Source: Candidatus Sigynarchaeum calidifontis (GTDB taxonomy: Archaea; Asgardarchaeota; Lokiarchaeia; Sigyniarchaeales; Sigyniarchaeaceae). From it: 64,000 nt of DNA. The notes under the pieces are model-generated. The model had not been told where the DNA came from and searched no databases. It saw only the letters and a program-made list of their open reading frames with translations. Of the stretch, positions 1 to 64,000 are shown piece by piece. Made by a program: the position numbers and the translations under genes. The stretch spans positions 1-64,000 of the forward strand of contig JAUQYZ010000258.1 of NCBI GenBank assembly GCA_030587475.1, in the 5' to 3' direction. Positions within the stretch are counted from its first letter, which is position 1. Every line of letters starts with the position of its first letter.

Positions 1-253
1 TGCATTTAGGTGGGCTGCGGTCGGCCGAGGCTCTTAGCAAGCGCGTCCATTCCATATTTTTGTTGCGGAACGAGCCGTCATTGAAGTTGCAAATAAAAGA
101 TAATCGGCGGCATCGGGCGGGCGTTCACTTCAAGCGGATAGCTGGGGCAAGTTACAAGGCAGATTGCTCGATCTGCAGCATCAAGGTGCAAGCGAAGGCT
201 TAAAAGATGGAAAAATGAGAGGAGGCTGATCATCATTCGGACTTAAAACGAGC

Positions 254-535
254 CTAGAATGGCGAAATTATCGCATTATTCACTATCCAAAAACATGCTT
301 TTCGGGCTTTTTCGTCGGGGCCAACTATCCCTGCCCCTTTCCCGGCAATGCCTTGTGTCGTTGCCAACGTTGCCGAACCATCGAAAATCTGGTTCACGTC
401 GAACTTGGGCGTCTCGATCCGCCTGGAGGGCGGGTTCACGGGCGACACTGAAACGTGGCTGGGATCCTTCGATGGCGCCGCGGGATCCTCCGCCGCGGTG
501 CTGGTGGGGGCTTGTGCCATCTGTTTTTTTTCCAT
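254..535 (-). CDS. possible small protein of unknown function (93 aa)
   Basis: An open frame begins MEKKQMAQAP and ends in a short hydrophobic stretch. Its first half is rich in Ala, Pro and Ser and looks disordered. Its codons favour G or C at the third position as the surrounding real genes do, which is the main reason to list it. I see no good ribosome binding site before the ATG and recognise no family. It lies in a patch of decayed DNA beside a broken surface-protein gene, so it could equally be a remnant or a chance frame. Confidence 0.3.
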   Translation of the reverse strand: MEKKQMAQAPTSTAAEDPAAPSKDPSHVSVSPVNPPSRRIETPKFDVNQIFDGSATLATTQGIAGKGAGIVGPDEKARKACFWIVNNAIISPF

Positions 536-618
536 GGATGGAGGTTCGCCACGACCAATTATATGGTTATCGCGTAGGATTCAACGCAATACGTCGGGTT
601 TAAGGGATCCAGGCATGA

Positions 619-969
619 TGCAACGGGGTTCCCAACGCCTCGGTCGTTCCCACGAACACGACTGCGGTTTTTTCCGACTTGTCGATCTATGGTAGTGACG
701 TTGACATGTTCGTGCTCGACGTGACGCCCGGGACAGACCTCGACGTGACCGTTTTACGTGCGTCACCCTCCATTTCAGTCACCATAACCTTGTGTTACAT
801 GGAATTGGATCTGGACAACGCGTTTTCTATCCGGTATGGTTCGCCTTCGGACACATCATTAACGTTGATCTGTGATGATCTCCCGGCCGGGACATGGTAC
901 GTTCACATCGGGGCGACCGGGAACACCGTGGATTCGTATGATATCGAGATCACCACGATCGAGCCGTGA
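619..969 (+). pseudogene. remnant of a secreted protein with a PPC-like (pre-peptidase C-terminal) beta-sandwich domain
   Basis: The frame has no start of its own and follows an in-frame TGA at 616. It translates to a stretch with the pattern GSDVDMFVLDVTPGT, then DLPAGTWYVHIG, and ends in DSYDIEIT. This is the usual signature of PPC domains at the C-termini of secreted peptidases and surface proteins. Upstream reading frames are all broken, so only the last domain survives. I infer a decayed extracellular protein. A frameshift in the assembly is the alternative explanation. Confidence 0.5.
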
Positions 970-1026
970 GGCGTAAATGGGCTTAGCGGGTGACGAAGAT
1001 GGCTTCCCGCGCGAAACTAAAAAAAA

Positions 1027-1047
1027 GGAGGAGTGCCTTCTCTCCTC
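1027..1047 (+). other. leader hairpin ahead of the selB gene pair
   Basis: GAGGAG at 1028-1033 is followed after 8 nt by its exact complement CTCCTC at 1042-1047. The left arm is a Shine-Dalgarno-like GGAGGAG that would be hidden in the stem. It lies 37 nt before the ATG at 1084. A role in translation control is speculation, because a six-base stem can arise by chance. Confidence 0.25.
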
Positions 1048-1083
1048 AGAGCGATTCCTTTTCGATCAGCCAAGCCGTGAACC

Positions 1084-1377
1084 ATGAAGGAAGACGATTC
1101 GTTCGCCGAGAACTTGAAGCGTGCCATCGCTCATCTCATGAAAGGGCACGTCGGGACGTGCCTGGTGCTTAGCAGCTACAAGGTGGCCGCGGTCCTGAAG
1201 GAAAACTTCGGGACGGACGTGAACATCAGCAAGGTTGGCCGCTTCATCTCCCGGTTTGCCAAGGCAAACAACCTCGAACGCCTGGACACGAACGTGCCCA
1301 AATTCAAGTTAGAAAGAAAGGATTTCGACAAGATCAAGTTCGATCTACCCAAGACCAAGATCGGGCCGGCCGTGTGA
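1084..1377 (+). CDS. small protein encoded just before selB, winged-helix-like (97 aa)
   Basis: This is a basic 97-residue protein. It has a helical N-terminal part, then a stretch around residues 40-70 (VAAVLKENFGTDVNISKVGRF) that resembles a helix-turn-helix, and a lysine-rich tail. The stop at 1377 is 7 nt before the selB ATG, so the two are almost certainly co-transcribed. I recognise no named family. Possible jobs are a DNA- or RNA-binding regulator, or a helper of selenocysteine decoding. The second idea rests on position only. The ATG at 1084 has no strong ribosome binding site. Confidence 0.7.
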   Translation: MKEDDSFAENLKRAIAHLMKGHVGTCLVLSSYKVAAVLKENFGTDVNISKVGRFISRFAKANNLERLDTNVPKFKLERKDFDKIKFDLPKTKIGPAV

Positions 1378-1384
1378 GCGCCTC

Positions 1385-2815
1385 ATGAAGAAGCGCATCG
1401 TGCACGTCGGGCTTTTCGGCCACGTCGATAGTGGCAAGACTGCCATTGCCAAGGTACTCAGTGAGACGATCTCGACAGCGGGCCTCGACAAGCACCCGCA
1501 ATCCAAGCAGCGTGGCATCACGATCGACCTCGGCTTCACGTCATTCGACATCGGCGATGTGATGATCGCGCTTGTCGACGCGCCTGGCCATGCCGATCTC
1601 ATCCGCAGCGCCGTGGCGTCGGCGAGCATCATCGACGTGGCCATCATCGTCATCGACTGTATGAAGGGCTTTGAGATGCAGACCGGCGAGCACATGATCG
1701 TGGTTGAGGCGCTCGGCGTGCAGCGGTTCCTGTTCGCGCTGAACAAGGTCGACCTGCTGCCTGACCAGGCGGCAATCGATGACACGACCCGCCGCATCAA
1801 GGCGGCCGTCGCCAAGTCGGGAAAAGCCTTCGCGAACGCCCAAGTCATCCCGGTGTCGGCCGCGAGCAAGCGGGGGTTCGACACGCTCGTCGGGGAACTC
1901 GGGAAGGTCGTCCAAGACTTGCCCCCGCGGCGCGACTCGGGCGGGCCGTTTATGATGCCCTTCGACCACCACTTCCTCGTCAAGGGATTCGGAACCGTGC
2001 TAACGGGCACGGTCTTATCGGGCTCGGTGAAGGCCGGCGATACCCTCGAGGTGAGCCCGCTTGGCCTATCTGGCAAGGTGAAGTCGATACACATCTTCAA
2101 GGAAAACGTGCCCCGCGCCGAGGCAGGCGACCGCGCTGGGATCGCGATCCCCGGCATCGACAACGACAAGCTCTACCGGGGTTGCATCCTCGCCACGCCG
2201 GGCACGATCACGGTTGCACACCACTTGCTCGTGCGGGGAAACGTCATCTCGTTTTTCAAGCACGAGATCGCGTTCCATTCCCAGGTGCACCTGGCCGCTG
2301 GCATGCTCACGGTCCCGGCAGAGGTGTTTCCCTTTGAGGCCAAGGATGGCGTGGACATGGCTATCGAGTCCGTGGTGGCAAGCACCGGCGAGTTCACGGC
2401 ATACATCCACGTGAAGGAGCCCTTGCCGTGCAAGCCGGGCATGGCGGTCCTGCTGTCGAGGTTGGACCTGCCTCCCCAGGAGCTTCGGATCGCCGCCAGG
2501 GGCACGATCGCTTCCATCCTGGAAAAGCCGCCGGCGCTGTCAAGGCTCAAGGAGAAGGCCGGCCGCGTCAAGGACGGCAGCAAGGGCATCGTCGAGGGTC
2601 TCGCCGACTCGATCGAGGGCGCGACCCGGCTCGTAGGCAAGCGGGTTTTCTACACGCATGTCAAGGGCGGGGTGCCCGTCACGGTGGATGGCACCGTCGT
2701 CGAGACCTTCGGGACCAAGGGCAACGTGAAGGTGGCGTTCGGCGGCGAGTCACCGCCGACGGGAACCGAGATCAAGATGGCCTTCCCGAAGGTGTTGAAA
2801 TATTCAATAAGTTGA
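1385..2815 (+). CDS. selB: selenocysteine-specific elongation factor, archaeal/eukaryotic SelB type
   Basis: A translational GTPase of about 476 residues. The G motifs are all present: GHVDSGKT near residue 12, an effector loop with QSKQRGITIDLGF, DAPGH near residue 63 and NKVD near residue 120. The Gln-Ser-x-x-Arg-Gly-Ile-Thr-x-Asp-Leu-Gly-Phe stretch is typical of SelB/EEFSEC rather than EF-1 alpha. Beta-barrel domains II and III follow (FGTVLTGTVLSG). The C-terminal domain is smaller than that of bacterial SelB, as in archaea. The protein would bring selenocysteinyl-tRNA to the ribosome at recoded UGA codons. I found no selenoprotein gene or SECIS element in the window. The gene follows the 97-residue gene by 7 nt. 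Confidence 0.93.
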   Translation: MKKRIVHVGLFGHVDSGKTAIAKVLSETISTAGLDKHPQSKQRGITIDLGFTSFDIGDVMIALVDAPGHADLIRSAVASASIIDVAIIVIDCMKGFEMQTGEHMIVVEALGVQRFLFALNKVDLLPDQAAIDDTTRRIKAAVAKSGKAFANAQVIPVSAASKRGFDTLVGELGKVVQDLPPRRDSGGPFMMPFDHHFLVKGFGTVLTGTVLSGSVKAGDTLEVSPLGLSGKVKSIHIFKENVPRAEAGDRAGIAIPGIDNDKLYRGCILATPGTITVAHHLLVRGNVISFFKHEIAFHSQVHLAAGMLTVPAEVFPFEAKDGVDMAIESVVASTGEFTAYIHVKEPLPCKPGMAVLLSRLDLPPQELRIAARGTIASILEKPPALSRLKEKAGRVKDGSKGIVEGLADSIEGATRLVGKRVFYTHVKGGVPVTVDGTVVETFGTKGNVKVAFGGESPPTGTEIKMAFPKVLKYSIS

Positions 2816-2844
2816 AGCCCGGATCATGACGCGGTGAACCGAAG

Positions 2845-3552
2845 GTGGATGCAAGCACGTTCGTGCTCCCGGCGCCGAAGGTCGTGCTCGTGTTCGAGGC
2901 GCACTCGGACGACATAGCCGTCGGCATGGGGGGCCTCGTGATACTCCTCGCCACGTCGGGCGTGAAGGTCGTGGCGTGCACGATGACGAGGGGCGAGACG
3001 GCGCACGCGCCCGGGCAGGAAGCACGCATCGTGGAAACGAGGAGAAGCGAGGGGACGAAGGCAGACGCGATCCTCGGCGTGAAGGAACACTTGTTCCTCG
3101 ATCACGACTGCCAGGGCCTCTCGAACGACCGGCCAACTTACCAGGAAGTCGTTGGCATCATCAGGCGGGTCAAACCTGACTGGATCTTCACCCACGGGCC
3201 GCACGAGTCGCACCGCGACCACCGTGCCGCGTGCCAGCTCGTCGAGGAGGCGTGGTGGAAGGCATCCGAGGCCAACGTGCTCGTCGAGCTCGGCCCGCCG
3301 CACAGGGCCAGGGCGGTCATCTATTACGAGGTCCTCCCGGCGTTCGACGGCAAGCCGGACGTGTGCATCGACGTGTCCCGCCATTGGAAGGCAAAATTGG
3401 ATGCTATCAAGTGCTTCGAGTCCCAGTACGAGACCATGGGCGGATTCAACGGGCTCGTCGAGGGCAAGGGCTTGTACCGGGGGTACTTGATCGGCTGCGA
3501 GCACGCCGAGGCGTTCCAGTTCTCCCGGTTCGTGCCACGGAAGGCTTTCTAA
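2845..3552 (+). CDS. PIG-L/LmbE family deacetylase
   Basis: A Zn-dependent de-N-acetylase of about 235 residues. The two family motifs are visible: AHSDD near residue 20, in place of the usual AHPDD, followed by GMGG; and THGPHESHRDHR near residue 113, which supplies the metal-binding histidines. Family members remove acetyl groups from N-acetylglucosamine-containing lipids or small molecules such as GlcNAc-inositol or diacetylchitobiose. The substrate here cannot be read from sequence. The start is a GTG at 2845; no ATG fits. The gene lies 29 nt after selB and may share its transcript. Confidence 0.85.
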   Translation: MDASTFVLPAPKVVLVFEAHSDDIAVGMGGLVILLATSGVKVVACTMTRGETAHAPGQEARIVETRRSEGTKADAILGVKEHLFLDHDCQGLSNDRPTYQEVVGIIRRVKPDWIFTHGPHESHRDHRAACQLVEEAWWKASEANVLVELGPPHRARAVIYYEVLPAFDGKPDVCIDVSRHWKAKLDAIKCFESQYETMGGFNGLVEGKGLYRGYLIGCEHAEAFQFSRFVPRKAF

Positions 3553-3596
3553 TGGATTCCATTGGCATATAACGTTTCATCGTCCCAACGAGCGCC

Positions 3597-3606
3597 TTTT
3601 AAATAC
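3597..3606 (+). promoter_or_regulatory. TATA box for the KTSC gene
   Basis: TTTTAAATAC stands out in an AT-rich patch about 58 nt before the ATG at 3655. Transcription would begin near 3628-3632 if spacing is typical of archaea. Confidence 0.45.
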
Positions 3607-3654
3607 TTTGATTTGATTGATTGGTAGTAACCATTCACTATGAGGGAAAGGCGA

Positions 3655-3957
3655 ATGCCTGCTGTAGATTCAAGTTTCATCGCACGGGTGGAACATTACC
3701 CGCAAAAAGAAAAGGACGGGGTTCTCGTCGTACAATTCAAGAACGGCTCCATCCGGGCATACTATGGCGTTCCTCGAGGCATTTATGACGATTTCTTAAA
3801 CGCGTCTTCAAAAGGCAATTTTTACACGAGGGAGATCAAGGGAAAATTCAAATCTGGCCAAGGATTCTTTCAAGATGCGAAGCCGGGCGGAAATTCGCGG
3901 GTTCGCCCAATTTCTGCAGCCGGTTTCACCCCGCTCGAAAAATTCTTGAAAAAATGA
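3655..3957 (+). CDS. KTSC-domain protein
   Basis: A 100-residue protein made of one KTSC domain. It shows the pattern IRAYYGVPRGIYDDFLNAS, then KGNFYTREIKGKF, which is the family core including the Lys-Thr/Ser-type tail region. The role of KTSC proteins is not settled; they are often tied to lysyl-tRNA-synthetase-like or RNA contexts. An ATG at 3640 is possible, but GAGGG at 3642-3646 sits at good ribosome-binding distance before the ATG at 3655, and the domain begins right there, so I prefer 3655. A T/A-rich promoter lies upstream. Confidence 0.8.
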   Translation: MPAVDSSFIARVEHYPQKEKDGVLVVQFKNGSIRAYYGVPRGIYDDFLNASSKGNFYTREIKGKFKSGQGFFQDAKPGGNSRVRPISAAGFTPLEKFLKK

Positions 3958-3991
3958 TCCTCTTCAACTCGAACCAAGAGTGTGATTGCAC

Positions 3992-6343
3992 ATGTTTCAG
4001 ATGACCCCGATCCAACAAGGCTATCAGGCCCTTCGAAATCGCCAGCATGCAGCTGCGTTGCAGCTTTTTTCAACCGCTTCGGGTCTTGACCCGGCGAACG
4101 CAGAGGCGCGCTTTGGGGTGATCCAGGCACGAATACTCTTGAAAGATTTTGCTGGACTCTCGAAATACATGGAACAAACCCTTTCGATGCAGCTGAATTG
4201 TAGCGAGAGCATGATGGCGATGTTTCTCTCTACTTTTTTATATCTCTGCAACAAGGAAGAAGAATCTGCGTTCAATCAAGTCAAGAAAATCGTAATGGAG
4301 GTGGAAGGCGCTCGATCCCGGCGTGCCTATCAATTCTCCCATCATTTAATGTTTTTGCTCGAACCCTCCTTGCTGCTTTTGCCTCCAGATGACCTCGCTA
4401 TCGTCTCTTACCTGTGGCGCTTCATGACCCATGACCCGTCCTCGAGCATGATCCGATTTCTTACAAAACAACGGGGCTTCTGGCCAAGCGCGTTCGACGG
4501 GCCTGGAATACAACAGCCGCTCGTATTGAACTCGACCACTTCGGGCCTCAATAACCCCATTCATCTCGACAAGTTGAGGAACGCGTTCATCGTGTTCAAC
4601 GACGGTATCCACTTGCACCAGCTCAAGATCTCCGGGGTTTTTTTAAAGTGTCAGACTTACGGGTACTACGGGCGCAAGATCAGGTGGCGGCCCAGCCAGG
4701 GATTTACCATCGTCGATAGCGCCGGTAACCCCGTCCTGATCGATATCGCCGGGACCCGCATATCGAACATCCAGAGACCAACCTTCGACATCGAGGCGTT
4801 CTGCCACATAAACAGGTTCGACAAGACGATCATCCAGGTTCGGGAGCATGGCAAGATCGTCAAGGCCGATAACAACAAGGTCTTTCTCGAGTGGCTCATG
4901 CCCGGGTCTGGGAAAAAAGTCACTATCCGGGAAGACAAGAATCTCGTGCCCGCTTGCAAGTTCTGTGATGGGCCGCTGCTCTCCAAGTCGGACATGGTGG
5001 CCGATGACGAGTGGAAGCTTCCCCTTTGTCCATATTGCAATAAACCGATGGAAGTGACATGGCGCGATGCACGCACGATAGCCATGGAATTTGACCACGA
5101 TCCCAACGACTGGGCACAGTTCTCGCGCAAGGCCGGGATGTCAAGGGCACTAGTCGACACGATGCCCGTCCGGCATAACGGCGTCTTGCGACCCCTGGCA
5201 TACAAGCGGGGAGCGATCGATTCCTTCATACAAGCATTCGTGCTCGCGAGCCCAAACCTGACTATCGGACCAGTTTGTATGGAGCTGGCGCACGATAGTC
5301 GCAATACCTACTTTTATTTTTACCAGAACCGGATAAGTGGCATGGTACCAGGCACCCCCGTTGTTAAATGGCCTAACACCTTTGTATCCGCCACGCCGAG
5401 CCAGATCATCACTCGAACCGAGGTCGACGCGAAGAAAAAAGAGCTTGCGGAAGCACGTGCGAAGAAGGCGCTGGTGAAGAGCTTGAAAGCGTCACCCTCG
5501 ATCGAGATACCGACCTTGATCGAGCACGGCATCCCGTTTCCCGTCGCCAAAACACTATCCAAGACATATTTGCACCTCGAAAGCACGGATCGCGATATAA
5601 ACTGGGCCACGTTCACTGCATCGTTGCGGCGAGGGAATGGTGACAAGATACCCCAGATCGCTGTTGACACGGGCGGGAAAAGAAAGGTACAATGCACGCT
5701 GGACAAGGTCGTGATCGAATCTGGCGGGTTGTCGAACCTCATGCAGATGATCCAGAAAAGTGCCAAGGAGTACTTCTCCAGCGTGAAGTTCTTCGTCATC
5801 GAATCGACGGTGCAATACCAGGACGGGCTCGTCCACCAGTACTTGAAGCCGGTCCTCAACGAGCCGGGGCAACCCACGTCGATTCCCAAATCGGGACGTA
5901 AGGTCCACGCGTGCGCGGCTTGCGATGCGATGTTGTTGCGGTTCAGTTTCAACTGGGTGTTCCAGAACGACGATTTCAAGCTCGATACTTGCCCTTATTG
6001 CAAAGCACCTTTGAAAACCATCGAAAGGAGACCAAAACTCGTGGCGGTTTTCCTGGATCCCGATGCCAAGGGATGCGTCATCACGGGCACGAACAACCAG
6101 ATCGGGGCGATATACAACGGCGTTCCCGTGAAGCTGACAGTCAAGGTCAAGTCAATGATGCATTTTCTCCAGAACTACGAGCATCTCTTCGCGAACAACG
6201 TGATCGGCCCGCTCGACTTGCAGTTTTCAACCCGACCGAAATCCTCTCTTGTCTACTTGCGCGATTCCAAGTTCAGCCAGTTCGAGCGCGGGGTCGAATG
6301 GCGACCCGTCGTGCTCTATCCCGAGGATTTGATCGCGTTTTGA
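3992..6343 (+). CDS. large protein with N-terminal TPR-like helices and two zinc ribbons
   Basis: About 783 residues with no recognised full-length family. Residues 1-60 look like a tetratricopeptide helix pair (GYQALRNRQHAAALQLF then LDPANAEARFG). Two zinc-ribbon-like modules follow: CKFC with CPYC near residues 325-355, and CAAC with CPYC near residues 640-675. The second half carries a Lys/Ala-rich helix (residues 485-505). No membrane segment is seen, so it should be cytosolic. The paired ribbons inside a long repeat-like body suggest an internal duplication of about 320 residues. ATG at 3992 is used; the upstream TTG at 3986 is less likely. TPR plus Zn ribbon points to scaffolding or nucleic-acid binding, but this is inference. 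Confidence 0.75.
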   Translation: MFQMTPIQQGYQALRNRQHAAALQLFSTASGLDPANAEARFGVIQARILLKDFAGLSKYMEQTLSMQLNCSESMMAMFLSTFLYLCNKEEESAFNQVKKIVMEVEGARSRRAYQFSHHLMFLLEPSLLLLPPDDLAIVSYLWRFMTHDPSSSMIRFLTKQRGFWPSAFDGPGIQQPLVLNSTTSGLNNPIHLDKLRNAFIVFNDGIHLHQLKISGVFLKCQTYGYYGRKIRWRPSQGFTIVDSAGNPVLIDIAGTRISNIQRPTFDIEAFCHINRFDKTIIQVREHGKIVKADNNKVFLEWLMPGSGKKVTIREDKNLVPACKFCDGPLLSKSDMVADDEWKLPLCPYCNKPMEVTWRDARTIAMEFDHDPNDWAQFSRKAGMSRALVDTMPVRHNGVLRPLAYKRGAIDSFIQAFVLASPNLTIGPVCMELAHDSRNTYFYFYQNRISGMVPGTPVVKWPNTFVSATPSQIITRTEVDAKKKELAEARAKKALVKSLKASPSIEIPTLIEHGIPFPVAKTLSKTYLHLESTDRDINWATFTASLRRGNGDKIPQIAVDTGGKRKVQCTLDKVVIESGGLSNLMQMIQKSAKEYFSSVKFFVIESTVQYQDGLVHQYLKPVLNEPGQPTSIPKSGRKVHACAACDAMLLRFSFNWVFQNDDFKLDTCPYCKAPLKTIERRPKLVAVFLDPDAKGCVITGTNNQIGAIYNGVPVKLTVKVKSMMHFLQNYEHLFANNVIGPLDLQFSTRPKSSLVYLRDSKFSQFERGVEWRPVVLYPEDLIAF

Positions 6344-6401
6344 TCACGTTCTTTTCTGTTCCCAGCACAAGGCAGGTGGCCATCGAATTCCCCGCATCAG
6401 A

Positions 6402-7739
6402 TCAGATCGTGATGATGACCTGCCGGCTTCCTGCCTTTGAAAAAGAAACACGGAACGCCTGGCCGAGGGAAGGCACCCACAACGAGTAGTTGCCGAAGAA
6501 CCCGGTGAACGTGATGGTCCCCGCGGCGCTCGTGGACGACGCGCCTCGCGAGTGCCACTCGTCGTTGATCAAGGCCGATAGCCGCGTGTAAGCGAGCTTC
6601 GGCTCCCAGTTCAACTTGACGAGGGGCGCCCCTTGCATCCAAGCAGCGCCCTCCCAGAGCTCCCAGTAGATGACCGCTTCGAGCGACGGGTGCGCGAAGG
6701 CCGTTTTATACAAGCGAACGAGGTATTCTGCCTGGTTTTCCTCGCTCCACACGCCTTTTTTCCACGAGTTCGTTATCGGGAACCCATCCGACGTCACCAT
6801 GAGCTCCGTGATGTGGATCGGGAGCCCGAGCGCCTTGTACCCCTCGAACGTGCTCCACATGTTCGTCGCGGGGAACCAGTCCGTGCGCGGCTCGTGGCCC
6901 TGGATGCCGATGCACGTGACCGGCGTCCCCGCTTGCAATTGTTGTTCGACGAGGTTGTAATACGGGCCATGGCCGAAGTCCTGGCCGAGGACGCCGTATT
7001 CATTGATGCTCAGCGTGGCGCTGCTGTCCTTGGCACGTGCCCACGTGAAGGCATCGCGCACGTAGTCGAACTTTGAATCGCCATAGAATGGCTGCCAGTG
7101 CGCCGGCTCGTTCACCACGTCCCAGATCTTCACGCGGCCCTTGTACTTGCCCACGACGTACTGCACGCGCTGCTGCATCAAGCTTTTCCTGGTGACATCA
7201 TCTTCGGGCAACCAGCCTGGATTGCCGGCCTGGTGGGACCATACCAGCGGGTAGCCCTTCACGGTCACGTTGTTCGCCTCGCACCAGGCGAGCGCCGAGT
7301 CGAGCCACGGCTCCTGCACGAGGTTCCACTGCTCTGGTTCGGCGTATGCCCAGTAGAAAGGTAGGACGGCGAGGTTGAATGTCTTTTTAAAGAAATACTT
7401 GTAGTTCGCGTTGTTCTCGGCACTCCCGCATCCCTCGTACCCGAAGAAATTGCAGCCGAAATAGAAGTCGTGGCTGGTCTGGTTGTAGTCGACGGCCAGG
7501 CCTTGCACGGGCGTGTCGTTCGCGTACTTGAACGTGACGGTGAATGTCGCCTTTCTACCAGCATCGATGCGCGCGTCCACGCCCGCGAGGAACTGCGCGT
7601 CGAGCGCCTCTCCAGCATAGTTCGGTATCCATGGCCCCAGCACCATGAGCGCGAACGTGCCCGCGGTGAGCATGATGACGAGCGCCCCGGCCCACTTGAG
7701 GGCTTTCTCCTTGTCCGGACGGATCTTCACCATGAGCAT
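6402..7739 (-). CDS. membrane-anchored endo-1,4-beta-xylanase, glycoside hydrolase family 10
   Basis: About 445 residues. An N-terminal signal anchor (residues 15-37) is followed by a beta-sandwich-like stretch and a GH10 TIM barrel. The acid/base glutamate lies in WDVVNEPAHW (Glu211) and the nucleophile in HITEL (Glu312). A conserved SINEYGV motif is also present. The enzyme would cut xylan or related beta-1,4-glycans outside the cell while tethered to the membrane. The stop of the upstream membrane-protein gene overlaps this ATG (TGATG on the minus strand), so the two are translationally coupled. A GTG at 7742 or an ATG at 7733 are alternative starts. Confidence 0.9.
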   Translation of the reverse strand: MLMVKIRPDKEKALKWAGALVIMLTAGTFALMVLGPWIPNYAGEALDAQFLAGVDARIDAGRKATFTVTFKYANDTPVQGLAVDYNQTSHDFYFGCNFFGYEGCGSAENNANYKYFFKKTFNLAVLPFYWAYAEPEQWNLVQEPWLDSALAWCEANNVTVKGYPLVWSHQAGNPGWLPEDDVTRKSLMQQRVQYVVGKYKGRVKIWDVVNEPAHWQPFYGDSKFDYVRDAFTWARAKDSSATLSINEYGVLGQDFGHGPYYNLVEQQLQAGTPVTCIGIQGHEPRTDWFPATNMWSTFEGYKALGLPIHITELMVTSDGFPITNSWKKGVWSEENQAEYLVRLYKTAFAHPSLEAVIYWELWEGAAWMQGAPLVKLNWEPKLAYTRLSALINDEWHSRGASSTSAAGTITFTGFFGNYSLWVPSLGQAFRVSFSKAGSRQVIITI

Positions 7740-8479
7740 CACTCGTCGATGATCGCGTACACGGCCTCGTTTAAGACGGGGGGCAGCACGATGGCGATGG
7801 TGGCGAGCAGCGCGATCGTGAGGAGCGCCACGACGATCGGCGGAATGGAGGCCCGCCAGCCCAGCCCGCTAAACATTGCCCTGTTGATCTTCGCTTGCAC
7901 GACGAATGTCCACGCGTAGATGCCACCAAGGATCAACATGTAAATGATGTTTGGCACGGTCAGGTCGAAGAATGGGAAGTCATGGTTGCTGAACGTGATC
8001 CTCCCGAAGAAAAAATAGCGGAACGCGGCGAGCGGCACCGCGAGCAAGAGCGGCACGAACGCGTAGCCGCTGGATGTGATGAAGGCTCGACACGTTGGCG
8101 CCTCGCCACGTCCTCGCGCGAGCAGTTTCAAGAGGCCGAAATTGATGCTACCCCCGATGCAGAGGAAAAAAACCCCGTTGATGAGAAGCAAGAGTATCAC
8201 GAGCCCGGCAAGGAGTAGCGGGTTGCTCTGCTCGATGATGTAGAGATGTGCGTGCGGTGTCTCTGGGCCAAGCCCGTAGTAGAGGGGCTCGGGGTAGAAG
8301 ATCATGTAAAACGCGGAAATGCCTTGAAGCACCGATACTACGACCATGCAGAGCAGCGGCGTCGCGTGCCTGGCAAGCCGGGGCTTGCCTGCTCGCGTGG
8401 CGATGGCGGCGGACGGGTTGAACATGAACTCCCCGACCGTCGCGAGGATTTGCGAGAACGCCATGGTATCTATATTCAT
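7739..8479 (-). CDS. polytopic membrane protein, Yip1-like
   Basis: About 246 residues with five or six hydrophobic segments and a short cytosolic N-terminus. The arrangement, with a polar first 35 residues, a loop with FYPEP, then paired helices, resembles Yip1/YIF1-type proteins, but no decisive motif is visible. The ATG at 8479 is preceded by GAGGG (8483-8487) at good spacing, so the longer open frame to 8575 is not used. It overlaps the xylanase start by a base. It is divergent from the first ESCRT-III gene, with 122 bp between them. Confidence 0.65.
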   Translation of the reverse strand: MNIDTMAFSQILATVGEFMFNPSAAIATRAGKPRLARHATPLLCMVVVSVLQGISAFYMIFYPEPLYYGLGPETPHAHLYIIEQSNPLLLAGLVILLLLINGVFFLCIGGSINFGLLKLLARGRGEAPTCRAFITSSGYAFVPLLLAVPLAAFRYFFFGRITFSNHDFPFFDLTVPNIIYMLILGGIYAWTFVVQAKINRAMFSGLGWRASIPPIVVALLTIALLATIAIVLPPVLNEAVYAIIDE

Positions 8480-8532
8480 TTGCCCTCTGGTAGATATAAG
8501 CGATCGAGAGCGGGATGGGTCGAAACGATATC

Positions 8533-8549
8533 GAGATAGGTTCTTAATT
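8533..8549. promoter_or_regulatory. shared 17-bp element GAGATAGGTTCTTAATT, copy 1
   Basis: This exact 17-bp string lies between the divergent Yip1-like and ESCRT-III genes and recurs at 10045-10061 upstream of the second ESCRT-III gene. Read on the minus strand it is AATTAAGAACCTATCTC, with a TATA-like AATTAAGAA. It could be a core promoter for the minus-strand neighbours, or a shared regulator site for the ESCRT-III pair. Confidence 0.5.
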
Positions 8550-8601
8550 CGATACTTCATACGGAATTTGAACACGATCGATTCGTCTTGGATTGAGCAT
8601 C

Positions 8602-9234
8602 ATGGGAATAATCGACTCGCTGAAAAACTGGCTGTTTAAAAAGGAGGACCCCAAGAAGGCCATGCGCCGGAGCAAAGTAAAACTGAAACTCTTCATCTCC
8701 AGGCTGGATCGGCAGCGCGCGAAGATGGAGGCTCAATCCAACGCCGCGAAGAAGCGTGCTATCGAGGCACGACGCAAGGGCGACAATGAGACCGCCGCGC
8801 AGTACGCCAAGTCGTTCCTCCAGTTCAAGGGCTGGACGCGCGGCATCGAGAAATTCAAGCTCCAGCTCGACGCGCTGGCTTTCAAGGTCGAGACGGCGGT
8901 CAACGTGACCGACCTGAACGACACGCTCGTCGGCGTGGGCAAGGCCCTGCAAGGCCTGAGCCAGCTGAACATGCCGAATATGGAGGAGGTGCTCTCGTCC
9001 ATCGACATGAACCTCGAAGAGTTCAACCTCATGTTCGAGTCGGCCGGCGAGTCGATGGAGATGATGGGTTCCGTCGAAGATCAGCAGATAACTGACAAGC
9101 AGATCAACAATGTCTTGGAAGAGATAGATTCCGAGATCATGATCGAGACGACGGATCAACTTCCATCGGCAGCGGGGCAAAAGGTCTCGGGTGGCTTGCA
9201 AGACGAGCTCGAGCGCCTGCGGGACAAGAAATAA
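8602..9234 (+). CDS. ESCRT-III (Snf7/CHMP family) protein A
   Basis: About 210 residues. It has the expected charge split: a very basic helical N-terminal half (residues 10-80, PKKAMRRSKVKLKLF) and an acidic C-terminal half (residues 110-180). Hydrophobic residues recur along long amphipathic helices as in Snf7. The tail LQDELERLRDKK resembles a MIM1 motif for binding the MIT domain of Vps4. It would polymerise on membranes and drive scission. ATG at 8602 is chosen over the TTG at 8593. The stop lies 12 nt from the convergent crotonase gene. No Vps4 or ESCRT-II gene is seen in the window. Confidence 0.88.
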   Translation: MGIIDSLKNWLFKKEDPKKAMRRSKVKLKLFISRLDRQRAKMEAQSNAAKKRAIEARRKGDNETAAQYAKSFLQFKGWTRGIEKFKLQLDALAFKVETAVNVTDLNDTLVGVGKALQGLSQLNMPNMEEVLSSIDMNLEEFNLMFESAGESMEMMGSVEDQQITDKQINNVLEEIDSEIMIETTDQLPSAAGQKVSGGLQDELERLRDKK

Positions 9235-9245
9235 GCCCAATCCTT

Positions 9246-9971
9246 TTATATCCCTTTATTCAAGTTATCATAGAACTGTTGCCCGAATCCAAGTTCCAGT
9301 TCGATGTTCCTGAGCAACATTTCACGTTCCTTGCACAAGCACTGTTTCGATTGCTGGATCATGTCGGCACGCTTGTTCGTGTAGACGCGAACCACCCTCC
9401 GTATACCCCTGTCAAATTCATCGGGGGGATACACGGAATGGAGAAAACCGTGGTGGCGCATCTCCTCTAGCCCGAATTTCTCGCCCCCGAACACGAGCTT
9501 GGACGCGATCGCGGGGGGAAAGTGGTAAAAAGCGAGGCCCATGACAAACACGGGGAACATGCCGACGTCAACTTCCAGCATCTGCATGTAGACCTCGGGG
9601 CGATCCGCGGCGATCCGGATGTCGGCTGCGAGTGCCAGCCCGCAGCCCATGCCGAGAATCGTCCCGTTCAACGCGGCGATGATGATCTTGTTGGAAGTCA
9701 AGGCAAGCCTCCCCGATTCCACCATCAAGTCGTAGACTTCCTTTTTTTTCTCGGGAGGCAGCGTCAAGATTTCCTTCGAATCGACCCCCGCGGAAAAAAC
9801 CCTGTCCCCCGCGGCTTTCAACACCACCGTCGTCCTCGTGTCAGCGTTCAAGTCGTTCAACACGTCTCGCAATCGCTTGAACATGTCTATGGAAAATGCG
9901 TTGGCCTTCTCGGGACGATTGATCGTGATCGTCAACAAGTTATGCTTCTTTTCCACGATGAGCGGATCCAT
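9246..9971 (-). CDS. enoyl-CoA hydratase/isomerase (crotonase) family protein 1
   Basis: About 241 residues with the crotonase core: INRPEKANAF at the N-terminus, FSAGVDSKE near residue 60 (oxyanion hole and CoA contact) and GMGCGLALAADIRIA near residue 107 (second oxyanion element). The usual PEV-LG-PG region appears as MLEVDVGMFPVF, so the second glycine pair common in true hydratases is missing. It acts on an acyl-CoA, but the reaction (hydration, isomerisation, hydrolysis) cannot be fixed. It sits between the two ESCRT-III genes on the opposite strand. Confidence 0.85.
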   Translation of the reverse strand: MDPLIVEKKHNLLTITINRPEKANAFSIDMFKRLRDVLNDLNADTRTTVVLKAAGDRVFSAGVDSKEILTLPPEKKKEVYDLMVESGRLALTSNKIIIAALNGTILGMGCGLALAADIRIAADRPEVYMQMLEVDVGMFPVFVMGLAFYHFPPAIASKLVFGGEKFGLEEMRHHGFLHSVYPPDEFDRGIRRVVRVYTNKRADMIQQSKQCLCKEREMLLRNIELELGFGQQFYDNLNKGI

Positions 9972-10044
9972 GGTTCATCAAGTCCTGGGTTGTTTCTCAA
10001 GCGGATCATGATCGCAAGATACTTTCGATGGCCCTTTGGATTGT

Positions 10045-10061
10045 GAGATAGGTTCTTAATT
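10045..10061. promoter_or_regulatory. shared 17-bp element GAGATAGGTTCTTAATT, copy 2
   Basis: Identical to 8533-8549. It lies 74 bp before the crotonase ATG on the minus strand and 175 bp before the second ESCRT-III ATG on the plus strand. In both places it separates a minus-strand gene from an ESCRT-III gene. Confidence 0.5.
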
Positions 10062-10235
10062 TTAAAATACATTATAGGACCAGAAAATCCAGACCCCCCG
10101 GATGGACATTGTAAATTCCACCGGCGACGGGGCAAAGAATCTCAGATGATTTCCAAGACGAGTTCGATCGCTCAAGAGAATAGATATGGGCAATTACTTG
10201 AAAAAATCAACGAGGGATGATGCAAAATTACCAAG

Positions 10236-10934
10236 ATGTCTGATTTCTTAAATTGGTTGTCAGGAGAAGACAGCGGCGGGGGCGGCGGCAAGAGCAGCTT
10301 CTCCTCGTCCCGCGGCGGCAAGAAGGGCACGGACGCCGCGCAGCAGCGGTCGCGCAAGATGCTGTTCAAGCTGCGCCTGCAGATCAAGCGTATGCAGTCC
10401 CAGCAGCGCAAGCTCGAGTTCCAGGCAGACAAGACCAAGAAAAAGGCCATCGAGATGAAAAGGAACGGCGACGAGCAAGGTGCCCGCATGTACGCGGCCG
10501 AGATGCTCAAGTACCGCAAGATGTCCGGGAACATGGTCAAGTTCGTCACGAACCTCCAGGCCATGCAGTTCAAGCTCGAAGCCGTGACCGAGACGCAGAA
10601 GATGGCGCACATGTTCGAGTCGATCGACGCGTCGCTGCAAGACCTCAAGGGCACGGTCTCCGTGCCCGAGCTCCAAGGCACGCTCGAGTCCATCAACAGC
10701 ACGATCATGGACATGGACGCGAACCTCGAGATCACGCAAGAGGGCCTCGAGCTCACCAACGAGGCGAACGTGAAGGTCTCGGACAAGGAGCTCAAGAGCG
10801 CGCTCGACGAGATCGACCAGAGCATCGCGGTCGAGGGCTTGGAGCTGCCAGGCGCGGCTGAAACGGAGTTGACGCCCGAGGAGGCCGAAAAAGTCAAAGA
10901 CTACAAGTCTAGGATCGATTCCCTCAAGGGCTAG
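10236..10934 (+). CDS. ESCRT-III (Snf7/CHMP family) protein B
   Basis: About 232 residues. A Gly/Ser-rich stretch (residues 11-28) precedes a strongly basic helical region (residues 35-80, KMLFKLRLQIKRM). Acidic amphipathic helices follow. The tail VKDYKSRIDSLKG fits the MIM1 pattern R-(L/I)-x-x-L-K that recruits Vps4-type ATPases. It is a paralogue of the protein at 8602-9234, and Asgard genomes commonly carry two such classes (CHMP1-3-like and CHMP4-7-like). I cannot assign the classes by eye. The Gly/Ser insert is absent from protein A and may be a flexible membrane-proximal linker. Confidence 0.9.
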   Translation: MSDFLNWLSGEDSGGGGGKSSFSSSRGGKKGTDAAQQRSRKMLFKLRLQIKRMQSQQRKLEFQADKTKKKAIEMKRNGDEQGARMYAAEMLKYRKMSGNMVKFVTNLQAMQFKLEAVTETQKMAHMFESIDASLQDLKGTVSVPELQGTLESINSTIMDMDANLEITQEGLELTNEANVKVSDKELKSALDEIDQSIAVEGLELPGAAETELTPEEAEKVKDYKSRIDSLKG

Positions 10935-10974
10935 TTTTTCCCGCCCTAACTTCCATTTCTTCGCTAGGCGATGC

Positions 10975-10983
10975 TTTTATATT
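10975..10983 (+). promoter_or_regulatory. TATA box for the small membrane protein gene
   Basis: TTTTATATT is placed about 50 nt before the ATG at 11031, which leaves a leader of about 25 nt. It follows a T-run after the ESCRT-III stop. Confidence 0.45.
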
Positions 10984-11030
10984 CTGCATTTCAATTCGTC
11001 AATCAGCTCGTTCATTGAGGCGAACTTGAC

Positions 11031-11417
11031 ATGGGACGCACGCGAACGCACTCTTCCTCGTACCCGTATTACACCTGGTGGCCGACCATAAGAACCATCA
11101 TCATTGTCGGGGCAATATTAACCATCATCCTCGCGATCGTGTGGATGATCCCGAGTTACACCCGAGCGGAGCATTGGTTCGGAACGCTCGGGCTGGAAGC
11201 AATCATCTGGAATATTATCTGGGGGATCGTCCACGTCGTGCTCGCGATTGGCTTGTTGAGCGGCACGGGGGCTATACGGAGAAAGAAAGTCCACATCTGG
11301 TGCCACTGGCTCGTGCTCATCATCGTGGGCCTGGTGATCGTCCTGCCCACGGGTAACTGGGGCGGGGTCGTCGTTGTTATCGCAGGTGTCGTCGGGATCG
11401 TGGACCGCCTCGATTAG
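11031..11417 (+). CDS. small integral membrane protein (128 aa)
   Basis: Four hydrophobic segments at about residues 20-42, 55-77, 85-103 and 107-125, with a Thr/Ser/Tyr-rich N-terminus and a basic RRKK loop between helices 2 and 3. I recognise no family. It has its own TATA box and a T-rich tract (11425-11444) after its stop, so it is likely a single-gene unit. Confidence 0.7.
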   Translation: MGRTRTHSSSYPYYTWWPTIRTIIIVGAILTIILAIVWMIPSYTRAEHWFGTLGLEAIIWNIIWGIVHVVLAIGLLSGTGAIRRKKVHIWCHWLVLIIVGLVIVLPTGNWGGVVVVIAGVVGIVDRLD

Positions 11418-11424
11418 GCAGCCT

Positions 11425-11444
11425 ATTTCTTTATTTTTCCTTTT
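11425..11444 (+). terminator. T-rich terminator
   Basis: A pyrimidine tract with T-runs of 3, 5 and 4 follows the membrane-protein stop at 11417, matching the T-rich terminators of archaea. Confidence 0.4.
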
Positions 11445-11499
11445 CGCGGGCTACCCGGAATAAAAATAAACGATACGACATTCCTCGTCGTGAAAGCAA

Positions 11500-12171
11500 A
11501 TGATCAACTGCTTCATCCTCGCGTCGAAGTCAGGAGACCGGAAGGAACTCATGGAAAAGTCGGGGCTCGTGCCCCTCTTCGTGCTACCGGGAGATTACCC
11601 GGAGCGAGAGGAGGACGAGGTCAACAACCCGGCACGCCTCGCGGAGATCCTTGCATCCAAGAAAGCCCAGAACGTGCTCGACAAGCTCCGGCTGGCCATC
11701 AAGAAGGAGGGATTCCTCGCGAGCCTCCCGATCCCGAAAAATGCGAGGACCGCCACGATCGTGCTCGTCGCCGCCGACACGCTCGTCTCGCTGAAGAGCG
11801 AGATCATCGGCAAGGCACAAGACGAGGACGAGGCCTTCCAGATATTGCTTCGCCTCCAAGGCCAGGTTCACAAGCTCGTCACGGCGTATTGCTTGAAGGC
11901 CATCGAGCTCGACGTTCTGGCTCCCTCCGTGAACGAGCTCTCGAGCAAGACGGGCGGCACCGCCACGCGTGTGAAGTTTAACCCCCTCGACAGCAAGCAG
12001 ATCCGCGCCTACATCGAGACGGGCGAGTGGAAGGGGCGGGCGGGATGCTACGCCATCCAGCAGCGGGCGAGCCAGTTCGTGCGATCGATCGAGGGCTCCC
12101 ACAGCGGCGTCATCGGCCTCCCGATCGCCGAGATAGTCGACGATCTGCGGGCAATGGGCTTGGATCCTTGA
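11500..12171 (+). CDS. Maf/Ham-type nucleotide pyrophosphatase family protein
   Basis: About 223 residues. Features of Maf proteins are present: an N-terminal LASKSGDRKELMEKSGL (family pattern S-x-S-x-R-R/K-x-x-L), VAADTLV near residue 90 with the conserved Asp, GRAGCYAIQ near residue 182, and IEGSHSGVIGLPI near residue 195. Maf enzymes hydrolyse non-canonical or modified nucleoside triphosphates. The second residue pair of the usual SPRR motif is Gly-Asp here, so specificity may be altered. An acidic insert at residues 30-45 (PEREEDEVNN) is unusual. Confidence 0.8.
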   Translation: MINCFILASKSGDRKELMEKSGLVPLFVLPGDYPEREEDEVNNPARLAEILASKKAQNVLDKLRLAIKKEGFLASLPIPKNARTATIVLVAADTLVSLKSEIIGKAQDEDEAFQILLRLQGQVHKLVTAYCLKAIELDVLAPSVNELSSKTGGTATRVKFNPLDSKQIRAYIETGEWKGRAGCYAIQQRASQFVRSIEGSHSGVIGLPIAEIVDDLRAMGLDP

Positions 12172-12225
12172 CTGCCCAGGACGAGAGAAAGGAGTTGAGA
12201 AGGCCGGCCGATTGCCGCGTTCTTG

Positions 12226-13200
12226 TCACTTGCGTCGGTTGCACGGCCTGGCCTTGGGAAACTGGCTCGTGACCGACGTGGGGAGGGTATTGTTCTCGAT
12301 CGCGAAGATCATGGCGAGCACGAAGAGGTCGGCTGGCGTGAAGCCCAGCTCTTCCGACGCGTAGCCCCGCTTGATTTGCGATTCGAGCACCACGCAGACC
12401 TTCGTGAATGCCTCGCGGCAGGGGTAGTCACGGCAGCCTGCACATTGCTTGCTGGCGACGTGCATGATAGCCTTCGACAAGTTGATGTGGAAGATGAAAT
12501 TCCCGTTTTCCAGCACCGCGTTGTCGTTCTCGATGCGCATCTCGTGCTGCGCCAGGAACCGGAGCATGTTGTCCGAGACGCGGGTGATGTAGTTGAAGAA
12601 TGGGTTCTGTATCGACGGGACGTGTATCAAGGCATCGGTTTTGCTGACCTGCAAGACGTGGACTGCCCGGGCATTGTCGAGGGCTTCGTTGACGAGGTCA
12701 CACATCATGGTATCGAGGTCCCTGTCCATGTTCGCCCGGATGTTGAATTTTTTCTCGATGCGGGCCGGGATGGATTCAAAGGCCACGATTTCTTTCCCGG
12801 CAGCGTTACCGTCATCTTGCTGGACGATGATGCCGAGGTTTATTTCCGGGCACTTTTCGAGGCAGTCCTTGACGAGCGTCTCGAGCTGGGCGAAATCGCC
12901 GCCGTCTGCCATGCTCCAGGTTATGATGCCGAAGCGGCTCCCCTTCAAGAAGTGGCGCCAGTTCAAGATGAAGTTCTTCTGCTCGTTAAGGTTCCAGATC
13001 TGAATCTTGACCGTGGCTGGCTCGTCACGGCGTGCCAGTTCCATGATGCCGAGGCCGAATTCGACGCCGATCACGTCGTACGTGGAATTGACGAAGCCGG
13101 GGAAGGAAATAGCATCGAAGACCCGGTCTTTCAAGGTAGACGCCTTGCCCGATGCCTTTACCACGTCGAGCAGAACAGCTTTTAGGACGAACACGTTCAT
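12226..13200 (-). CDS. degenerate Ras/Rab-like G-domain protein with C-terminal cysteine cluster
   Basis: About 324 residues. Residues 1-135 follow a Rab-like G domain. There is a P-loop-like LLDVVKASGKAST (10-22), a switch-I-like YDVIGVEFG (41-49), then VKIQIWNLNEQKNF (64-77), which matches the KLQIWDTAGQERF of Rabs, and FLKGSRFGIITW. Key residues are altered. The first P-loop Gly is replaced and the Ser/Thr after GK is Ala; DTAGQ is NLNEQ; the NKxD motif is VQQDD. It is therefore likely a pseudo-GTPase or an atypical nucleotide binder. Residues 140-324 form an extra domain with Cys253, Cys256, Cys261 and Cys269, a possible metal site. It is divergent from a crotonase gene. Confidence 0.68.
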   Translation of the reverse strand: MNVFVLKAVLLDVVKASGKASTLKDRVFDAISFPGFVNSTYDVIGVEFGLGIMELARRDEPATVKIQIWNLNEQKNFILNWRHFLKGSRFGIITWSMADGGDFAQLETLVKDCLEKCPEINLGIIVQQDDGNAAGKEIVAFESIPARIEKKFNIRANMDRDLDTMMCDLVNEALDNARAVHVLQVSKTDALIHVPSIQNPFFNYITRVSDNMLRFLAQHEMRIENDNAVLENGNFIFHINLSKAIMHVASKQCAGCRDYPCREAFTKVCVVLESQIKRGYASEELGFTPADLFVLAMIFAIENNTLPTSVTSQFPKARPCNRRK

Positions 13201-13241
13201 GGCCGCACAAGCCTCGCCACATCACGAGAACCGGCGCACCA

Positions 13242-13252
13242 AGTTATAAAAT
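13242..13252 (-). promoter_or_regulatory. TATA box for the GTPase-like gene
   Basis: The minus strand reads TTTTATAACTT here, about 45 nt before the ATG at 13200. The element is nearly symmetric, so it may also serve the crotonase gene on the plus strand. Confidence 0.4.
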
Positions 13253-13325
13253 GCAACCGGCCTTCAAATACGTGACACTATTCCGTTTATTCTAGTAAAA
13301 ATCTCCCCTTAATTAGTTATCGTTG

Positions 13326-14129
13326 ATGGCGCAAAAACGAGTGAGACGCTTGAGCGAGATACTTGCCAACCTCGAAGGAAAGATCGCACGCATCACGCTG
13401 AACAATCCAGAGAAGCTCAACACGTTCACTGTCGAGCGCATGCAGCAGCTGGTCGACATCTTCGACAAGATCGAGACAGACAAGAAGATCAAGTGCGTGG
13501 TCATCGATGCCGTGGGCGACCGGGCGTTCAGCGCGGGTCTCGATACGGCCATGTTGACCGGGGGGGATCCAGACATAAAGAACAAGATCGTGGCCGTGGG
13601 AACCGCATTGTCGAAAAAAATCTTCTACTTGCCACAGTTCGTCATCTCTGAAGTGGCGGCGCCCGCTGTTGGCTGGGGCTGCATCTTGTCGATGCTCTGC
13701 GATTTCAGGTACGCGCTCAAGACCACGTACTTCAAGCTGCCCGAGCTGGAAATCGGCATTTACCCCGCGACCGGTGCCCTCACGCTCTGCATGATGCACT
13801 TCGGCCCGTCCCTCGGCAATGACATGCTCTTCTTGAGCAAGAAACTCTCCGCGGAGGAGGGTGCGCGGCTGGGATTCGTGAACGGCCTCGGCTCGTCACG
13901 CGAGGAAATCGAGAAACTCGCCATGGAGAGTGCGAGCAAGCTCTCTAGGCTGAACCAGCAAGTGGCCATGTACTCGAAAGCCAACACGCGCGTGCTGCAG
14001 TCGATGGAATACGGGCGGGCACTCGATCTCGAGGCTCGCTGCTTCCGGGAAATGCTCGAGCTCGGCAAGGAAAAGGATTGGCTGGAAAAATATCTCGAAG
14101 CATTCAAGAAGATGCGCATCGCGCGGTGA
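13326..14129 (+). CDS. enoyl-CoA hydratase/isomerase (crotonase) family protein 2
   Basis: About 267 residues. It begins with LEGKIARITLNNPEKLNTF and carries FSAGLD near residue 66 and the second oxyanion element near residue 118, here GWGCILSMLCDFRYA. A glutamate at the catalytic position is kept (LPELEIGIYP). It is clearly distinct from the crotonase at 9246-9971, so the two are not a recent copy pair. The ATG at 13326 follows an in-frame TTG at 13323. It may serve fatty-acid or amino-acid degradation; no other beta-oxidation gene lies nearby. Confidence 0.85.
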   Translation: MAQKRVRRLSEILANLEGKIARITLNNPEKLNTFTVERMQQLVDIFDKIETDKKIKCVVIDAVGDRAFSAGLDTAMLTGGDPDIKNKIVAVGTALSKKIFYLPQFVISEVAAPAVGWGCILSMLCDFRYALKTTYFKLPELEIGIYPATGALTLCMMHFGPSLGNDMLFLSKKLSAEEGARLGFVNGLGSSREEIEKLAMESASKLSRLNQQVAMYSKANTRVLQSMEYGRALDLEARCFREMLELGKEKDWLEKYLEAFKKMRIAR

Positions 14130-14136
14130 TCCTTCC

Positions 14137-14144
14137 TTTTTTTT
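14137..14144 (+). terminator. T8 terminator after crotonase 2
   Basis: Eight T residues begin 8 nt after the stop at 14129, in a pyrimidine-rich stretch, before the actin-like gene. Confidence 0.4.
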
Positions 14145-14308
14145 CACCGGTCATTCGCCACATCGTGTAATGACTCCCCGCGTGGTTTGCTGCGCTGTCT
14201 GCTCCACGTGAGCGGGGTGTAATTCGTAATTTCAACACGACCACGCAAAAAAATTAAATGCCAAGAGAATGATAGATCGATCATCCGGCGTTCGACGCCT
14301 TTTGATTG

Positions 14309-15778
14309 ATGCAAATGTCCGAGATTCCGCCTGGCACACCCGTGATCGTGGATATAGGAGAAGCCGCGTGCAAGATCGGCATCGCGGGAGATGTTGCACC
14401 CCGGGATCGGTTCCCTACGATCGTGGGGCGGGAGAAATACCAGTCCGTGATGGTGGACACGAGCGAGCGTGTTCGATCGGCCTACGTCGGGAACGATGCG
14501 CAGTCGATGCGTGGAGTGCTCAAGATCGTTTATCCCATGAGCCGTGGTCAGATAATGGACTGGAACGCGTTCTACGAGGTCTTGAACCACATTTTTTACA
14601 ACGTGTTGCGCCTGGACATGCGAATGTACCCCGTGATCTATTCTGAGCCGATCCTCAACCCGCCGAACCTGCGTGAGCACCTGGCCAAGGTGTTCTTCGA
14701 GACCTACCAGATGCCCGCCATCGTCATCTTCCCTTCCGCGGTCATGGCGCTCGTCAACGCGGGACTCTCGACAGGCATGGTCGTGGAGATCGGCGAGGGC
14801 ATGGCACACATCGTCCCGATAAACGACGGCGAGGTGCTCACTTATGCAGTCAACAGGTTACCCCTCGGCGGCGTTGACGTGAACGAGAACCTCAAGAACT
14901 TCCTCATGCAAGAGGGCATCAATCTCAATTACTCGGCACAAAAGGAGATCTTGCGTGATATCAAGGAAAAATTGTGCTACGTGGCGGAGGACATCAACAT
15001 CGAGTCACAGAACGCGTACAAGATGAACATCCGGCGGCCGTACACGCTCCCCGACGGGACGGTGATACAGATCGGGAACAGCCGGGTCATGGCGCCCGAG
15101 ATACTGTTCACGCCCGGAATGCTCGGCTATAACACCATGTCCATCACGCAAGCGATAATCGACTCTGTGTCCAAGGTGCCCGCGGAGATCAAGCGTGCCA
15201 TGCTCGGCAACATCGTCTTGAGCGGTGGGAGCACGAAATTTCCCGGATTCGAGAAGCGGCTCGAGAGGGAACTCGACCAGTGGATACCGCAGCTCGGCCC
15301 GCTGCAAGAATCACGGACCGTCCAAAAAGCCCTGGCCCAGTACAAGCCGCAGCTCGTGTCCATGGACGCCCCCATACAAGTTCCGGGCTTGGCCGGGGCC
15401 AGCGGCGTGGATTCTTGTCCCGAGTGCGGGCACGACATCGACACGGCCAAGGATCAGTTCTGTCCGAACTGCGGGCACCAGGTGGTCAAACAACAGATCA
15501 AGATCAAGCCCACGCAAGTTGCTACAAAGCCGGCCGACGTGTTTGGCGAGGCGTCCGAATTCAACGACCCCGATCAGCCGGTGACGACCCAATCGAGCAG
15601 CGGCATCGTCCGGATCATCTCGTCCGGCGATCGAGAGACGGCCACCTTCCGTGGCGCCTCCAAGCTCGGCTCGATGCGTGGCGTTTTCGAGTCCATCAAG
15701 GTCACGAGGGAAGCCTTCTACGCAAACCCTCAAGTGATTCATGCCAGCATTCTCAAGCAAATCTTCTCCCTCATCTAA
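14309..15778 (+). CDS. actin-family protein with a zinc-ribbon insertion
   Basis: About 489 residues. The actin fold is clear: VIVDIGEAACKIGIAGD (phosphate-1 loop), YPMSRGQIMDWN (compare PIEHGIVTNWD), EPILNPPNLREHL, GMVVEIGEGMAHIVPI (phosphate-2 region, DxG changed to EIG), NRLPLGG, and IVLSGGSTKFPGF near residue 305. In actins the next strand follows directly. Here about 100 residues intervene (about 330-432), holding a zinc ribbon CPEC...CPNC at about 370-389 in a low-complexity linker. The actin C-terminus then resumes: IVRIISSGDRETATFRGASKLGSMRGVFESIKVTREAF is recognisable in order. It is presumably an ATP-binding filament or Arp-like protein with an added binding module. The gene has its own T-run terminators. 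Confidence 0.9.
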   Translation: MQMSEIPPGTPVIVDIGEAACKIGIAGDVAPRDRFPTIVGREKYQSVMVDTSERVRSAYVGNDAQSMRGVLKIVYPMSRGQIMDWNAFYEVLNHIFYNVLRLDMRMYPVIYSEPILNPPNLREHLAKVFFETYQMPAIVIFPSAVMALVNAGLSTGMVVEIGEGMAHIVPINDGEVLTYAVNRLPLGGVDVNENLKNFLMQEGINLNYSAQKEILRDIKEKLCYVAEDINIESQNAYKMNIRRPYTLPDGTVIQIGNSRVMAPEILFTPGMLGYNTMSITQAIIDSVSKVPAEIKRAMLGNIVLSGGSTKFPGFEKRLERELDQWIPQLGPLQESRTVQKALAQYKPQLVSMDAPIQVPGLAGASGVDSCPECGHDIDTAKDQFCPNCGHQVVKQQIKIKPTQVATKPADVFGEASEFNDPDQPVTTQSSSGIVRIISSGDRETATFRGASKLGSMRGVFESIKVTREAFYANPQVIHASILKQIFSLI

Positions 15779-15788
15779 TACACGCGCG

Positions 15789-15835
15789 TTTTTTCCCCGA
15801 TTTCTTCTCCCCCGGCCAATCGTACCATTTTTTTT
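15789..15835 (+). terminator. tandem T-run terminators after the actin-like gene
   Basis: T6 at 15789-15794 and T8 at 15828-15835 follow the stop at 15778. The second run is followed by an AT-rich stretch that may also be the promoter of the next gene. Confidence 0.4.
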
Positions 15836-15872
15836 ATTATGCTCGCGGGATTCTTTCTTCCATTGTTAAGGA

Positions 15873-17057
15873 ATGGATCTATCACGCGTGGCCACCTTGA
15901 GAAAAGCATCGAGACGGAAGCTGCTGATCGGCGCCGGGATGTTCATGCTCGTCGCAGTGTCTATGATTTCCTCGGTTTCTGCCATTTCAAAGAAGGATGC
16001 CATTATGGGTTTCGTCAACGGCTGTTTCAACCCGACTGAAGGGTATTACGGGACGAACGACAACAGCACGGCGAAGCAAACGACGATGGAGAGCACGTTC
16101 GCGGCCATGAACATCATCAGCATTCTTGCACCCCCTTTGAGTGACCGCCTCAAGGTGGGGTCTGGAAACCTGAATGCGCCTTTACAATTCATCATAACGG
16201 CCACGCTCAATGACTCGGGCGGGTTCCGTGGCATACCAGGAACGAAGGAAACCGTCATGGACACTTACAAGGGCGTTTATTTCTCCAAGCTATGCGGCTT
16301 CAAGAATGAGACGGCGCTCATGAACTTGCACGCGCAGTTCGTGCTAAATTCGCAGAACGTGAACGGCGGGTTCGGATCGAGCCCTTCGACGAACAGTACC
16401 CCGGACATATTCAACACCTATTATGCCTTGAAGGTTCTATCGTTGACGGGGAACTTGACGAACATCAAATACAACATGACCCTCGTTCGCAATTTCACCT
16501 TGTCTTGCAGGCGTGCCAGTAATGTCTTCGCGGGGACGTGGAACTCGACCGACGTCTCGATCGCGGCCACCTACTTTGCGGTGCGCTTGTACAGGGATTT
16601 CTTGAGTTCGTGGCACGACCTCGATGGCACGACGAATGATGTAAGAGCCTTCCTCGCCAGCCACCAGGACGCCTCGGGCGGGTTCGTCGATCCAGCCGTA
16701 GGCACCGAGCCGTTGCTTTCGAGCACGTTCTACGCGGTTTCCATTTGCCGCGACTTCGTCCAGACGATCAAAATACCACTAGGCGATGACAAGACCATCA
16801 ACTGGATTCTCTCGAGGCTAAGCTATTCTGGTGGCTTCATCGAGGGGAGTTCCCCCGTGGCAACTGCCAGCATGGTGGCCACCGACTTCGCGGTGAGTGC
16901 CATCTCCCGGATACGCCCCAGCTTGTCGGACCTCACTAGTGACACGGCGTGGACGCTTTCACAAATTGCCGGCACGGTTGCAGCCGTTGTACTTGTCATC
17001 GCCATCATCGTGCTCATCTTCGTGGCGTACATCGTGAAACGGCGCAACCGGATCTGA
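15873..17057 (+). CDS. membrane-anchored extracellular prenyltransferase/squalene-cyclase-like alpha-toroid protein
   Basis: About 394 residues. A signal peptide (residues 14-37), an extracellular domain and a C-terminal membrane helix (residues 362-388) followed by KRRNRI give an outside-facing anchored protein. The body has repeats of the alpha/alpha-toroid type: NVNGGFGSSPSTNSTPDIFNT and then FLASHQDASGGFVDP, and SYSGGFIEG, each with the Gly-Gly-Phe turn seen in prenyltransferase beta subunits and squalene cyclases. Catalytic zinc ligands or the DxDD motif are not evident. Several N-x-S/T sites suggest glycosylation. Its function is unknown; it may bind peptides, glycans or lipids. Confidence 0.72.
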   Translation: MDLSRVATLRKASRRKLLIGAGMFMLVAVSMISSVSAISKKDAIMGFVNGCFNPTEGYYGTNDNSTAKQTTMESTFAAMNIISILAPPLSDRLKVGSGNLNAPLQFIITATLNDSGGFRGIPGTKETVMDTYKGVYFSKLCGFKNETALMNLHAQFVLNSQNVNGGFGSSPSTNSTPDIFNTYYALKVLSLTGNLTNIKYNMTLVRNFTLSCRRASNVFAGTWNSTDVSIAATYFAVRLYRDFLSSWHDLDGTTNDVRAFLASHQDASGGFVDPAVGTEPLLSSTFYAVSICRDFVQTIKIPLGDDKTINWILSRLSYSGGFIEGSSPVATASMVATDFAVSAISRIRPSLSDLTSDTAWTLSQIAGTVAAVVLVIAIIVLIFVAYIVKRRNRI

Positions 17058-17178
17058 CGATTACTCTCTGGAAACATCGTTATTCTTTGCTTTCGTTGTC
17101 TGCTCGAGGCTGCAAAAAACGCTCTACTTGTGGGAAAGCCTTCAAACCAGAGAAAATGGAAAAAGAATCGAGCCGGGT

Positions 17179-18021
17179 TCATTCGGGTTTGTCCACGAAC
17201 CCGGTCTTGTTGAGGATCTTGCCATCCTTGTAATGAGGGCTACGGTGCACTTGTCCCGTGCCTTTTTCGATCTCCCGTGCCTCGTCCGCAAGTCTCGCTG
17301 CGGCCCGCATGATCTCGTGCGCGGCCGCTATCACGGGCATATATTCCTCGCGGTGCTGGAGCTTGAAGCAGCCTTCCGTGTTCAATTTTGCCACGCTCTC
17401 CGCCATCTCATGGGCTGCCATCGCCTTGGCACGTGCGTACGGATTGAGATAATTCGCTGCCGCTATTGCTTTCTCCTTTGTAACAATAAGTTGCGGGAGA
17501 ACGGGCTTCTCGTTTTTCTTAAGTGCCGTGATCACGTCTTCGATAGTGTTAACTACGAGCTTGATGATCCCGGTGAGGGCGAGTACCTTGATCAAGTCAG
17601 CGTTAAATAAAACCATCTCTGTCGGATCCAGGAACTCGCGCCGGGCGCCGATCATGGAATCCGCTTGCACGATTATGAAGCCCATGTTGCCGCGTCCGAT
17701 GATCTCGTCTTTTGCCTTCTTGCTGGGCGCGTCCGAGATGATGATGGCCGGGATGCCCGCCTCCTTGATCAAGTCACGAGCCTTCGTCGGTCCAGGTAGC
17801 GCGGCGTTCGGGCTCGACCAGAGGATTAATTTGGGTTTTTCCGCCAGAACTTTCTTCGTCGTTTCTATGCACTCTGTCTCGCCGAGTTTCGCGCCGGAGG
17901 TTGCAGCCACGACGTCTAGATCTCCCCTGTCGGCTCGCTCGTCGAGGATCATGGCAAGCAAGGGGGAGCTTCCTATGTTCCCGCACAGAATAACCCCTAT
18001 TTTGATTTTTTCTTCGCTCAT
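17179..18021 (-). CDS. mtd: F420-dependent methylenetetrahydromethanopterin dehydrogenase
   Basis: About 280 residues with full-length similarity to Mtd. The N-terminus KIGVILCGNIGSSPLLAMILDERADR and ATSGAKL are characteristic, as are the central ISDAPSKKAKDEI region and the tail CFKLQHREEYMPV. The enzyme interconverts methylene- and methenyl-H4MPT using coenzyme F420. It belongs to the methyl branch of the archaeal Wood-Ljungdahl pathway. F420 synthesis (25867-27544) and CO dehydrogenase (50578) are in the same window. No other H4MPT gene is adjacent. Confidence 0.92.
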   Translation of the reverse strand: MSEEKIKIGVILCGNIGSSPLLAMILDERADRGDLDVVAATSGAKLGETECIETTKKVLAEKPKLILWSSPNAALPGPTKARDLIKEAGIPAIIISDAPSKKAKDEIIGRGNMGFIIVQADSMIGARREFLDPTEMVLFNADLIKVLALTGIIKLVVNTIEDVITALKKNEKPVLPQLIVTKEKAIAAANYLNPYARAKAMAAHEMAESVAKLNTEGCFKLQHREEYMPVIAAAHEIMRAAARLADEAREIEKGTGQVHRSPHYKDGKILNKTGFVDKPE

Positions 18022-18095
18022 AAGTATATCACGTGTGATGCGTGCTGGGCATCAGCATGATGCTCAACTTATTTTATTTGTTTGTTCACATTAGG

Positions 18096-18113
18096 AATAT
18101 AAGAACCGTTCTT
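18096..18113 (+). promoter_or_regulatory. TATA-like element overlapping an AAGAAC-C-GTTCTT palindrome
   Basis: AATATAAGAACC (18096-18107) resembles the AATTAAGAACC form found at 8533, 10045 and 63316. It overlaps a perfect 6-bp inverted repeat with a 1-nt centre (18101-18113). It lies about 35 nt before the broken gene at 18142. Confidence 0.35.
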
Positions 18114-18141
18114 GGCCCCTTCATAGGATATATCATGATGT

Positions 18142-18555
18142 ATGATGAATGAACAACGGATGCTTAGAATAGGGATAATGCTCTCGTTAGGTACAATAAT
18201 GATTATGGTGATCGTGATCGGAAGCATCGTTCCAAAAGCTACCCCTTTGATCTATACCTTCTCCCCTAATTCCACGTCTTGCATCCCGTTCATGGATAAT
18301 GGTTCCAATTCCACGGGCACCACGTATTATGTAAGTGCTTCCCAAGGAAGCGATATTAACGATGGCTTGGCACCGGATCGCGCGTGGCAGTCGCTGGGCA
18401 AGGTTTCCACCACGACCTTTCACCCGTTTGATACCATCCTTCTACAATCGGGAGAAACGTGGGTGGGGGAATCGCTCTTCCTTCACGGTTCGGGAAACAT
18501 GTCCGCGTGGATCACCTTGGGGTCCATCGATTGTCTCACGCGGGACCGCCATTGA
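18142..18555 (+). pseudogene. 5' fragment of a secreted right-handed beta-helix protein
   Basis: The fragment has a hydrophobic signal segment (residues 8-35). A typical start of pectate-lyase-like beta-helix proteins follows: YYVSASQGSDINDGLAPDRAW, with QSLGKV and FDTILLQSGETWVGE after it. Such proteins normally run several hundred residues more. Here the frame is lost after GNMSAWITLGSI and stops at 18555. A second frame (18540-18775) continues with unrelated sequence. I read this as a truncated gene. Confidence 0.6.
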
Positions 18556-18775
18556 GAACAGCACCGGGAATGTTCCCGGGGGCACGTCTGCTAACAACGC
18601 GTTCCAGTCTGTCGTTCACGAGAAGGGTATCGGGATCGACGGCGAGGGCGACGGCGTGGGCCACCCGAAGCACAATTACCACACGTCCGCGGCATTCTCG
18701 CCGGATGGCCGATTTCTCGCTTCGGCAATGTCGGATGGCCCCGCACGCGTGTGGCGCGAGCCACATGATTTCTGA
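18540..18775 (+). pseudogene. 3' remnant of a WD40-like gene
   Basis: In another frame the DNA encodes HTSAAFSPDGRFLASAMSDG followed by PARVWREPHDF and a stop. This is a recognisable WD40 blade. No start or further blades are present, so this is a gene tail joined to the beta-helix fragment, probably by deletion. Confidence 0.45.
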
Positions 18776-18878
18776 ATCATGGCTCGTGACAACCTGGTAC
18801 ATGAGGTTGATGAGAAATAAATATCAAAAATGAAGAGGATTAGTACTTACGGGAGAATACTTCACTTGGTGCCCCTCC

Positions 18879-21113
18879 ATGCTTGCACTCCCAATCCTCA
18901 TCTCGGTCGTCGTCTTTGGATACTCCGCAGCGATCATCCTCGGTTATGTCTATTACTACCAAAAAACGCACGCCCAAAAACCACGTGCTCGTAAAGTGAC
19001 GATCAAGACCTTGCTGGGCAACGTGGCAGAGGCGGACAAGACGCAGTTCATCAATAAGCAGCAACAGACGATGAAAATCATCACGGAGACCAAGAAGAAG
19101 ATCTCCGAGCAGACGGCCTCGTCCACCTCGGTTCCCGAACAGATGACGAAGAAGATGCTCGATATGGGCAGCGCTCAAGAGGCAGAGCTCATCAAGGAAG
19201 GTGCCAAGCTGCTGAAGCAGATGGGATCCTCGGCAGAGCCTGTTTCGGAAGAACAGCGCAAGTCCGATATGGCTGAACTCTTGAAGGTAGCTTCTGAACT
19301 CGGGAAGATGGAGAAAGAGTCGCCTATGGAGGATGTCGAGGAGCTTTACAGTAACGTTGGTTATGGCCTCTGGATGGATACCATTACCCAAGGTCTGCGC
19401 AAGATCACTGCAGATCCCAACATCCGAAAGTATGGCGTGCTGCAAGTCGAAAAGCTGATGTCTTTCTTGCCCCGTGCCTTCGATCCCAAGGACATCCGGA
19501 ACGCGCTCCAGCTTATGAAGAAATCGAAGGAAATCGTCGATCTCGTGGAGTTGAACCCGAAGACCGTCGTGATCGCTTTCACGCAAGAAACGACCGACTT
19601 AAAGACCGCCGAGAAGGTTTTGCTCGCCGCGATCGCAAGCGAGGATGAGATGACCAAGCAGAAGGTCAAGATGCTCTTCAACTGGGGGGACGATTTCCTC
19701 GATGAGGTATGCGCGCACCTGACCGCCCTGAACATACTGCAAATCAAGGGAGACAAGCTCGTCGCAGAGGGCTTGATGACAGCGAAGGATAGGGACTACA
19801 TCAAGCAAAAGGAGGCCGCCAAGCGGGCGTCGATGATACTCGCTACACCCCGCTCGCAATTGACCACAGCACCGAAAACCGTTACAAAAACCACGGCATC
19901 CCAGCCCGCCACCACGCCAGCATTGCCCAAGCCCGCTGTCAGCCTGCCCGTCGTGAGGCCACCCTCGGCCCCCGTAGTACCTAGCGTGCCTGGCATCTCA
20001 ATTTCCCCGAAACTGCAGGTAAAGCCCGTCGTGCCGCCCGTTGTGGTTGTTCCCGCTAAGGCCACCGCTGCACCTGGCGGCGCGGTCAAGCCCCCGCCAG
20101 TGCCTGCGATCCCCAAGTTGGCCGTCCCTTCCCCTATTGCCACGGCTGCTCCTTCGCCGGATGCAGCGGCAATGCGCCCGGCCGTGAAACCGTTATCCGC
20201 AGCGAAACCCTTGCCGCCAAAGACACCAGCGTTGCCGGGATCGGCGGTGAAACCTGCTCCGGCAAGCATCATTACGCCCCTTGCCACGCCGGCGGCGCCA
20301 TCCATGGCCCCTGCCAAGCCGACGCCCCCCGTTTCCCTTCCTAAGAAGCCTTCGGTGCTCCCGCTTCCGGTAAAGCCCAAGGCCGTGCAAGCGCTGCCAA
20401 AACCCACGCCCGTGCAAGCCGGGACGGGTGCTGGCGAAGCGGCCGATGCATCCAAGCCCGCCAAGTATGTCCAGATCGGGGACATCACGCCGATCAACGA
20501 GGCTCAGCGGCGGAATGATATGGACGACATCATGAACGCGGTCATGGAATTGGAGAGGGAATCCACCTTCTCCAGCGGGAAGGAAAAACCGGACTTGCAA
20601 GTTTTCGATAAGGAAGGGAAAGCAGTCGATAACGAGAGCTTGCTGAGCCCCGGTAGGATAGCGCCAAGCGCCGATGGTGCTGAAGTCGGGAAACTCACCG
20701 AGAAAATTCTTGCGGTGTACGAGAAGCAAGAAATCGTGAACGGCGGGGTTATGCAACTGAAAAAACTCAAGGCCTTACTCGACGAGGAGGTCGGGTTTCA
20801 AGTCGATAGCGGCGAGCTCGGATCCACCCTCGAGATGCTTCGGCCGATGGGTATGATATCCAGCATCATCGACATCAAGGGCGGTGAAAAGCTGGTCATA
20901 TTCAAGAAGATCGAGCTGTCCGCGGAGGAGATCGCCGTCATCCAGCTCGCCATCAGCACGCCGATCGCCGATTTTACCAAGGATAACATCGTGAAGCTGC
21001 TCGGCGTTCCGGATGATGAAGTCCTGGGCACTCTGAAGAAGCTGCAAGAAAAGGGGATCATCCGGTTTGCCGGGAACTCGATACAAGTCCCGGGCGTGAT
21101 CCAATCGAAATAA
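18879..21113 (+). CDS. membrane-anchored protein with Pro/Ala-rich linker and C-terminal winged-helix-like domains
   Basis: About 744 residues. A single N-terminal membrane helix (residues 4-27) is followed by a charged helical region to about 330. A low-complexity stretch of roughly 200 residues, rich in Pro, Ala, Val and Lys, spans about 330-535. The C-terminal part (about 610-740) looks like two winged-helix modules, for example ILAVYEKQEIVNGGVMQLKKL and then FTKDNIVKLLGVPDDEVLGTL with KLQEKGIIRF. Residues 170-310 may form a similar HTH-like pair. The bulk should be cytosolic. The layout suggests a membrane-tethered scaffold; proline-rich tracts are known profilin ligands in Asgard archaea, but binding here is only a guess. 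Confidence 0.7.
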   Translation: MLALPILISVVVFGYSAAIILGYVYYYQKTHAQKPRARKVTIKTLLGNVAEADKTQFINKQQQTMKIITETKKKISEQTASSTSVPEQMTKKMLDMGSAQEAELIKEGAKLLKQMGSSAEPVSEEQRKSDMAELLKVASELGKMEKESPMEDVEELYSNVGYGLWMDTITQGLRKITADPNIRKYGVLQVEKLMSFLPRAFDPKDIRNALQLMKKSKEIVDLVELNPKTVVIAFTQETTDLKTAEKVLLAAIASEDEMTKQKVKMLFNWGDDFLDEVCAHLTALNILQIKGDKLVAEGLMTAKDRDYIKQKEAAKRASMILATPRSQLTTAPKTVTKTTASQPATTPALPKPAVSLPVVRPPSAPVVPSVPGISISPKLQVKPVVPPVVVVPAKATAAPGGAVKPPPVPAIPKLAVPSPIATAAPSPDAAAMRPAVKPLSAAKPLPPKTPALPGSAVKPAPASIITPLATPAAPSMAPAKPTPPVSLPKKPSVLPLPVKPKAVQALPKPTPVQAGTGAGEAADASKPAKYVQIGDITPINEAQRRNDMDDIMNAVMELERESTFSSGKEKPDLQVFDKEGKAVDNESLLSPGRIAPSADGAEVGKLTEKILAVYEKQEIVNGGVMQLKKLKALLDEEVGFQVDSGELGSTLEMLRPMGMISSIIDIKGGEKLVIFKKIELSAEEIAVIQLAISTPIADFTKDNIVKLLGVPDDEVLGTLKKLQEKGIIRFAGNSIQVPGVIQSK

Positions 21114-21123
21114 ACAAGGATTC

Positions 21124-22902
21124 CTACAATCTCTTCATGTATTCGGCGACGTCCGCCACCTCTTTCTTTCCTGACACTTTGTTACCAAAGATGTAGATGC
21201 GGACGTTATTTCCCGTGCCGCTGGGGCGTGCGAACAGCATCGACCTGTCAGTAGACAATGAGATGATGTCAAGCATTCCCTGGTTGTCTCGGTAATCGGT
21301 GACCTTGTAGAGATGCTCTCCGATGGCGATCTGCTTGCCGACATGCATTTCCATCGCTTTCATTATGGCTTGCTTGCGCTTGTCGTCGGCCTCGATCTCC
21401 ACGCGCTGGCCGACGATGGATGCATCAACTGCATCGAGTAAATTGTATCCGGAGTTGATCATTTCCGCGAGCATGATGATCGCGGGGGCCGGGAACTTGT
21501 CGCCGAGGGGCGGGACGACGGGTTCCAGCTTTTCCAAGATTCCATCCTCGAATTTCGGCTTCACGATGTTTACCGTGTGGCCGCCACTCTCCTCCCAGAG
21601 CGCCACGAGCACGGCGTCTTCCTTCTTCGGGATCTTTCCCGCGATGAATCTAAGCAATGCTGCAGGGGACTCGATCTTGATCCGTCCAGACTTTTCCTTC
21701 CCGTAAATGAGAGCGGATTCGAATTGCGACTTGTCGACATCGATGCCGCAAGCGAGATACTGGATGATACCGAGATGCTTGTAACCGACGCCAGCCTCGA
21801 TGGTACACGCGACATATTCATCGCAGCGGGGATCGCTCGGGACGGTTCGGACGTTAATGATGGTCTTCCCGAATTTCGTGGCCAGGATGTTGTGCATTGC
21901 CGTGTAAAGCTCGTTCGGGTTGAGCTGGACATGATTATCCCCGATCTTGATGATGAAAACAATCCGATCCCTGTCCGCATCGAGCAAGATGGCGAGGTTC
22001 GCCCCGCTTCTATCCAGGTGGCCCTTGACCTCGTCGGACGGCAAATTAACGGTTGGATCTGGTGGTTCCATCGTTTTCTCTATCTTGATGACCTTTACAC
22101 CATAGTATTCCAGCAAGTCGTGAATCTCCTTGGCTTTTCCCATATATGGCCAGAGCACGAGGGGTTTCCCCTTGATGCTCTTGATCGGTATGATTTCCTT
22201 GATGACCTCTTTCACGTAATTGTTGACGAGCGCTTCAAAGTCGTCCCCCTCCAGCTTCACGTCTGTTGCGCGCTTGAGCGGGATTTCCTTGAGGCCAATG
22301 GCTTTTTTCGAGATGGCCCTCATCACGTCCCCCGCAACTGGAATGGGCTGCTTGAAATAGAACTTGATGCCATTCCATAACGCCGAGTTGTGGCTGGCGG
22401 TGACCGTGATGACCGCATCGATGCCCGGAATGATGGCTATTGTGGCACTGGAATATGGCGTTGACATGCCCGAGTGGGTAAACTTGTCCAACGTGGTGCG
22501 CCTGTTCGAATCCAACTGGACCAACAACTCGTGGCCATCGAAGGCGAGGATCTGGAGCGCGTGAATTACCAGCATGTCTGACGTCGGCCGCTCGTCGCTC
22601 GTGACGATGATCCTCGCGCGGCGACCCAGATGCTCCTGAAGAATGAGGCTAATGGCCTTGAATAGCCGTAGGAACTGCGTGTACTTGGATGCGGGGCACG
22701 TGAACATACCCCCCTCTATCCTGTCCAGGATCCTCAAGCGTATGCCCGACGTGGGTGGAATGAGTGGATCGATGTCCTCCACCTGCTCCGCCGTCATGTC
22801 CGGAAGAAGCACCTTTTCACCGCCATCGATGTGTTCAAGTTTCAAGCATTCGAACTGGATGAATTCCTTGCTTATCGGTGTCCCGTGCTCGTGCGTCGAC
22901 AT
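21124..22902 (-). CDS. phosphoglucomutase/phosphomannomutase family protein
   Basis: About 592 residues with the four sites of alpha-D-phosphohexomutases: TASHNSALWNGIKFY near residue 170 (the catalytic serine loop), DADRDRI near residue 308 (metal loop), EESGGH near residue 436 (sugar loop) and RPSGTGNNVRIYIF near residue 560 (phosphate loop). It would interconvert hexose-1- and hexose-6-phosphates. It is longer than typical archaeal members (about 450) and starts with about 90 extra residues, as in some eukaryote-like PGMs. It converges on the gene at 18879 with 10 nt between. Confidence 0.88.
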   Translation of the reverse strand: MSTHEHGTPISKEFIQFECLKLEHIDGGEKVLLPDMTAEQVEDIDPLIPPTSGIRLRILDRIEGGMFTCPASKYTQFLRLFKAISLILQEHLGRRARIIVTSDERPTSDMLVIHALQILAFDGHELLVQLDSNRRTTLDKFTHSGMSTPYSSATIAIIPGIDAVITVTASHNSALWNGIKFYFKQPIPVAGDVMRAISKKAIGLKEIPLKRATDVKLEGDDFEALVNNYVKEVIKEIIPIKSIKGKPLVLWPYMGKAKEIHDLLEYYGVKVIKIEKTMEPPDPTVNLPSDEVKGHLDRSGANLAILLDADRDRIVFIIKIGDNHVQLNPNELYTAMHNILATKFGKTIINVRTVPSDPRCDEYVACTIEAGVGYKHLGIIQYLACGIDVDKSQFESALIYGKEKSGRIKIESPAALLRFIAGKIPKKEDAVLVALWEESGGHTVNIVKPKFEDGILEKLEPVVPPLGDKFPAPAIIMLAEMINSGYNLLDAVDASIVGQRVEIEADDKRKQAIMKAMEMHVGKQIAIGEHLYKVTDYRDNQGMLDIISLSTDRSMLFARPSGTGNNVRIYIFGNKVSGKKEVADVAEYMKRL

Positions 22903-22923
22903 GGTGATCTGTTATCAACATTA

Positions 22924-22955
22924 CGTCTTGGCGATTAAACATTGAGGTCAAGACG
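22924..22955. repeat. 7-bp inverted repeat between the divergent phosphohexomutase and LipS genes
   Basis: CGTCTTG (22924-22930) and CAAGACG (22949-22955) are exact complements with an 18-bp spacer, inside the 137-bp divergent promoter region. It could be an operator. Chance occurrence is not excluded. Confidence 0.25.
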
Positions 22956-23038
22956 AAACGGTCATATCTTAACTTCTTTTTGCGCTATGCTTTAGAAGGC
23001 CGGGACACATCATTTTTTCAACTTTGCAAGTGCTCACC

Positions 23039-24040
23039 ATGAATCTCATCCGGGTCTCGACAGGTTCGGCGGCCGTGCTTGGCTTGCACCGCTTGAAGAT
23101 GGTTCACCCGCCGACTACCATCTACTTGCTCCAGCACTCGCCAGATGGCTGCAAGGCCAACTGTGGATTTTGCCCCCAAGCCCGGGATAGCCTTGCTGCC
23201 GACAAGAAGCAGCTCTCTCGCGTGTCCTGGCCCGAGTTCTCGTGGCCAGACGTTCGTGATCGAATCGTTGCCCGTTACGATGAAGGCGCGTTCACGCGGG
23301 TGTGCTTGCAGACCGTCGTGTACCCGGCTTTCGTCGATGACATGCTGCAAACAGTGGACGAATTGCTGGGGGCACGGAAGATGCCGATGTCCATTGCCCT
23401 CGTTCCCGTCGCGATAGTGGTGATGGAAAAATTGAAGGCTGCAGGCGTCGATCGCGTGGGCATAGCCATCGATGCAGCGACGCCGGATCTTTTCTCAAGG
23501 GTAAAAGGGTGCGACGCTGGCGGCCCCTACACGTGGGATGGCCATTGGCGGGCCATGCAAGACGCGCTCGCCGTGTTTGGAAAGGGGCGCGTGTCCACCC
23601 ATCTCATCGCTGGCCTGGGCGAATCAAGCAAGGAGATCATCGAGCGGATGCAGCAGGTGCACGACGCGGGGATCACGATCGGGCTGTTCGCGTTTACCGC
23701 GATACCTGGAACCCGCCTCGAATCCAGGGATCCCCCGGCCTTGAAGCAATACCGGCAGATCCAGCTCGCTCGCTACTTGATCGTGAACGGCCTGTCATGT
23801 GCGAGCGGGTTCACCTTCGACAAGGCCACGGGTGCGGTCACCGGCTGGGGCATCTCGCAGGATCGGGCAATAAGCATGATCGAGGAGAAGGGGGGGCGAA
23901 TGTTCGAAACATCGGGGTGTCCCGGATGCAACCGCCCCTACTACAACGAATCGACCCGCGGCCCGTTGTACAACCATCCCGCCCCCTTGACCGAGGATCA
24001 AGTGCGTTCTGCCATCGAGCTTCTCTTCCCGGGAAAATAG
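23039..24040 (+). CDS. radical SAM enzyme, LipS1/LipS2-type lipoyl synthase component
   Basis: About 333 residues. The radical SAM triad is in GCKANCGFCPQAR (CxxxCxxC) near residue 43. LIAGLGES and IPGT motifs follow. Near the C-terminus SGCPGCNRPYYNE carries two further Cys residues that could bind an auxiliary cluster. It is biotin-synthase-like in sequence. The downstream order lplA then a second radical SAM gene matches the archaeal two-protein lipoyl synthase (LipS1 and LipS2), in which two such enzymes insert the two sulfurs. ATG at 23039 is preferred to the TTG at 23024. Which of LipS1 or LipS2 it is cannot be settled by eye; I lean to LipS2. Confidence 0.75.
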   Translation: MNLIRVSTGSAAVLGLHRLKMVHPPTTIYLLQHSPDGCKANCGFCPQARDSLAADKKQLSRVSWPEFSWPDVRDRIVARYDEGAFTRVCLQTVVYPAFVDDMLQTVDELLGARKMPMSIALVPVAIVVMEKLKAAGVDRVGIAIDAATPDLFSRVKGCDAGGPYTWDGHWRAMQDALAVFGKGRVSTHLIAGLGESSKEIIERMQQVHDAGITIGLFAFTAIPGTRLESRDPPALKQYRQIQLARYLIVNGLSCASGFTFDKATGAVTGWGISQDRAISMIEEKGGRMFETSGCPGCNRPYYNESTRGPLYNHPAPLTEDQVRSAIELLFPGK

Positions 24041-24058
24041 ACATAGAATGGTGATCCC

Positions 24059-24859
24059 GTGCCACAACCAACGCAGCAATGGCGTTTCATCCCGCTGGCC
24101 GTGAACGATGGCTACACGAATATGGCAATCGACGAGTCTATGCTCGTGAACCGCGTGAAGGGGGTGGTGCCCAACACGGTGCGGTTGTACCAGTGGTCGC
24201 CTTCCACGGTGTCCATCGGGATGCATCAATCGGTCAAGCTCGAGGTCGACGAGTCGGAGATCGAGCGGCGCGGGTTCCAGCTCGTCCGGCGGATCTCGGG
24301 CGGTGGTGCGGTGCTTCACGCGGAGGGGCACGAGATCACCTATGCCGTTGTTTCCCGGGTGCAAGACCTCTTGCGTGATGATGTCGTTTCAAAGGCAAAG
24401 ATCGATGCGATCTACGAGATCATCCTCCAGGTAATCCAGAAGACCGTGTCGGCGCTATCACTCTCCGCGACGCCGGGGGTCATCCACTGCCCGGCACTGC
24501 TCGTCGACGGGAAAAAGATCTCCGGCAACGCGCAGTGCATCAAGGGCGGTCACGTGCTACAGCACGGCACGATCCTCCTATCTGTTAATTCCGAGGAGAT
24601 GTACAGCGTCTTGAAACCGCCGGAAGGGGTCACGAAGGGTCGCATGGTCCGGTCGGTGAAGGCCAAGGTCACGGGGCTCGAGGATTACATGGGGATCACG
24701 ATCCCCCCTAAGGATTTCGAGCGCAAGTTCCTCAAGAGCTTCTCCGAGATTGTCGGCGTCTCGCCCGTTGAAGGGGTTCTAACCCCTGAGGAAACCGGCA
24801 TGCTCGATGGATTGAAAGAAAAATACAGATCGACCGCGTGGAGGTACAAGTATCCGTGA
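24059..24859 (+). CDS. lplA: lipoate-protein ligase A family protein
   Basis: About 266 residues with the lipoyl/octanoyl ligase signatures RRISGGGAVLH near residue 78 and KISGNAQ near residue 151, the latter supplying the catalytic lysine. It would attach lipoate or octanoate to a carrier domain such as GcvH. The start is GTG at 24059, 18 nt after the previous stop. Its TGA overlaps the GTG of the next gene by 4 nt. It sits between two radical SAM genes, so transfer of octanoate followed by sulfur insertion could be encoded in one operon. Confidence 0.88.
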   Translation: MPQPTQQWRFIPLAVNDGYTNMAIDESMLVNRVKGVVPNTVRLYQWSPSTVSIGMHQSVKLEVDESEIERRGFQLVRRISGGGAVLHAEGHEITYAVVSRVQDLLRDDVVSKAKIDAIYEIILQVIQKTVSALSLSATPGVIHCPALLVDGKKISGNAQCIKGGHVLQHGTILLSVNSEEMYSVLKPPEGVTKGRMVRSVKAKVTGLEDYMGITIPPKDFERKFLKSFSEIVGVSPVEGVLTPEETGMLDGLKEKYRSTAWRYKYP

Positions 24860-25872
24860 CCGTGGACATCGAAGGGATCTTGGACCGGCTGCGATCCGGC
24901 GGTGCCGCGAGGGGCCGCTCGATGCTCGAGTCGCTCGACCGCGCGTCGCTGGATGCCTTGCTTGCCCGGGCACGCCACGCGAGCGATACCCGGTTTGGCA
25001 AGGTTCTCAAGGCCTACATCCCCGGGAATAAATTCCCCGCGATTTCTGTCACCGGCACGTCATGCCAGCTTCATTGCAAGCACTGCAGCGAGCACTACTT
25101 GCACGGTATGATCCCGGCTGAGACCCCCGAGAAGCTCGAACAAGTGCTTTCCGGTATCCACGAGCGCGGCGGCACCGGCGCCCTGGTCAGCGGCGGGTCG
25201 ACGAGGGATGGCGTCGTGGAGATGGAGCGTTTCCACGGCGTGCTCGGCAGCATCGCCCACTCGACGGGCCTCCAGCTGAACCTGCACACGGGCCTGATCG
25301 ACGAGGCAACCGCCAGGGCGCTGCGCGCGACCGGCATCGCGGCGATCTCGCTAGACCTCGTCGGCGACGATACGACGATCCGGGACATCTACGGTCTCGA
25401 TAAGACGGTCGATGACTACAAGCGTGTTCTCAGCGGGTTGCTGCGAGCCGGCTTCACGAGCCAGCACATCATCCCACACGTGTGCATCGGTTTGGACAAG
25501 GGAAAAGTGATCGGGGAATATGCCGTGATCGATTACATCCGTGAACTGGACCCTGCACTGGTCGTGTTCATCGTCATCATCCCGCCCAGGCAACAAGGGC
25601 ACGGCGGCTTTTCAAAAGTACCGCCCGAGGATGTCTCGAGGATCGTTGCCACCACCCGCGTGTTGTACCCGGGCGCGGAGATATCCCTCGGTTGTATGCG
25701 CCCGGGTGGCAAGATCCGGGACGAGTACGATGTTGCCGCGTTCAAGGCGGGCATCACCCGCATCGCGATCCCGACGAGGGTAGTCTTGACAATGGCGGAG
25801 CGTGGTGGATATACCATCGAGCGCATCGAGAACTGCTGTGCCATCGGGGCTCTAGCGCCGCACCCGTCATGA
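24856..25872 (+). CDS. second radical SAM enzyme, LipS1/LipS2-type lipoyl synthase component
   Basis: About 338 residues. The SAM cluster motif is CQLHCKHC (CxxxCxxC) near residue 70. The C-terminus has GCMRPGGKIRDEYD, and ENCCAIG offers auxiliary cysteines. GTG at 24856 overlaps the lplA stop (GTGA) and has GGAGGT at 24840-24845 as ribosome binding site, so I prefer it to the GTG at 24838. With the gene at 23039 it would complete lipoyl cofactor synthesis. Its stop overlaps the convergent cofD stop by 6 nt. Confidence 0.75.
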   Translation: MTVDIEGILDRLRSGGAARGRSMLESLDRASLDALLARARHASDTRFGKVLKAYIPGNKFPAISVTGTSCQLHCKHCSEHYLHGMIPAETPEKLEQVLSGIHERGGTGALVSGGSTRDGVVEMERFHGVLGSIAHSTGLQLNLHTGLIDEATARALRATGIAAISLDLVGDDTTIRDIYGLDKTVDDYKRVLSGLLRAGFTSQHIIPHVCIGLDKGKVIGEYAVIDYIRELDPALVVFIVIIPPRQQGHGGFSKVPPEDVSRIVATTRVLYPGAEISLGCMRPGGKIRDEYDVAAFKAGITRIAIPTRVVLTMAERGGYTIERIENCCAIGALAPHPS

Positions 25873-26796
25873 CAGCGCCGATACGATGAACTTGGCGATT
25901 TTTTCCTTCTTTTCCATTGTGTCCATAATTGTGTCGAAGTCAAGTACACGGTAGCCAAGTTTCTCGATCCGGGGCTTCAAGGCAGCATCCTTCACGTCGA
26001 TGAAGGCCGTGCTGGCCAGCGAGCTGTAATGGCGCGCGACGGTCTCGCACGACGGCTCGAGCCCCCGCTCCCTCATGATCTTCACGGTCGGGCCCTTGAT
26101 GGCATCGCCAGCGACGACGGGCGATACGAACGCGACATCGTCCTTTCTCTGGATGAGTGCATTCGATATATCCTTGATCGCAAGGATCGGATCAATAGAC
26201 AAATAGGGATTCGACGGAGCGATGATTATTTTCTCTGCAACGCGTAACACCTTCTTCACCTCCGGGCTAGCCTTGGCCGTGCTCGCCCCGTCGAAGAGGA
26301 TCTCGTCCACTGGTGGCTCGGCACGTTCCTTCACGAAATATTGCTGGAAATCGAGCATGCGCTGGCCAGACCGGATCTTGGTTCGCACGGGGTCGTTCGT
26401 GCAAGGAAGAAGGTGAAGTTGTATCCCGAGGCCTTCGAGGATCTTGCTTGCGACTTGCGTCAAGGTGTTCCCGCGCTTGAGCAATTGTGTCCGGAAGATG
26501 GACGTCGCGATGTCCTTGTCCCCCAGGTTGAACCAGGCTGCATCCTTGTCATATTTGGCTATCATCGAGAGGCAATTGAACGTGTCGCCTTTGATTCCCC
26601 ATCGTTTCACCGGATCGATTATGCCAGCGAGCACGTAGGCGATCATATCGAAATCCGGGCAAATGTAAAGACCGTGCATTTCCGTGTCGTCGCCGACGTT
26701 CACGATGACCCATATATCGACCTGCTCGTGCACGCGGGCCAGGCCCTCGATGAGCTTGGCGGCACCGATGCCGCCGGCGAGGATCGCGATCTTCAA
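25867..26796 (-). CDS. cofD: 2-phospho-L-lactate transferase / F420 biosynthesis (CofD)
   Basis: About 309 residues, full-length. The N-terminus has ILAGGIGAAKLIEGLARV, then VNVGDDTEMHGLYICPDFDM, the core of CofD/FbiA where Fo and the nucleotide-linked C3 acid bind. APSNPYLSIDPIL is another family motif. It joins Fo to phospholactate or phosphoenolpyruvate to give F420-0 or dehydro-F420-0. It starts 10 nt after the nitroreductase stop, so the two form an operon. Confidence 0.92.
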   Translation of the reverse strand: MKIAILAGGIGAAKLIEGLARVHEQVDIWVIVNVGDDTEMHGLYICPDFDMIAYVLAGIIDPVKRWGIKGDTFNCLSMIAKYDKDAAWFNLGDKDIATSIFRTQLLKRGNTLTQVASKILEGLGIQLHLLPCTNDPVRTKIRSGQRMLDFQQYFVKERAEPPVDEILFDGASTAKASPEVKKVLRVAEKIIIAPSNPYLSIDPILAIKDISNALIQRKDDVAFVSPVVAGDAIKGPTVKIMRERGLEPSCETVARHYSSLASTAFIDVKDAALKPRIEKLGYRVLDFDTIMDTMEKKEKIAKFIVSALS

Positions 26797-26806
26797 CGCA
26801 TGTCCC

Positions 26807-27544
26807 TCACTTACGGTCGGAAATGTCGAGAAAGCAGCATGGATCGACGGCGATCTTGCTTACCGGGAATCGACTGGAACCGGGCATGCGCCCGCCCTTC
26901 TGTTCGTCAAGCGGCGATTCGCCCGCCTTGTAGCCAGCCCCAACGAATGCTTGGGCATGCCACGAGCCAGGCACGTGGAGGATCCCCTCTATCAGGCCTT
27001 GTGCAAAGAGCGGGGCGCAGTACCAGCAAGCACCGAGGCCGGCAGCGTGGAAAGCGAGCAACAAGGTCGTGAGGGCGGCGGCGGTGCTTTGGATGCCCAT
27101 GGTCGTTTCGGCATTGGCACGCCGCTCGTCCGGGTAAGTGTCGAGCACGGAAGCATCCATGAAGGCCAGCAAGAGCACGGGCGCGTCCCGGAACTTGGCA
27201 TTGCGCGCGATCGCGGCTTCCGCAGCTTGCCGGGGATCCGTGCCGCCGCGGGTTAGGTCATCCGCGTATGTGGAAGCCATGGCATCGAGCACGCGGGTCT
27301 TGAGTGCCTGGTGCCTTTCGTTCTGCCGGTAAAAAGGCATGAACCGCCATGGCTGCGCGTTGTGCGCGGACGGTGCCCACCGGGCGAGATCGATGCATCT
27401 TTCAACGATCGAAGGCGAGACGTCCTTGTTTGCGAACGGCTGCTTGTAGCTGCGGCGGCTCGTGGCGATGGACGAGAAGTGGCGCCAATCGTTGCCAATG
27501 GCATCTGGTGGCTGTGGCACGGTGAGACCTCGCCGGCCTCTCAT
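26807..27544 (-). CDS. nitroreductase-family FMN protein, FbiB C-terminal-like
   Basis: About 245 residues. It has the nitroreductase flavin motifs: RRSYKQPF near residue 30, APSAHNAQPWRF near residue 57 and a Gly-rich GLGACWYCAPLF near residue 168. The APSAHNxQPWRF stretch is typical of the C-terminal domain of mycobacterial FbiB, which reduces dehydro-F420-0. The gene is directly upstream of cofD with a 10-nt gap. I therefore infer a role in finishing F420-0 from a PEP-derived intermediate. A free-standing reductase of this kind in an archaeon would be notable. Other flavin reductase roles remain possible. Confidence 0.75.
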   Translation of the reverse strand: MRGRRGLTVPQPPDAIGNDWRHFSSIATSRRSYKQPFANKDVSPSIVERCIDLARWAPSAHNAQPWRFMPFYRQNERHQALKTRVLDAMASTYADDLTRGGTDPRQAAEAAIARNAKFRDAPVLLLAFMDASVLDTYPDERRANAETTMGIQSTAAALTTLLLAFHAAGLGACWYCAPLFAQGLIEGILHVPGSWHAQAFVGAGYKAGESPLDEQKGGRMPGSSRFPVSKIAVDPCCFLDISDRK

Positions 27545-27626
27545 GCCGGCTCGTGTTGGGCAGCATCTATTAGAGGGGAAAAGGAATGGAGGGTAATGAA
27601 CTTGCGCGGGGGATGGAGTGCCAAGC

Positions 27627-28667
27627 TCAGGTCAATATCTCGACGCTGTCCTTGTGCACGTAGACGGTCTTCTCGGCTTGCGAGACGAAGCTGCCCTTGA
27701 TATCGGAGAGCACCTTGTACTCCATGAGGACGCCGGTCGCGATCAGCTCGTTGATGGCAAAGCGGGGTACCATGATTTCCTTCGCCCAGGAGCGCTGGCT
27801 GAATGGCAGCGTCTTGTAATTCTTGGCAATGAAGCCGATGAGCTGCTTGGCGGCCTGGTTCCGGATCTTGGGGATGTGCCGCAAGGCGAGCTGGTAGATG
27901 TTGCCGATTTGGAGCGGGTGGGCCTGTCCCTCGCCCGTGCTCGAAAAGGTCTCGACCGCGAACACGTCCCCCTCCTCGATCGCCTGCCCCGTCGGCTGGG
28001 GGATCAGCGGGATTTGCTTGGAACCGTGGACCGTCCAGCGCTCGAGCGTGTGGCCGCTCAAGTCCTTGATGGGCTGGTACTTGTACGACTTGATGATTTC
28101 GTTGATCTTCTTGCCGATGTCGTTCGTCTGTGCGCCGACCTTGATCATATCTATGGCGGCTTGCATGGCCTTCTCCGAGGCGATGCATATGTTTTCGAGT
28201 GCCGGGTTCTTGCTGAAACTAACGGTAGTCGCTGTATCTGCGACGTATCCGTTTACGTGTACCCCGAGATCGAGCTTGACGATCATACCCTCCTCGATTT
28301 CGGTCATATCCCTGGCACCCGAGGTGTAGTGCGCTGCCACGTTGTTGATCGAGACGTTCATGGGAAAGCCGATCGAGCCACCTTGCTTGAGCACGAAGTC
28401 TTCCGTGTCAGTGATGAGGTCGATGACCTTGATTCCAATCTTCGTCTTCGATTTCGCCCGTTCGAGCGCCTCCTTGGCGATCTTGCCGGCCTTCTGGTAC
28501 GATTCGAGCGCCCGCTTCTTTTTCTCTTCCTCGGACAGCCCTTCCTCCTCGTTATGTTCGTGATCGTGTTCGTGGTCATGCTCGGCCTTCTCGCCGGCTG
28601 CCGGCGTTACTTTTTCACCGCCTGGGGCGGGTTCCGTTGGTTTCTTCGCGCACATGGGTATCAGCAT
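27627..28667 (-). CDS. map: methionine aminopeptidase, type 2
   Basis: About 346 residues. The pita-bread fold is recognisable, with metal ligands in KLDLGVHVNGYVADTA (two Asp), LSGHTLE (His), FAVETFSS (Glu) and VSQAEKT (Glu). A type-2 insert is present. The N-terminal 50 residues are an unusual low-complexity tail with a His/Asp/Glu run (HDHEHDHEHNEEE). Archaeal MetAP-2 normally lacks this tail, whereas eukaryotic MetAP2 has a Lys/Asp/Glu-rich one. The tail might bind metal or ribosomes. ATG at 28667 or 28655 are both possible starts. Confidence 0.9.
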   Translation of the reverse strand: MLIPMCAKKPTEPAPGGEKVTPAAGEKAEHDHEHDHEHNEEEGLSEEEKKKRALESYQKAGKIAKEALERAKSKTKIGIKVIDLITDTEDFVLKQGGSIGFPMNVSINNVAAHYTSGARDMTEIEEGMIVKLDLGVHVNGYVADTATTVSFSKNPALENICIASEKAMQAAIDMIKVGAQTNDIGKKINEIIKSYKYQPIKDLSGHTLERWTVHGSKQIPLIPQPTGQAIEEGDVFAVETFSSTGEGQAHPLQIGNIYQLALRHIPKIRNQAAKQLIGFIAKNYKTLPFSQRSWAKEIMVPRFAINELIATGVLMEYKVLSDIKGSFVSQAEKTVYVHKDSVEILT

Positions 28668-28736
28668 CAAGCGGTTGCTTGCTCTAAACGTGTAATAGTA
28701 ATGGTGTACGAGTTAAATCCTTTAAGGAGGAACCAT

Positions 28737-28961
28737 TTGCGCCTTTTTACGTCGGATGCGGAAATACTGAGATTGAATTTTGCCCAACTTTCTGGCAAGG
28801 GCGTGGCGTGGTTAAAGCTATGCCCTTGGCAATATCCGGGATCCAAGTCGAAGTACAGCATCCCCTTTTTATCTACTCAATTACAAGGAAAGTCTGGCTC
28901 GATTGATATTGATTTACCCTCTCCTTTGTCTCTATCTCGTTACATGAACACTTGCAAGTAA
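28737..28961 (+). CDS. possible small protein, strong ribosome binding site but unknown product
   Basis: AAGGAGG at 28724-28730 lies 6 nt before a TTG, and the frame runs 74 codons with no recognised domain. Third-position usage is less GC-rich than in neighbouring genes. The surrounding 450 bp between the map and trm1 genes otherwise holds no gene I can support. It may be a remnant or a short real peptide. Confidence 0.25.
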   Translation: MRLFTSDAEILRLNFAQLSGKGVAWLKLCPWQYPGSKSKYSIPFLSTQLQGKSGSIDIDLPSPLSLSRYMNTCK

Positions 28962-29119
28962 CAATGGCCATCAAGGATAGATATATCGATGCCTCCATCT
29001 AATCTCTGAACAGACTGATGGGTGAATAAAGAGTGATATCAATAGAGCATGTTTATGATCCTTCATTGTTAATGAATTCTTAAACCATAACTACGTGGGG
29101 CGCTTTTTCCCCCGTGCAC

Positions 29120-30385
29120 ATGACCGCAGATGACAAGCTGCAGCTCGTAACCGAGGGAAAGGCTCGGTTCCGCGCGTTCCTCTTGCCAGCTAAGGCTCAG
29201 AGTGATTCAAGCGAGTATAATGGAGACCTTGAGCGCTGGGAACAGTGTAGCGTCCCAACCCGGTCGATGCCCGTCTTTTATAATCCTGCTATGGTCGTGA
29301 ACCGCAACATCTCTGTACTGGCCGTGAACGCATGGCGGAGCAAGCCCAAGGGACCAATGAACATCTGCGATGCGATGTGCGGTGCCGGAATTCGTGGAAT
29401 TCGGTACTTACTTGAATCCGGTATAGACGGGGCGCATGTGGACTTCGTCGATCTCAACCCGGCGGCCATACGATTATGCCGGGAGAATATAGAGCTGAAT
29501 CACATCCCGACGACTACCTATAAGACGCATACACAAGACGCGAATGCCTTCTTGTTCGGCCGAGCAGTCAGCAAGGAGGATCGTTTCGCCGTGATAGACC
29601 TCGACCCGTTCGGCAATCCGTTACCCTACATCGACGGGGCCCTGAAGGCCTTGCAGCGAGTTGCCGGGCTGCTCCACGTGAACGCCACTGACCTCGCGGT
29701 CATCACGGGTGTGCACCGATTGAGCACACTGCGCAAGTACCAGACCACGCCCATGAGGGACGTGCCCCACCACGCGGAGATATCGGCCCGCGTCGTGATC
29801 GGAGCCATCTTCAAGAAAGCCATGGAGCAGGACTTCTCTATCAAGCCCTTGTTCACGATCGCCCGGCATCACTTCGTTAAGGTCATCCTGGAGCGGGCAT
29901 CGAGCATCGAACAAGCGAACGAAGACCGCCAGCACTCCATCGGGTACCTTATGCAGTGCCGGGCATGCAAAGATCACTTTGCCATACCGCTGGACGGCTT
30001 GCGAGCCGCGATGGAATGTCCCGCGTGCAAGTCCCCGCGCGTCGACCACGCGGGCCCGCTCTGGACCGGGGAGCTCGAGGATGCCGAGTTCTGCGCGACC
30101 TTATCGAAGAATTCCAAGGAGTTCCGGTACATGAAGGGCAAGCAAGAGACCGCCAAGTTACTCGGGCTCGCAGCCGATGCATCGGGATTTCCACCAGGAT
30201 CCCACGATGCACACGAGATCGCCGAGTCACTGAAGATGAGCCCACCGTCGATGGACACCATCATCGAGGAATTGCGCCGGGCTGGCTTCAAGGCTGCGAG
30301 GGATGTGATCAACCCGACCGCTATAAAGACGACAGCGAGTCGCGCGGACGTGGCCGCAGCCATCCGCGAGAACCAGCACGCGTGA
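29120..30385 (+). CDS. trm1: tRNA (guanine(26)-N2)-dimethyltransferase
   Basis: About 421 residues. The N-terminal methyltransferase has VFYNPAMVVNRNISV (family start), DAMCGAGIRGIRYLLE (SAM loop), DFVDLNPAAI and the catalytic DLDPFGNP near residue 163. A C-terminal zinc-ribbon (CRAC near residue 275, CPAC near 300) and a winged-helix tail follow. It dimethylates G26 of tRNA. ATG at 29120 and GTG at 29114 are both possible. Confidence 0.93.
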   Translation: MTADDKLQLVTEGKARFRAFLLPAKAQSDSSEYNGDLERWEQCSVPTRSMPVFYNPAMVVNRNISVLAVNAWRSKPKGPMNICDAMCGAGIRGIRYLLESGIDGAHVDFVDLNPAAIRLCRENIELNHIPTTTYKTHTQDANAFLFGRAVSKEDRFAVIDLDPFGNPLPYIDGALKALQRVAGLLHVNATDLAVITGVHRLSTLRKYQTTPMRDVPHHAEISARVVIGAIFKKAMEQDFSIKPLFTIARHHFVKVILERASSIEQANEDRQHSIGYLMQCRACKDHFAIPLDGLRAAMECPACKSPRVDHAGPLWTGELEDAEFCATLSKNSKEFRYMKGKQETAKLLGLAADASGFPPGSHDAHEIAESLKMSPPSMDTIIEELRRAGFKAARDVINPTAIKTTASRADVAAAIRENQHA

Positions 30386-30507
30386 GGCCGGCGGCCGTAC
30401 CGCCGTTTCACCGCCTTGTTCCAGGTGCAAGACAGATTAACATGCGTTGCGTTCTTTCACGTGGATGTCCGAGCTATTACACGATCGAATGGCGAGGGTA
30501 TAATTGT

Positions 30508-31311
30508 ATGGACGCTGTACTATGGTCAGCGCTGGCAGCACCGGGAAAGATCACGAACATCTGGGGAAGGAGTGGAGCCGGAAAGACCAGCCTGGCGCTT
30601 GGCATATCATTGCGCGAGATCCAGGACGCGAATGGCAAAGTGCTCTACATCACCGACGACCCGGAGTCGGTGGCGGCTCTGCTCTCCATGCTCTACCAAG
30701 TGGATGGGGCCAGAAGCGGGCAAGCCACGTGGATAGCAGAGGGATTCATCCTCATCAATAGCCCAACATTCAAGAACCTGGGACAAATAATCCAGCAGAT
30801 CCAATTTGCTTTCTTGCCGGACGAAGTCATCCGCGCATCGGCCGAGTTCAAGAGCTTTGTCGGGGCGGGAGAAAATGATATAAACGAAAAGGTAATAGAA
30901 TCACTCAAGGCATACAAGTCGCCGTCTATGGTAATCATCGACGAGGTTACCCGCCAGTTCAAACGACAGTTGATCGATGCTGAAGATCCGGGGCCAGCGA
31001 TTTTACAGCTCGTCACGCAGCTCGGGTTCTTGAAAAATATTGCGGTCGAGAAAAGGATAAAACTCGTCCTCACGAGTGCCAACCGCACGATAATGACAGC
31101 AGTCGGTGGCGCCGACGAGACGAGGTTCATCGACGTCCCCCTTGCCAGCGATGTCTTTGATCATTACGTGGATATCGACGTGCAGGTGCAGTGGACCCCG
31201 CGTGCGGGGGAAAGAAACATCATCATCACGGGCTCGAACGAGAAAAACAAGCAATTGCAAGTAGTCATTAGTATAGAAACGCTCCATAAACGGCTAGCAA
31301 GGGGGGTTTAA
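30508..31311 (+). CDS. RadB-like RecA-fold ATPase
   Basis: About 267 residues. The Walker A motif is GRSGAGKTSLALG near residue 20, the Walker B region is MVIIDEVTRQ near residue 140, and LTSAN lies near residue 190. The short length and lack of an N-terminal DNA-binding domain match RadB, an archaeal RadA paralogue for homologous recombination. KaiC-like ATPases are the alternative. ATG at 30508 has GAGGG at 30494-30498, so the longer frame from 30442 is not favoured. The next gene starts 4 nt after the stop. Confidence 0.75.
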   Translation: MDAVLWSALAAPGKITNIWGRSGAGKTSLALGISLREIQDANGKVLYITDDPESVAALLSMLYQVDGARSGQATWIAEGFILINSPTFKNLGQIIQQIQFAFLPDEVIRASAEFKSFVGAGENDINEKVIESLKAYKSPSMVIIDEVTRQFKRQLIDAEDPGPAILQLVTQLGFLKNIAVEKRIKLVLTSANRTIMTAVGGADETRFIDVPLASDVFDHYVDIDVQVQWTPRAGERNIIITGSNEKNKQLQVVISIETLHKRLARGV

Positions 31312-31314
31312 ACC

Positions 31315-32226
31315 ATAAAACAGTTCAAATCGCGCGTTATCGTCGCAACCGAGAACGCCAAGTTCTTCTATTTTATCTCAAAAGAACTAGCACGCGACAA
31401 TTTTAAGTTCAATCACGTGCGTCCAGCCGATGTGGACAAGCGAAAATCCCCCCGGGACGCGGTGATCATCACCACGAGTTCCGAGGTCACCTCCTTGCCC
31501 GACGAGCTGCTCATCCTCTCCTACGACGATGAGCGATATCCGCTAAATGAAATAAACGTCCAGGCGTTCTACCACATGTTCCGCATCTTGATGGACACGG
31601 GCATCGACGAGTGCAGCCAGATCGACATCGGCATCGATCCGGGTTTCAAGCACACGGGACTGGCGTTATTTCTCAACGGCACGTTCGTCGAGGCCACGAT
31701 CATCCCGACGAACGAGGCGAGAATCAAGGAATTCCTCGGGATGGCCATCAACACGGGCCTGCACAACTGCAAGGAGGACGTGATGCCGTCCATTCGCGTG
31801 AAGGTCGGGAACGGAAGCCCCGTCGAGATGCAAAAGGTCGTCGTGCTCTTGCTCGAGATGCAACATCGTTACCCCATAGAAATCCTCATCGTCAACGAGT
31901 CCCACTCCAACACGGATTTCATCATTAACGAGAGTAACTTCATAAAAATTGGCGATCACGCCCGTGCCGCCATCAACATCGCCTTGCGGGACGGCATGGG
32001 CCTCGAGCAGGCCAAGCAGAGTGGCGAGTTCCCGGCCGTGAAAAGCAAGAACATCACGAAAAAACAAGTCAAGAGCATCCAGGCCGAATCCCGCGTGGCC
32101 TCAGGCGAGGAGGGCATCACGATCGACCAAAAGCTCGCGACGAAGGTTTTACTCGGCAAGATGAGCCTGCAGGAGGCCATCGCCCTCTACAAGCACGGAT
32201 GGAAGGACAAGATCACTTCGCCTTGA
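31315..32226 (+). CDS. RuvC/RNase H-fold nuclease-like protein, apparent AUA start
   Basis: About 303 residues. The frame reads well from codon 31315 (ATA), giving KQFKSRVIVATENAKFFYF and onward; this looks like a beta-alpha unit. The only in-frame ATG/GTG/TTG before the core is GTG at 31417, which would remove it. GGGGGG at 31301-31306 is at proper ribosome-binding distance from 31315. The core IDIGIDPGFKHTGLALFLNG near residue 105 is the first strand of a RuvC/RNase H fold with the metal Asp. NESHSNTD and GDHARAA are later features. It is co-transcribed with the RadB-like gene, so a Holliday-junction or repair role is plausible. Confidence 0.72.
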   Translation: MKQFKSRVIVATENAKFFYFISKELARDNFKFNHVRPADVDKRKSPRDAVIITTSSEVTSLPDELLILSYDDERYPLNEINVQAFYHMFRILMDTGIDECSQIDIGIDPGFKHTGLALFLNGTFVEATIIPTNEARIKEFLGMAINTGLHNCKEDVMPSIRVKVGNGSPVEMQKVVVLLLEMQHRYPIEILIVNESHSNTDFIINESNFIKIGDHARAAINIALRDGMGLEQAKQSGEFPAVKSKNITKKQVKSIQAESRVASGEEGITIDQKLATKVLLGKMSLQEAIALYKHGWKDKITSP

Positions 32227-33172
32227 GGGAATCGATGTATCTCTTGACCCCCTCCTTGAACCCGACCCGGGCTTTCCAGCCAAGGTTCTCCAGCTTCGTG
32301 ACATCGAGCATCGTCTTGACCACGTCCCCCGTCCAACCACGGGCCCCGCCCGTGTACTCTAGCTTTACACCTTTCAAGCCCAGAATGTCTATTATCACTT
32401 TCGCGAGATCATCGACCGTCTCACACGTTCTTGTCCCGATGTTGTAGGCCTCGAACGTGCCACCATTTTGCTTTCCAAGCCAGTCTCCCACCAGCGTGCA
32501 AGCGTCGATGCAGTCGCTCACGAATAAATAACTCTTCGCTTGCTTCCCATCGCCCAGGATCTGCAACCGCGTTGGATCCTTCTTGAGCTTCTGGTAGAAG
32601 TCGTACATTACGCCGTGGTTCGTGCCAGGCCCGTAGATGTTCGCGAACCGCAACGATGCGATTTTCAAGCCATAGGAACCCGCGTAAGCCGACATGTACA
32701 TCTCTGCCGCTGCCTTGGACGCGCCGTACGGGGAGATGGGCTTGAGCGGGACGGATTCCGACGTGGGGAAGACGTCGGGGTCGCCGTAAAGCGTGCCGCC
32801 GGACGATGCAAAGACCATGGCCGGAACATGCTTCGTTCGCATGATCTCGAGAAGGTTGAGCGTCCCCGTCACGTTGTGATGGAAACTCTCCATAGGCTGC
32901 TCCACCGACTCCTTGACGCGCGGGTCGGCGGCGAGGTGGTAAATGATGGACATTTCCGTCCCGGAGAATATCTTTTCCAATGCGTCCTTATCGCGGATGT
33001 CAACATTGTGGAAGATGACCTGCCCGCCATCGATCAAGTCCTTGATACCGTCGATGAAACCGGAAGACAAGTTATCGATGACGACGACTTTCATGCCACG
33101 GGCGGCGAGCGCTCGTACGAGATGCGTGCCGATGAATCCGGCCCCGCCGGTGACCACCGGAATTCGAGCCAT
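32213..33172 (-). CDS. NAD-dependent sugar epimerase/dehydratase, UDP-glucose 4-epimerase-like
   Basis: About 319 residues of the extended SDR family. The Rossmann motif is TGGAGFIGTHLV near residue 8, DNLSSG binds the adenosine ribose, HLAADPRV is the next family motif, and the catalytic Ser and YGASK (Tyr-x-x-x-Lys) lie near residues 124 and 149. It would epimerise or dehydrate a nucleotide sugar for surface glycans. Its end overlaps the convergent RuvC-like gene by 14 nt. Confidence 0.88.
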   Translation of the reverse strand: MARIPVVTGGAGFIGTHLVRALAARGMKVVVIDNLSSGFIDGIKDLIDGGQVIFHNVDIRDKDALEKIFSGTEMSIIYHLAADPRVKESVEQPMESFHHNVTGTLNLLEIMRTKHVPAMVFASSGGTLYGDPDVFPTSESVPLKPISPYGASKAAAEMYMSAYAGSYGLKIASLRFANIYGPGTNHGVMYDFYQKLKKDPTRLQILGDGKQAKSYLFVSDCIDACTLVGDWLGKQNGGTFEAYNIGTRTCETVDDLAKVIIDILGLKGVKLEYTGGARGWTGDVVKTMLDVTKLENLGWKARVGFKEGVKRYIDSLKAK

Positions 33173-33246
33173 AGATCATAGATGGGATCTTAATGCACAA
33201 AAAGGTTCGGTCTAAGCTCGAAGAAAAGGATATTACATGGAAAGCA

Positions 33247-34740
33247 TCACGTGGCACCGGCGGCAGGCTTCTGCTCGTTTTCAGCTTTCGGCCCTTCATC
33301 GCCGATGACCGTCTCTTGTTCTTCGATCTCGCGCAGCTCGCTGAGGCGCTTCAGCATCGCGGATTGTTCCTCGCGTTCCGCCTTGAACTTGGTTAGACGG
33401 TATTGCTTGTAGGTTCGGATGGTGAACGAGAGCACGGGGAAGAGCATGGCGATCGGGACAAGCGCGGTGACCACGGCTTCGGGGGCGTAAAACTCGTAGG
33501 ATTCAACGATGATCGGTGGCACGTTGAATGCCGCGTAGAGCAGCTGGGGATTGGTGACCAGGAACACGATGGCGAGAAGGGCAAACAACCGGAACCCCAT
33601 GTTGACGAACATCGTCGAGACCATGTTCTTCTGGCCGGGTGCCGAGCCCACGGCGGTGAGGGTGTCACGAGCCCGCTTGTCCACCTCTAAGAGGCGGGTT
33701 ATGTAACCGTGCAATCGGCGGGTGTCGCTCGAAACCTCCTCGAGGTGCACGCGCTCCCGCTCGCGTTCCCGGCGCTCGACCATGTCTCGTATTGCACCCA
33801 GGCCGGCACCCGTGAAGAACGACCGGAGCGTGACACGCTTCCGCGCTTCTTCCTCTTGCCCGGCTGCAGGGGTCACGGCCTTCCGCTCCGATTCCTTTTT
33901 TTCCATCTCGATCTGGAGCGACCGCTCGCCGAGAACGAGCATCTGTTCCTCGAGCATGCGTGCGCGCCGGATCGAGGGCAGGCTCACCTTTGACACGTAA
34001 GCGGATTGGAAGCTGAGCTCGAGGCACGCGTAGATGAAGAATGCCGCCCAGAGAGATCCCGCCGTCGCCGTGCGAGCCACAAGGTTCGGATTCAGGATCA
34101 AAACGCCTGGGAGATAGGCATCAAAGAACGGGGTGTAATCCGAGGGCGACATCCCGAACAAGTCGAGAATTCTCGTTATCAAAGCGGGAAAGCCGGCGAT
34201 GATGAGCAAGCCGGAAAGGCAAATTACCGTTTTTATTGAATACTTGATGTCGGAACGCGATATGAACAATGCCATGTAAACGAGGGCCAAGAATACGAGG
34301 AGGATGAACAAGAAGAGGTAGAAATTGGATAGAATGGCCAGACCTTGATCCGCGTAGAGCGAATGGATGGGCGGGCTCCCGGCATCGTCCCAGAGGTCAT
34401 CAAAAGAAGTATAATATACCATGTTGCCGTTAATATCGGTCATTTTAAACATCATGTTCAAGACTGGGAAGAGAAGGGCCTCGGACAATCCCAGATTGTC
34501 CGCCAGCGAAATTGACATGTCCAGCCGGGAGATGCCGAATCCCGGCCCGTAACTTCCCGCGGCCATGAGCATGTAGAAAGAATAGGATAGCACGTTCTTG
34601 AGGGAGTTCACGATACGTGGTAACGAGGAATACGCCCCCCACCACGTGGGGGCACCGATCGATGACGTGACGTATAGTATCGCGAGGAGGAACACGCCAA
34701 ACGTCGCGGCTTTCATGATCCATTGAAAGGCCTTGCTCAT
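33247..34740 (-). CDS. polytopic membrane protein, last gene of the MoxR block
   Basis: About 497 residues. Hydrophobic segments lie at about residues 8-28, 140-165, 175-195, 220-240, 378-398 and 418-442. A long charged coiled-coil region (residues 275-370, with MEKKESERKAV and RRERERERVHLEE) lies between the fourth and fifth and should be cytosolic. The C-terminal tail is also charged. No family is recognised. The ATG at 34740 has GGAGG before it and lies 17 nt after the DUF58 gene, so the frame to 34788 is not used. It is likely part of the envelope machine encoded upstream. Confidence 0.7.
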   Translation of the reverse strand: MSKAFQWIMKAATFGVFLLAILYVTSSIGAPTWWGAYSSLPRIVNSLKNVLSYSFYMLMAAGSYGPGFGISRLDMSISLADNLGLSEALLFPVLNMMFKMTDINGNMVYYTSFDDLWDDAGSPPIHSLYADQGLAILSNFYLFLFILLVFLALVYMALFISRSDIKYSIKTVICLSGLLIIAGFPALITRILDLFGMSPSDYTPFFDAYLPGVLILNPNLVARTATAGSLWAAFFIYACLELSFQSAYVSKVSLPSIRRARMLEEQMLVLGERSLQIEMEKKESERKAVTPAAGQEEEARKRVTLRSFFTGAGLGAIRDMVERRERERERVHLEEVSSDTRRLHGYITRLLEVDKRARDTLTAVGSAPGQKNMVSTMFVNMGFRLFALLAIVFLVTNPQLLYAAFNVPPIIVESYEFYAPEAVVTALVPIAMLFPVLSFTIRTYKQYRLTKFKAEREEQSAMLKRLSELREIEEQETVIGDEGPKAENEQKPAAGAT

Positions 34741-34756
34741 GATTTTCACGCCTCCG

Positions 34757-36109
34757 TCATAACGATGCCTTGCCTTTTGCCTTGGCATGCAAGTATTCTT
34801 CGATGGTTCTCTGGATTATATCATCAGGACCAACATTGATTATGGGAATCCCCATGGACTGCGCGTTCTGCCTGGTCTCGAGGATATGCTGCATCATCTC
34901 CTCTGATATCGCCTCTGCGATGGCCCGTTCCGCTGGTTTCAAGTCACGACCGAAGATCTCGAACCACGGGGAAAAGGGCGAGATCACGATGAGCTCGTGG
35001 CTACGCGCCCTTACCTTCGTGAACATGATCTTGAGCTCCTCGATCGGTGCCTCCAGGTCGGATATGAGAACGATCAAGTGCCGCTTCTTGAGCTGTCGCA
35101 CGAGCTGGTCCATCCACAGGCCAAGCGTCTTCGGCCCGGCCGTCCGGGTCGTGGCAATGAAGTCGAGCAGCCGGAAGAGCACCTGGTCTCCTGCCCCGGA
35201 TTCGAGCAGCCGCACGCCCTTCGTGACGTCGTCCTTCTTTTTCGGGTTATTCTGGAACACGGCACCGCCGAACATGTCCTTGTGCTCGAGTGCCACCTTG
35301 CAAAGTATTACCGCCGCCCGGATGGCGAATTCGATCTTGTTGTTCATGAACGAGCCAGAACCCATCGTCGAACTCGCGTCGATCGCTACGAGTACGTTGA
35401 TATTCTTCTCTTGCTCGAGCTCCCGCACCATGATGCGGGACGTGCGTGCCGTGGCACGCCAGTTGATCTTCCGGAACTCGTCACCGAATTGGTACTCGCG
35501 GATGCCGTGGAACTCGGATCCCGTCCCGACCTGGACCGAACGGTGCGAACCGAACATCTTGCCGATCGAGCGGCCGCGCAGCGCGTCCATCTTGCGCAAG
35601 TCGCCATAGGGCGGGTAGACGATGATGCTTGTATAGGAATCAGGCACTTCACGCCGCTCGTTGTTGAATTCGAGACGATCCTTGACGGTTAACTCGATGG
35701 GGCCGAGAAAAAACTCGCCACGGATTCGAGGTTTCAGCACGTAGGAAAACAGGATGGATTTGCGTGGTTCGATGCGTGTTGAAATGGAGGCCTCGCCAAT
35801 GACACAGTTGAAGAACTCTTTTGGATACACGTCGTTAATGTCCACGTAATCGAGACGTTTGTTCCCGGTGTTCCGTATTTCAACCGTGACATGAATGAAA
35901 TCATCCTGGAACACTTTGGCCTTCTCTAGATGGCGGGTGACCTTGAGAACATCGATGTTGATGCCCAGGTCGAAGAAGGGCAGGGACACGAGCGCGCTCA
36001 AGATGATGAAGCACGCGACGGCGATGAGGAAATAGTTCACCATCACGAAACCGAAGGTGATGAGGAAAACGCCGATGACCATCAAGTTTTTTCCGCGCCC
36101 GGCAAGCAT
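34757..36109 (-). CDS. DUF58 protein with von Willebrand A-like domain
   Basis: About 450 residues. Two membrane helices (residues 9-45) precede an Ig-like stretch. The DUF58 signature is EFHGIREYQFGDEFRKINWRATAR in its usual order (near residue 200); a vWA-like fold follows with the metal-site motif DASSTM near residue 243. DUF58 proteins pair with MoxR ATPases in assembly or activation of surface or metal-cofactor proteins. It is 57 nt downstream of the MoxR gene. Confidence 0.88.
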   Translation of the reverse strand: MLAGRGKNLMVIGVFLITFGFVMVNYFLIAVACFIILSALVSLPFFDLGINIDVLKVTRHLEKAKVFQDDFIHVTVEIRNTGNKRLDYVDINDVYPKEFFNCVIGEASISTRIEPRKSILFSYVLKPRIRGEFFLGPIELTVKDRLEFNNERREVPDSYTSIIVYPPYGDLRKMDALRGRSIGKMFGSHRSVQVGTGSEFHGIREYQFGDEFRKINWRATARTSRIMVRELEQEKNINVLVAIDASSTMGSGSFMNNKIEFAIRAAVILCKVALEHKDMFGGAVFQNNPKKKDDVTKGVRLLESGAGDQVLFRLLDFIATTRTAGPKTLGLWMDQLVRQLKKRHLIVLISDLEAPIEELKIMFTKVRARSHELIVISPFSPWFEIFGRDLKPAERAIAEAISEEMMQHILETRQNAQSMGIPIINVGPDDIIQRTIEEYLHAKAKGKASL

Positions 36110-36165
36110 GCTTGTCCGACCTTCCGCGTCCGTTCAGTTGATCTGCAATTCCGTGTTTTCTCGAA

Positions 36166-37149
36166 TTAGATGGGAACGGGTATTTCCTCGAGCAGCCGTT
36201 TGATCACGGCTTCCCTCTTGACACCCTCGAGTTCTGCCTCGGGCTTCAGGGCGATACGATGGTTCAGCGCGCAAAAAGCGATTTCCTTCACGTCGTCTGG
36301 AATGACGTAGTTCCGGCCGAGTATCGCCGCTCGTGCCTTGGATGCCTTCATGAGCACGAGGCTCGCACGGGGTCCCGCACCGACCGCTATCTGGGCGTCG
36401 TCTCGCGTCTTCGTCGTGATGTCTCGGATATACCGGAGAATGCGGCTATCGATCCAGACGAGATCCATCTTTTTCTGCAAGGCGACTATCATTTCCTGCG
36501 AGAGAACCGGTGCCAGGTTCTGCTGAACGCCTTTCACTTGCCGGGCCATGATCTCCACCTCGTCATCGCTCATCGGGTAATCCATGATGACCTTGAAATA
36601 GAACCTGTCGAGCTGGGCTTCGGGCAATGGATATGTTCCTTCCTGCTCGATGGGATTTTGCGTTGCTATCACGCAGAAAGGCGGGGGGAGCTTGTAGGTT
36701 TTACCCTCGACCGTGACTTGATGTTCGCCCATCGCCTCCAACAGCGCGGACTGGGTCTTCGGCGCGGCGCGGTTGATCTCGTCCGCGAGCACGATGTTGG
36801 CGAAGAGTGGCCCCTCGCGGAACACGAAACTCGCCGTCTTCTGGTCGTAGACGGATGACCCGGTGATGTCGCCGGGCAGCAAGTCGGGGGTGAACTGTAT
36901 GCGCTTGAACGTGCAACCGAGAACCTGCGCGAAGGTCTTCGCCGTCACCGTCTTGGCGAGGCCGGGCATCCCCTCCAGCAGCACGTGCGCGTCGCACAGC
37001 ACGGCGATGAAGATCTTCTGGAGCACGTCCTGGTAGCCGACGACTACCTTGGAGACCTCGGTGAGGGCTTGCTGGATCTTTACACGCACCTCGCTCATGT
37101 CAGCCACTTCCATGGGCAGGATCCGTTCCTTGGGTCTTGATTCGCTCAT
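36166..37149 (-). CDS. MoxR-family AAA+ ATPase
   Basis: About 327 residues. Walker A is EGMPGLAKT near residue 60, Walker B is LADEINRA near residue 119, sensor 1 is ATQNP near residue 160, and LPEAQLDRF follows with the arginine. These are the hallmarks of MoxR chaperone ATPases. It would remodel client proteins together with the DUF58/vWA partner encoded next. The preceding 97-nt gap is AT-rich and could hold an internal promoter. Confidence 0.93.
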   Translation of the reverse strand: MSESRPKERILPMEVADMSEVRVKIQQALTEVSKVVVGYQDVLQKIFIAVLCDAHVLLEGMPGLAKTVTAKTFAQVLGCTFKRIQFTPDLLPGDITGSSVYDQKTASFVFREGPLFANIVLADEINRAAPKTQSALLEAMGEHQVTVEGKTYKLPPPFCVIATQNPIEQEGTYPLPEAQLDRFYFKVIMDYPMSDDEVEIMARQVKGVQQNLAPVLSQEMIVALQKKMDLVWIDSRILRYIRDITTKTRDDAQIAVGAGPRASLVLMKASKARAAILGRNYVIPDDVKEIAFCALNHRIALKPEAELEGVKREAVIKRLLEEIPVPI

Positions 37150-37246
37150 GTTTTTCCCTTTTTGTCGTTTCTCGTTTTTGATGGTCCTTTCATTTCACTT
37201 GATCGTTTTTTCCTTCGGATTCAAGGTTGGCACGGGCACCAGGATC

Positions 37247-39433
37247 TCAAAGCTTCTCGAGGTACTCGGCCACGGTGATGATCTCGTAGTATAGCTTCTC
37301 GAGGTTCTCGGCCCGCGTGATCCGCACGCGGCCGCTTCCCTTCTTGGCGGTGACGTGGCGCATCTGCCGAAAGAACGATTCCAGCCGTCGCTGCTCGACC
37401 TGGGGATTTTTCTCCATTATCGCCGAGATGATGGCTCTGTCGTCCGCATGCTCGCCAAGCTTCTTGCCGGCTAGCCGCTTCACCCGGTTATACAGCAATT
37501 CCAACGCGCTGTTGAAATCGGGTTGTTCCAGGTACCAGGCGAGCTTCTGTGCGAAGAACGTGCTCTTTTTCAAGATGCCTTGCATCTTTCGCTCCACGCG
37601 CTGCTCGGCGAGGGTCTTCGGTTTCTTCTCCCTTGCGGCCTTTACACCAGTACTGCCCTCTTTCGCTGCAGCACTCTCGAAGATGAACCGTCCAAGCCTT
37701 CGGCGCTGCCTTTTCTCGCGTTCCTGGATCCGTTTTGCCTTGCGTTCCTCCCGCTTGCGCTTTTTCTCTTGTAACTTGAGTTTTTGCTCCTCGCTCTTTG
37801 GCAACCAGCGGTGCAAGAGTTTCAAGGCGATGAACGGGTAGAACGGGGACAGTAACCAGTTGCTGGACATGAACCCGACGTAGTCGAGGACCGTGCCATA
37901 GACAGCGCTCGGGCTCGTGTCTTGTATCGCGACGGGGCGCAAGTGCGACTCGTCGAAAACGATCTTCATGCTCGTGTTTCCGCTAGATAACCAGTTGATG
38001 CAGTTGATCGCGAATTGCCTGTTGTCGTAGCCAGGAAGATCGAGCAACTGGTTGGAGAACATCGATGCATCCGCGGTCACCACGACACGTGACGAGTTGG
38101 AGGTGCCGAGGTCGGTGACGCCAACGACGGGAATGGCCATGCCCCCTTGCGGTAGGCCGGCGGGGAACGAGAACCCCAGCAGCTTGAGCGGCTCGAACAA
38201 GATCATCGGCACGCCGAGCGTGTAGGGGTCAAAGTAGTCCACGTCCCGCGCGTACAGCCCGTCGTCGTTCTTGTCGACCCACGAGTACGCGTTCGTCGAC
38301 GTGGCCACGATGTTCCAGCCGAATATGGCTCCCAACCCGCCCTCGAGCATCAGGCCCGATGCCCGGTTGAGCACGAGCCTCGAGACGCCCGCGGTGACCG
38401 CATGCGGCGCGATGTTCGGCGAATCGATGACGGGAAAGTCATTCGTGTTGTAATAGGATACGTTATCGCGCAATATGCCGTCCATGAAGAACGTGAGGGG
38501 AAACGGCTTCGAACCACGCCCGTCGATAGCGGAAGCGAGGAACATGTTCAGGAACAACAACTCGGTCGTCCCTTGCTCGTGCGCGATGAGCAAGGAACCG
38601 CCGGAACGGACAAACTTGATCAAGAACGGGATGTCAGACACGAAGTTGTAAAGCCGGTTCGGTCCCATGATGACCAGCACGAACGGCTCGTCGATGCGCG
38701 ACAGCAGCGAGTAGGACCCGATGCTCGACATCGTGTCGTACCCGGCGTCCTCGATAGCCCGCCGGAAATTTGACGTCCCGGAATCCCCGTAATTCCACGC
38801 GGAGAATTCCTTGTGCACGGAATCGTCCATGCTGAAGAGCGGGATGATCAACGGCGTCCACGCAACGAGGAAAATGAGCAAGAAAAGGGGTTTCTTGAAC
38901 GCGGCGAGAAACTTCTCCATCTGCTCGCTGGGAGTCAACTGGGCGCCGGCCGGGATCTTGAGATACTTCTTCCCCAGGTAACCGCCGAGCGTGCCCATCG
39001 GCCCGGCGCATACTGCCGCGACGATTGCCGGGAGAGACCACAAGATCCCGTTGATGACCGGATCCCTCGTTACCTCGGGATAGATCATGGCATCGAAGCC
39101 AAAGGCGAGGCAGATCGAATCGATCAAGGCGACGATCCCCAAGCACGGGACCGTGAACAGTGCCAGCGCGACGCTTGGCAGGGCACCCTTCGGGATGTTT
39201 CGCGTCATGAGCCCGCCGACCAGCCCCGCCGCCATCGCGAACGGGATGAGCTGTGGAAGCATCGATATGAAGCCGTAGCCGTTCCAATCGATGTTGGCAT
39301 AGCCCCAGGCGATGAACATGCCCACCAGGCCGAAATACACGAGTACTTCGACCCAGAATGCCCAACGTACTGCGATGTAGGTTGGTCCCTTTGCTGGCTT
39401 CGGTTTCGTTACGACGCCAATCGTGATGGCCAT
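37247..39433 (-). CDS. large membrane protein with a DUF4350-like glutamine-amidotransferase-fold domain
   Basis: About 728 residues. Five or so N-terminal helices (to about residue 205) precede an extracytoplasmic domain (about 215-540). It includes FVLVIMGPNRLYNF, IKFVRSGGSLLIAHEQGT and FDESHL, as in DUF4350/GATase1-like domains found with MoxR systems. A further membrane segment lies near 535-555. A highly basic linker (KKRKREERKAKRIQEREKR) and a C-terminal helical region of about 130 residues follow. The latter resembles the small protein encoded just upstream. Sugar or nucleotide binding by the GATase-like domain is inferred only. Confidence 0.75.
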   Translation of the reverse strand: MAITIGVVTKPKPAKGPTYIAVRWAFWVEVLVYFGLVGMFIAWGYANIDWNGYGFISMLPQLIPFAMAAGLVGGLMTRNIPKGALPSVALALFTVPCLGIVALIDSICLAFGFDAMIYPEVTRDPVINGILWSLPAIVAAVCAGPMGTLGGYLGKKYLKIPAGAQLTPSEQMEKFLAAFKKPLFLLIFLVAWTPLIIPLFSMDDSVHKEFSAWNYGDSGTSNFRRAIEDAGYDTMSSIGSYSLLSRIDEPFVLVIMGPNRLYNFVSDIPFLIKFVRSGGSLLIAHEQGTTELLFLNMFLASAIDGRGSKPFPLTFFMDGILRDNVSYYNTNDFPVIDSPNIAPHAVTAGVSRLVLNRASGLMLEGGLGAIFGWNIVATSTNAYSWVDKNDDGLYARDVDYFDPYTLGVPMILFEPLKLLGFSFPAGLPQGGMAIPVVGVTDLGTSNSSRVVVTADASMFSNQLLDLPGYDNRQFAINCINWLSSGNTSMKIVFDESHLRPVAIQDTSPSAVYGTVLDYVGFMSSNWLLSPFYPFIALKLLHRWLPKSEEQKLKLQEKKRKREERKAKRIQEREKRQRRRLGRFIFESAAAKEGSTGVKAAREKKPKTLAEQRVERKMQGILKKSTFFAQKLAWYLEQPDFNSALELLYNRVKRLAGKKLGEHADDRAIISAIMEKNPQVEQRRLESFFRQMRHVTAKKGSGRVRITRAENLEKLYYEIITVAEYLEKL

Positions 39434-39497
39434 GCGCGTTCGTCTCCTTGCTAGGGTGGATGGAATGGTGATCGCGGGTTACTGTTTGCCCGGTGGA

Positions 39498-39890
39498 TCA
39501 GAGCCCGGGTGGATTCTCGCCCGCGAGGTCGACGTACAAGTTCGACCAGAGCCCCTTGTATTGCTCGAAGATGTTCGGGGGGAGCGGGTGGTGCGAGTAC
39601 AAGGTCTCTTCGATGAGATGCACGAGCGGGTGGATGTTCCCGCCTGGCAACTGCCCGTTCTTGACGAGGTTCGTGAAATACTCCTTCACGGTCGCGGAGG
39701 GTGCCTTCTTCACGTCGTGCTTGTTCTCGATAATCCAGAAGGCGATGTTGAGCAAGTACACCATCGCCTCTTTCTGCATCCCCTCGGAGAGCAAGAGCCG
39801 TACCGTGTCGAATTTCTTCGCCGTGAACTGCCGCATGTCCTTCTGCGACCAGTAGACCTTCTTGCCTTCTTTCTTTGCCATGTTGATCAT
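39498..39890 (-). CDS. small soluble DUF4129-like helical protein (130 aa)
   Basis: A helical protein with the pattern SATVKEYFTNLVKNG then LVHLIEETLYSHHPLPPNIF, which resembles the C-terminal helical part of DUF4129 proteins of MoxR/TgpA operons. It has no membrane segment. Related helical modules end the proteins on both sides (at 39918 and 37247), so the operon has three copies of this module. ATG at 39890 or 39881. Confidence 0.65.
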   Translation of the reverse strand: MINMAKKEGKKVYWSQKDMRQFTAKKFDTVRLLLSEGMQKEAMVYLLNIAFWIIENKHDVKKAPSATVKEYFTNLVKNGQLPGGNIHPLVHLIEETLYSHHPLPPNIFEQYKGLWSNLYVDLAGENPPGL

Positions 39891-39917
39891 TCTCGCAGTG
39901 TGGAATTATTATCGTTG

Positions 39918-42839
39918 TCATTCCAGGGTGAACGTTTCTTGCGTGTCGTTCGTGATCGCCACGTAGAGCTTGCCGAGCATCTCCACGACAGTCGCCACGT
40001 GCTCCCGGGAGATGGCTTGCTTGCTGTAGAGCCCTTCGAGGACGGCCATCATGAACTTGAACGAGATCTCGCGGGGCAAATTCTTCTCGTTCACGAGCAT
40101 CTCGATGAGTTCCCTCACGGTCTCGCTCTCCTTCACGTTTTCGAGATTGTATGCCCTCGTGGCAACCTCCACCAGCGTGTGATAGCAATACGCGATGCCC
40201 TCGCGGTTCTTGCCCTCGGCCACGAGCCGGCGCACCAGGTCCAGCTTTTGCTGCATGTAACTGCGGATGAGGGCGACCTCCTTCTTTTTCTGGATCTTCA
40301 CGTAGGCAAGGCCAAGCAGGATGAGCCCCACGGCAACCACGGGGATGAGCCACAGGATCCAGCCGAGGGGATTGGTGGTCACGACTTGGACGCTGTATGT
40401 GGTGGATGTATATACGCGTAAGGGTGGTATAGCTATGCCACTGTAATCCGTGCGCAGGTAAAACGAGAAGGTCGACCCGGCAGGAACCGCCACGTTCACG
40501 GGGAGGGTGAAGGCGCCATCCGCGCCGGTCAATCCCGAAGTGATCAGCAAGCCCGTAGATGCGTCGAAGACTTGCACGCGGTAAAAACTCACGCGCGTGC
40601 CGAGATGGGAAACCAGCACGCCAGAGATCGTGATCGACGAGCCTTGCGCGACCGGCTCGGCGATGGCTACTGGGAGGCCGTTGATCGAGACCCCGGTGAA
40701 ATTAACCGCGCTCGGCGATGCCCACGGGTCGAGGAACGTGATGGGGTAGCTCGCCGTCGTCGCGTTGTTGTATCCCGACAAGCGAGCTTCGTTCACCGCG
40801 ACACGTATGCTGGCCAACGAGGAATTGATGAAAGATCCCGGAATCTCGAAGTGAAACAATCCCGATGCGAGGGTTGTTCCCGAGGAGAGGGACATGGTGA
40901 AGGTCGTGTTGTAGGTGAGGTATGCTTGAAGGGATAACCCCCCGGCCCGCTGCGAGATGTTCCCGTCCAGGTGCAGGTTCTCGTAAGGGAATATCGGGTT
41001 GGTCATGTACGGGCCAAGCGTGATGTTGATATCCCTGAGCGGCCTGATCTGTATGAGCCACGAGCTCGAAACGCTGTAACCCGTCCCGCTGATGCCCCAG
41101 AGCTCCAGCGTGATCACGTGGATGCCTGCAGGGGTCGTCCAATTCGTGTGTACATCGAACGAGAAATATCCGTCCGGGTTAAGGTAGACCCATGACACCG
41201 ATCCGGAGATGTTGGTCCCGTCCCAGTACACGTTGTACTGGCGGGACGGGATCGGCTTGTCCGGCTGCCCGAAGCCTTGCGCGTATGCCTGGCCGAACAC
41301 GTGGATGGGGTACGGCGGGCCTGGATACGTGAAGGTGTCCATGCCAGGGTCGAACACGAACACGGCGGTCTTGTAGATCGGGACGGCGCTGATGCCCGTG
41401 ACCGAGCCGACGTGTGGCCCCTGGTTCGGGAACGCGACCGTGAAGTTCAGCGCGTCCAGGTTCTTGGCCGTGAAGTTGGCCAAAAACCCGCCGGTCGCGT
41501 TCGTCACCAGGTTCATCGAATCGAGCATCGCCGCCCCGTCCCACAATCTCACGATTACCGTGGCGCCGGCCACGATCCGGAGGTAATTAGGAGCCTCGTT
41601 CTCGCTCAAGATACCCCGGATGATCACCCGCTCGTCCTTCCACGCCGGGCGGGGCGTTACCGTGAGGCGAGTGGCTATCATGGGGCGAATGTAGAACGTG
41701 GACGTATCGTTCCGGCCGGCCACCGACGCGTCGAGCGACGCCATTACATTCAAGGTGGAATATGGCAGGCCCGTTGGCTCGGAGCTATTTATCGAATACG
41801 GCAGCTGGTATTGTCCCAGGGCATCCGTCGTGCACGTTCCTATCATGCTTCCCTTCCAGTAGACGCGGACCAGCTTGTTCTTGACGTTACCGTCCCCGCC
41901 GAACATGGTGCTGTTGTAGGTGAAACGCCCGCTGATGGCGATGGTTGAATTGACGGGGGTGGGATTGGAAGGTGTCGACGCGGCGACGTCGCCGGAGAAA
42001 TAATGATTGACCGAGTCGAGGAACATGAAGCCCGGAACTGGAAACGCCCCCGCGTTGTAGTAACCGGTCTTCGGGACGTGGAGGACGAGCGACGTGTAAT
42101 AGTTGTTGACGGGCGGATTGATGTTGATAGTGAACAACCCCGTCCCGTCGGTTGGGGGCGAAGTGTAATTGGCAGTGTTATTGAAACTCGCTTGTACGGG
42201 CACGCCGGGGGCTGGAAATCCGCCCACGGTGAAGAGCCGGCCGCTTATTGAGAACACGTCATTGGTGAAGACCACGCCTGGCGTGTATTGCAGCGGCTGC
42301 GGGATGTTCATGTTGGCGGTGACGTTCACGTTGTAAGGCGTCGTGCCGCTGAACAGGGGATCGTAAGTGTAGTTGTAGTCGGGGATGGGCGCGATGCCGG
42401 CGGTGATGGTCCGGTCCCCGACCGTGTGGTTGAGCGTGACCTGGTAGGAGAGCGTGAAGTTTCCAGTGCCATTCGTCATTGTCTGCACGATATCCCCCGG
42501 CGCGGGTGTCTGGTGGATGAACATGTCATTCATGCGCAGCGCGACGGCGACGTTCGGCCAGGGGTCCCAGTTAGGCGGGTTGCTCACGTTCGCGACCGTC
42601 ACGTATCCCCTGAGCACGAAATAGCCGCCTTGCACCTGGGATAGCGTGTTGACGCCCGTCAGGTAGATGCGCGTGTTCTGGGATCCGGACGGCCGTAGAT
42701 CGACATCGACGGCGGCTCCTTGCTGGCTCGCGGGCTCGTTCCCTGACGTCGCGAGCACCAGGGCCACGACGAACACGATGGCGATCGCGGGAAAGAGGGC
42801 CTTGCCCGCCCGCGCCGAGACGTCCCGCTTCGTTCGCAT
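39918..42839 (-). CDS. giant surface protein with Ig-like repeats, membrane helix and DUF4129-like tail
   Basis: About 973 residues. A signal anchor (residues 12-32) is followed by about 800 residues of extracellular beta-sandwich repeats (segments such as GLFTININPPV and GGFLANFTAKNL recur at near-regular spacing, as in carboxypeptidase-regulatory-like domains) with many N-x-S/T sites. A membrane helix PLGWILWLIPVVAVGLILLG lies near residue 845, then a cytosolic helical tail of about 100 residues resembling DUF4129. ATG at 42839 has GAGGTGA before it and follows the upstream stop by 8 nt, so the frame to 42896 is not used. Confidence 0.72.
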   Translation of the reverse strand: MRTKRDVSARAGKALFPAIAIVFVVALVLATSGNEPASQQGAAVDVDLRPSGSQNTRIYLTGVNTLSQVQGGYFVLRGYVTVANVSNPPNWDPWPNVAVALRMNDMFIHQTPAPGDIVQTMTNGTGNFTLSYQVTLNHTVGDRTITAGIAPIPDYNYTYDPLFSGTTPYNVNVTANMNIPQPLQYTPGVVFTNDVFSISGRLFTVGGFPAPGVPVQASFNNTANYTSPPTDGTGLFTININPPVNNYYTSLVLHVPKTGYYNAGAFPVPGFMFLDSVNHYFSGDVAASTPSNPTPVNSTIAISGRFTYNSTMFGGDGNVKNKLVRVYWKGSMIGTCTTDALGQYQLPYSINSSEPTGLPYSTLNVMASLDASVAGRNDTSTFYIRPMIATRLTVTPRPAWKDERVIIRGILSENEAPNYLRIVAGATVIVRLWDGAAMLDSMNLVTNATGGFLANFTAKNLDALNFTVAFPNQGPHVGSVTGISAVPIYKTAVFVFDPGMDTFTYPGPPYPIHVFGQAYAQGFGQPDKPIPSRQYNVYWDGTNISGSVSWVYLNPDGYFSFDVHTNWTTPAGIHVITLELWGISGTGYSVSSSWLIQIRPLRDINITLGPYMTNPIFPYENLHLDGNISQRAGGLSLQAYLTYNTTFTMSLSSGTTLASGLFHFEIPGSFINSSLASIRVAVNEARLSGYNNATTASYPITFLDPWASPSAVNFTGVSINGLPVAIAEPVAQGSSITISGVLVSHLGTRVSFYRVQVFDASTGLLITSGLTGADGAFTLPVNVAVPAGSTFSFYLRTDYSGIAIPPLRVYTSTTYSVQVVTTNPLGWILWLIPVVAVGLILLGLAYVKIQKKKEVALIRSYMQQKLDLVRRLVAEGKNREGIAYCYHTLVEVATRAYNLENVKESETVRELIEMLVNEKNLPREISFKFMMAVLEGLYSKQAISREHVATVVEMLGKLYVAITNDTQETFTLE

Positions 42840-42846
42840 CGTCACC

Positions 42847-45800
42847 TCATCCAATGACTTGGGCCGTGGAGGCAAGCAAGACCGGCGTGCCGGCAAAGTT
42901 GGCGATGACCCGGATGATGTCGCTCGACAAGAGCACCTGGATCGACGCCTGGTAAAAACCCGTCCCGGAGGCGGTCGTCACGACTGTCGTGTTGTACCCT
43001 TGTAGCGTGGCGCCGAGCCAGTACTCGATGCGGAGGCTGACGGGCTGCCCCCCGATGCCGGTCCCGTTCAGGAACCGGAGGTTGCCGGAAATCGTGATGT
43101 TCTGGAAGATCTCCACGGACTTGGGCGTGAAATCGACCGTGAGGGTGGTGTTTATCACGTTCACGTTGATGCAGCCGGTCCACCGGTTCACCGCCACGTC
43201 GCCGTCGCTGTCGGTGACCGTGAGCGTGACCGTGTGGCTGCCGGCCACGGTGTACTGGTGAAGCACGGTCTTGGTCGTCGCGTTGGGAGAGCCATCGCCG
43301 AAGTTCCACTGGTACGTTGCCGACGCGTTCCCCTCGCTTCCCACGTGCGCGAACAGGATGCTGTCGCCAGCCATGATGGTCTGCGGCGAGACGGTGCCGT
43401 TCACCGTGAAATCCGCCGTCGGATAGAGGTCGTAGGACACGATGATGTCGATCTGGTAGGTGCGCGTGACGAGGTTCCCGTCCGTGATCGAGAATATAGC
43501 GGTATACGTTCCAAGGGAAGTGTACTGGTGGACGACGGTAGAGAAATTGCCAGCGGTGAACCCATCGCCGAAGATCCATGACCTGGTCGGGGGCGGGACG
43601 CCGGGGTCGCCCGTGTGGTTGAACCAGACCGACTGTCCGGGCAGGATGTGCGTGGCGTTGACGACAACGACCGGATCCGGCGCCGTGTAAGGGATGACCG
43701 TCACGACGAGTGGCCGCGTGACCGTGTCGACGTCGCCGTCCGCGTCCGTGACCGTGAGCGTTACGCTGTACGTGCCGGGGGCCGAGTAGTAGTGCACGGG
43801 ATTCTCCATCGTGGCGTTCGCCGTGCCATCGCCGAAGTTCCATTGATAGGTGGCGGGTGCATCGCCGTCGCTGCCCGAATGCACGAAAAGCAGCGGCTGG
43901 TATTGCTGAACGGTCGGCGATGTCGGGTAAAACCACGCGTCGGGGAAGAGATCCGTCGGGTTGTGCATGAAGATGACGGAACCGAGCGTGCCTTGCGACG
44001 TGAAGATGCCGAGCTCGGTGATGACCGTGATCGAGAGGCTGAAGGTGCCGTTGGCCGCGAGCGTGAAGGCCCAGGCCTGGCTCGGGAGCGGCGAGATCGG
44101 GGCGTGGAGGATCGCCGGGGTGCCGTTGTTCACGTAATAGACGCTGAACGACACGTTGGTGATGGCGGATCCGTTGACCGCCGTGTAATCGAGGATGAAG
44201 TTCGGGGAGGCTTGCTGCGAGTTGTTCGCGGGCGAATCGACGCTCACGAAATACCCGGTCTCCTGGTTCACGATGAACGTGTGGACCTGCGACGGTACCG
44301 TGCCGCTCGTCGTGTGCATGAACGCCTGGATCGTGTGCGCGCCGGCGCTTCCCACGTTGAACGTGGTGTTGAGGAAATACGCGCCCGCGAAGCCTGGAAT
44401 CGGCAGCAGGAGGCCGGAAACCGACTGGTTGGCGCCCCCGTCGACCGAGTACGTGACGTCGGTGATGGTCACGTTGCTGTGCATGCGAATGTTAAGCGGA
44501 ATGTTCGCCTGGGTGAGCCGGATCTCGCCATCGGCAGGATTATCGATCCAGATGAATTCCGTCATGTTCGAGAGCAAGTCTTCGAGAATAATCGTCGAGT
44601 TGAACTGGGGCAAGAACTCGTAGTTGATCCATGCACTATCATCATCCGCCGGTTCCGGGATCCACGCCTCCGACCAGGCATACACGTTGGCCAGCGTCAC
44701 GATCCCGTCGCCGTCCCAGTCGTAGTAGCCCGTGGCGATCCGGGCGGGGATGTCGAACGCACGGGCGAGCATCGTGAACGCGGCGGCGAAGTCGTAGGAC
44801 GTCCCGCCCGCGTCGGGGTACAAGGTCTTCGGCCGGCTGAGAAACCACTCGATCATGTCCTGGCCGTCGCCGGGGCGCTCGGGGAACGACGTGAAGACGT
44901 CGTAATTCGCGTACAAGTACGTCACGATGGCCTGGAGGATGGCGTGGGTGGGATCCGACGCCTTGTCGAGGCCGAGCGTGGTATGCAGGTAGTTGTAGGC
45001 ATCGGTGAAGCGCGGGTGGGTGTTCAGGTACGGCGCGAGGTCCCGCGACGAGCCGACGCCGGGGATCTGCAAGTATCTCGCGTAGGGCGTGTACGGGATG
45101 CTCGGCCCCGGGGCGAGGCTGTTGTAAGGAACGATGCCGCTCTTGTAATTGGCCTCCCGCCACGATTGCATGTTCCAGTCATTCACGATGCGGTACGTGA
45201 AGTTGGTCGACTCCGTGTACGAGGGGAGGCCGTAAGCCCGCGCCTCGAGCCCCTCGTACGTGTCGTTGTACAGCACGCCGTCGTCGGCGATGCTGTACGA
45301 GCCGGAACTCCCCACGTAGCGCATGGAGTCGTCGACGTACTTCGGGGTGTAGGGGAAGACCGGGATGCGCAGGTTGATGGTCTCGGTCCTGCCCGGGTTC
45401 ATGATGAACGTGACCTCCCGGAACGAGCTGGCCGGAGAGGCGATGAATTCGCTGCCGGGATCATCGACGGGCAGGAGAACCGTGCTGCTCTTGGACCAGC
45501 CGGTGCCATCGGCGTCGATCGTGTCGTAGGTGTTCTGGCGCATCGCCTCGGGGTAGCCAGCCGGGAGGCCCACGCCCCCGCCTACGTCGTTGATGTAGAA
45601 GAGCGCGATGTTGAAGCTGGTGGCATCGAAGCCGGAGAAGTCGCCCTGGATGTCGAGGTTCTGGGGGTCGAGGTTGTCGCGAAGCCACTCGAATATTTGT
45701 TCCGCCAGCTCTTGGAACCGCGGATCGTTTATCATGTCCGGATCGGTCAGCCACGAGGGGAGATTGATCTCGTAGGGGCAATCGTACTGGATCGCGGTCC

Positions 45801-46002
45801 GGTTGTAATCCTGGTGGACGGTAGGCAGCGGGTAGTGCGTGTTATAGTTGCCCCGGGATCCGCCGACGAGGAAATCGATGAGCCCGGGGAGTAGCATCCA
45901 TGCCGCGAGCAGAATGCCGATGATGATTCCCCCCGCCACGAGTTTCTTGCCGAGGTCTTTTTTCGTTAATTCCCCGATAAATCGACGCTTGCGAAGCGAC
46001 AT
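42847..46002 (-). CDS. membrane-anchored transglutaminase-like protein with three PKD domains, active site lost
   Basis: About 1051 residues. An N-terminal anchor (residues 22-46) is followed by a transglutaminase-core domain (about 330-470). Its core lines up as GGTSYDFAAAFTMLARAFDIPARIATGYY, but the catalytic Cys is Ser402. The His of the HAW motif is Tyr441 (VYAWSEAW) and the Asp position is Glu or Tyr near 461. It is thus probably a pseudo-enzyme. Three PKD domains follow (about 685-770, 775-855, 860-945) with WNFGDG, WIFGDG and WNFGDG, then an Ig-like domain. It is the first gene of the MoxR block. Confidence 0.82.
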   Translation of the reverse strand: MSLRKRRFIGELTKKDLGKKLVAGGIIIGILLAAWMLLPGLIDFLVGGSRGNYNTHYPLPTVHQDYNRTAIQYDCPYEINLPSWLTDPDMINDPRFQELAEQIFEWLRDNLDPQNLDIQGDFSGFDATSFNIALFYINDVGGGVGLPAGYPEAMRQNTYDTIDADGTGWSKSSTVLLPVDDPGSEFIASPASSFREVTFIMNPGRTETINLRIPVFPYTPKYVDDSMRYVGSSGSYSIADDGVLYNDTYEGLEARAYGLPSYTESTNFTYRIVNDWNMQSWREANYKSGIVPYNSLAPGPSIPYTPYARYLQIPGVGSSRDLAPYLNTHPRFTDAYNYLHTTLGLDKASDPTHAILQAIVTYLYANYDVFTSFPERPGDGQDMIEWFLSRPKTLYPDAGGTSYDFAAAFTMLARAFDIPARIATGYYDWDGDGIVTLANVYAWSEAWIPEPADDDSAWINYEFLPQFNSTIILEDLLSNMTEFIWIDNPADGEIRLTQANIPLNIRMHSNVTITDVTYSVDGGANQSVSGLLLPIPGFAGAYFLNTTFNVGSAGAHTIQAFMHTTSGTVPSQVHTFIVNQETGYFVSVDSPANNSQQASPNFILDYTAVNGSAITNVSFSVYYVNNGTPAILHAPISPLPSQAWAFTLAANGTFSLSITVITELGIFTSQGTLGSVIFMHNPTDLFPDAWFYPTSPTVQQYQPLLFVHSGSDGDAPATYQWNFGDGTANATMENPVHYYSAPGTYSVTLTVTDADGDVDTVTRPLVVTVIPYTAPDPVVVVNATHILPGQSVWFNHTGDPGVPPPTRSWIFGDGFTAGNFSTVVHQYTSLGTYTAIFSITDGNLVTRTYQIDIIVSYDLYPTADFTVNGTVSPQTIMAGDSILFAHVGSEGNASATYQWNFGDGSPNATTKTVLHQYTVAGSHTVTLTVTDSDGDVAVNRWTGCINVNVINTTLTVDFTPKSVEIFQNITISGNLRFLNGTGIGGQPVSLRIEYWLGATLQGYNTTVVTTASGTGFYQASIQVLLSSDIIRVIANFAGTPVLLASTAQVIG

Positions 46003-46345
46003 GGTTGGACTCGACCCGAAATCGATTCATCTTAGAACTTAGTATAACGCGTTTATCGTGTTGAATGTAAAAATACTTTTTCCGCTCGGGTGATAATTCG
46101 TAGGAGCAATCAACGATTGGGCCAAGGGCCGAAAAAATGGTGGAAAAGAGCCGTGGAAACGCGGATTCCATTGGTCTACCTTTATAAAACGCGCCATCTT
46201 GGAACCGTATCGTTTATTAAGGCTTACGTCAAAATAGAAACATCAATACCCACGGGTAATACCATCAGAGGATACCGATTGTAAACATCCGAGTTATGAC
46301 CGCCTTGAACCGAAGACATTAAATTCTGGCAATCGTCGAGATCAC
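46003..46345. other. intergenic region between the MoxR block and the Roadblock gene
   Basis: About 340 bp with no gene I can support. The minus-strand promoter of the MoxR block should lie near 46030-46080, which is AT-rich (ACTTAGTATAACGCG). CATTAAATTC at 46318-46327 fits a TATA box for the Roadblock gene, with transcription starting near its start codon. Confidence 0.4.
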
Positions 46346-46354
46346 GTGGATATC

Positions 46355-46723
46355 ATGGAGAAAACTGAAGAACTCGTAGCGCTTTTGCGTGACATGCAAG
46401 CCCAGAACTCGTCCGTTACAGCAGGGGCCATAATGTCGGTTCAAGGCCTCCCGATCGCCTCTCAACTCCCACGAAATGCGAACGAGGGGATCGTGTCCGC
46501 GATCAGCGCTGCCTTGTTATCCGTGGCCCAGCGAGGCTGCGAGGAGCTCGAGCGGGGCACCATGAAGCGGCTCGTCGTGGAGGGAACCTCGGGCATTTTT
46601 ATTTGCCAAGGGGCAGGGCAAAACTCGATTCTTGCCATCCTGGCCTCCACGGAAGCCAAGATGGGCATGCTTTATTTGGATTTAGATAAATACACGAAAA
46701 AAATCGCCGCGATCCTCGGCTGA
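46355..46723 (+). CDS. Roadblock/LC7 domain protein
   Basis: About 122 residues, one Roadblock/LC7 (longin-like) domain. It shows the pattern SSVTAGAIMSVQGLPIASQLP, then IVSAISAALLSVAQRG, GTMKRLVVEGTSGIFICQGAG and ILAILASTEAKMGMLYLDL, all in the expected order. Such proteins dimerise and act as partners or activators of small GTPases (MglB-like). The gene stands alone, about 33 kb from the degenerate G-domain gene. GTG at 46346 is an alternative leaderless start. Confidence 0.9.
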   Translation: MEKTEELVALLRDMQAQNSSVTAGAIMSVQGLPIASQLPRNANEGIVSAISAALLSVAQRGCEELERGTMKRLVVEGTSGIFICQGAGQNSILAILASTEAKMGMLYLDLDKYTKKIAAILG

Positions 46724-46853
46724 ACCAACATTTTTCACGATTTCGGCATTCTCGTTGAATTTCTCGTCACGCTGCTTTTGAACTATCCTTTTCATAAAAT
46801 GTCAACGCCGAGATCGCCGCTCCCACGCCTTCTCCCCGCGTGGGGGGGCTTGC

Positions 46854-47522
46854 TTGCTTAATTACCGCAAGTGGTTTTACGTAACTTCCTTGGCATTCTC
46901 TCCAGATGGGCGTTGGATCGTTTGCGGCATGGCAGCTCAGCGTGAAATCGTTGACCCCTTGTTGGCGATAGATACGAGGACTTGGCAAGCGAGGCGAATC
47001 GCGGGTCCGAACCGCTTGGTGCATGGATGGTGGGTGGGACCTGGCCACGTGGATTTCGAGTATTGTGACGTGAATTCCATCGGGTTCTCGGCCGACGGGC
47101 GTTTGCTCGTGGCTGTTGGAGGGGAAGGAGCGCGACTTTACGATGTAGTCGTTGATAGGGGCAAGGATGGTGGTTTACAATTACACGGCGGCGCCATCAT
47201 CGGCTATGACTGGCGCAGGGACACGAACTGTACCGAGTCCCCGGGTACGACGGGGGCCAAGTTCCTAGGTGATACGAACATCGTTTTGATCGCGCATGAA
47301 GGCTCGTTTATCGAAGGCATCGATGTGCAAGAGGTACGCATCGCTCGCGGTAGTTTAGAAAACATAGGTGAACCCAACGACGTGATTGCGAAAATTATTT
47401 TGCCCGGCGATGGCGGGCATGTGGGCGCTTTCGCAATATCGCCCGATGGGCACTGGATCGCAAATGGCGGGCCTGATAGTTTTGATGTAATCAATATTGG
47501 TGATAGATTAAGATTAATTTGA
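46854..47522 (+). pseudogene. WD40-like beta-propeller fragment
   Basis: The 222-codon frame begins with a TTG and no ribosome binding site. It encodes three or four WD40-like blades (SLAFSPDGRWIVCG, SIGFSADGRLLVAVGG, AFAISPDGHWIANGG). A complete propeller needs about seven, and signals for start or secretion are missing. I take it as a partial or decaying gene. It recalls the WD40 tail at 18540-18775. A short intact protein cannot be excluded. Confidence 0.5.
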
Positions 47523-47873
47523 CATTCATGGTTTTTTACTCAACGCGGCCAACGCGGGCAACACGGAGCGGGCGCCCGAGATCGCCGATCCCGCGTTTTC
47601 AATTAGTATTGGCTTCCAAACGATAGTATTGGACGGCGAATGATCGCGACCGGCGGGCGGGGCGGCTTTGTCGGGATAGATGTCGGCGATTAAATTTCTA
47701 CTGAATACATTTCACGATCTCTTCTTTCTCGTTAATACCTTCGTCGAGCTACCGCATGATCACGAGTAAGACTGGAATCCTGAAGGTGCCATGGATGCTT
47801 TTCGTGCGAGATCGATTATGCCAAGGTTGTTGACCGCAGCCCGGTTCGCCTTCGTGGCCTTCGCCTCAATGAT
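47523..47873. other. gene-free region
   Basis: About 350 bp between the WD40 remnant and the acidic hypothetical gene. I see no frame, tRNA or repeat I can support. Part of it may be more of the decayed propeller gene. Confidence 0.35.
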
Positions 47874-48566
47874 CTATTTTCCATCGTCTGCATCCCGCTC
47901 GTCATTGGCATCCTCATCCCCCACGATGATGCCACGCTTGCTGGCCTTGATTTTCTCGTACGTTGCCTTGTCCAGCAAGACATTTTGCATGGCACCTTTT
48001 GGCTTGCCAATCGCCAGGCCGCGGTCGTTTGCTGCCTTGATGAAGGCCTTGCAATCTGCGATGTCAAGGTGGAGCGAATACACCTCGTCGCCTTCATCGA
48101 GCGTCTCGCCGTCGTATTCACCAGCCTCATCCCACGATGGCCACGCTGTCGGTACCGATTCCCAGTCTTGACGGATGGCAGGATAGCCGCGCAAGGCTTC
48201 GTTTGGCGTGTCGGTCTCCCGCCACCAGTCCCCCTTGTATCGGCCTTCGCTTGCGATGGACGGGTCGCGTTGGCTTGCCAGCACGGCGATGCGTTCGATG
48301 ACCGCAAGCGCCTCGTCCATCGACACGTCGAGAGTGACCTCCCCGTCGCTGCCCGGCGCGCCGCCGGGCGGGATGTTCACGTCTTGCGTTTTTCCCTTGA
48401 TCTCGTCCAACAACATCAGGCACAGCCACGCGCGTTCCGGCTTCATGGCGAGGTCCAAGGGATACTCGCCCGGCCAGAACGTCCGCATCTCGCCGCCACG
48501 GGTCTTGTCCTCGAGATTGCGGGCGAACTCTACAAACTCGGACAGCTTTATGTGTTCAAGCGCCAT
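47874..48566 (-). CDS. acidic cytosolic protein of unknown function (230 aa)
   Basis: No family is recognised. The protein is Asp/Glu-rich, with Trp-rich stretches (KGDWWRETD and ESVPTAWPSWDEAG) and a Gly/Pro segment near residue 68 (NIPPGGAPGSDGE). The last 30 residues are strongly acidic (VGDEDANDERDADDGK). It has no membrane segment. ATG at 48566 begins MALEHIKL. Codon use matches its neighbours. It lies 65 nt upstream of no obvious partner (tyrS is next on the same strand but is transcribed before it). Confidence 0.6.
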   Translation of the reverse strand: MALEHIKLSEFVEFARNLEDKTRGGEMRTFWPGEYPLDLAMKPERAWLCLMLLDEIKGKTQDVNIPPGGAPGSDGEVTLDVSMDEALAVIERIAVLASQRDPSIASEGRYKGDWWRETDTPNEALRGYPAIRQDWESVPTAWPSWDEAGEYDGETLDEGDEVYSLHLDIADCKAFIKAANDRGLAIGKPKGAMQNVLLDKATYEKIKASKRGIIVGDEDANDERDADDGK

Positions 48567-48631
48567 GATCGTTCCCCGCGCGGTCCAAAGAGGTATCTGC
48601 TAATATACTCTCACGGGATTTAAAAGAGATA

Positions 48632-49591
48632 TCACGTGTAATTCGCCCGGATAGGCGCGATGATCTGCTCGAGGTATTTCGTGACGGCGCCCTTCAGGTC
48701 GAGGGGATGTACCTTTCCCGTGACGAAGGACGATTCCAGCTCCTCGTAGGTCTGCACCTCGATGTTGCCGCCGAACTTCGCGGGCCGATCGATCTTGAAT
48801 TCCTTGATCCGGGGGAAAATCACGAGCCGAGCTATCTGCAAGATGGGGTTGTCCTCGGCATTCCGCTCCGGGCAGTATGCAGCCTTGATCGTCTTGACGA
48901 CCTCTTCCTTGCTATCCGTGACGGAGATGCCGCTGCCCGGGATCGATTTCGACATCTTCTGGCCTGGTCCCTTGAGTGACGTGATGAGCGGGGTGTGCAG
49001 CGCCACGAACTTGTAGTCCAGCGTCTTGGCCTCGTCCCGGCCGATCATGTGCACCTTCCGCTGCTCCAGCCCGCCTTGTGCCACGTCGACCTTCAAGTGT
49101 TTGATGTCGACGCATTGCATCAGCGGGTACCACAATTGCGAGATCGTCGCGTTCTCGACGTCCCTGGCGATTTCTTGCATGCTGCGCAGCCCCCTGTTGA
49201 TCGTCGACGCTTGCGCGAGCCGCATGACATCGAGCTGGTAGTCCTTGTTGAACTGGAAGCTACTCCCGAGGATGACCTCGGCATCCAGGCCAATTGCCTT
49301 GATAGTTTTCTTCCAATTCTCGACTTCCTTCTTGATGTCATCCTCCGAGCCTTTCCGGTTCAAGAATGCATGGATATCGGCGAGAAGGACCTTCACCTTG
49401 AAGCCGGCATTTGCAAGATCCATGAGTTTCGTAATCGTGACGAAGTGGCCCAGGTGCATCGGGCCGCTTGGCTCGTAACCGCAATAGACCGAGGGGGATT
49501 TCTTATCTTGGAGTAACCTTACCAGCTCTTCCTCCGTGACGATTTCAGCGCAGTTTTTCTTGATGATCGCTAGCTTTTCATCGATGTCCAT
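48632..49591 (-). CDS. tyrS: tyrosyl-tRNA synthetase, archaeal type
   Basis: About 319 residues. The class I motifs are HLGH near residue 40 (HIGH) and KMSKS near residue 205. YCGYEPSGPMHLGH and VDIKHLKVDVAQGG are typical of archaeal/eukaryotic TyrRS, which is shorter than the bacterial form. It charges tRNA-Tyr. The ATG at 49591 begins MDIDEKL; the open frame to 49624 adds a hydrophobic stretch not seen in the family. Confidence 0.93.
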   Translation of the reverse strand: MDIDEKLAIIKKNCAEIVTEEELVRLLQDKKSPSVYCGYEPSGPMHLGHFVTITKLMDLANAGFKVKVLLADIHAFLNRKGSEDDIKKEVENWKKTIKAIGLDAEVILGSSFQFNKDYQLDVMRLAQASTINRGLRSMQEIARDVENATISQLWYPLMQCVDIKHLKVDVAQGGLEQRKVHMIGRDEAKTLDYKFVALHTPLITSLKGPGQKMSKSIPGSGISVTDSKEEVVKTIKAAYCPERNAEDNPILQIARLVIFPRIKEFKIDRPAKFGGNIEVQTYEELESSFVTGKVHPLDLKGAVTKYLEQIIAPIRANYT

Positions 49592-49654
49592 GCGTACCAG
49601 AAATAAACGAAAAATAAAAATCATTCCTTGGAGGCGCGGGGGCCCCGCCGCCGT

Positions 49655-50515
49655 TCAGTGCCGCTGCAAAAAGAATTTCGCGACAGGCGGCATGATCTCG
49701 CCTTGCATGCTGATAATGGCCTCCGTCACGGATACTTTCTTGCCCGATCGCTTGATCGCGTCGTCCACGACCTTCACCATACCGAAGCAGCACGGCACTT
49801 GCATGTGGACGATGGTGATCGACTTGACCGCGTGGTTCTTGATGATATCGGCGAGCTTGTCCACGTAATCCTCGAGCCCCTCGTCGAGCTTGGGGCAGAA
49901 AATGATCGTGACCTTGTCCTTGAGGAAATCCTGGTGGAAATTGCCGTATGCATAGGCGGTGCAGTCCGCGGCGACGAGGAGGTCGGCGTCGTCGAAGTAT
50001 TCCGCGGCCGTGTTGACCAGCTTGAGCTGGACGGGCCACGTCTGGAGCAGCGAGGGCACCACGACGGGTTTTCCATCGGCTCCCACGGCCGGTTCGTTCC
50101 TGGCGATCGTCCGGGCAGCAAGACTCGGGCATGCAAAGGTGGAAGCCTCATTCTGCTTGTAATCGGGAACATCGATGCCATTTTCCTTGAGATAATCGAT
50201 GGCCTGGGCCAGATACTTGGGTTGCTCGTGCTCGTCGAGGTGCTTGAGGTGGGCCTTGATCGTGTTCGGCCCCTGCTTGACGATGTTGGCGATGACCTTC
50301 CGCTCGTCGTAGGGCTCCGCCTCGCGCCTTTCGACCGAGATCGCCCCTTCGGGGCACGTGCCGATGCACGCCCCGAGGCCGTCGCACAAGATGGCACTCA
50401 CGAGCCGTGCCTTGCCGTCGATGACTTGTATGGCCCCCTCGGGGCACCTGTCCGCGCACGAGCCGCAGCCCGTGCATTTTGCCTCGTCGATCTTTATGAT
50501 GTCTCGCTTGACCAC
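49655..50515 (-). CDS. Fe-S protein with two [4Fe-4S] ferredoxin motifs, CO dehydrogenase partner
   Basis: About 286 residues. Two clusters are predicted from CTGCGSCADRC followed by P, and CDGLGACIGTC followed by P, in the first 60 residues. The rest is a conserved domain with ACPSLAAR, LVAADCTAYAYGNFHQDF and VPCCFGMVK, whose cysteines may bind another centre. It follows the CO dehydrogenase gene by 62 nt on the same strand. I infer that it accepts electrons from CooS. The start is GTG at 50515 with AAGGTGAG before it. Confidence 0.85.
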   Translation of the reverse strand: MVKRDIIKIDEAKCTGCGSCADRCPEGAIQVIDGKARLVSAILCDGLGACIGTCPEGAISVERREAEPYDERKVIANIVKQGPNTIKAHLKHLDEHEQPKYLAQAIDYLKENGIDVPDYKQNEASTFACPSLAARTIARNEPAVGADGKPVVVPSLLQTWPVQLKLVNTAAEYFDDADLLVAADCTAYAYGNFHQDFLKDKVTIIFCPKLDEGLEDYVDKLADIIKNHAVKSITIVHMQVPCCFGMVKVVDDAIKRSGKKVSVTEAIISMQGEIMPPVAKFFLQRH

Positions 50516-50577
50516 CCGTTCTCACCTTGCGATGGAAATAAGAAAGAGCATGAAGGCCGCCGGGAGGGCGGAGATAC

Positions 50578-52482
50578 TCAGATTCCCAGCTTCTTGCGAT
50601 TGGCCTCGATGTGGGCGAGCAAGTTCTGCGCCGCCTCGGCAGGATCCTTCTCCAGGTGGAGCACGCCGCCCGTCACGCCCTTGCAGTCTTGCGTGAGCAG
50701 CTTCACGAGGTTGGGGCCGCCCGTGACTGTCGGGACGGGATTCACGTAGGTGTACAGGCCGAACGCCAGGGCAAAAACGGCGTCGATCGTCGCCTTCTGC
50801 TCCATGTATTCGGGGGCAGCGGCCGCGACGGGAAGGTCCGTCACGGGCACGCCGCCGAGGGCCGCGGAGACCGCGTGGATTAGGTCCGCGACGCGGCCCG
50901 TGTCCGTGCACGTGCCGTAGCTCAACACGGGGGGGATGCCGAGCTTCCCGCACAGTGCCTTGAGCCCGGGACCCGCGAGGTCCTTTGCATCGGGGACGCA
51001 CAGTCCGGCGACTTGCACTGCCCCGTTGCCGCAGCCCATCGACAGGACGAGGAGATCGCGCTTGATCAGCTCCTTAACGACCGCGACCGTGTGGACGTCC
51101 TGGCCCGAGTCGCGGAGAGTGGTGCAAGAAACCATGCCCACGACGCCGCGGATCGTGCCGTCCTTGATCGCGCCGAGAAGCGGATCCAGCGTGCCGCCGA
51201 GCGCGGCCACGATGCTCTCGGTAGAGAAGCCGACGATGGCCTTGCCGGTTCGCAAGCCCGTGATGGGTTCCACCGATGCACGGCGCGTCTTGAAGTTGTC
51301 TATGGCCATCTGGAGCAGCGACGCTGCTTGTTTCTCGGCGAGCTCGGGCTTGTAATCCACGCGATCCGACACCCCTTCGAACACGACCAGTTCACTGACA
51401 GGCACGAGCTTGAACTTGTATTTCTCCGCGTACTTGGGATCGATGGGCATCGAGCAGTTCATGTCGCAAGCGAATAGATCGACGCACCCGCTGGCCAGCA
51501 CCGCCTCTTGCATGATCCAGTTCCCCGTGAACCCGTAGAACACGTCGTCCATCGTCCACCGTTGTATCATTTCTTGCCCCGTTTCGATGTTCGCCACGAC
51601 CCGCAAGCCCTTGGCACCGACTGCCTTTGCCTTCTCCTGCCACCCCGGCTCGCGAGCGAGCTGCACCATGGCGAGACCGAGGAACGGCTCGTGGCCGTTG
51701 GGCAGCACGTTGACGTAGTCCGGGTCAAGCACGCCGAGGTCGACGCGCATCTCGTGGGGTCTCGGGATGCCGAACAGGATATCCTGGCAGAACTCGTTCA
51801 CGATCTGGCTCTGGTATGCCATGGCAATCCCCAGGCGCATCGCCTTGAGGGCCAGGCTCTGGTAATAGCCGTCCACGTTCGTGAGGCACGACGAGGTCGA
51901 GAACATCATCTCGCCGTAGATGCCGCCGGGGAAGATACCCAGCTTCTTCCAGGTCGCCACCCGCTCGGGCGGTGCCAGTGCGGTGACGATCTTGCTGGGA
52001 ATGTCGTGGTGCTGGTTGAAGTCGGCGGTTGCAAGGTCGCATAGCTTGTTGGCGATGTCTGCATCGTTGCCCGACGTGTCGATCCCGAGCCGCTTGGCGA
52101 ATGAACGCAGCTTCTCGGGTTCCGAGATCTTGTAGGGCGTCTTTCCCGCCACGGTCGCTCGCAAGGTCTTGAGGGTCTGTTCAGTATGATAATGGTAAGT
52201 GGAAGCTCCCATTACGTTTCGCAGCAGCATCATGCGCATCGCCATGCCGTCGGCCGTGATGCCGCAAACGCCCCGCTTGTCCTTCGACGCGTCGGCTCGA
52301 CATGGGCCGTTGGAGCAGAGGTCGCAACGAACCCCCGCCTGGCAGAAGGGGCAGCGGCTATCAGGGTTGTTTCCAAGTCCTTGGGCCTCGAATCTATCCC
52401 AGATATTTGTCATGCCATCTTTTTTAATGCGTTCGTATGCTTTCCGGACGGATTCGTGCTCCGAAATACGTTTTCCTTCCAT
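50578..52482 (-). CDS. cooS: Ni-containing carbon monoxide dehydrogenase catalytic subunit
   Basis: About 634 residues of the monofunctional CooS type. The N-terminal Cys motif (CPFC, then CDLC and GPC, then GVCG) matches clusters B and D. Ligands of the Ni-Fe C-cluster are in NGHEPFL (His), DMNCSM, SCTTLRDSG, SMGCGNGA and SYGTCTDTGR. It oxidises CO to CO2 with ferredoxin, or the reverse. It is not the CdhA of the archaeal ACS complex; no ACS subunit is nearby. ATG at 52482 fits a leaderless transcript from the TATA box at 52507; an upstream frame to 52566 would place the palindrome inside the gene. Confidence 0.93.
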   Translation of the reverse strand: MEGKRISEHESVRKAYERIKKDGMTNIWDRFEAQGLGNNPDSRCPFCQAGVRCDLCSNGPCRADASKDKRGVCGITADGMAMRMMLLRNVMGASTYHYHTEQTLKTLRATVAGKTPYKISEPEKLRSFAKRLGIDTSGNDADIANKLCDLATADFNQHHDIPSKIVTALAPPERVATWKKLGIFPGGIYGEMMFSTSSCLTNVDGYYQSLALKAMRLGIAMAYQSQIVNEFCQDILFGIPRPHEMRVDLGVLDPDYVNVLPNGHEPFLGLAMVQLAREPGWQEKAKAVGAKGLRVVANIETGQEMIQRWTMDDVFYGFTGNWIMQEAVLASGCVDLFACDMNCSMPIDPKYAEKYKFKLVPVSELVVFEGVSDRVDYKPELAEKQAASLLQMAIDNFKTRRASVEPITGLRTGKAIVGFSTESIVAALGGTLDPLLGAIKDGTIRGVVGMVSCTTLRDSGQDVHTVAVVKELIKRDLLVLSMGCGNGAVQVAGLCVPDAKDLAGPGLKALCGKLGIPPVLSYGTCTDTGRVADLIHAVSAALGGVPVTDLPVAAAAPEYMEQKATIDAVFALAFGLYTYVNPVPTVTGGPNLVKLLTQDCKGVTGGVLHLEKDPAEAAQNLLAHIEANRKKLGI

Positions 52483-52506
52483 GTTAAACCACAGTCTCGG
52501 TTTAAC
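52483..52506. promoter_or_regulatory. perfect inverted repeat at the cooS start, candidate operator
   Basis: GTTAAACC (52483-52490) and GGTTTAAC (52499-52506) are exact complements with an 8-bp spacer. The site lies between the TATA box and the ATG, so a bound repressor would block initiation. In RNA it could form a hairpin. Confidence 0.55.
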
Positions 52507-52514
52507 GTTATATT
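52507..52514 (-). promoter_or_regulatory. TATA box of cooS
   Basis: AATATAAC on the minus strand, centred about 29 nt before the ATG at 52482, which implies a leaderless or nearly leaderless mRNA. Confidence 0.5.
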
Positions 52515-52521
52515 CCCGTAG

Positions 52522-52537
52522 ATGCATTTTAATGCAT
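52522..52537. promoter_or_regulatory. second perfect palindrome upstream of the cooS TATA box
   Basis: ATGCATT and AATGCAT flank a 2-bp centre. It lies upstream of the TATA box for cooS and about 60 bp before the divergent gene at 52599, so it could control either. Confidence 0.4.
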
Positions 52538-52598
52538 TTCTTTATGAAAAAAGCGTTCATCGCCATTTTCTTTTTACTTTCCTTGCAGAGAACTATAT

Positions 52599-55500
52599 AT
52601 GAACCGACGAACCTCGATCATCTCTTTCGGGATAGTACCTTGCTTCGTGATTGCCTTGGCCGGTGCTGGCCTCCAGCCAGGGATGCCGAGAGGACGGGCG
52701 CCTCGTGATGCGATCTTGATTCCTGCCCAAGGCTCTTACGAGGATGCCGCCCCGGGCAACTTGAGCGCGATCGTCGTCGACGCGGGAGTGGCCACAGACA
52801 AGGGCCTCAACGCGTCGATAATGGCCTTCAAGGCAGAGTGGGATTGCCAGTACGGCACGATACCTGTCCGCACGATCGACGCCTCCTTGCATCTCGGTGG
52901 CTTCCCGAATGCCACCGCCGCCTCCGCGGTGCTGAACGGCTCGCTGCTCTGGTGGAACGCGAGCGGGATCCTCGCCGGGATCGCGGACGTGCCGGTTCCG
53001 AGCGTCAACAGGTCGGCCGGCAGCCAGGACACACTGCTCGCACCGTGGAAAAATGCTACCATTGGCACGGGCTGGGTCATGGACGCGGGCTGTTTTGACA
53101 CGATGCAGCGCTTCACGGCTTACCAGGCCATCGTCATGAACCGCCACGAGAACTGGACTGGCATGGGGATCCACCAGATGCGGTTCCAGGTACAGCTGGA
53201 TTCCATGGGCTGGATGACGGCGATTCCATCAGCAGAAGCCGCCTTCAAGGTGTACGTGTCCCGGCAGATCAACTGCATCGAGCTGCCCAGTTCCCCTCTG
53301 AACGAGATAGCCAACATCTCGCTGCCCGGGTTCAATAACGGCTGGACCGCGAGTGACATCTCCTCGAGGGCAAGCTTGCTCGCCTGGCTGGGCGACATCC
53401 TCCAACTCGCCGCCCGCTACCACGTGCGCGTGTTCCTCGCCACCGACGAGATGATCATAACCCGGCCAATGTACGACTGGTTGAACGCCCGGCTCGGCTA
53501 CGCGGGAGCCGAGTACGGCACCGAGGAGACGAAACAGTTTCCCGACAGCATTTACGACAAGGCCATCACGCCCGGCTCGCCCACGTGGACGCTGCTCGAA
53601 GCCAAGTACAACGCCACGGTCGAGGCGATCCAGTCGATCATGAACGCGACGAATTCGGTTGGTTTCGGCGGATTCAAGTTCCGCATCGACGACATCTCTC
53701 TAAAAAATTGGCAAGGTAATGAGATCTACAAGAAGGTCTCCTTCATGCACACGGTCGCTACGCTTGGCCGATTCATCAACATCACGACGGCAGCGGCGGC
53801 GCGGGTCGGCGCGGAGGTCATCCAGCGCATGTGGATGCTCGGCGAGGAGGAGAATCCGTTCAACAACGTCGCGCTCTGCAAGCAGATGCTCGACCCGATC
53901 CAGGCCACGAACTTGATCCTCCGCACCAAGGAGACGTACAACGACCACTGGCTGAACATGCCCGCGAACCCTACCTTGGGCGTGAGCCACCACCGCTGGA
54001 TCATCGGCTGGGCCGTGCAGTACATCACGCCCTATTACCGCAGCTTCTTGCATGACTGGTACGCGGAGAACGGCACGAAGTACGACTACGGCAACGGCAC
54101 GACGGTCGGCTGGTGGGAGAACCCGAACATCGTCGGGTATGACAGCATGCTTCTTACCTCCGCGGCCTGGCGCACCCTCGCGACGCCGATCGCCACCCAG
54201 GAAGCCACGATCTTTTACCTCGTCCAGCATTCCTATAACGCATCGATCCGCGCCGGGGACGGCGTGCGGGCGTACCTCCGGAAGGTGGGCATCGTGGATC
54301 CCGCGGTCGTGCAGAACATCTCCCGGGTGTTCGAGCTGTCGGTTTCGGCGTTCAGGCAGCTCTTTTTTATGAAGGCGTGGAGTTCGACGGGGAAGTTCCG
54401 CGGCGACGTGCTCAACAACAATAACGAGGTCAAGTATGACCCCGTGCGGTTCAACATGTTCTATCAGACTTTGCCCGGTTATGGCGGGAGGCCAGGGGTC
54501 GACTACACGCTCGAAGAGGGGTACAACGGCAGCGCGGTGGCGCGCCAGATGGCTGAACTTTGCCCGTCATCGTACCCAGGGTACGGGACACTCGACGACT
54601 CCCCGGGATACGTCTTCCAGGCGTCGTCCGTCGATACTTCCAACCTCACCAGTGTCCTGGGCTATTTCCGGGAGCATATGCGTGCCTACGCGGCGTTCGC
54701 GGACCTCTTCGCTGAATGGCGGGCGTGGCACGTGGCGTATTACCACTGGCTCTACACGTGGGACGCCCGGTGCTTCGACATCGCGGAGCGGGCCCGCGAG
54801 GCCGTCATCGCCAAGCATGCGGCTTACCAGCAGCGATACACGCCGAAGGGATGGGGGTTCATCTATAGTGCCGGGGACCTGGAAGGAGCGTGGATGTCCC
54901 TTGTTGGGAACACCGGCGAGGCCCGGCTGGATTTATATGGCGTGCTGGCATTGATCGCGTGCATCGGCATCGCTGGCTTCTTTTCCTTCAAGCGTAAAGG
55001 GGTTTCCCTAACGGAAATGGCCAGGGCCATGCTCGGCATCTTCCGGTGGAAAAAGGAGGAAGAGCGTCGGGAGGGGCTCTTCGTCGGCTTGAAAACCAAT
55101 CCCCTGGCGTTGGTAACGGGCGGATTGGTCGTCCCCGCGGGCGTCGCTGCCAGCTGGGCTTTGCTGTTCAATGCATTGTTCGCGTGGCAGCTGCCCGACC
55201 TCGCCGCGCCGTTCGCCGTGATCTTGCCGGGATACATCGCCGGCGCGAGGCTCGGCCTGGCCATCTCGCAAGTCACCGGGAAAAAGGACTGGCGGTCCAT
55301 GCACGCCGCGGGGCTTGCCATGGCCTGGCAGTACATCTTGCTCGTCATTTTCGCCATCACGTTCACGATCGGCGGATCGATAAACGTCATTCTCGGCACG
55401 AGCAGCACGGGCTTTTATGCGCTCATCGTGATCCTCATCGCTTGCGCCGTGATGGGCATCTGGTCGTTCATGCGGAACATCGTGTACAAGGGCAAGTTGC

Positions 55501-55631
55501 ACGCGATTGGAACCTTCTGGATCATCCTCGGGTGCATCGTTGCGTGCGTCTTCGTTGCGGGCCTGCTCGCGGGTGGCATCGAGAACGTGATCGAGGCGTT
55601 CTTGTACCGGCTCGACCACCTGGGCGGGTGA
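52599..55631 (+). CDS. giant secreted enzyme-like domain fused to six C-terminal membrane helices
   Basis: About 1010 residues. A signal peptide (residues 6-24) is followed by about 740 extracytoplasmic residues with many Trp, Tyr and N-x-S/T sites. Features include FLATDEMIITRPMYDWLN, TNSVGFGGFKFRIDD and HHRWIIGWAVQYITPYY, which recall TIM-barrel glycoside hydrolases, but I cannot name the family or catalytic pair. Six hydrophobic segments follow from about residue 785 to 1000, separated by a basic loop (FRWKKEEERREG). It is divergent from cooS. Polysaccharide work is suggested by the GH10 enzyme in the window only. Confidence 0.68.
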   Translation: MNRRTSIISFGIVPCFVIALAGAGLQPGMPRGRAPRDAILIPAQGSYEDAAPGNLSAIVVDAGVATDKGLNASIMAFKAEWDCQYGTIPVRTIDASLHLGGFPNATAASAVLNGSLLWWNASGILAGIADVPVPSVNRSAGSQDTLLAPWKNATIGTGWVMDAGCFDTMQRFTAYQAIVMNRHENWTGMGIHQMRFQVQLDSMGWMTAIPSAEAAFKVYVSRQINCIELPSSPLNEIANISLPGFNNGWTASDISSRASLLAWLGDILQLAARYHVRVFLATDEMIITRPMYDWLNARLGYAGAEYGTEETKQFPDSIYDKAITPGSPTWTLLEAKYNATVEAIQSIMNATNSVGFGGFKFRIDDISLKNWQGNEIYKKVSFMHTVATLGRFINITTAAAARVGAEVIQRMWMLGEEENPFNNVALCKQMLDPIQATNLILRTKETYNDHWLNMPANPTLGVSHHRWIIGWAVQYITPYYRSFLHDWYAENGTKYDYGNGTTVGWWENPNIVGYDSMLLTSAAWRTLATPIATQEATIFYLVQHSYNASIRAGDGVRAYLRKVGIVDPAVVQNISRVFELSVSAFRQLFFMKAWSSTGKFRGDVLNNNNEVKYDPVRFNMFYQTLPGYGGRPGVDYTLEEGYNGSAVARQMAELCPSSYPGYGTLDDSPGYVFQASSVDTSNLTSVLGYFREHMRAYAAFADLFAEWRAWHVAYYHWLYTWDARCFDIAERAREAVIAKHAAYQQRYTPKGWGFIYSAGDLEGAWMSLVGNTGEARLDLYGVLALIACIGIAGFFSFKRKGVSLTEMARAMLGIFRWKKEEERREGLFVGLKTNPLALVTGGLVVPAGVAASWALLFNALFAWQLPDLAAPFAVILPGYIAGARLGLAISQVTGKKDWRSMHAAGLAMAWQYILLVIFAITFTIGGSINVILGTSSTGFYALIVILIACAVMGIWSFMRNIVYKGKLHAIGTFWIILGCIVACVFVAGLLAGGIENVIEAFLYRLDHLGG

Positions 55632-55690
55632 CTCGCTTCCTTTCTACCTTTAACGTGTTATATCGAACTTACGCTTATATGCGCGCCGTG

Positions 55691-55700
55691 TTTTTATACA
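55691..55700 (+). promoter_or_regulatory. TATA box giving a leaderless ADP-ribosylglycohydrolase mRNA
   Basis: TTTTTATACA lies about 26 nt before the ATG at 55722, so transcription should begin at or next to that codon. This decides the start in favour of 55722 rather than 55701. Confidence 0.5.
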
Positions 55701-55721
55701 ATGGATGTACAAGGTCAAATC

Positions 55722-56495
55722 ATGATCGGGGCCATCGTCGGTGACATCGTCGGCTCGATTTTCGAGTATAGCCCGATGAAATCAATCGATTTCCCCCTCT
55801 TCAACCCCCATTCGTTTTTCACGGACGACACGGTCTTGACCGTGGCGCTCGCGGACAGCATCTTGACCGGCGATCCGTACGAGAAGAAGATGAAAGAATA
55901 TTTCCGGCGATATCCAAATGCCGGGTATGGTGGAACGTTCGCATTATGGGCAAAAAGCAAGGATGATCCGCCGTACAACAGCTGGGGGAACGGGTCGGCA
56001 ATGCGGGTGAGCCCGGTCGGGTTTGCCTATGACAACCTTGACGAGGTTCTCGATCGGGCAAGGGAGAGCGCGGCCATGACGCACAACCACCCCGAGGGGA
56101 TCAAGGGCGCGCAAGCCACGGCGGCTTGCATCCTCCTCGCGAGGCAAGGGAAATCCAAGGACCAGATCCGGGATTATATCGAAAACACCTTCCATTACGA
56201 TTTGCACCGGTCGGTCGAGGCGATGCGGCCCACGTACAGGTACGATATCTCTTGCCAGGGCTCCGTGCCGGAATCGATCATTTGCGTGCTGGAATCCACG
56301 GACTTCGAGCACGCGGTGCGGCTCGCCATCTCGCTGGGCGGCGACGCGGACACCATGGCTTGCATCGCCGGTGGCATTGCGCAGGCCTTGTACGGTGGCG
56401 TGCCGGAAAAGATAAAGGCACATGCACTGCGTATCCTCGATGATCCGCTGAGGGACGTCGTGGGGCGGTTCTCGCGACGATACAAGTGTGGTTGA
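55722..56495 (+). CDS. ADP-ribosylglycohydrolase (DraG/ARH family)
   Basis: About 257 residues. The start MIGAIVGDIVGSIFE is the standard family N-terminus. Metal-binding acidic motifs are FTDDTVLT near residue 33 and GGDADTMACIAGGIAQALYG near residue 205. SWGNGSAMRVSPVG is also conserved. The enzyme removes ADP-ribose from proteins or hydrolyses ADP-ribosyl compounds. The following gene encodes a RING-type finger protein, so the pair may belong to a protein-modification circuit; this is context only. Confidence 0.92.
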   Translation: MIGAIVGDIVGSIFEYSPMKSIDFPLFNPHSFFTDDTVLTVALADSILTGDPYEKKMKEYFRRYPNAGYGGTFALWAKSKDDPPYNSWGNGSAMRVSPVGFAYDNLDEVLDRARESAAMTHNHPEGIKGAQATAACILLARQGKSKDQIRDYIENTFHYDLHRSVEAMRPTYRYDISCQGSVPESIICVLESTDFEHAVRLAISLGGDADTMACIAGGIAQALYGGVPEKIKAHALRILDDPLRDVVGRFSRRYKCG

Positions 56496-56605
56496 AGCCC
56501 GGATCGTGCTGCCGTGGTGCCCCGGAAGTACTCGAGCAGATTCAAACGCACAAGCTTCATTAAAGTTGAATAGGATTAGTCATTCAATCGCGGCGCGTGG
56601 AAGCC

Positions 56606-57871
56606 ATGTCCGAAAAAGACCTATACAGCGAAGTCAAGAAGCGAAAGATGGAAGCCCTCGGCAAAGCGAGCATTGTAAAAGCCGTGGAGCAAAAGGGGAA
56701 GGTCTTGAGCATCAAGGGGCAATATGACCAGCCGGACAAGGTGATGAACTACTGCTACGCAGCCGTGAAGGACACCATCAACCCGAACCAGTTCAACAAG
56801 GCCAACATATCGAACTACGACCTCGTGGTCATCGGTTGCCCCGGAAATGAGATCCCCTCGGAATATCACCTCCGGTTCAGGGATTACGTGGTCAATGGCG
56901 GCTGGATCCTGAGCACGGACTGGGTGCTACGCACGATCGTCGAGCCCATTTTTCCAGGATACATCAGTTGGAATGGAGAGAAAACCGCAGATGTGGTCGT
57001 CGACTGCCAGATAGCAGAACCCAACCACCCGTTCATGCACGGGGTCATCGAGGGCTTGAAGGGCTTCAAGGGCGGCGACGATTCGAAGATGGGGCCAAAG
57101 TCATTGAAGGCATCGCAAGGCCCGGGGCTGCAGCCGACTTTTAAATGGTGGTTGGAGGATAAATCATTTCCGATTTCCGTCCTCAATCCCCAGGAGGTCA
57201 AGGTGCTCGTACGGTCGTATGAAATTGGCAAAAAGTGGCGTGCCGATCCGGTGTTCGTGTATTTCACCTACGGCAAGGGCCTCGTCGCGCATTTCATAAG
57301 CCACACGCATTTGCAAAAAGGCGCGAGCAAGGGCAAGTTCGCGAGCGCCATAATCGTCACCAACTTGCTGGACGAGTGCATCAAGCACAAGTATGGCATC
57401 GAGGCGGGCCGCCAGCGCAGCGGGTACCAGGATATGAGCACCCCGGCTGGCGGCATCAGCAGCAGCCCGTCGTGGGGGTCGTCTTTTGTTTTGGTCGGGG
57501 GGCAAGCGGCACCAGCACCCCCTCCGTCCGAGGACGCGTACAACCCTTACGGCAGCCCGAAGGCATCGAAGGGCGCGCCCGCCACGGGGTATAGCCCCTA
57601 TGCCTTGCCGACCGAAGGGCCGGCTTCCTACGCCCCCGACCCTGCGCAGGGTGTCGTGCCGGACTTCGGCGGCATCGCGCAGGCCGTCGAGATCCAGATG
57701 GTAGACGATTCGACGAAGATGTGCGTCGTGTGCGGCCAAGACTTCTCGTCGTCGTCGGGTAAAATATACGAGTGCAACGCGTGCAAGGCGGTCTACCACG
57801 AGGACTGCGTGCAGCAACAAGTCAATTCCGAGGGCACGTGCAAGTCGTGCTTCAAGGTACTCCTCTTCTGA
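56606..57871 (+). CDS. GATase-like domain protein with C-terminal RING-type zinc finger
   Basis: About 421 residues. Residues 1-260 look like a class I glutamine amidotransferase/ThuA-type flavodoxin-like fold (YDLVVIGCPGNEIPSEYHL, DYVVNGGWILSTDW). A Pro/Gly/Ser/Ala-rich linker spans about 275-365. The tail is a zinc finger with CVVC, CNAC, YHEDC and CKSC: eight ligands in a C4-H-C-C2 cross-brace order typical of RING or PHD-like fingers. In Asgard archaea such small RING proteins occur with ubiquitin systems, but no ubiquitin, E1 or E2 gene is in the window. ATG at 56606 is preferred to GTG at 56597. Confidence 0.75.
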   Translation: MSEKDLYSEVKKRKMEALGKASIVKAVEQKGKVLSIKGQYDQPDKVMNYCYAAVKDTINPNQFNKANISNYDLVVIGCPGNEIPSEYHLRFRDYVVNGGWILSTDWVLRTIVEPIFPGYISWNGEKTADVVVDCQIAEPNHPFMHGVIEGLKGFKGGDDSKMGPKSLKASQGPGLQPTFKWWLEDKSFPISVLNPQEVKVLVRSYEIGKKWRADPVFVYFTYGKGLVAHFISHTHLQKGASKGKFASAIIVTNLLDECIKHKYGIEAGRQRSGYQDMSTPAGGISSSPSWGSSFVLVGGQAAPAPPPSEDAYNPYGSPKASKGAPATGYSPYALPTEGPASYAPDPAQGVVPDFGGIAQAVEIQMVDDSTKMCVVCGQDFSSSSGKIYECNACKAVYHEDCVQQQVNSEGTCKSCFKVLLF

Positions 57872-57911
57872 TCTCTTCCACGATTCATTTTGCAAGTTTC
57901 CACGGTTGCGA

Positions 57912-59063
57912 TCACTCCCGCTCCACGCCGGCGAACAGGCTGCCCTCCTCGCATTCCTGGCACCCGACGATCGCCGTGCGACCGCCGGGGAGGCGACAAG
58001 AGGCAACCCGGTTGACCATGCGCGGGACCTTGAGCCGCTGCATGATGGAGCCCGAGGCGACATCCATGACGATGACATCACCACCCGTCGTGCCGAGGAG
58101 CAAGTGCCGATCTTCCCCTATTTCGATCATGGACCACGCGTTCACGTTCACCCCGTCCTCGGGCCTCGTGCTCCAGAGCAGCTTGCCAGAAGAAAGCTCG
58201 TGGCACGCCACCACGCCAGGATTACCCATCTTTTGACCAGTTTCATCAATGGCAAGGGGTAATTGGTAGGAGGTAGAAAAGACTTTATTAGCTCCGGGTA
58301 GCAGCCGGCATTTCCACGCGAACGAGTCGTGCTCATAACGCCATAACACGCTCCCGTCCTTCATCGCGAGCAGCTTGAGGAACCCGTCGTCCGCCACGGC
58401 CGCGACGAGACCGGCCGGTGAAGCGGATACGTCGCGCACGTAAGACTCGAACTTGTGGAACCAGGCCATCTTGTACGCGCCTCGTTTCTCGCCCTTCTTG
58501 CGCTTGTAACACCGGAGCGTGTAATCGTTTCCCCCGGCGATGATAACATGTGTCTCCTCGTCATCGAGCAAACATTGGTCGACCACGTTCACCCCGGACT
58601 GGAACGTGTCCCCCCATGTGAGCCGGCCGTCCGAAGCCGTGAGGAGGCGCAGCGTCTTGTCGATGCTTGGCACGATGAGCACGCGCTCGCCCGTGAATGG
58701 ATCCTTGTAGAGCTTGAATTCCGAGACCGTCGCGGAGAAATCGTGCGACCAGCATGGGCCGCCAACCACCGTGTAAGCGTGGAAGTGCCCGTCCTCCCGC
58801 GCGGTGAAGAATGCAGGCCGCGAGGCAGCGTCGGGGACGTCCGCGACCACGTGCCACGACCGTGACTTCGCCTCCCGGCGCCATTCCTCGTTCGCCGTGA
58901 GCGTGGCACCATCGACCCGCATTATGATGCTGGCCAGTGCCATCGTGCTCGTGGTGCAGGCGACGTGGAACTCGCCTGGCTTGTCGCCCGGCAGGGAGTA
59001 GCAGTCGAATGAATCCACCTCCCCCTTAAGGCAGGCGACTTCGGACAAGGTGAACGGTCTCAT
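57912..59063 (-). CDS. PQQ/WD40-like beta-propeller protein
   Basis: About 383 residues with repeating blades such as LRLLTASDGRLTWGDTF, LKLLAMKDGSVLWRYEH and ACHELSSGKLLWSTRP. The D/S-G-x-L-x-W pattern is the PQQ-like quinoprotein propeller motif. It has no signal peptide, so it is cytosolic and probably a binding scaffold rather than a dehydrogenase. ATG at 59063 overlaps the previous stop (ATGA), so it is coupled to the gene at 59060-59872. Confidence 0.8.
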   Translation of the reverse strand: MRPFTLSEVACLKGEVDSFDCYSLPGDKPGEFHVACTTSTMALASIIMRVDGATLTANEEWRREAKSRSWHVVADVPDAASRPAFFTAREDGHFHAYTVVGGPCWSHDFSATVSEFKLYKDPFTGERVLIVPSIDKTLRLLTASDGRLTWGDTFQSGVNVVDQCLLDDEETHVIIAGGNDYTLRCYKRKKGEKRGAYKMAWFHKFESYVRDVSASPAGLVAAVADDGFLKLLAMKDGSVLWRYEHDSFAWKCRLLPGANKVFSTSYQLPLAIDETGQKMGNPGVVACHELSSGKLLWSTRPEDGVNVNAWSMIEIGEDRHLLLGTTGGDVIVMDVASGSIMQRLKVPRMVNRVASCRLPGGRTAIVGCQECEEGSLFAGVERE

Positions 59064-59872
59064 TGGCGTGCCTCGCATGGACCAGTTCGGCCGGGATCAA
59101 GTGCAGCGGCGATCATTCCCGTGATCGCTTCCAGCTGTATTTTAATTATGAGGAGCAACGATTTAGAGAAGGCTTCCTGGGACAGGATGGCCTTGTCGAG
59201 GCGCACGTGCAACTTGCCGCCCATGCATGCCGCATCGCGCGCCACGCAGCCTTGCAAGCAATCCAGGATCGGCCATGAGAAAACTGACGACTTGAAGGGG
59301 CCGCTGCGGAGAAGGGCTTTCCGGAGTGCCTGCATCGCGGCGGCGCGATCGACGTGCCCAGCCAGCTCATCCAGCCGCCGAGGCACGATATCCCAGGATT
59401 CCACGGCCAGGCAGAACGATGGCGAGCGAATCGTCCCCGGATCCAACTCGACAACGGGGGCATCGACGACGGGTGCATCCTTGATCCGCTCGATAATCGA
59501 GGGCTCCTTGATGACGTGCAGCATCATCTCCATTGACGTCTCGATGAACAGGAGCAGCAGCTTGAACTCGACTGCCTTGATGGCGGCCGGGGAGAAATAC
59601 CACTTGATGTCGCGGCCGAATTCCGGATCATCGAGCAACACCATCACGACGTCCAGGCCATGCAAGACATCCCACGAGATCGCGTGCACCGCACTACCCA
59701 AGATCGATTTCCATTGGCTGGTCACGTTTCGCTGCGCGATGAAGACGATCGATCCCGATTCGACGAAGGCGCGGATGTCGTCGAAGGCGGGGAGGTACGT
59801 GCCGAGCAAGCGGCGCTCCGCGTGGCGGGACTTGTCGAGGGAGGAAAAAGTGGCGTAGGTGGAAGGATCCAT
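59060..59872 (-). CDS. protein of unknown function in the glycosyl-lipid gene group (270 aa)
   Basis: No family is recognised. The protein is a mix of helical and strand-like segments (GSIVFIAQRNVTSQW, LDVVMVLLDDPEFGRDIKWYF) with a Cys-rich stretch (ILDCLQGCVARDAACMGG) near residue 215. It has no membrane segment. ATG at 59872 lies 8 nt after the GlcNAc-1-P transferase stop and its own stop overlaps the propeller gene, so the three form an operon. Confidence 0.65.
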   Translation of the reverse strand: MDPSTYATFSSLDKSRHAERRLLGTYLPAFDDIRAFVESGSIVFIAQRNVTSQWKSILGSAVHAISWDVLHGLDVVMVLLDDPEFGRDIKWYFSPAAIKAVEFKLLLLFIETSMEMMLHVIKEPSIIERIKDAPVVDAPVVELDPGTIRSPSFCLAVESWDIVPRRLDELAGHVDRAAAMQALRKALLRSGPFKSSVFSWPILDCLQGCVARDAACMGGKLHVRLDKAILSQEAFSKSLLLIIKIQLEAITGMIAAALDPGRTGPCEARQ

Positions 59873-59879
59873 CGGCGAT

Positions 59880-61199
59880 TCACGCGCCCCGGGCTGCTTT
59901 CTTCGGGGCCATGAGGCGGTTGAAGTATCGCATCGACAAGATGTACCACGCGCCGAGACCCACCATGGCCAGCGCCCCGGCCACGAGCCAGTTGGTCGTT
60001 GTTCCCAAATCGATAACGATTCGGTCGATGAAGACAAGGAGGCCGATGAACGCCGCGTACACGATGACGAAAACCAGGTTCAAGCCCCGAATCGCTGGGA
60101 ACAGGAACGACGTGATGATGAATATGGCCACGGCGATGACGATGCAAGTGATGAGGACGGGGCTTAACCAATCATTGTGAAGGGTGGAGACGACGAGCGC
60201 GGAGGAGAGCACGGACAAGGCAGCGGGGGTGATGTTTAAGGCGATGATGTTCTTGACCAGGACGGGCTCCGATAGCGGCGCTCGCGCCGTCACGATACGA
60301 GGAATCGTGAGGGGCGCGTTTTTTGCAGTAGAAGCCTTGATCAAGTCCCCGTCGATCAATTCTATATCTTTCACCATTATCGTGGCACTCTCCCTGAAGC
60401 CTCGCACCGACCGGATCACGTGGAAGGCGTTGAATAGATGGGGGATGATGGCGACGATCAAGGCGAATTCCATACTGCCAACGATCGCGATGCAGCCGAA
60501 GGCCATGCCGATGGTCAAGGTGCCTATATCACCGGGAAATACCTTGGCGGGGTATCGGTTGTAATAAAAGAAGGCGACGAGCGCCCCGAGGAGCGGCAGT
60601 GCCAACACCAGGGCCATGCTGGATCCGCTGATGACCGCGCCAGCGATGAGCGCGAGAGTCACGACGATGGACGTGCCTGAACCTTGGCCATTGTAGCCTT
60701 CCAGCATGTTTGTGGCATTCATAAGCACAGCAAGGAACCCCGGGATGAAAACTGCATACAAGAATTCAACCCGCAGCATGCCAAGGAATGGCACGGGGGG
60801 TTTTCCTTTGATGATCTCTGGGAAAAGACCGAACATCGGTCCGAGGTAGAGAGCGGTCATCGGGATGGCCGCGAAGATCACGGATACGATTTTCTTCAAC
60901 GCGGAAAGGCGATACTTGTCATCGAGGAACCCGATTGCTGCAGCTGCGCAGATGCTTACGAGGGCTACCGTCGTCATGAGCGAGAAGCCGGGTAATAAGA
61001 ATATGACCAGGACGAGGCCGATGACAATCCCGGCGAAAACGGAAATGCCACCGGACTCCGCCACGGCTGGCTTTGCCGACTTGTGAATGTCGTGGCCCAC
61101 CCAGTTGATCTTGTGCATGAAGCGTATCTGTTTTGGGAGGAGCAAGAACGTGACAAGGAACGACGCGACGGAGACGACGATGACATGCCATTCGACCAT
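59880..61199 (-). CDS. UDP-GlcNAc-1-phosphate transferase, Alg7/AglH-like
   Basis: About 439 residues with ten or so membrane helices. Family motifs of polyprenyl/dolichyl-phosphate HexNAc-1-P transferases are present: GFLDDKYRL near residue 89 (Asp pair), TNMLEGYNGQGSG near residue 165 and VFPGDIGTL near residue 220. It would start lipid-linked oligosaccharide assembly by moving GlcNAc-1-P to dolichyl phosphate. It is divergent from the ribophorin-like gene, so first and last steps of N-glycosylation are neighbours. ATG at 61199 has AAGGTCGG upstream. Confidence 0.88.
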   Translation of the reverse strand: MVEWHVIVVSVASFLVTFLLLPKQIRFMHKINWVGHDIHKSAKPAVAESGGISVFAGIVIGLVLVIFLLPGFSLMTTVALVSICAAAAIGFLDDKYRLSALKKIVSVIFAAIPMTALYLGPMFGLFPEIIKGKPPVPFLGMLRVEFLYAVFIPGFLAVLMNATNMLEGYNGQGSGTSIVVTLALIAGAVISGSSMALVLALPLLGALVAFFYYNRYPAKVFPGDIGTLTIGMAFGCIAIVGSMEFALIVAIIPHLFNAFHVIRSVRGFRESATIMVKDIELIDGDLIKASTAKNAPLTIPRIVTARAPLSEPVLVKNIIALNITPAALSVLSSALVVSTLHNDWLSPVLITCIVIAVAIFIITSFLFPAIRGLNLVFVIVYAAFIGLLVFIDRIVIDLGTTTNWLVAGALAMVGLGAWYILSMRYFNRLMAPKKAARGA

Positions 61200-61369
61200 T
61201 CGAACCGACCTTGGAGGATATTGATGATACAAGGGAAGCGTGCTATTTTACACATTCGTGAGAAACCACCCGGGGACATCCCTAGCATTGAGGCAATGTA
61301 CCAATTAGGTTATAATGCGACGCGTGACTACGATGGGTAGTATTCGTTTGATCGTGACGCGTGAAAAGA

Positions 61370-63184
61370 ATGCACGGCAACATGAAGCGTGTCTTGGCAA
61401 TATCCGTTTTTTTTTCGCTGCTGGTCGGTGTAATTGCTTTCTGTTCGTTTCCACCCGGCTGCCCGCCAAGTAAAACAGCCGCCGGCTCGCTCGCGACGAG
61501 TGGAGACTTGCCCGCGTCATTTCAAGGGCGAATCACGTCCATGAAGAGATACGCGATCCTGGACAACTACGGCACGTTCTCTACGAAGGACTCCATCGTG
61601 TTCATGAACACGGATTCGGAACCCACGAGTCATTTTTTTATATGCCTTAATGAAGAGCAAACAAGCCAGCTTTACGAGATGATCGTGACCGGCATTACCG
61701 GGGAACGTTACAACTACGTCCGGTTGGGCTCGAAGCTCGCTAGCTATAACACGTGGAGGATCTCCTTCCCTGGACCCTTGATGCCTGGTGAATCGTGCCA
61801 GTTCGACATCCTCAGGTTCTTCCATGGCGTCATGACCAGCACGATGAACCAGACGAACATGGTCGTGAACATCTATCACACCACCTACCCCCTCACGCCC
61901 TACTACACCGACCTGGAAACGTGCCAGCTGACCTTGCCCCAGGGCTCAGACATAACGGAATATCAACCGGAATCAGGCGAACGAACGAATAACATCATCA
62001 ATTTTGCAGCCAAGAACATGTTCCCGTTTTTTACCAACTATCTTCACGTGTCGTTCAAGCACGCGAGCGTTTCGTTCACCGAGACCAGTAATTCGGTGGT
62101 GACCATCACGACCAGCATGCAAAACTGGCGGGTGTCGAACCTCGTGGAGATAAAGAACACCGGAACGGTCAACTTGACTTCGCTCATTTTCACGGTCCCG
62201 AGTGACGCGACCGACTTCACGGGGAAGGATTATCTAGGATTTATCTCTGGCGTAGTCGACACGAAGGTAGTGAGAGGCGGCTTTAAAAACGTCACGATCA
62301 ACTTGTTGCTAAACAGGCACAAGATCACGCCCAACAACAAGTTCTCTTTCACCTTCGAGTTCAAGCTACCCTTCACATCGGCTCGTGTCACGCAAGGGGA
62401 TACGCGGAATGCGCTATTCGTCGATATCTTCCAGGTAGTGAAGAACCCGTGGATTATGAGAAACGTCGAGGTGCGCATCGCGCTGCCCGAGGCTTCATAT
62501 ATCGATTTTAACCTGCTAAACGCAAAGCCAACCGCGGTCGACAACCAGAACGGGATGCAATACCTCATCTATCGCCAGTCAGGAACCGCTCCCGAGTCGT
62601 CGAAGGTCGTGACGATAATGTACGAGTATTCGAGCCTCGCGATGCAGACCAGGCCATTGATCATCACCCTCGTGGTCGGCCTGGTAGCCACATTCCTCAT
62701 CATAGCCCGCAAGATCTTCATGCATTACGAGCAGCCAGTCTCGACCGTTTCAGAGGCACTCCCGGTCGAAGCCTTGAAGGAATTTTCCAGCATCTTCGAG
62801 GAGAAGGTCGCAGCGTACATTGATCTCGACACGCTCAACGATGACTTCCAAAGACGTAAAATTAAGAAGCGTGAGTTCCAGATCAAGGTCGATGACCTGA
62901 CGCGCAAGATCAAGTTGCTCGACAACAAGATCCGGCCATCGAAGCGGAACCTTGTCGAGTTCGGCGGGAGATTCAAGGAAATCATAGACGAGCTGGATCT
63001 ACTCGAAGCAGAACGTCAATCTGTCCAGGACAGCTTGATAACCCTCGAACGCCGCTACAAGGACGGGCAGATAAAATCCAGGGTCGCATACGAGCAATTA
63101 TATGATAATTATGCGACGCGCCTCAAGAAGATCCAAGGCAGTATCGATAGCGGGGTCAACGAACTAAAAAGTTACATCAGCTAG
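61370..63184 (+). CDS. ribophorin-I (OST1)-like membrane protein
   Basis: About 604 residues. A signal peptide (near residues 5-28) leads to two Ig/beta-sandwich-like luminal-type domains (about 45-215 and 225-435). One membrane helix (about 436-458, IITLVVGLVATFLIIARKIFM) and a cytosolic coiled coil of about 130 residues follow. This order matches ribophorin I, as does the pattern ITTSMQNWRVSNLVEIKNTG and YEYSSLAMQTRPLIIT around the last strand and helix. Asgard genomes have been reported to hold such homologues. It would be an accessory part of oligosaccharyltransferase. ATG at 61382 is also possible. Similarity is structural rather than strong, so this stays an inference. Confidence 0.65.
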   Translation: MHGNMKRVLAISVFFSLLVGVIAFCSFPPGCPPSKTAAGSLATSGDLPASFQGRITSMKRYAILDNYGTFSTKDSIVFMNTDSEPTSHFFICLNEEQTSQLYEMIVTGITGERYNYVRLGSKLASYNTWRISFPGPLMPGESCQFDILRFFHGVMTSTMNQTNMVVNIYHTTYPLTPYYTDLETCQLTLPQGSDITEYQPESGERTNNIINFAAKNMFPFFTNYLHVSFKHASVSFTETSNSVVTITTSMQNWRVSNLVEIKNTGTVNLTSLIFTVPSDATDFTGKDYLGFISGVVDTKVVRGGFKNVTINLLLNRHKITPNNKFSFTFEFKLPFTSARVTQGDTRNALFVDIFQVVKNPWIMRNVEVRIALPEASYIDFNLLNAKPTAVDNQNGMQYLIYRQSGTAPESSKVVTIMYEYSSLAMQTRPLIITLVVGLVATFLIIARKIFMHYEQPVSTVSEALPVEALKEFSSIFEEKVAAYIDLDTLNDDFQRRKIKKREFQIKVDDLTRKIKLLDNKIRPSKRNLVEFGGRFKEIIDELDLLEAERQSVQDSLITLERRYKDGQIKSRVAYEQLYDNYATRLKKIQGSIDSGVNELKSYIS

Positions 63185-63315
63185 GTTTATCTCTTTTTAT
63201 TATTAGCCGTTGACGTGTTCCGAGACACGTGAGATCTCGGCTATGGGAATGCGAGTTCTTGGTACATAATCGTTTTTATCCTTCATCTTGGGTTCTCCGT
63301 GCATTCCCTCAAGCT

Positions 63316-63326
63316 TAATTAGAACC
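63316..63326 (+). promoter_or_regulatory. TATA-like element TTAATTAGAACC before the Trm112-like gene
   Basis: The sequence at 63315-63326 resembles AATTAAGAACC of the motifs at 8533 and 10045. It lies about 35 nt before the ATG at 63358, which is suitable for a core promoter. Confidence 0.35.
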
Positions 63327-63357
63327 AACGGCCTCTTTGATACAGAGTGAACTTGCG

Positions 63358-64000
63358 ATGAAGCCATGGTTACTAGAAATACTTGCTTGTCCCATCGATA
63401 AACACTACCCGTTAGACCTTTCCATTTATGCTATCGAGGATTTAGATTCGTTCTTGAAAAAGAAAGGGAACATGGAAGAGATGAAAAAAGACTTGTCATT
63501 CTTTTTCAAGAACAACATCGATGATGACGACCCGGATAGTAGCGTTGCGATCATCAACATCGATGATTCCAGCAAGGAATTACTTGTATTTGACACGCTT
63601 GTTCGGAAACCATCACCCCCGGTCACGTATCTAGAAAAAATTATTGCCAGCATCGACGAGCTCAAGCCAATCACCGATCATAGCAGCAACACGGTGAAGG
63701 AAACGATCTTTTATCTCCTGGCCTTGAAGGATAAGCTCAATAAGGTGATCGACACAATCACGGGCGCGGGCATCCCTGTCGCGCTCCAGCGGGAGGAGAT
63801 CGAGGCCATCGAACCAGACTTGATCTTGTTGAACTGGTTCAAGCAAGCCATCGAAATCGAGTCTGGAGTGATGACATGTGCCAAATGTCACAGGTGGTTC
63901 CCGATCCGCGATGGTATCCCGCAAATGTTACCGGACGAGCTGCGGAAAGAGAAATACGACAAGGAATTCCTCGAGACGTGGAAAAACAAGATGGATGCCC
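63358..64000 (+). CDS. Trm112-like zinc-binding protein with a long insertion, 3' end beyond the window
   Basis: The frame is open to the window edge (at least 214 codons). The N-terminus MKPWLLEILACPIDKHYPL and the later VMTCAKCHRWFPIRDGIPQMLPDEL are the two halves of a Trm112 domain. About 150 residues are inserted between them, with acidic and helical segments. The first half has only one Cys (CPID-K-H), so zinc binding may use His with CAKC. Trm112 partners activate methyltransferases acting on tRNA, rRNA or release factor; Trm1 at 29120 does not need it. The true end lies outside. Confidence 0.8.
   Translation, partial: MKPWLLEILACPIDKHYPLDLSIYAIEDLDSFLKKKGNMEEMKKDLSFFFKNNIDDDDPDSSVAIINIDDSSKELLVFDTLVRKPSPPVTYLEKIIASIDELKPITDHSSNTVKETIFYLLALKDKLNKVIDTITGAGIPVALQREEIEAIEPDLILLNWFKQAIEIESGVMTCAKCHRWFPIRDGIPQMLPDELRKEKYDKEFLETWKNKMDA

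Follow-up and report, generated by a model that had tools for sequence, protein, structure and literature searches.

A zinc-ribbon actin-related protein encoded beside a toroid membrane protein gene across an order of Asgard archaea

The window analysed here, a 64,000-nucleotide stretch of contig JAUQYZ010000258.1 from Candidatus Sigynarchaeum calidifontis, encodes on its forward strand an actin-related protein with a zinc ribbon inside the actin fold (14309..15778, the whole coding sequence including the stop codon), followed directly by the gene of a predicted single-span membrane protein with an α/α toroid. The actin-related protein (ARP), hereafter zinc actin, belongs to a class that spans the window's order of Asgard archaea, and its anatomy, its distribution through the order and its pairing with the toroid gene are all solid. 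What it does is a more tentative matter: our leading proposal, which we hold at rather less than even confidence, is that zinc actin is a non-polymerising, nucleotide-binding Arp that caps the barbed ends of lokiactin filaments and links them to the toroid membrane protein.

Anatomy and predicted fold

The reading frame opens at TTG 14306, and ATG 14315 offers an alternative start to the coding sequence at 14309. The actin core (14336..15289), where the PF00022 match is placed, runs to a helix ending near actin residue 322, with mean pLDDT mostly above 90 over the core blocks of the AlphaFold model, and the protein matches PF00022 at 274.4 bits against a curated cut-off of 27. After the core come the mostly disordered linker 1 (15293..15406, model residues ∼329–366, pLDDT below 50 at 338–365), the zinc ribbon CPEC-x11-CPNC (15407..15490, residues ∼367–394), the disordered linker 2 (15491..15580, residues ∼395–424, pLDDT below 50 at 395–423), which holds an E-[FY] motif (SEFNDP), and the actin C-terminal segment (15581..15775), all on the forward strand. 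In the model of the protein alone the ribbon is suspended between the two linkers, which are long and disordered in both predicted models, and the last 65 residues close the actin fold. A sequence-only reading of this DNA had proposed an actin-family protein interrupted by a CPEC...CPNC ribbon and ending in a normal actin C-terminus; both parts of that description hold, on the PF00022 match, on the AlphaFold model and on the recurrence of this layout through the order (70 of 79 genomes). The window's protein also matches the solved ‘HC1 actin’ (PDB 9wc4) at 3.2e-81.

Alignment places the insert after actin residue 322 (yeast numbering). In F-actin models, residues 322–325 of subdomain 3 touch subdomain 4 of the subunit that follows in the same strand, and the insert sits on the barbed face, at a longitudinal filament contact.

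Both actin parts are under purifying selection, with dN/dS of 0.04–0.07 for the core when the window's protein is compared with L005 and L006, and of 0.09–0.16 for the C-terminal segment in the same comparisons (0.22 against L007). Within the window's family the ribbon is under no tighter constraint than the linkers (dN/dS 0.37 and 0.32 against L005 and L007, respectively).

Zinc ribbons and linker motif

The ribbon of the window's protein scores 23.7 bits with PF13240/PF13248, just below the cut-off of 25, while its ortholog L013 lies above the cut-offs of PF13248 and PF12773. CxxC knuckles are present in all 68 proteins that were read: four, forming two ribbons, in 64 of them and two, forming one ribbon, in the other four, which are exactly the members of the window's own family. 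The 68 come from 70 genomes with zinc actin; G092 and G128 were excluded, being cut by contig ends and, for G128, also split over two frames, and L074 (G138) was retained though a contig end cuts it as well. The single ribbon of the window's family aligns with ribbon 1 of the other members in one alignment and with ribbon 2 in another; we prefer a correspondence to ribbon 1, because the motif flanking the window's ribbon resembles that of ribbon 1. In the second linker, a glutamate followed by phenylalanine or tyrosine occurs in 67 of the 68 proteins (mean 23.4 and maximum 34 over 300 shuffles), the sole exception being the truncated L074, and this E-[FY] looks like a short binding motif.

Distribution in Asgard genomes

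We searched 227 Asgard genomes, 79 from the window's order and 148 others, with the whole protein and then with a profile of the insert and actin C-terminus. The profile search recovers the architecture in 70 of the 79 genomes, once per genome (4 of 5 in family f1, the single genome of f2, 7 of 8 in f3 and 58 of 65 in f4). The 148 other genomes hold no comparable match, their best profile value being 6.8e-11 against 1.8e-24 or better in the 70. The matches listed for these genomes are mostly to the ribbon only or the actin C-terminus only, down to ∼6e-8, and among them a few weak ones, part of them containing stops, cover the ribbon and run on into the linker. Six of the nine genomes of the order that have no zinc actin are rated 61–78% complete; it is also missing from G095 (100% complete), G131 (92%) and G159 (91%), and these absences look like losses or misbinned genomes. 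With three near-complete genomes without it, the gene is therefore not essential throughout the order.

Recurrence in 70 genomes also disposes of the concern that an assembly or gene-calling artefact has fused an actin gene with a zinc-ribbon gene, which the sequence-only reading had named as a possible refutation and which the 366 contigs of the window's assembly might encourage. The architecture is present in single-contig genomes (G087, G121 and G122) and purifying selection acts on both actin parts; we reject this explanation and give it next to no credence.

A viral origin was likewise rejected, since an alignment-based scan of viral contigs gave 87 pattern matches of which none proved a relative by tblastn. 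One scan of genome contigs returned four relatives, namely three zinc actins and one ribbon-only match in a Bacilli record. A separate observation concerns L036, whose zinc actin is 70% identical to that of the window and of Asgard type, and whose Bathyarchaeota-titled bin is probably mislabelled. Actin matches also lie inside long frames of 582 and 753 residues in G226 (L135) and of 1667 residues in G082, among others, perhaps representing other actin fusions.

Nucleotide site

Nine residues of the actin nucleotide site (D11, G13, K18, G156, G158, G182, E214, G301 and G302) are invariant in all 68 proteins, and K213 is kept in 63. Alongside this conserved core, Q137 is absent from every member, replaced by S, T or A. 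Every member also has R at H73 and has lost R183, and E takes the place of D154 in 65. H161 is found in two of the 68, including the window's protein, with W in 53. In actin, Q137 and H161 place the attacking water. The pair expected of a hydrolysing actin is thus incomplete in every member of the family, the window's protein keeping H161, and we predict that zinc actins bind nucleotide without normal turnover. All four members of the window's family also have E at S14, and together with the loss of R183 this substitution could weaken phosphate binding.

Phylogeny and filament faces

The tree, which holds 42 rows and no eukaryotic Arp, was computed with the insert cut from its 21 zinc actins; these form one clade (support 100/99) separate from lokiactins and other Asgard ARPs. 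The eukaryotic reference sequence used was a fragment of yeast actin. Branching within the clade follows the families, as expected of vertical inheritance.

To compare the two filament faces we scored identity to 16 lokiactins at contact positions taken from F-actin models. Zinc actins resemble lokiactins more at the pointed face (0.50) than at the barbed face (0.31) or over all positions (0.36), and a pointed–barbed difference of this size was reached by 3.8% of random position sets (p 0.038); the corresponding values are 0.06 in the window's family alone and 0.14 in the divergent f3 subgroup. The pattern is reversed in the controls, with pointed and barbed values of 0.33 and 0.39 for five zinc-free ARPs, 0.65 and 0.85 for three lokiactin paralogs and 0.38 and 0.66 for yeast actin. 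This asymmetry is suggestive, and would fit a subunit that adds to the barbed end of lokiactin without being added to in turn. The sequence-only reading had offered a block on polymerisation as one function of the ribbon, and the idea draws indirect support from the diverged barbed face and from the position of the insert at a longitudinal contact.

The toroid partner gene

From N- to C-terminus, the protein encoded downstream of zinc actin (15873..17057, forward strand) consists of a hydrophobic signal, an α/α toroid (Prenyltrans, PF00432, 71.8 bits), a membrane span and a short basic tail. Its hydrophobic segments fall at residues 17–35 and 369–387, and all 20 copies of the partner that were compared share an N-terminal and a C-terminal hydrophobic segment followed by a short tail, which is clearly basic in 19 (KRRNRI in the window) and less so in L042. 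On hydropathy the toroid domain is predicted to be extracellular and the tail cytosolic, because the protein combines an N-terminal signal with a C-terminal span.

The two genes are 94 bases apart in the window, and the toroid gene lies directly downstream of zinc actin in all 21 neighbourhoods compared, those of the window and 20 chosen genomes (20 by clustering, L038 by tblastn). Across the 70 genomes with zinc actin, 64 have the toroid gene next on the same strand, with a match-to-match gap of 96–389. It lies on the same contig at 0.7 and 2.2 kb in G150 and G139, respectively, and on another contig in G138 and G149, where the actin is at a contig end; G155 and G157 have zinc actin and no toroid gene. 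Both genes are present in 68 of the 79 genomes, the actin only in two, the toroid only in one (G096, at a contig edge) and neither in eight, a co-occurrence with a Fisher p of 1.5e-8 that is overstated by the relatedness of the genomes. In the two genomes with the actin only, zinc actin is followed by a gene that, read by eye, resembles a transporter of 463–464 residues (L115 in G155 and L114 in G157). Eleven loci with toroid relatives from other Asgard classes (L102–L112) gave no actin match on the stretches examined, and we reject such relatives as general actin partners.

When 19 neighbouring genes from the window were compared with 29 other neighbourhoods, only the toroid gene recurred outside the window's family, save for PIG-L matches in two; one small cluster, c10, is additionally shared in L040. 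Two ESCRT-III genes (Snf7, PF03357; 8593–9234 and 10236–10934, forward strand) lie less than 6 kb upstream of zinc actin, neither of which was matched by tblastn in those 29 stretches, and we reject an ESCRT link on that ground.

Other genes near the pair are recorded here for completeness. In the window's family the pair is followed by a methylene-H4MPT dehydrogenase gene (17179–18021, reverse strand), and in 14 other neighbourhoods the toroid gene is followed by what appears by eye to be a FolD-like gene. A 744-residue protein with an N-terminal hydrophobic segment, a long Pro/Ala-rich middle and no Pfam match is encoded at 18879–21113 (forward strand), with homologs near zinc actin in L038 and L040, of the same family. 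In 14 of 15 f4 neighbourhoods (cluster c4, L044–L057) a gene that by eye resembles a ModE/LysR-like helix-turn-helix regulator lies upstream of zinc actin.

Proposed role and alternatives

In the mechanism we propose, zinc actin would bind nucleotide without effective turnover and form no filaments of its own. Its lokiactin-like pointed face would dock on the barbed end of a lokiactin filament and so cap it, and the ribbon, with the E-[FY] linker, would connect the docked protein to the tail that the toroid membrane protein exposes in the cytosol, making zinc actin a capping anchor between the actin filament and the cell envelope. The loss of R183 and, in the window's family, the change of S14 to E slightly lower our confidence in this capping anchor, which is below even. 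Further points run against the model: the p value of the face asymmetry is modest, the window's own protein keeps H161, the ribbon of the window's family is no more constrained than the linkers, three near-complete genomes of the order lack zinc actin, the ribbon might swing away on its long linkers, leaving polymerisation possible, and G155 and G157 keep zinc actin in genomes that have no toroid gene. As to the tethering roles that the sequence-only reading had imagined for the ribbon, one to membrane partners gains support from the conserved adjacent membrane-protein gene, and one to DNA or RNA finds no specific support.

The long disordered linkers, together with D-loop hydrophobics that are present in most of the seven members compared, would also suit a second, decorated filament system, in which zinc actin polymerises with itself and the ribbon loops out to bundle or attach the filaments. 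The divergence of the barbed face, the loss of Q137 in all 68 proteins and an insert at a contact site all speak against self-polymerisation, and we think it improbable. A role like that of Arp2 or Arp3, in which zinc actin would stabilise a lokiactin nucleus or branch and the ribbon would dock an activator or partner, could account for the conserved phosphate site and the single lokiactin-like face. In Arp2/3, however, the Arps offer their barbed faces to the new filament, and here the barbed face is the diverged, insert-bearing one; nor did a lokiactin query find a second actin-family gene in the 29 neighbourhood stretches. We therefore rate a nucleator as unlikely. Similarly hard to favour is a nucleic-acid or chromatin adapter comparable to the nuclear Arps, in which the ribbons would contact DNA, RNA or a transcription partner and the actin part would serve as a nucleotide-switched scaffold. 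The ribbons do resemble that of TFIIB below threshold (15.9 and 26.8 of 29 bits) and the lost polymerisation features fit nuclear Arps, but the likeness to TFIIB says little, given how many models a short generic ribbon will match, and the gene conserved next to zinc actin is that of a membrane protein.

A doubt of another kind is whether the toroid gene has simply stayed next to that of zinc actin, with no physical link between its product and the actin. Gene order is inherited, other neighbouring genes are retained within family f4 too, and G155 and G157 manage without the toroid gene. Against this, almost nothing else is common to the neighbourhoods of the window's family and the other families, and genomes missing one gene of the pair mostly miss the other, the relatedness noted above tempering that count; mere proximity is in our judgement somewhat unlikely, though it deserves to be taken seriously.

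Returning to the capping anchor, its boldest form would be an actin–membrane link invented in Asgard archaea: a catalytically dead zinc-ribbon actin would close off the barbed ends of lokiactin and fasten them to a protein that resembles a receptor and has its toroid outside the cell. We regard this fuller version as speculative and, on balance, unlikely. If true, archaea would have an equivalent of adhesion-type links in which an actin paralog takes the place of an actin-binding protein. Zinc actin bears on the question of how the lokiactin cytoskeleton of Asgard archaea is controlled and attached to the membrane. As an order-wide paralog with a metal module at a filament contact and a membrane-protein gene beside it, it offers a concrete candidate for the anchor of filament ends.

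Comparison with known systems

‘Ca. L. ossiferum’ has four actin homologues, among which lokiactin is the most transcribed and forms filaments, and profilins and gelsolins are the named regulators of lokiactin (PMC9834061, in its available portion, where the word ‘zinc’ is not found). The accessible parts of PMC10936438, PMC12993045, PMC10989751, PMC13394414 and PMC7015854 likewise describe no zinc-ribbon actin. Neither such an actin nor this gene pair appears in the titles and abstract openings of the best-ranked papers; we thus found no published description of the class, which does not prove its absence from print. Among 106 coding sequences, the forward primer for UYP44711.1 of ‘Ca. L. ossiferum’ best fits the zinc actin of G087, with 4 mismatches and at a similar position, and the reverse primer has no clear best match. 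That this transcribed ARP gene of a cultured organism is a zinc-actin ortholog is a lead only, but through it zinc actin may be testable now.

The partner is closest, among solved structures, to the beta subunits of RabGGTase and FTase, with which it shares the α/α toroid and GG repeats (E 3e-19 for its profile against RabGGTase beta). Unlike these subunits it carries a signal at the N-terminus and, towards the C-terminus, a membrane span that leads into a short basic tail; the signal and span argue against a cytosolic prenyltransferase beta subunit. The D-x-C of the D-x-C...H zinc site of protein prenyltransferase beta subunits aligns to other residues in the partner, in a repeat register that is uncertain.

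Zinc actin itself shares with lokiactin and eukaryotic actin the actin fold, the PF00022 match and the core phosphate-site residues, and is 42–46% identical to six lokiactins. It differs from them in forming a separate clade, in the insert after residue 322, in its diverged barbed face and in the absence of Q137, H73 and usually H161. The profiles of crenactin, MamK, BeeR and syringactin (NCBIfam) match the zinc-actin core weakly, all far below their curated cut-offs, the best score of the window's protein being 36.7 of 630 bits with crenactin. Eukaryotic Arps are likewise known to carry inserts within the fold. Like other Asgard ARPs, zinc actins are divergent actin paralogs that exist beside lokiactin, whereas the five control Asgard ARPs (L136–L139 and L142) have no such insert and fall outside the zinc-actin clade.
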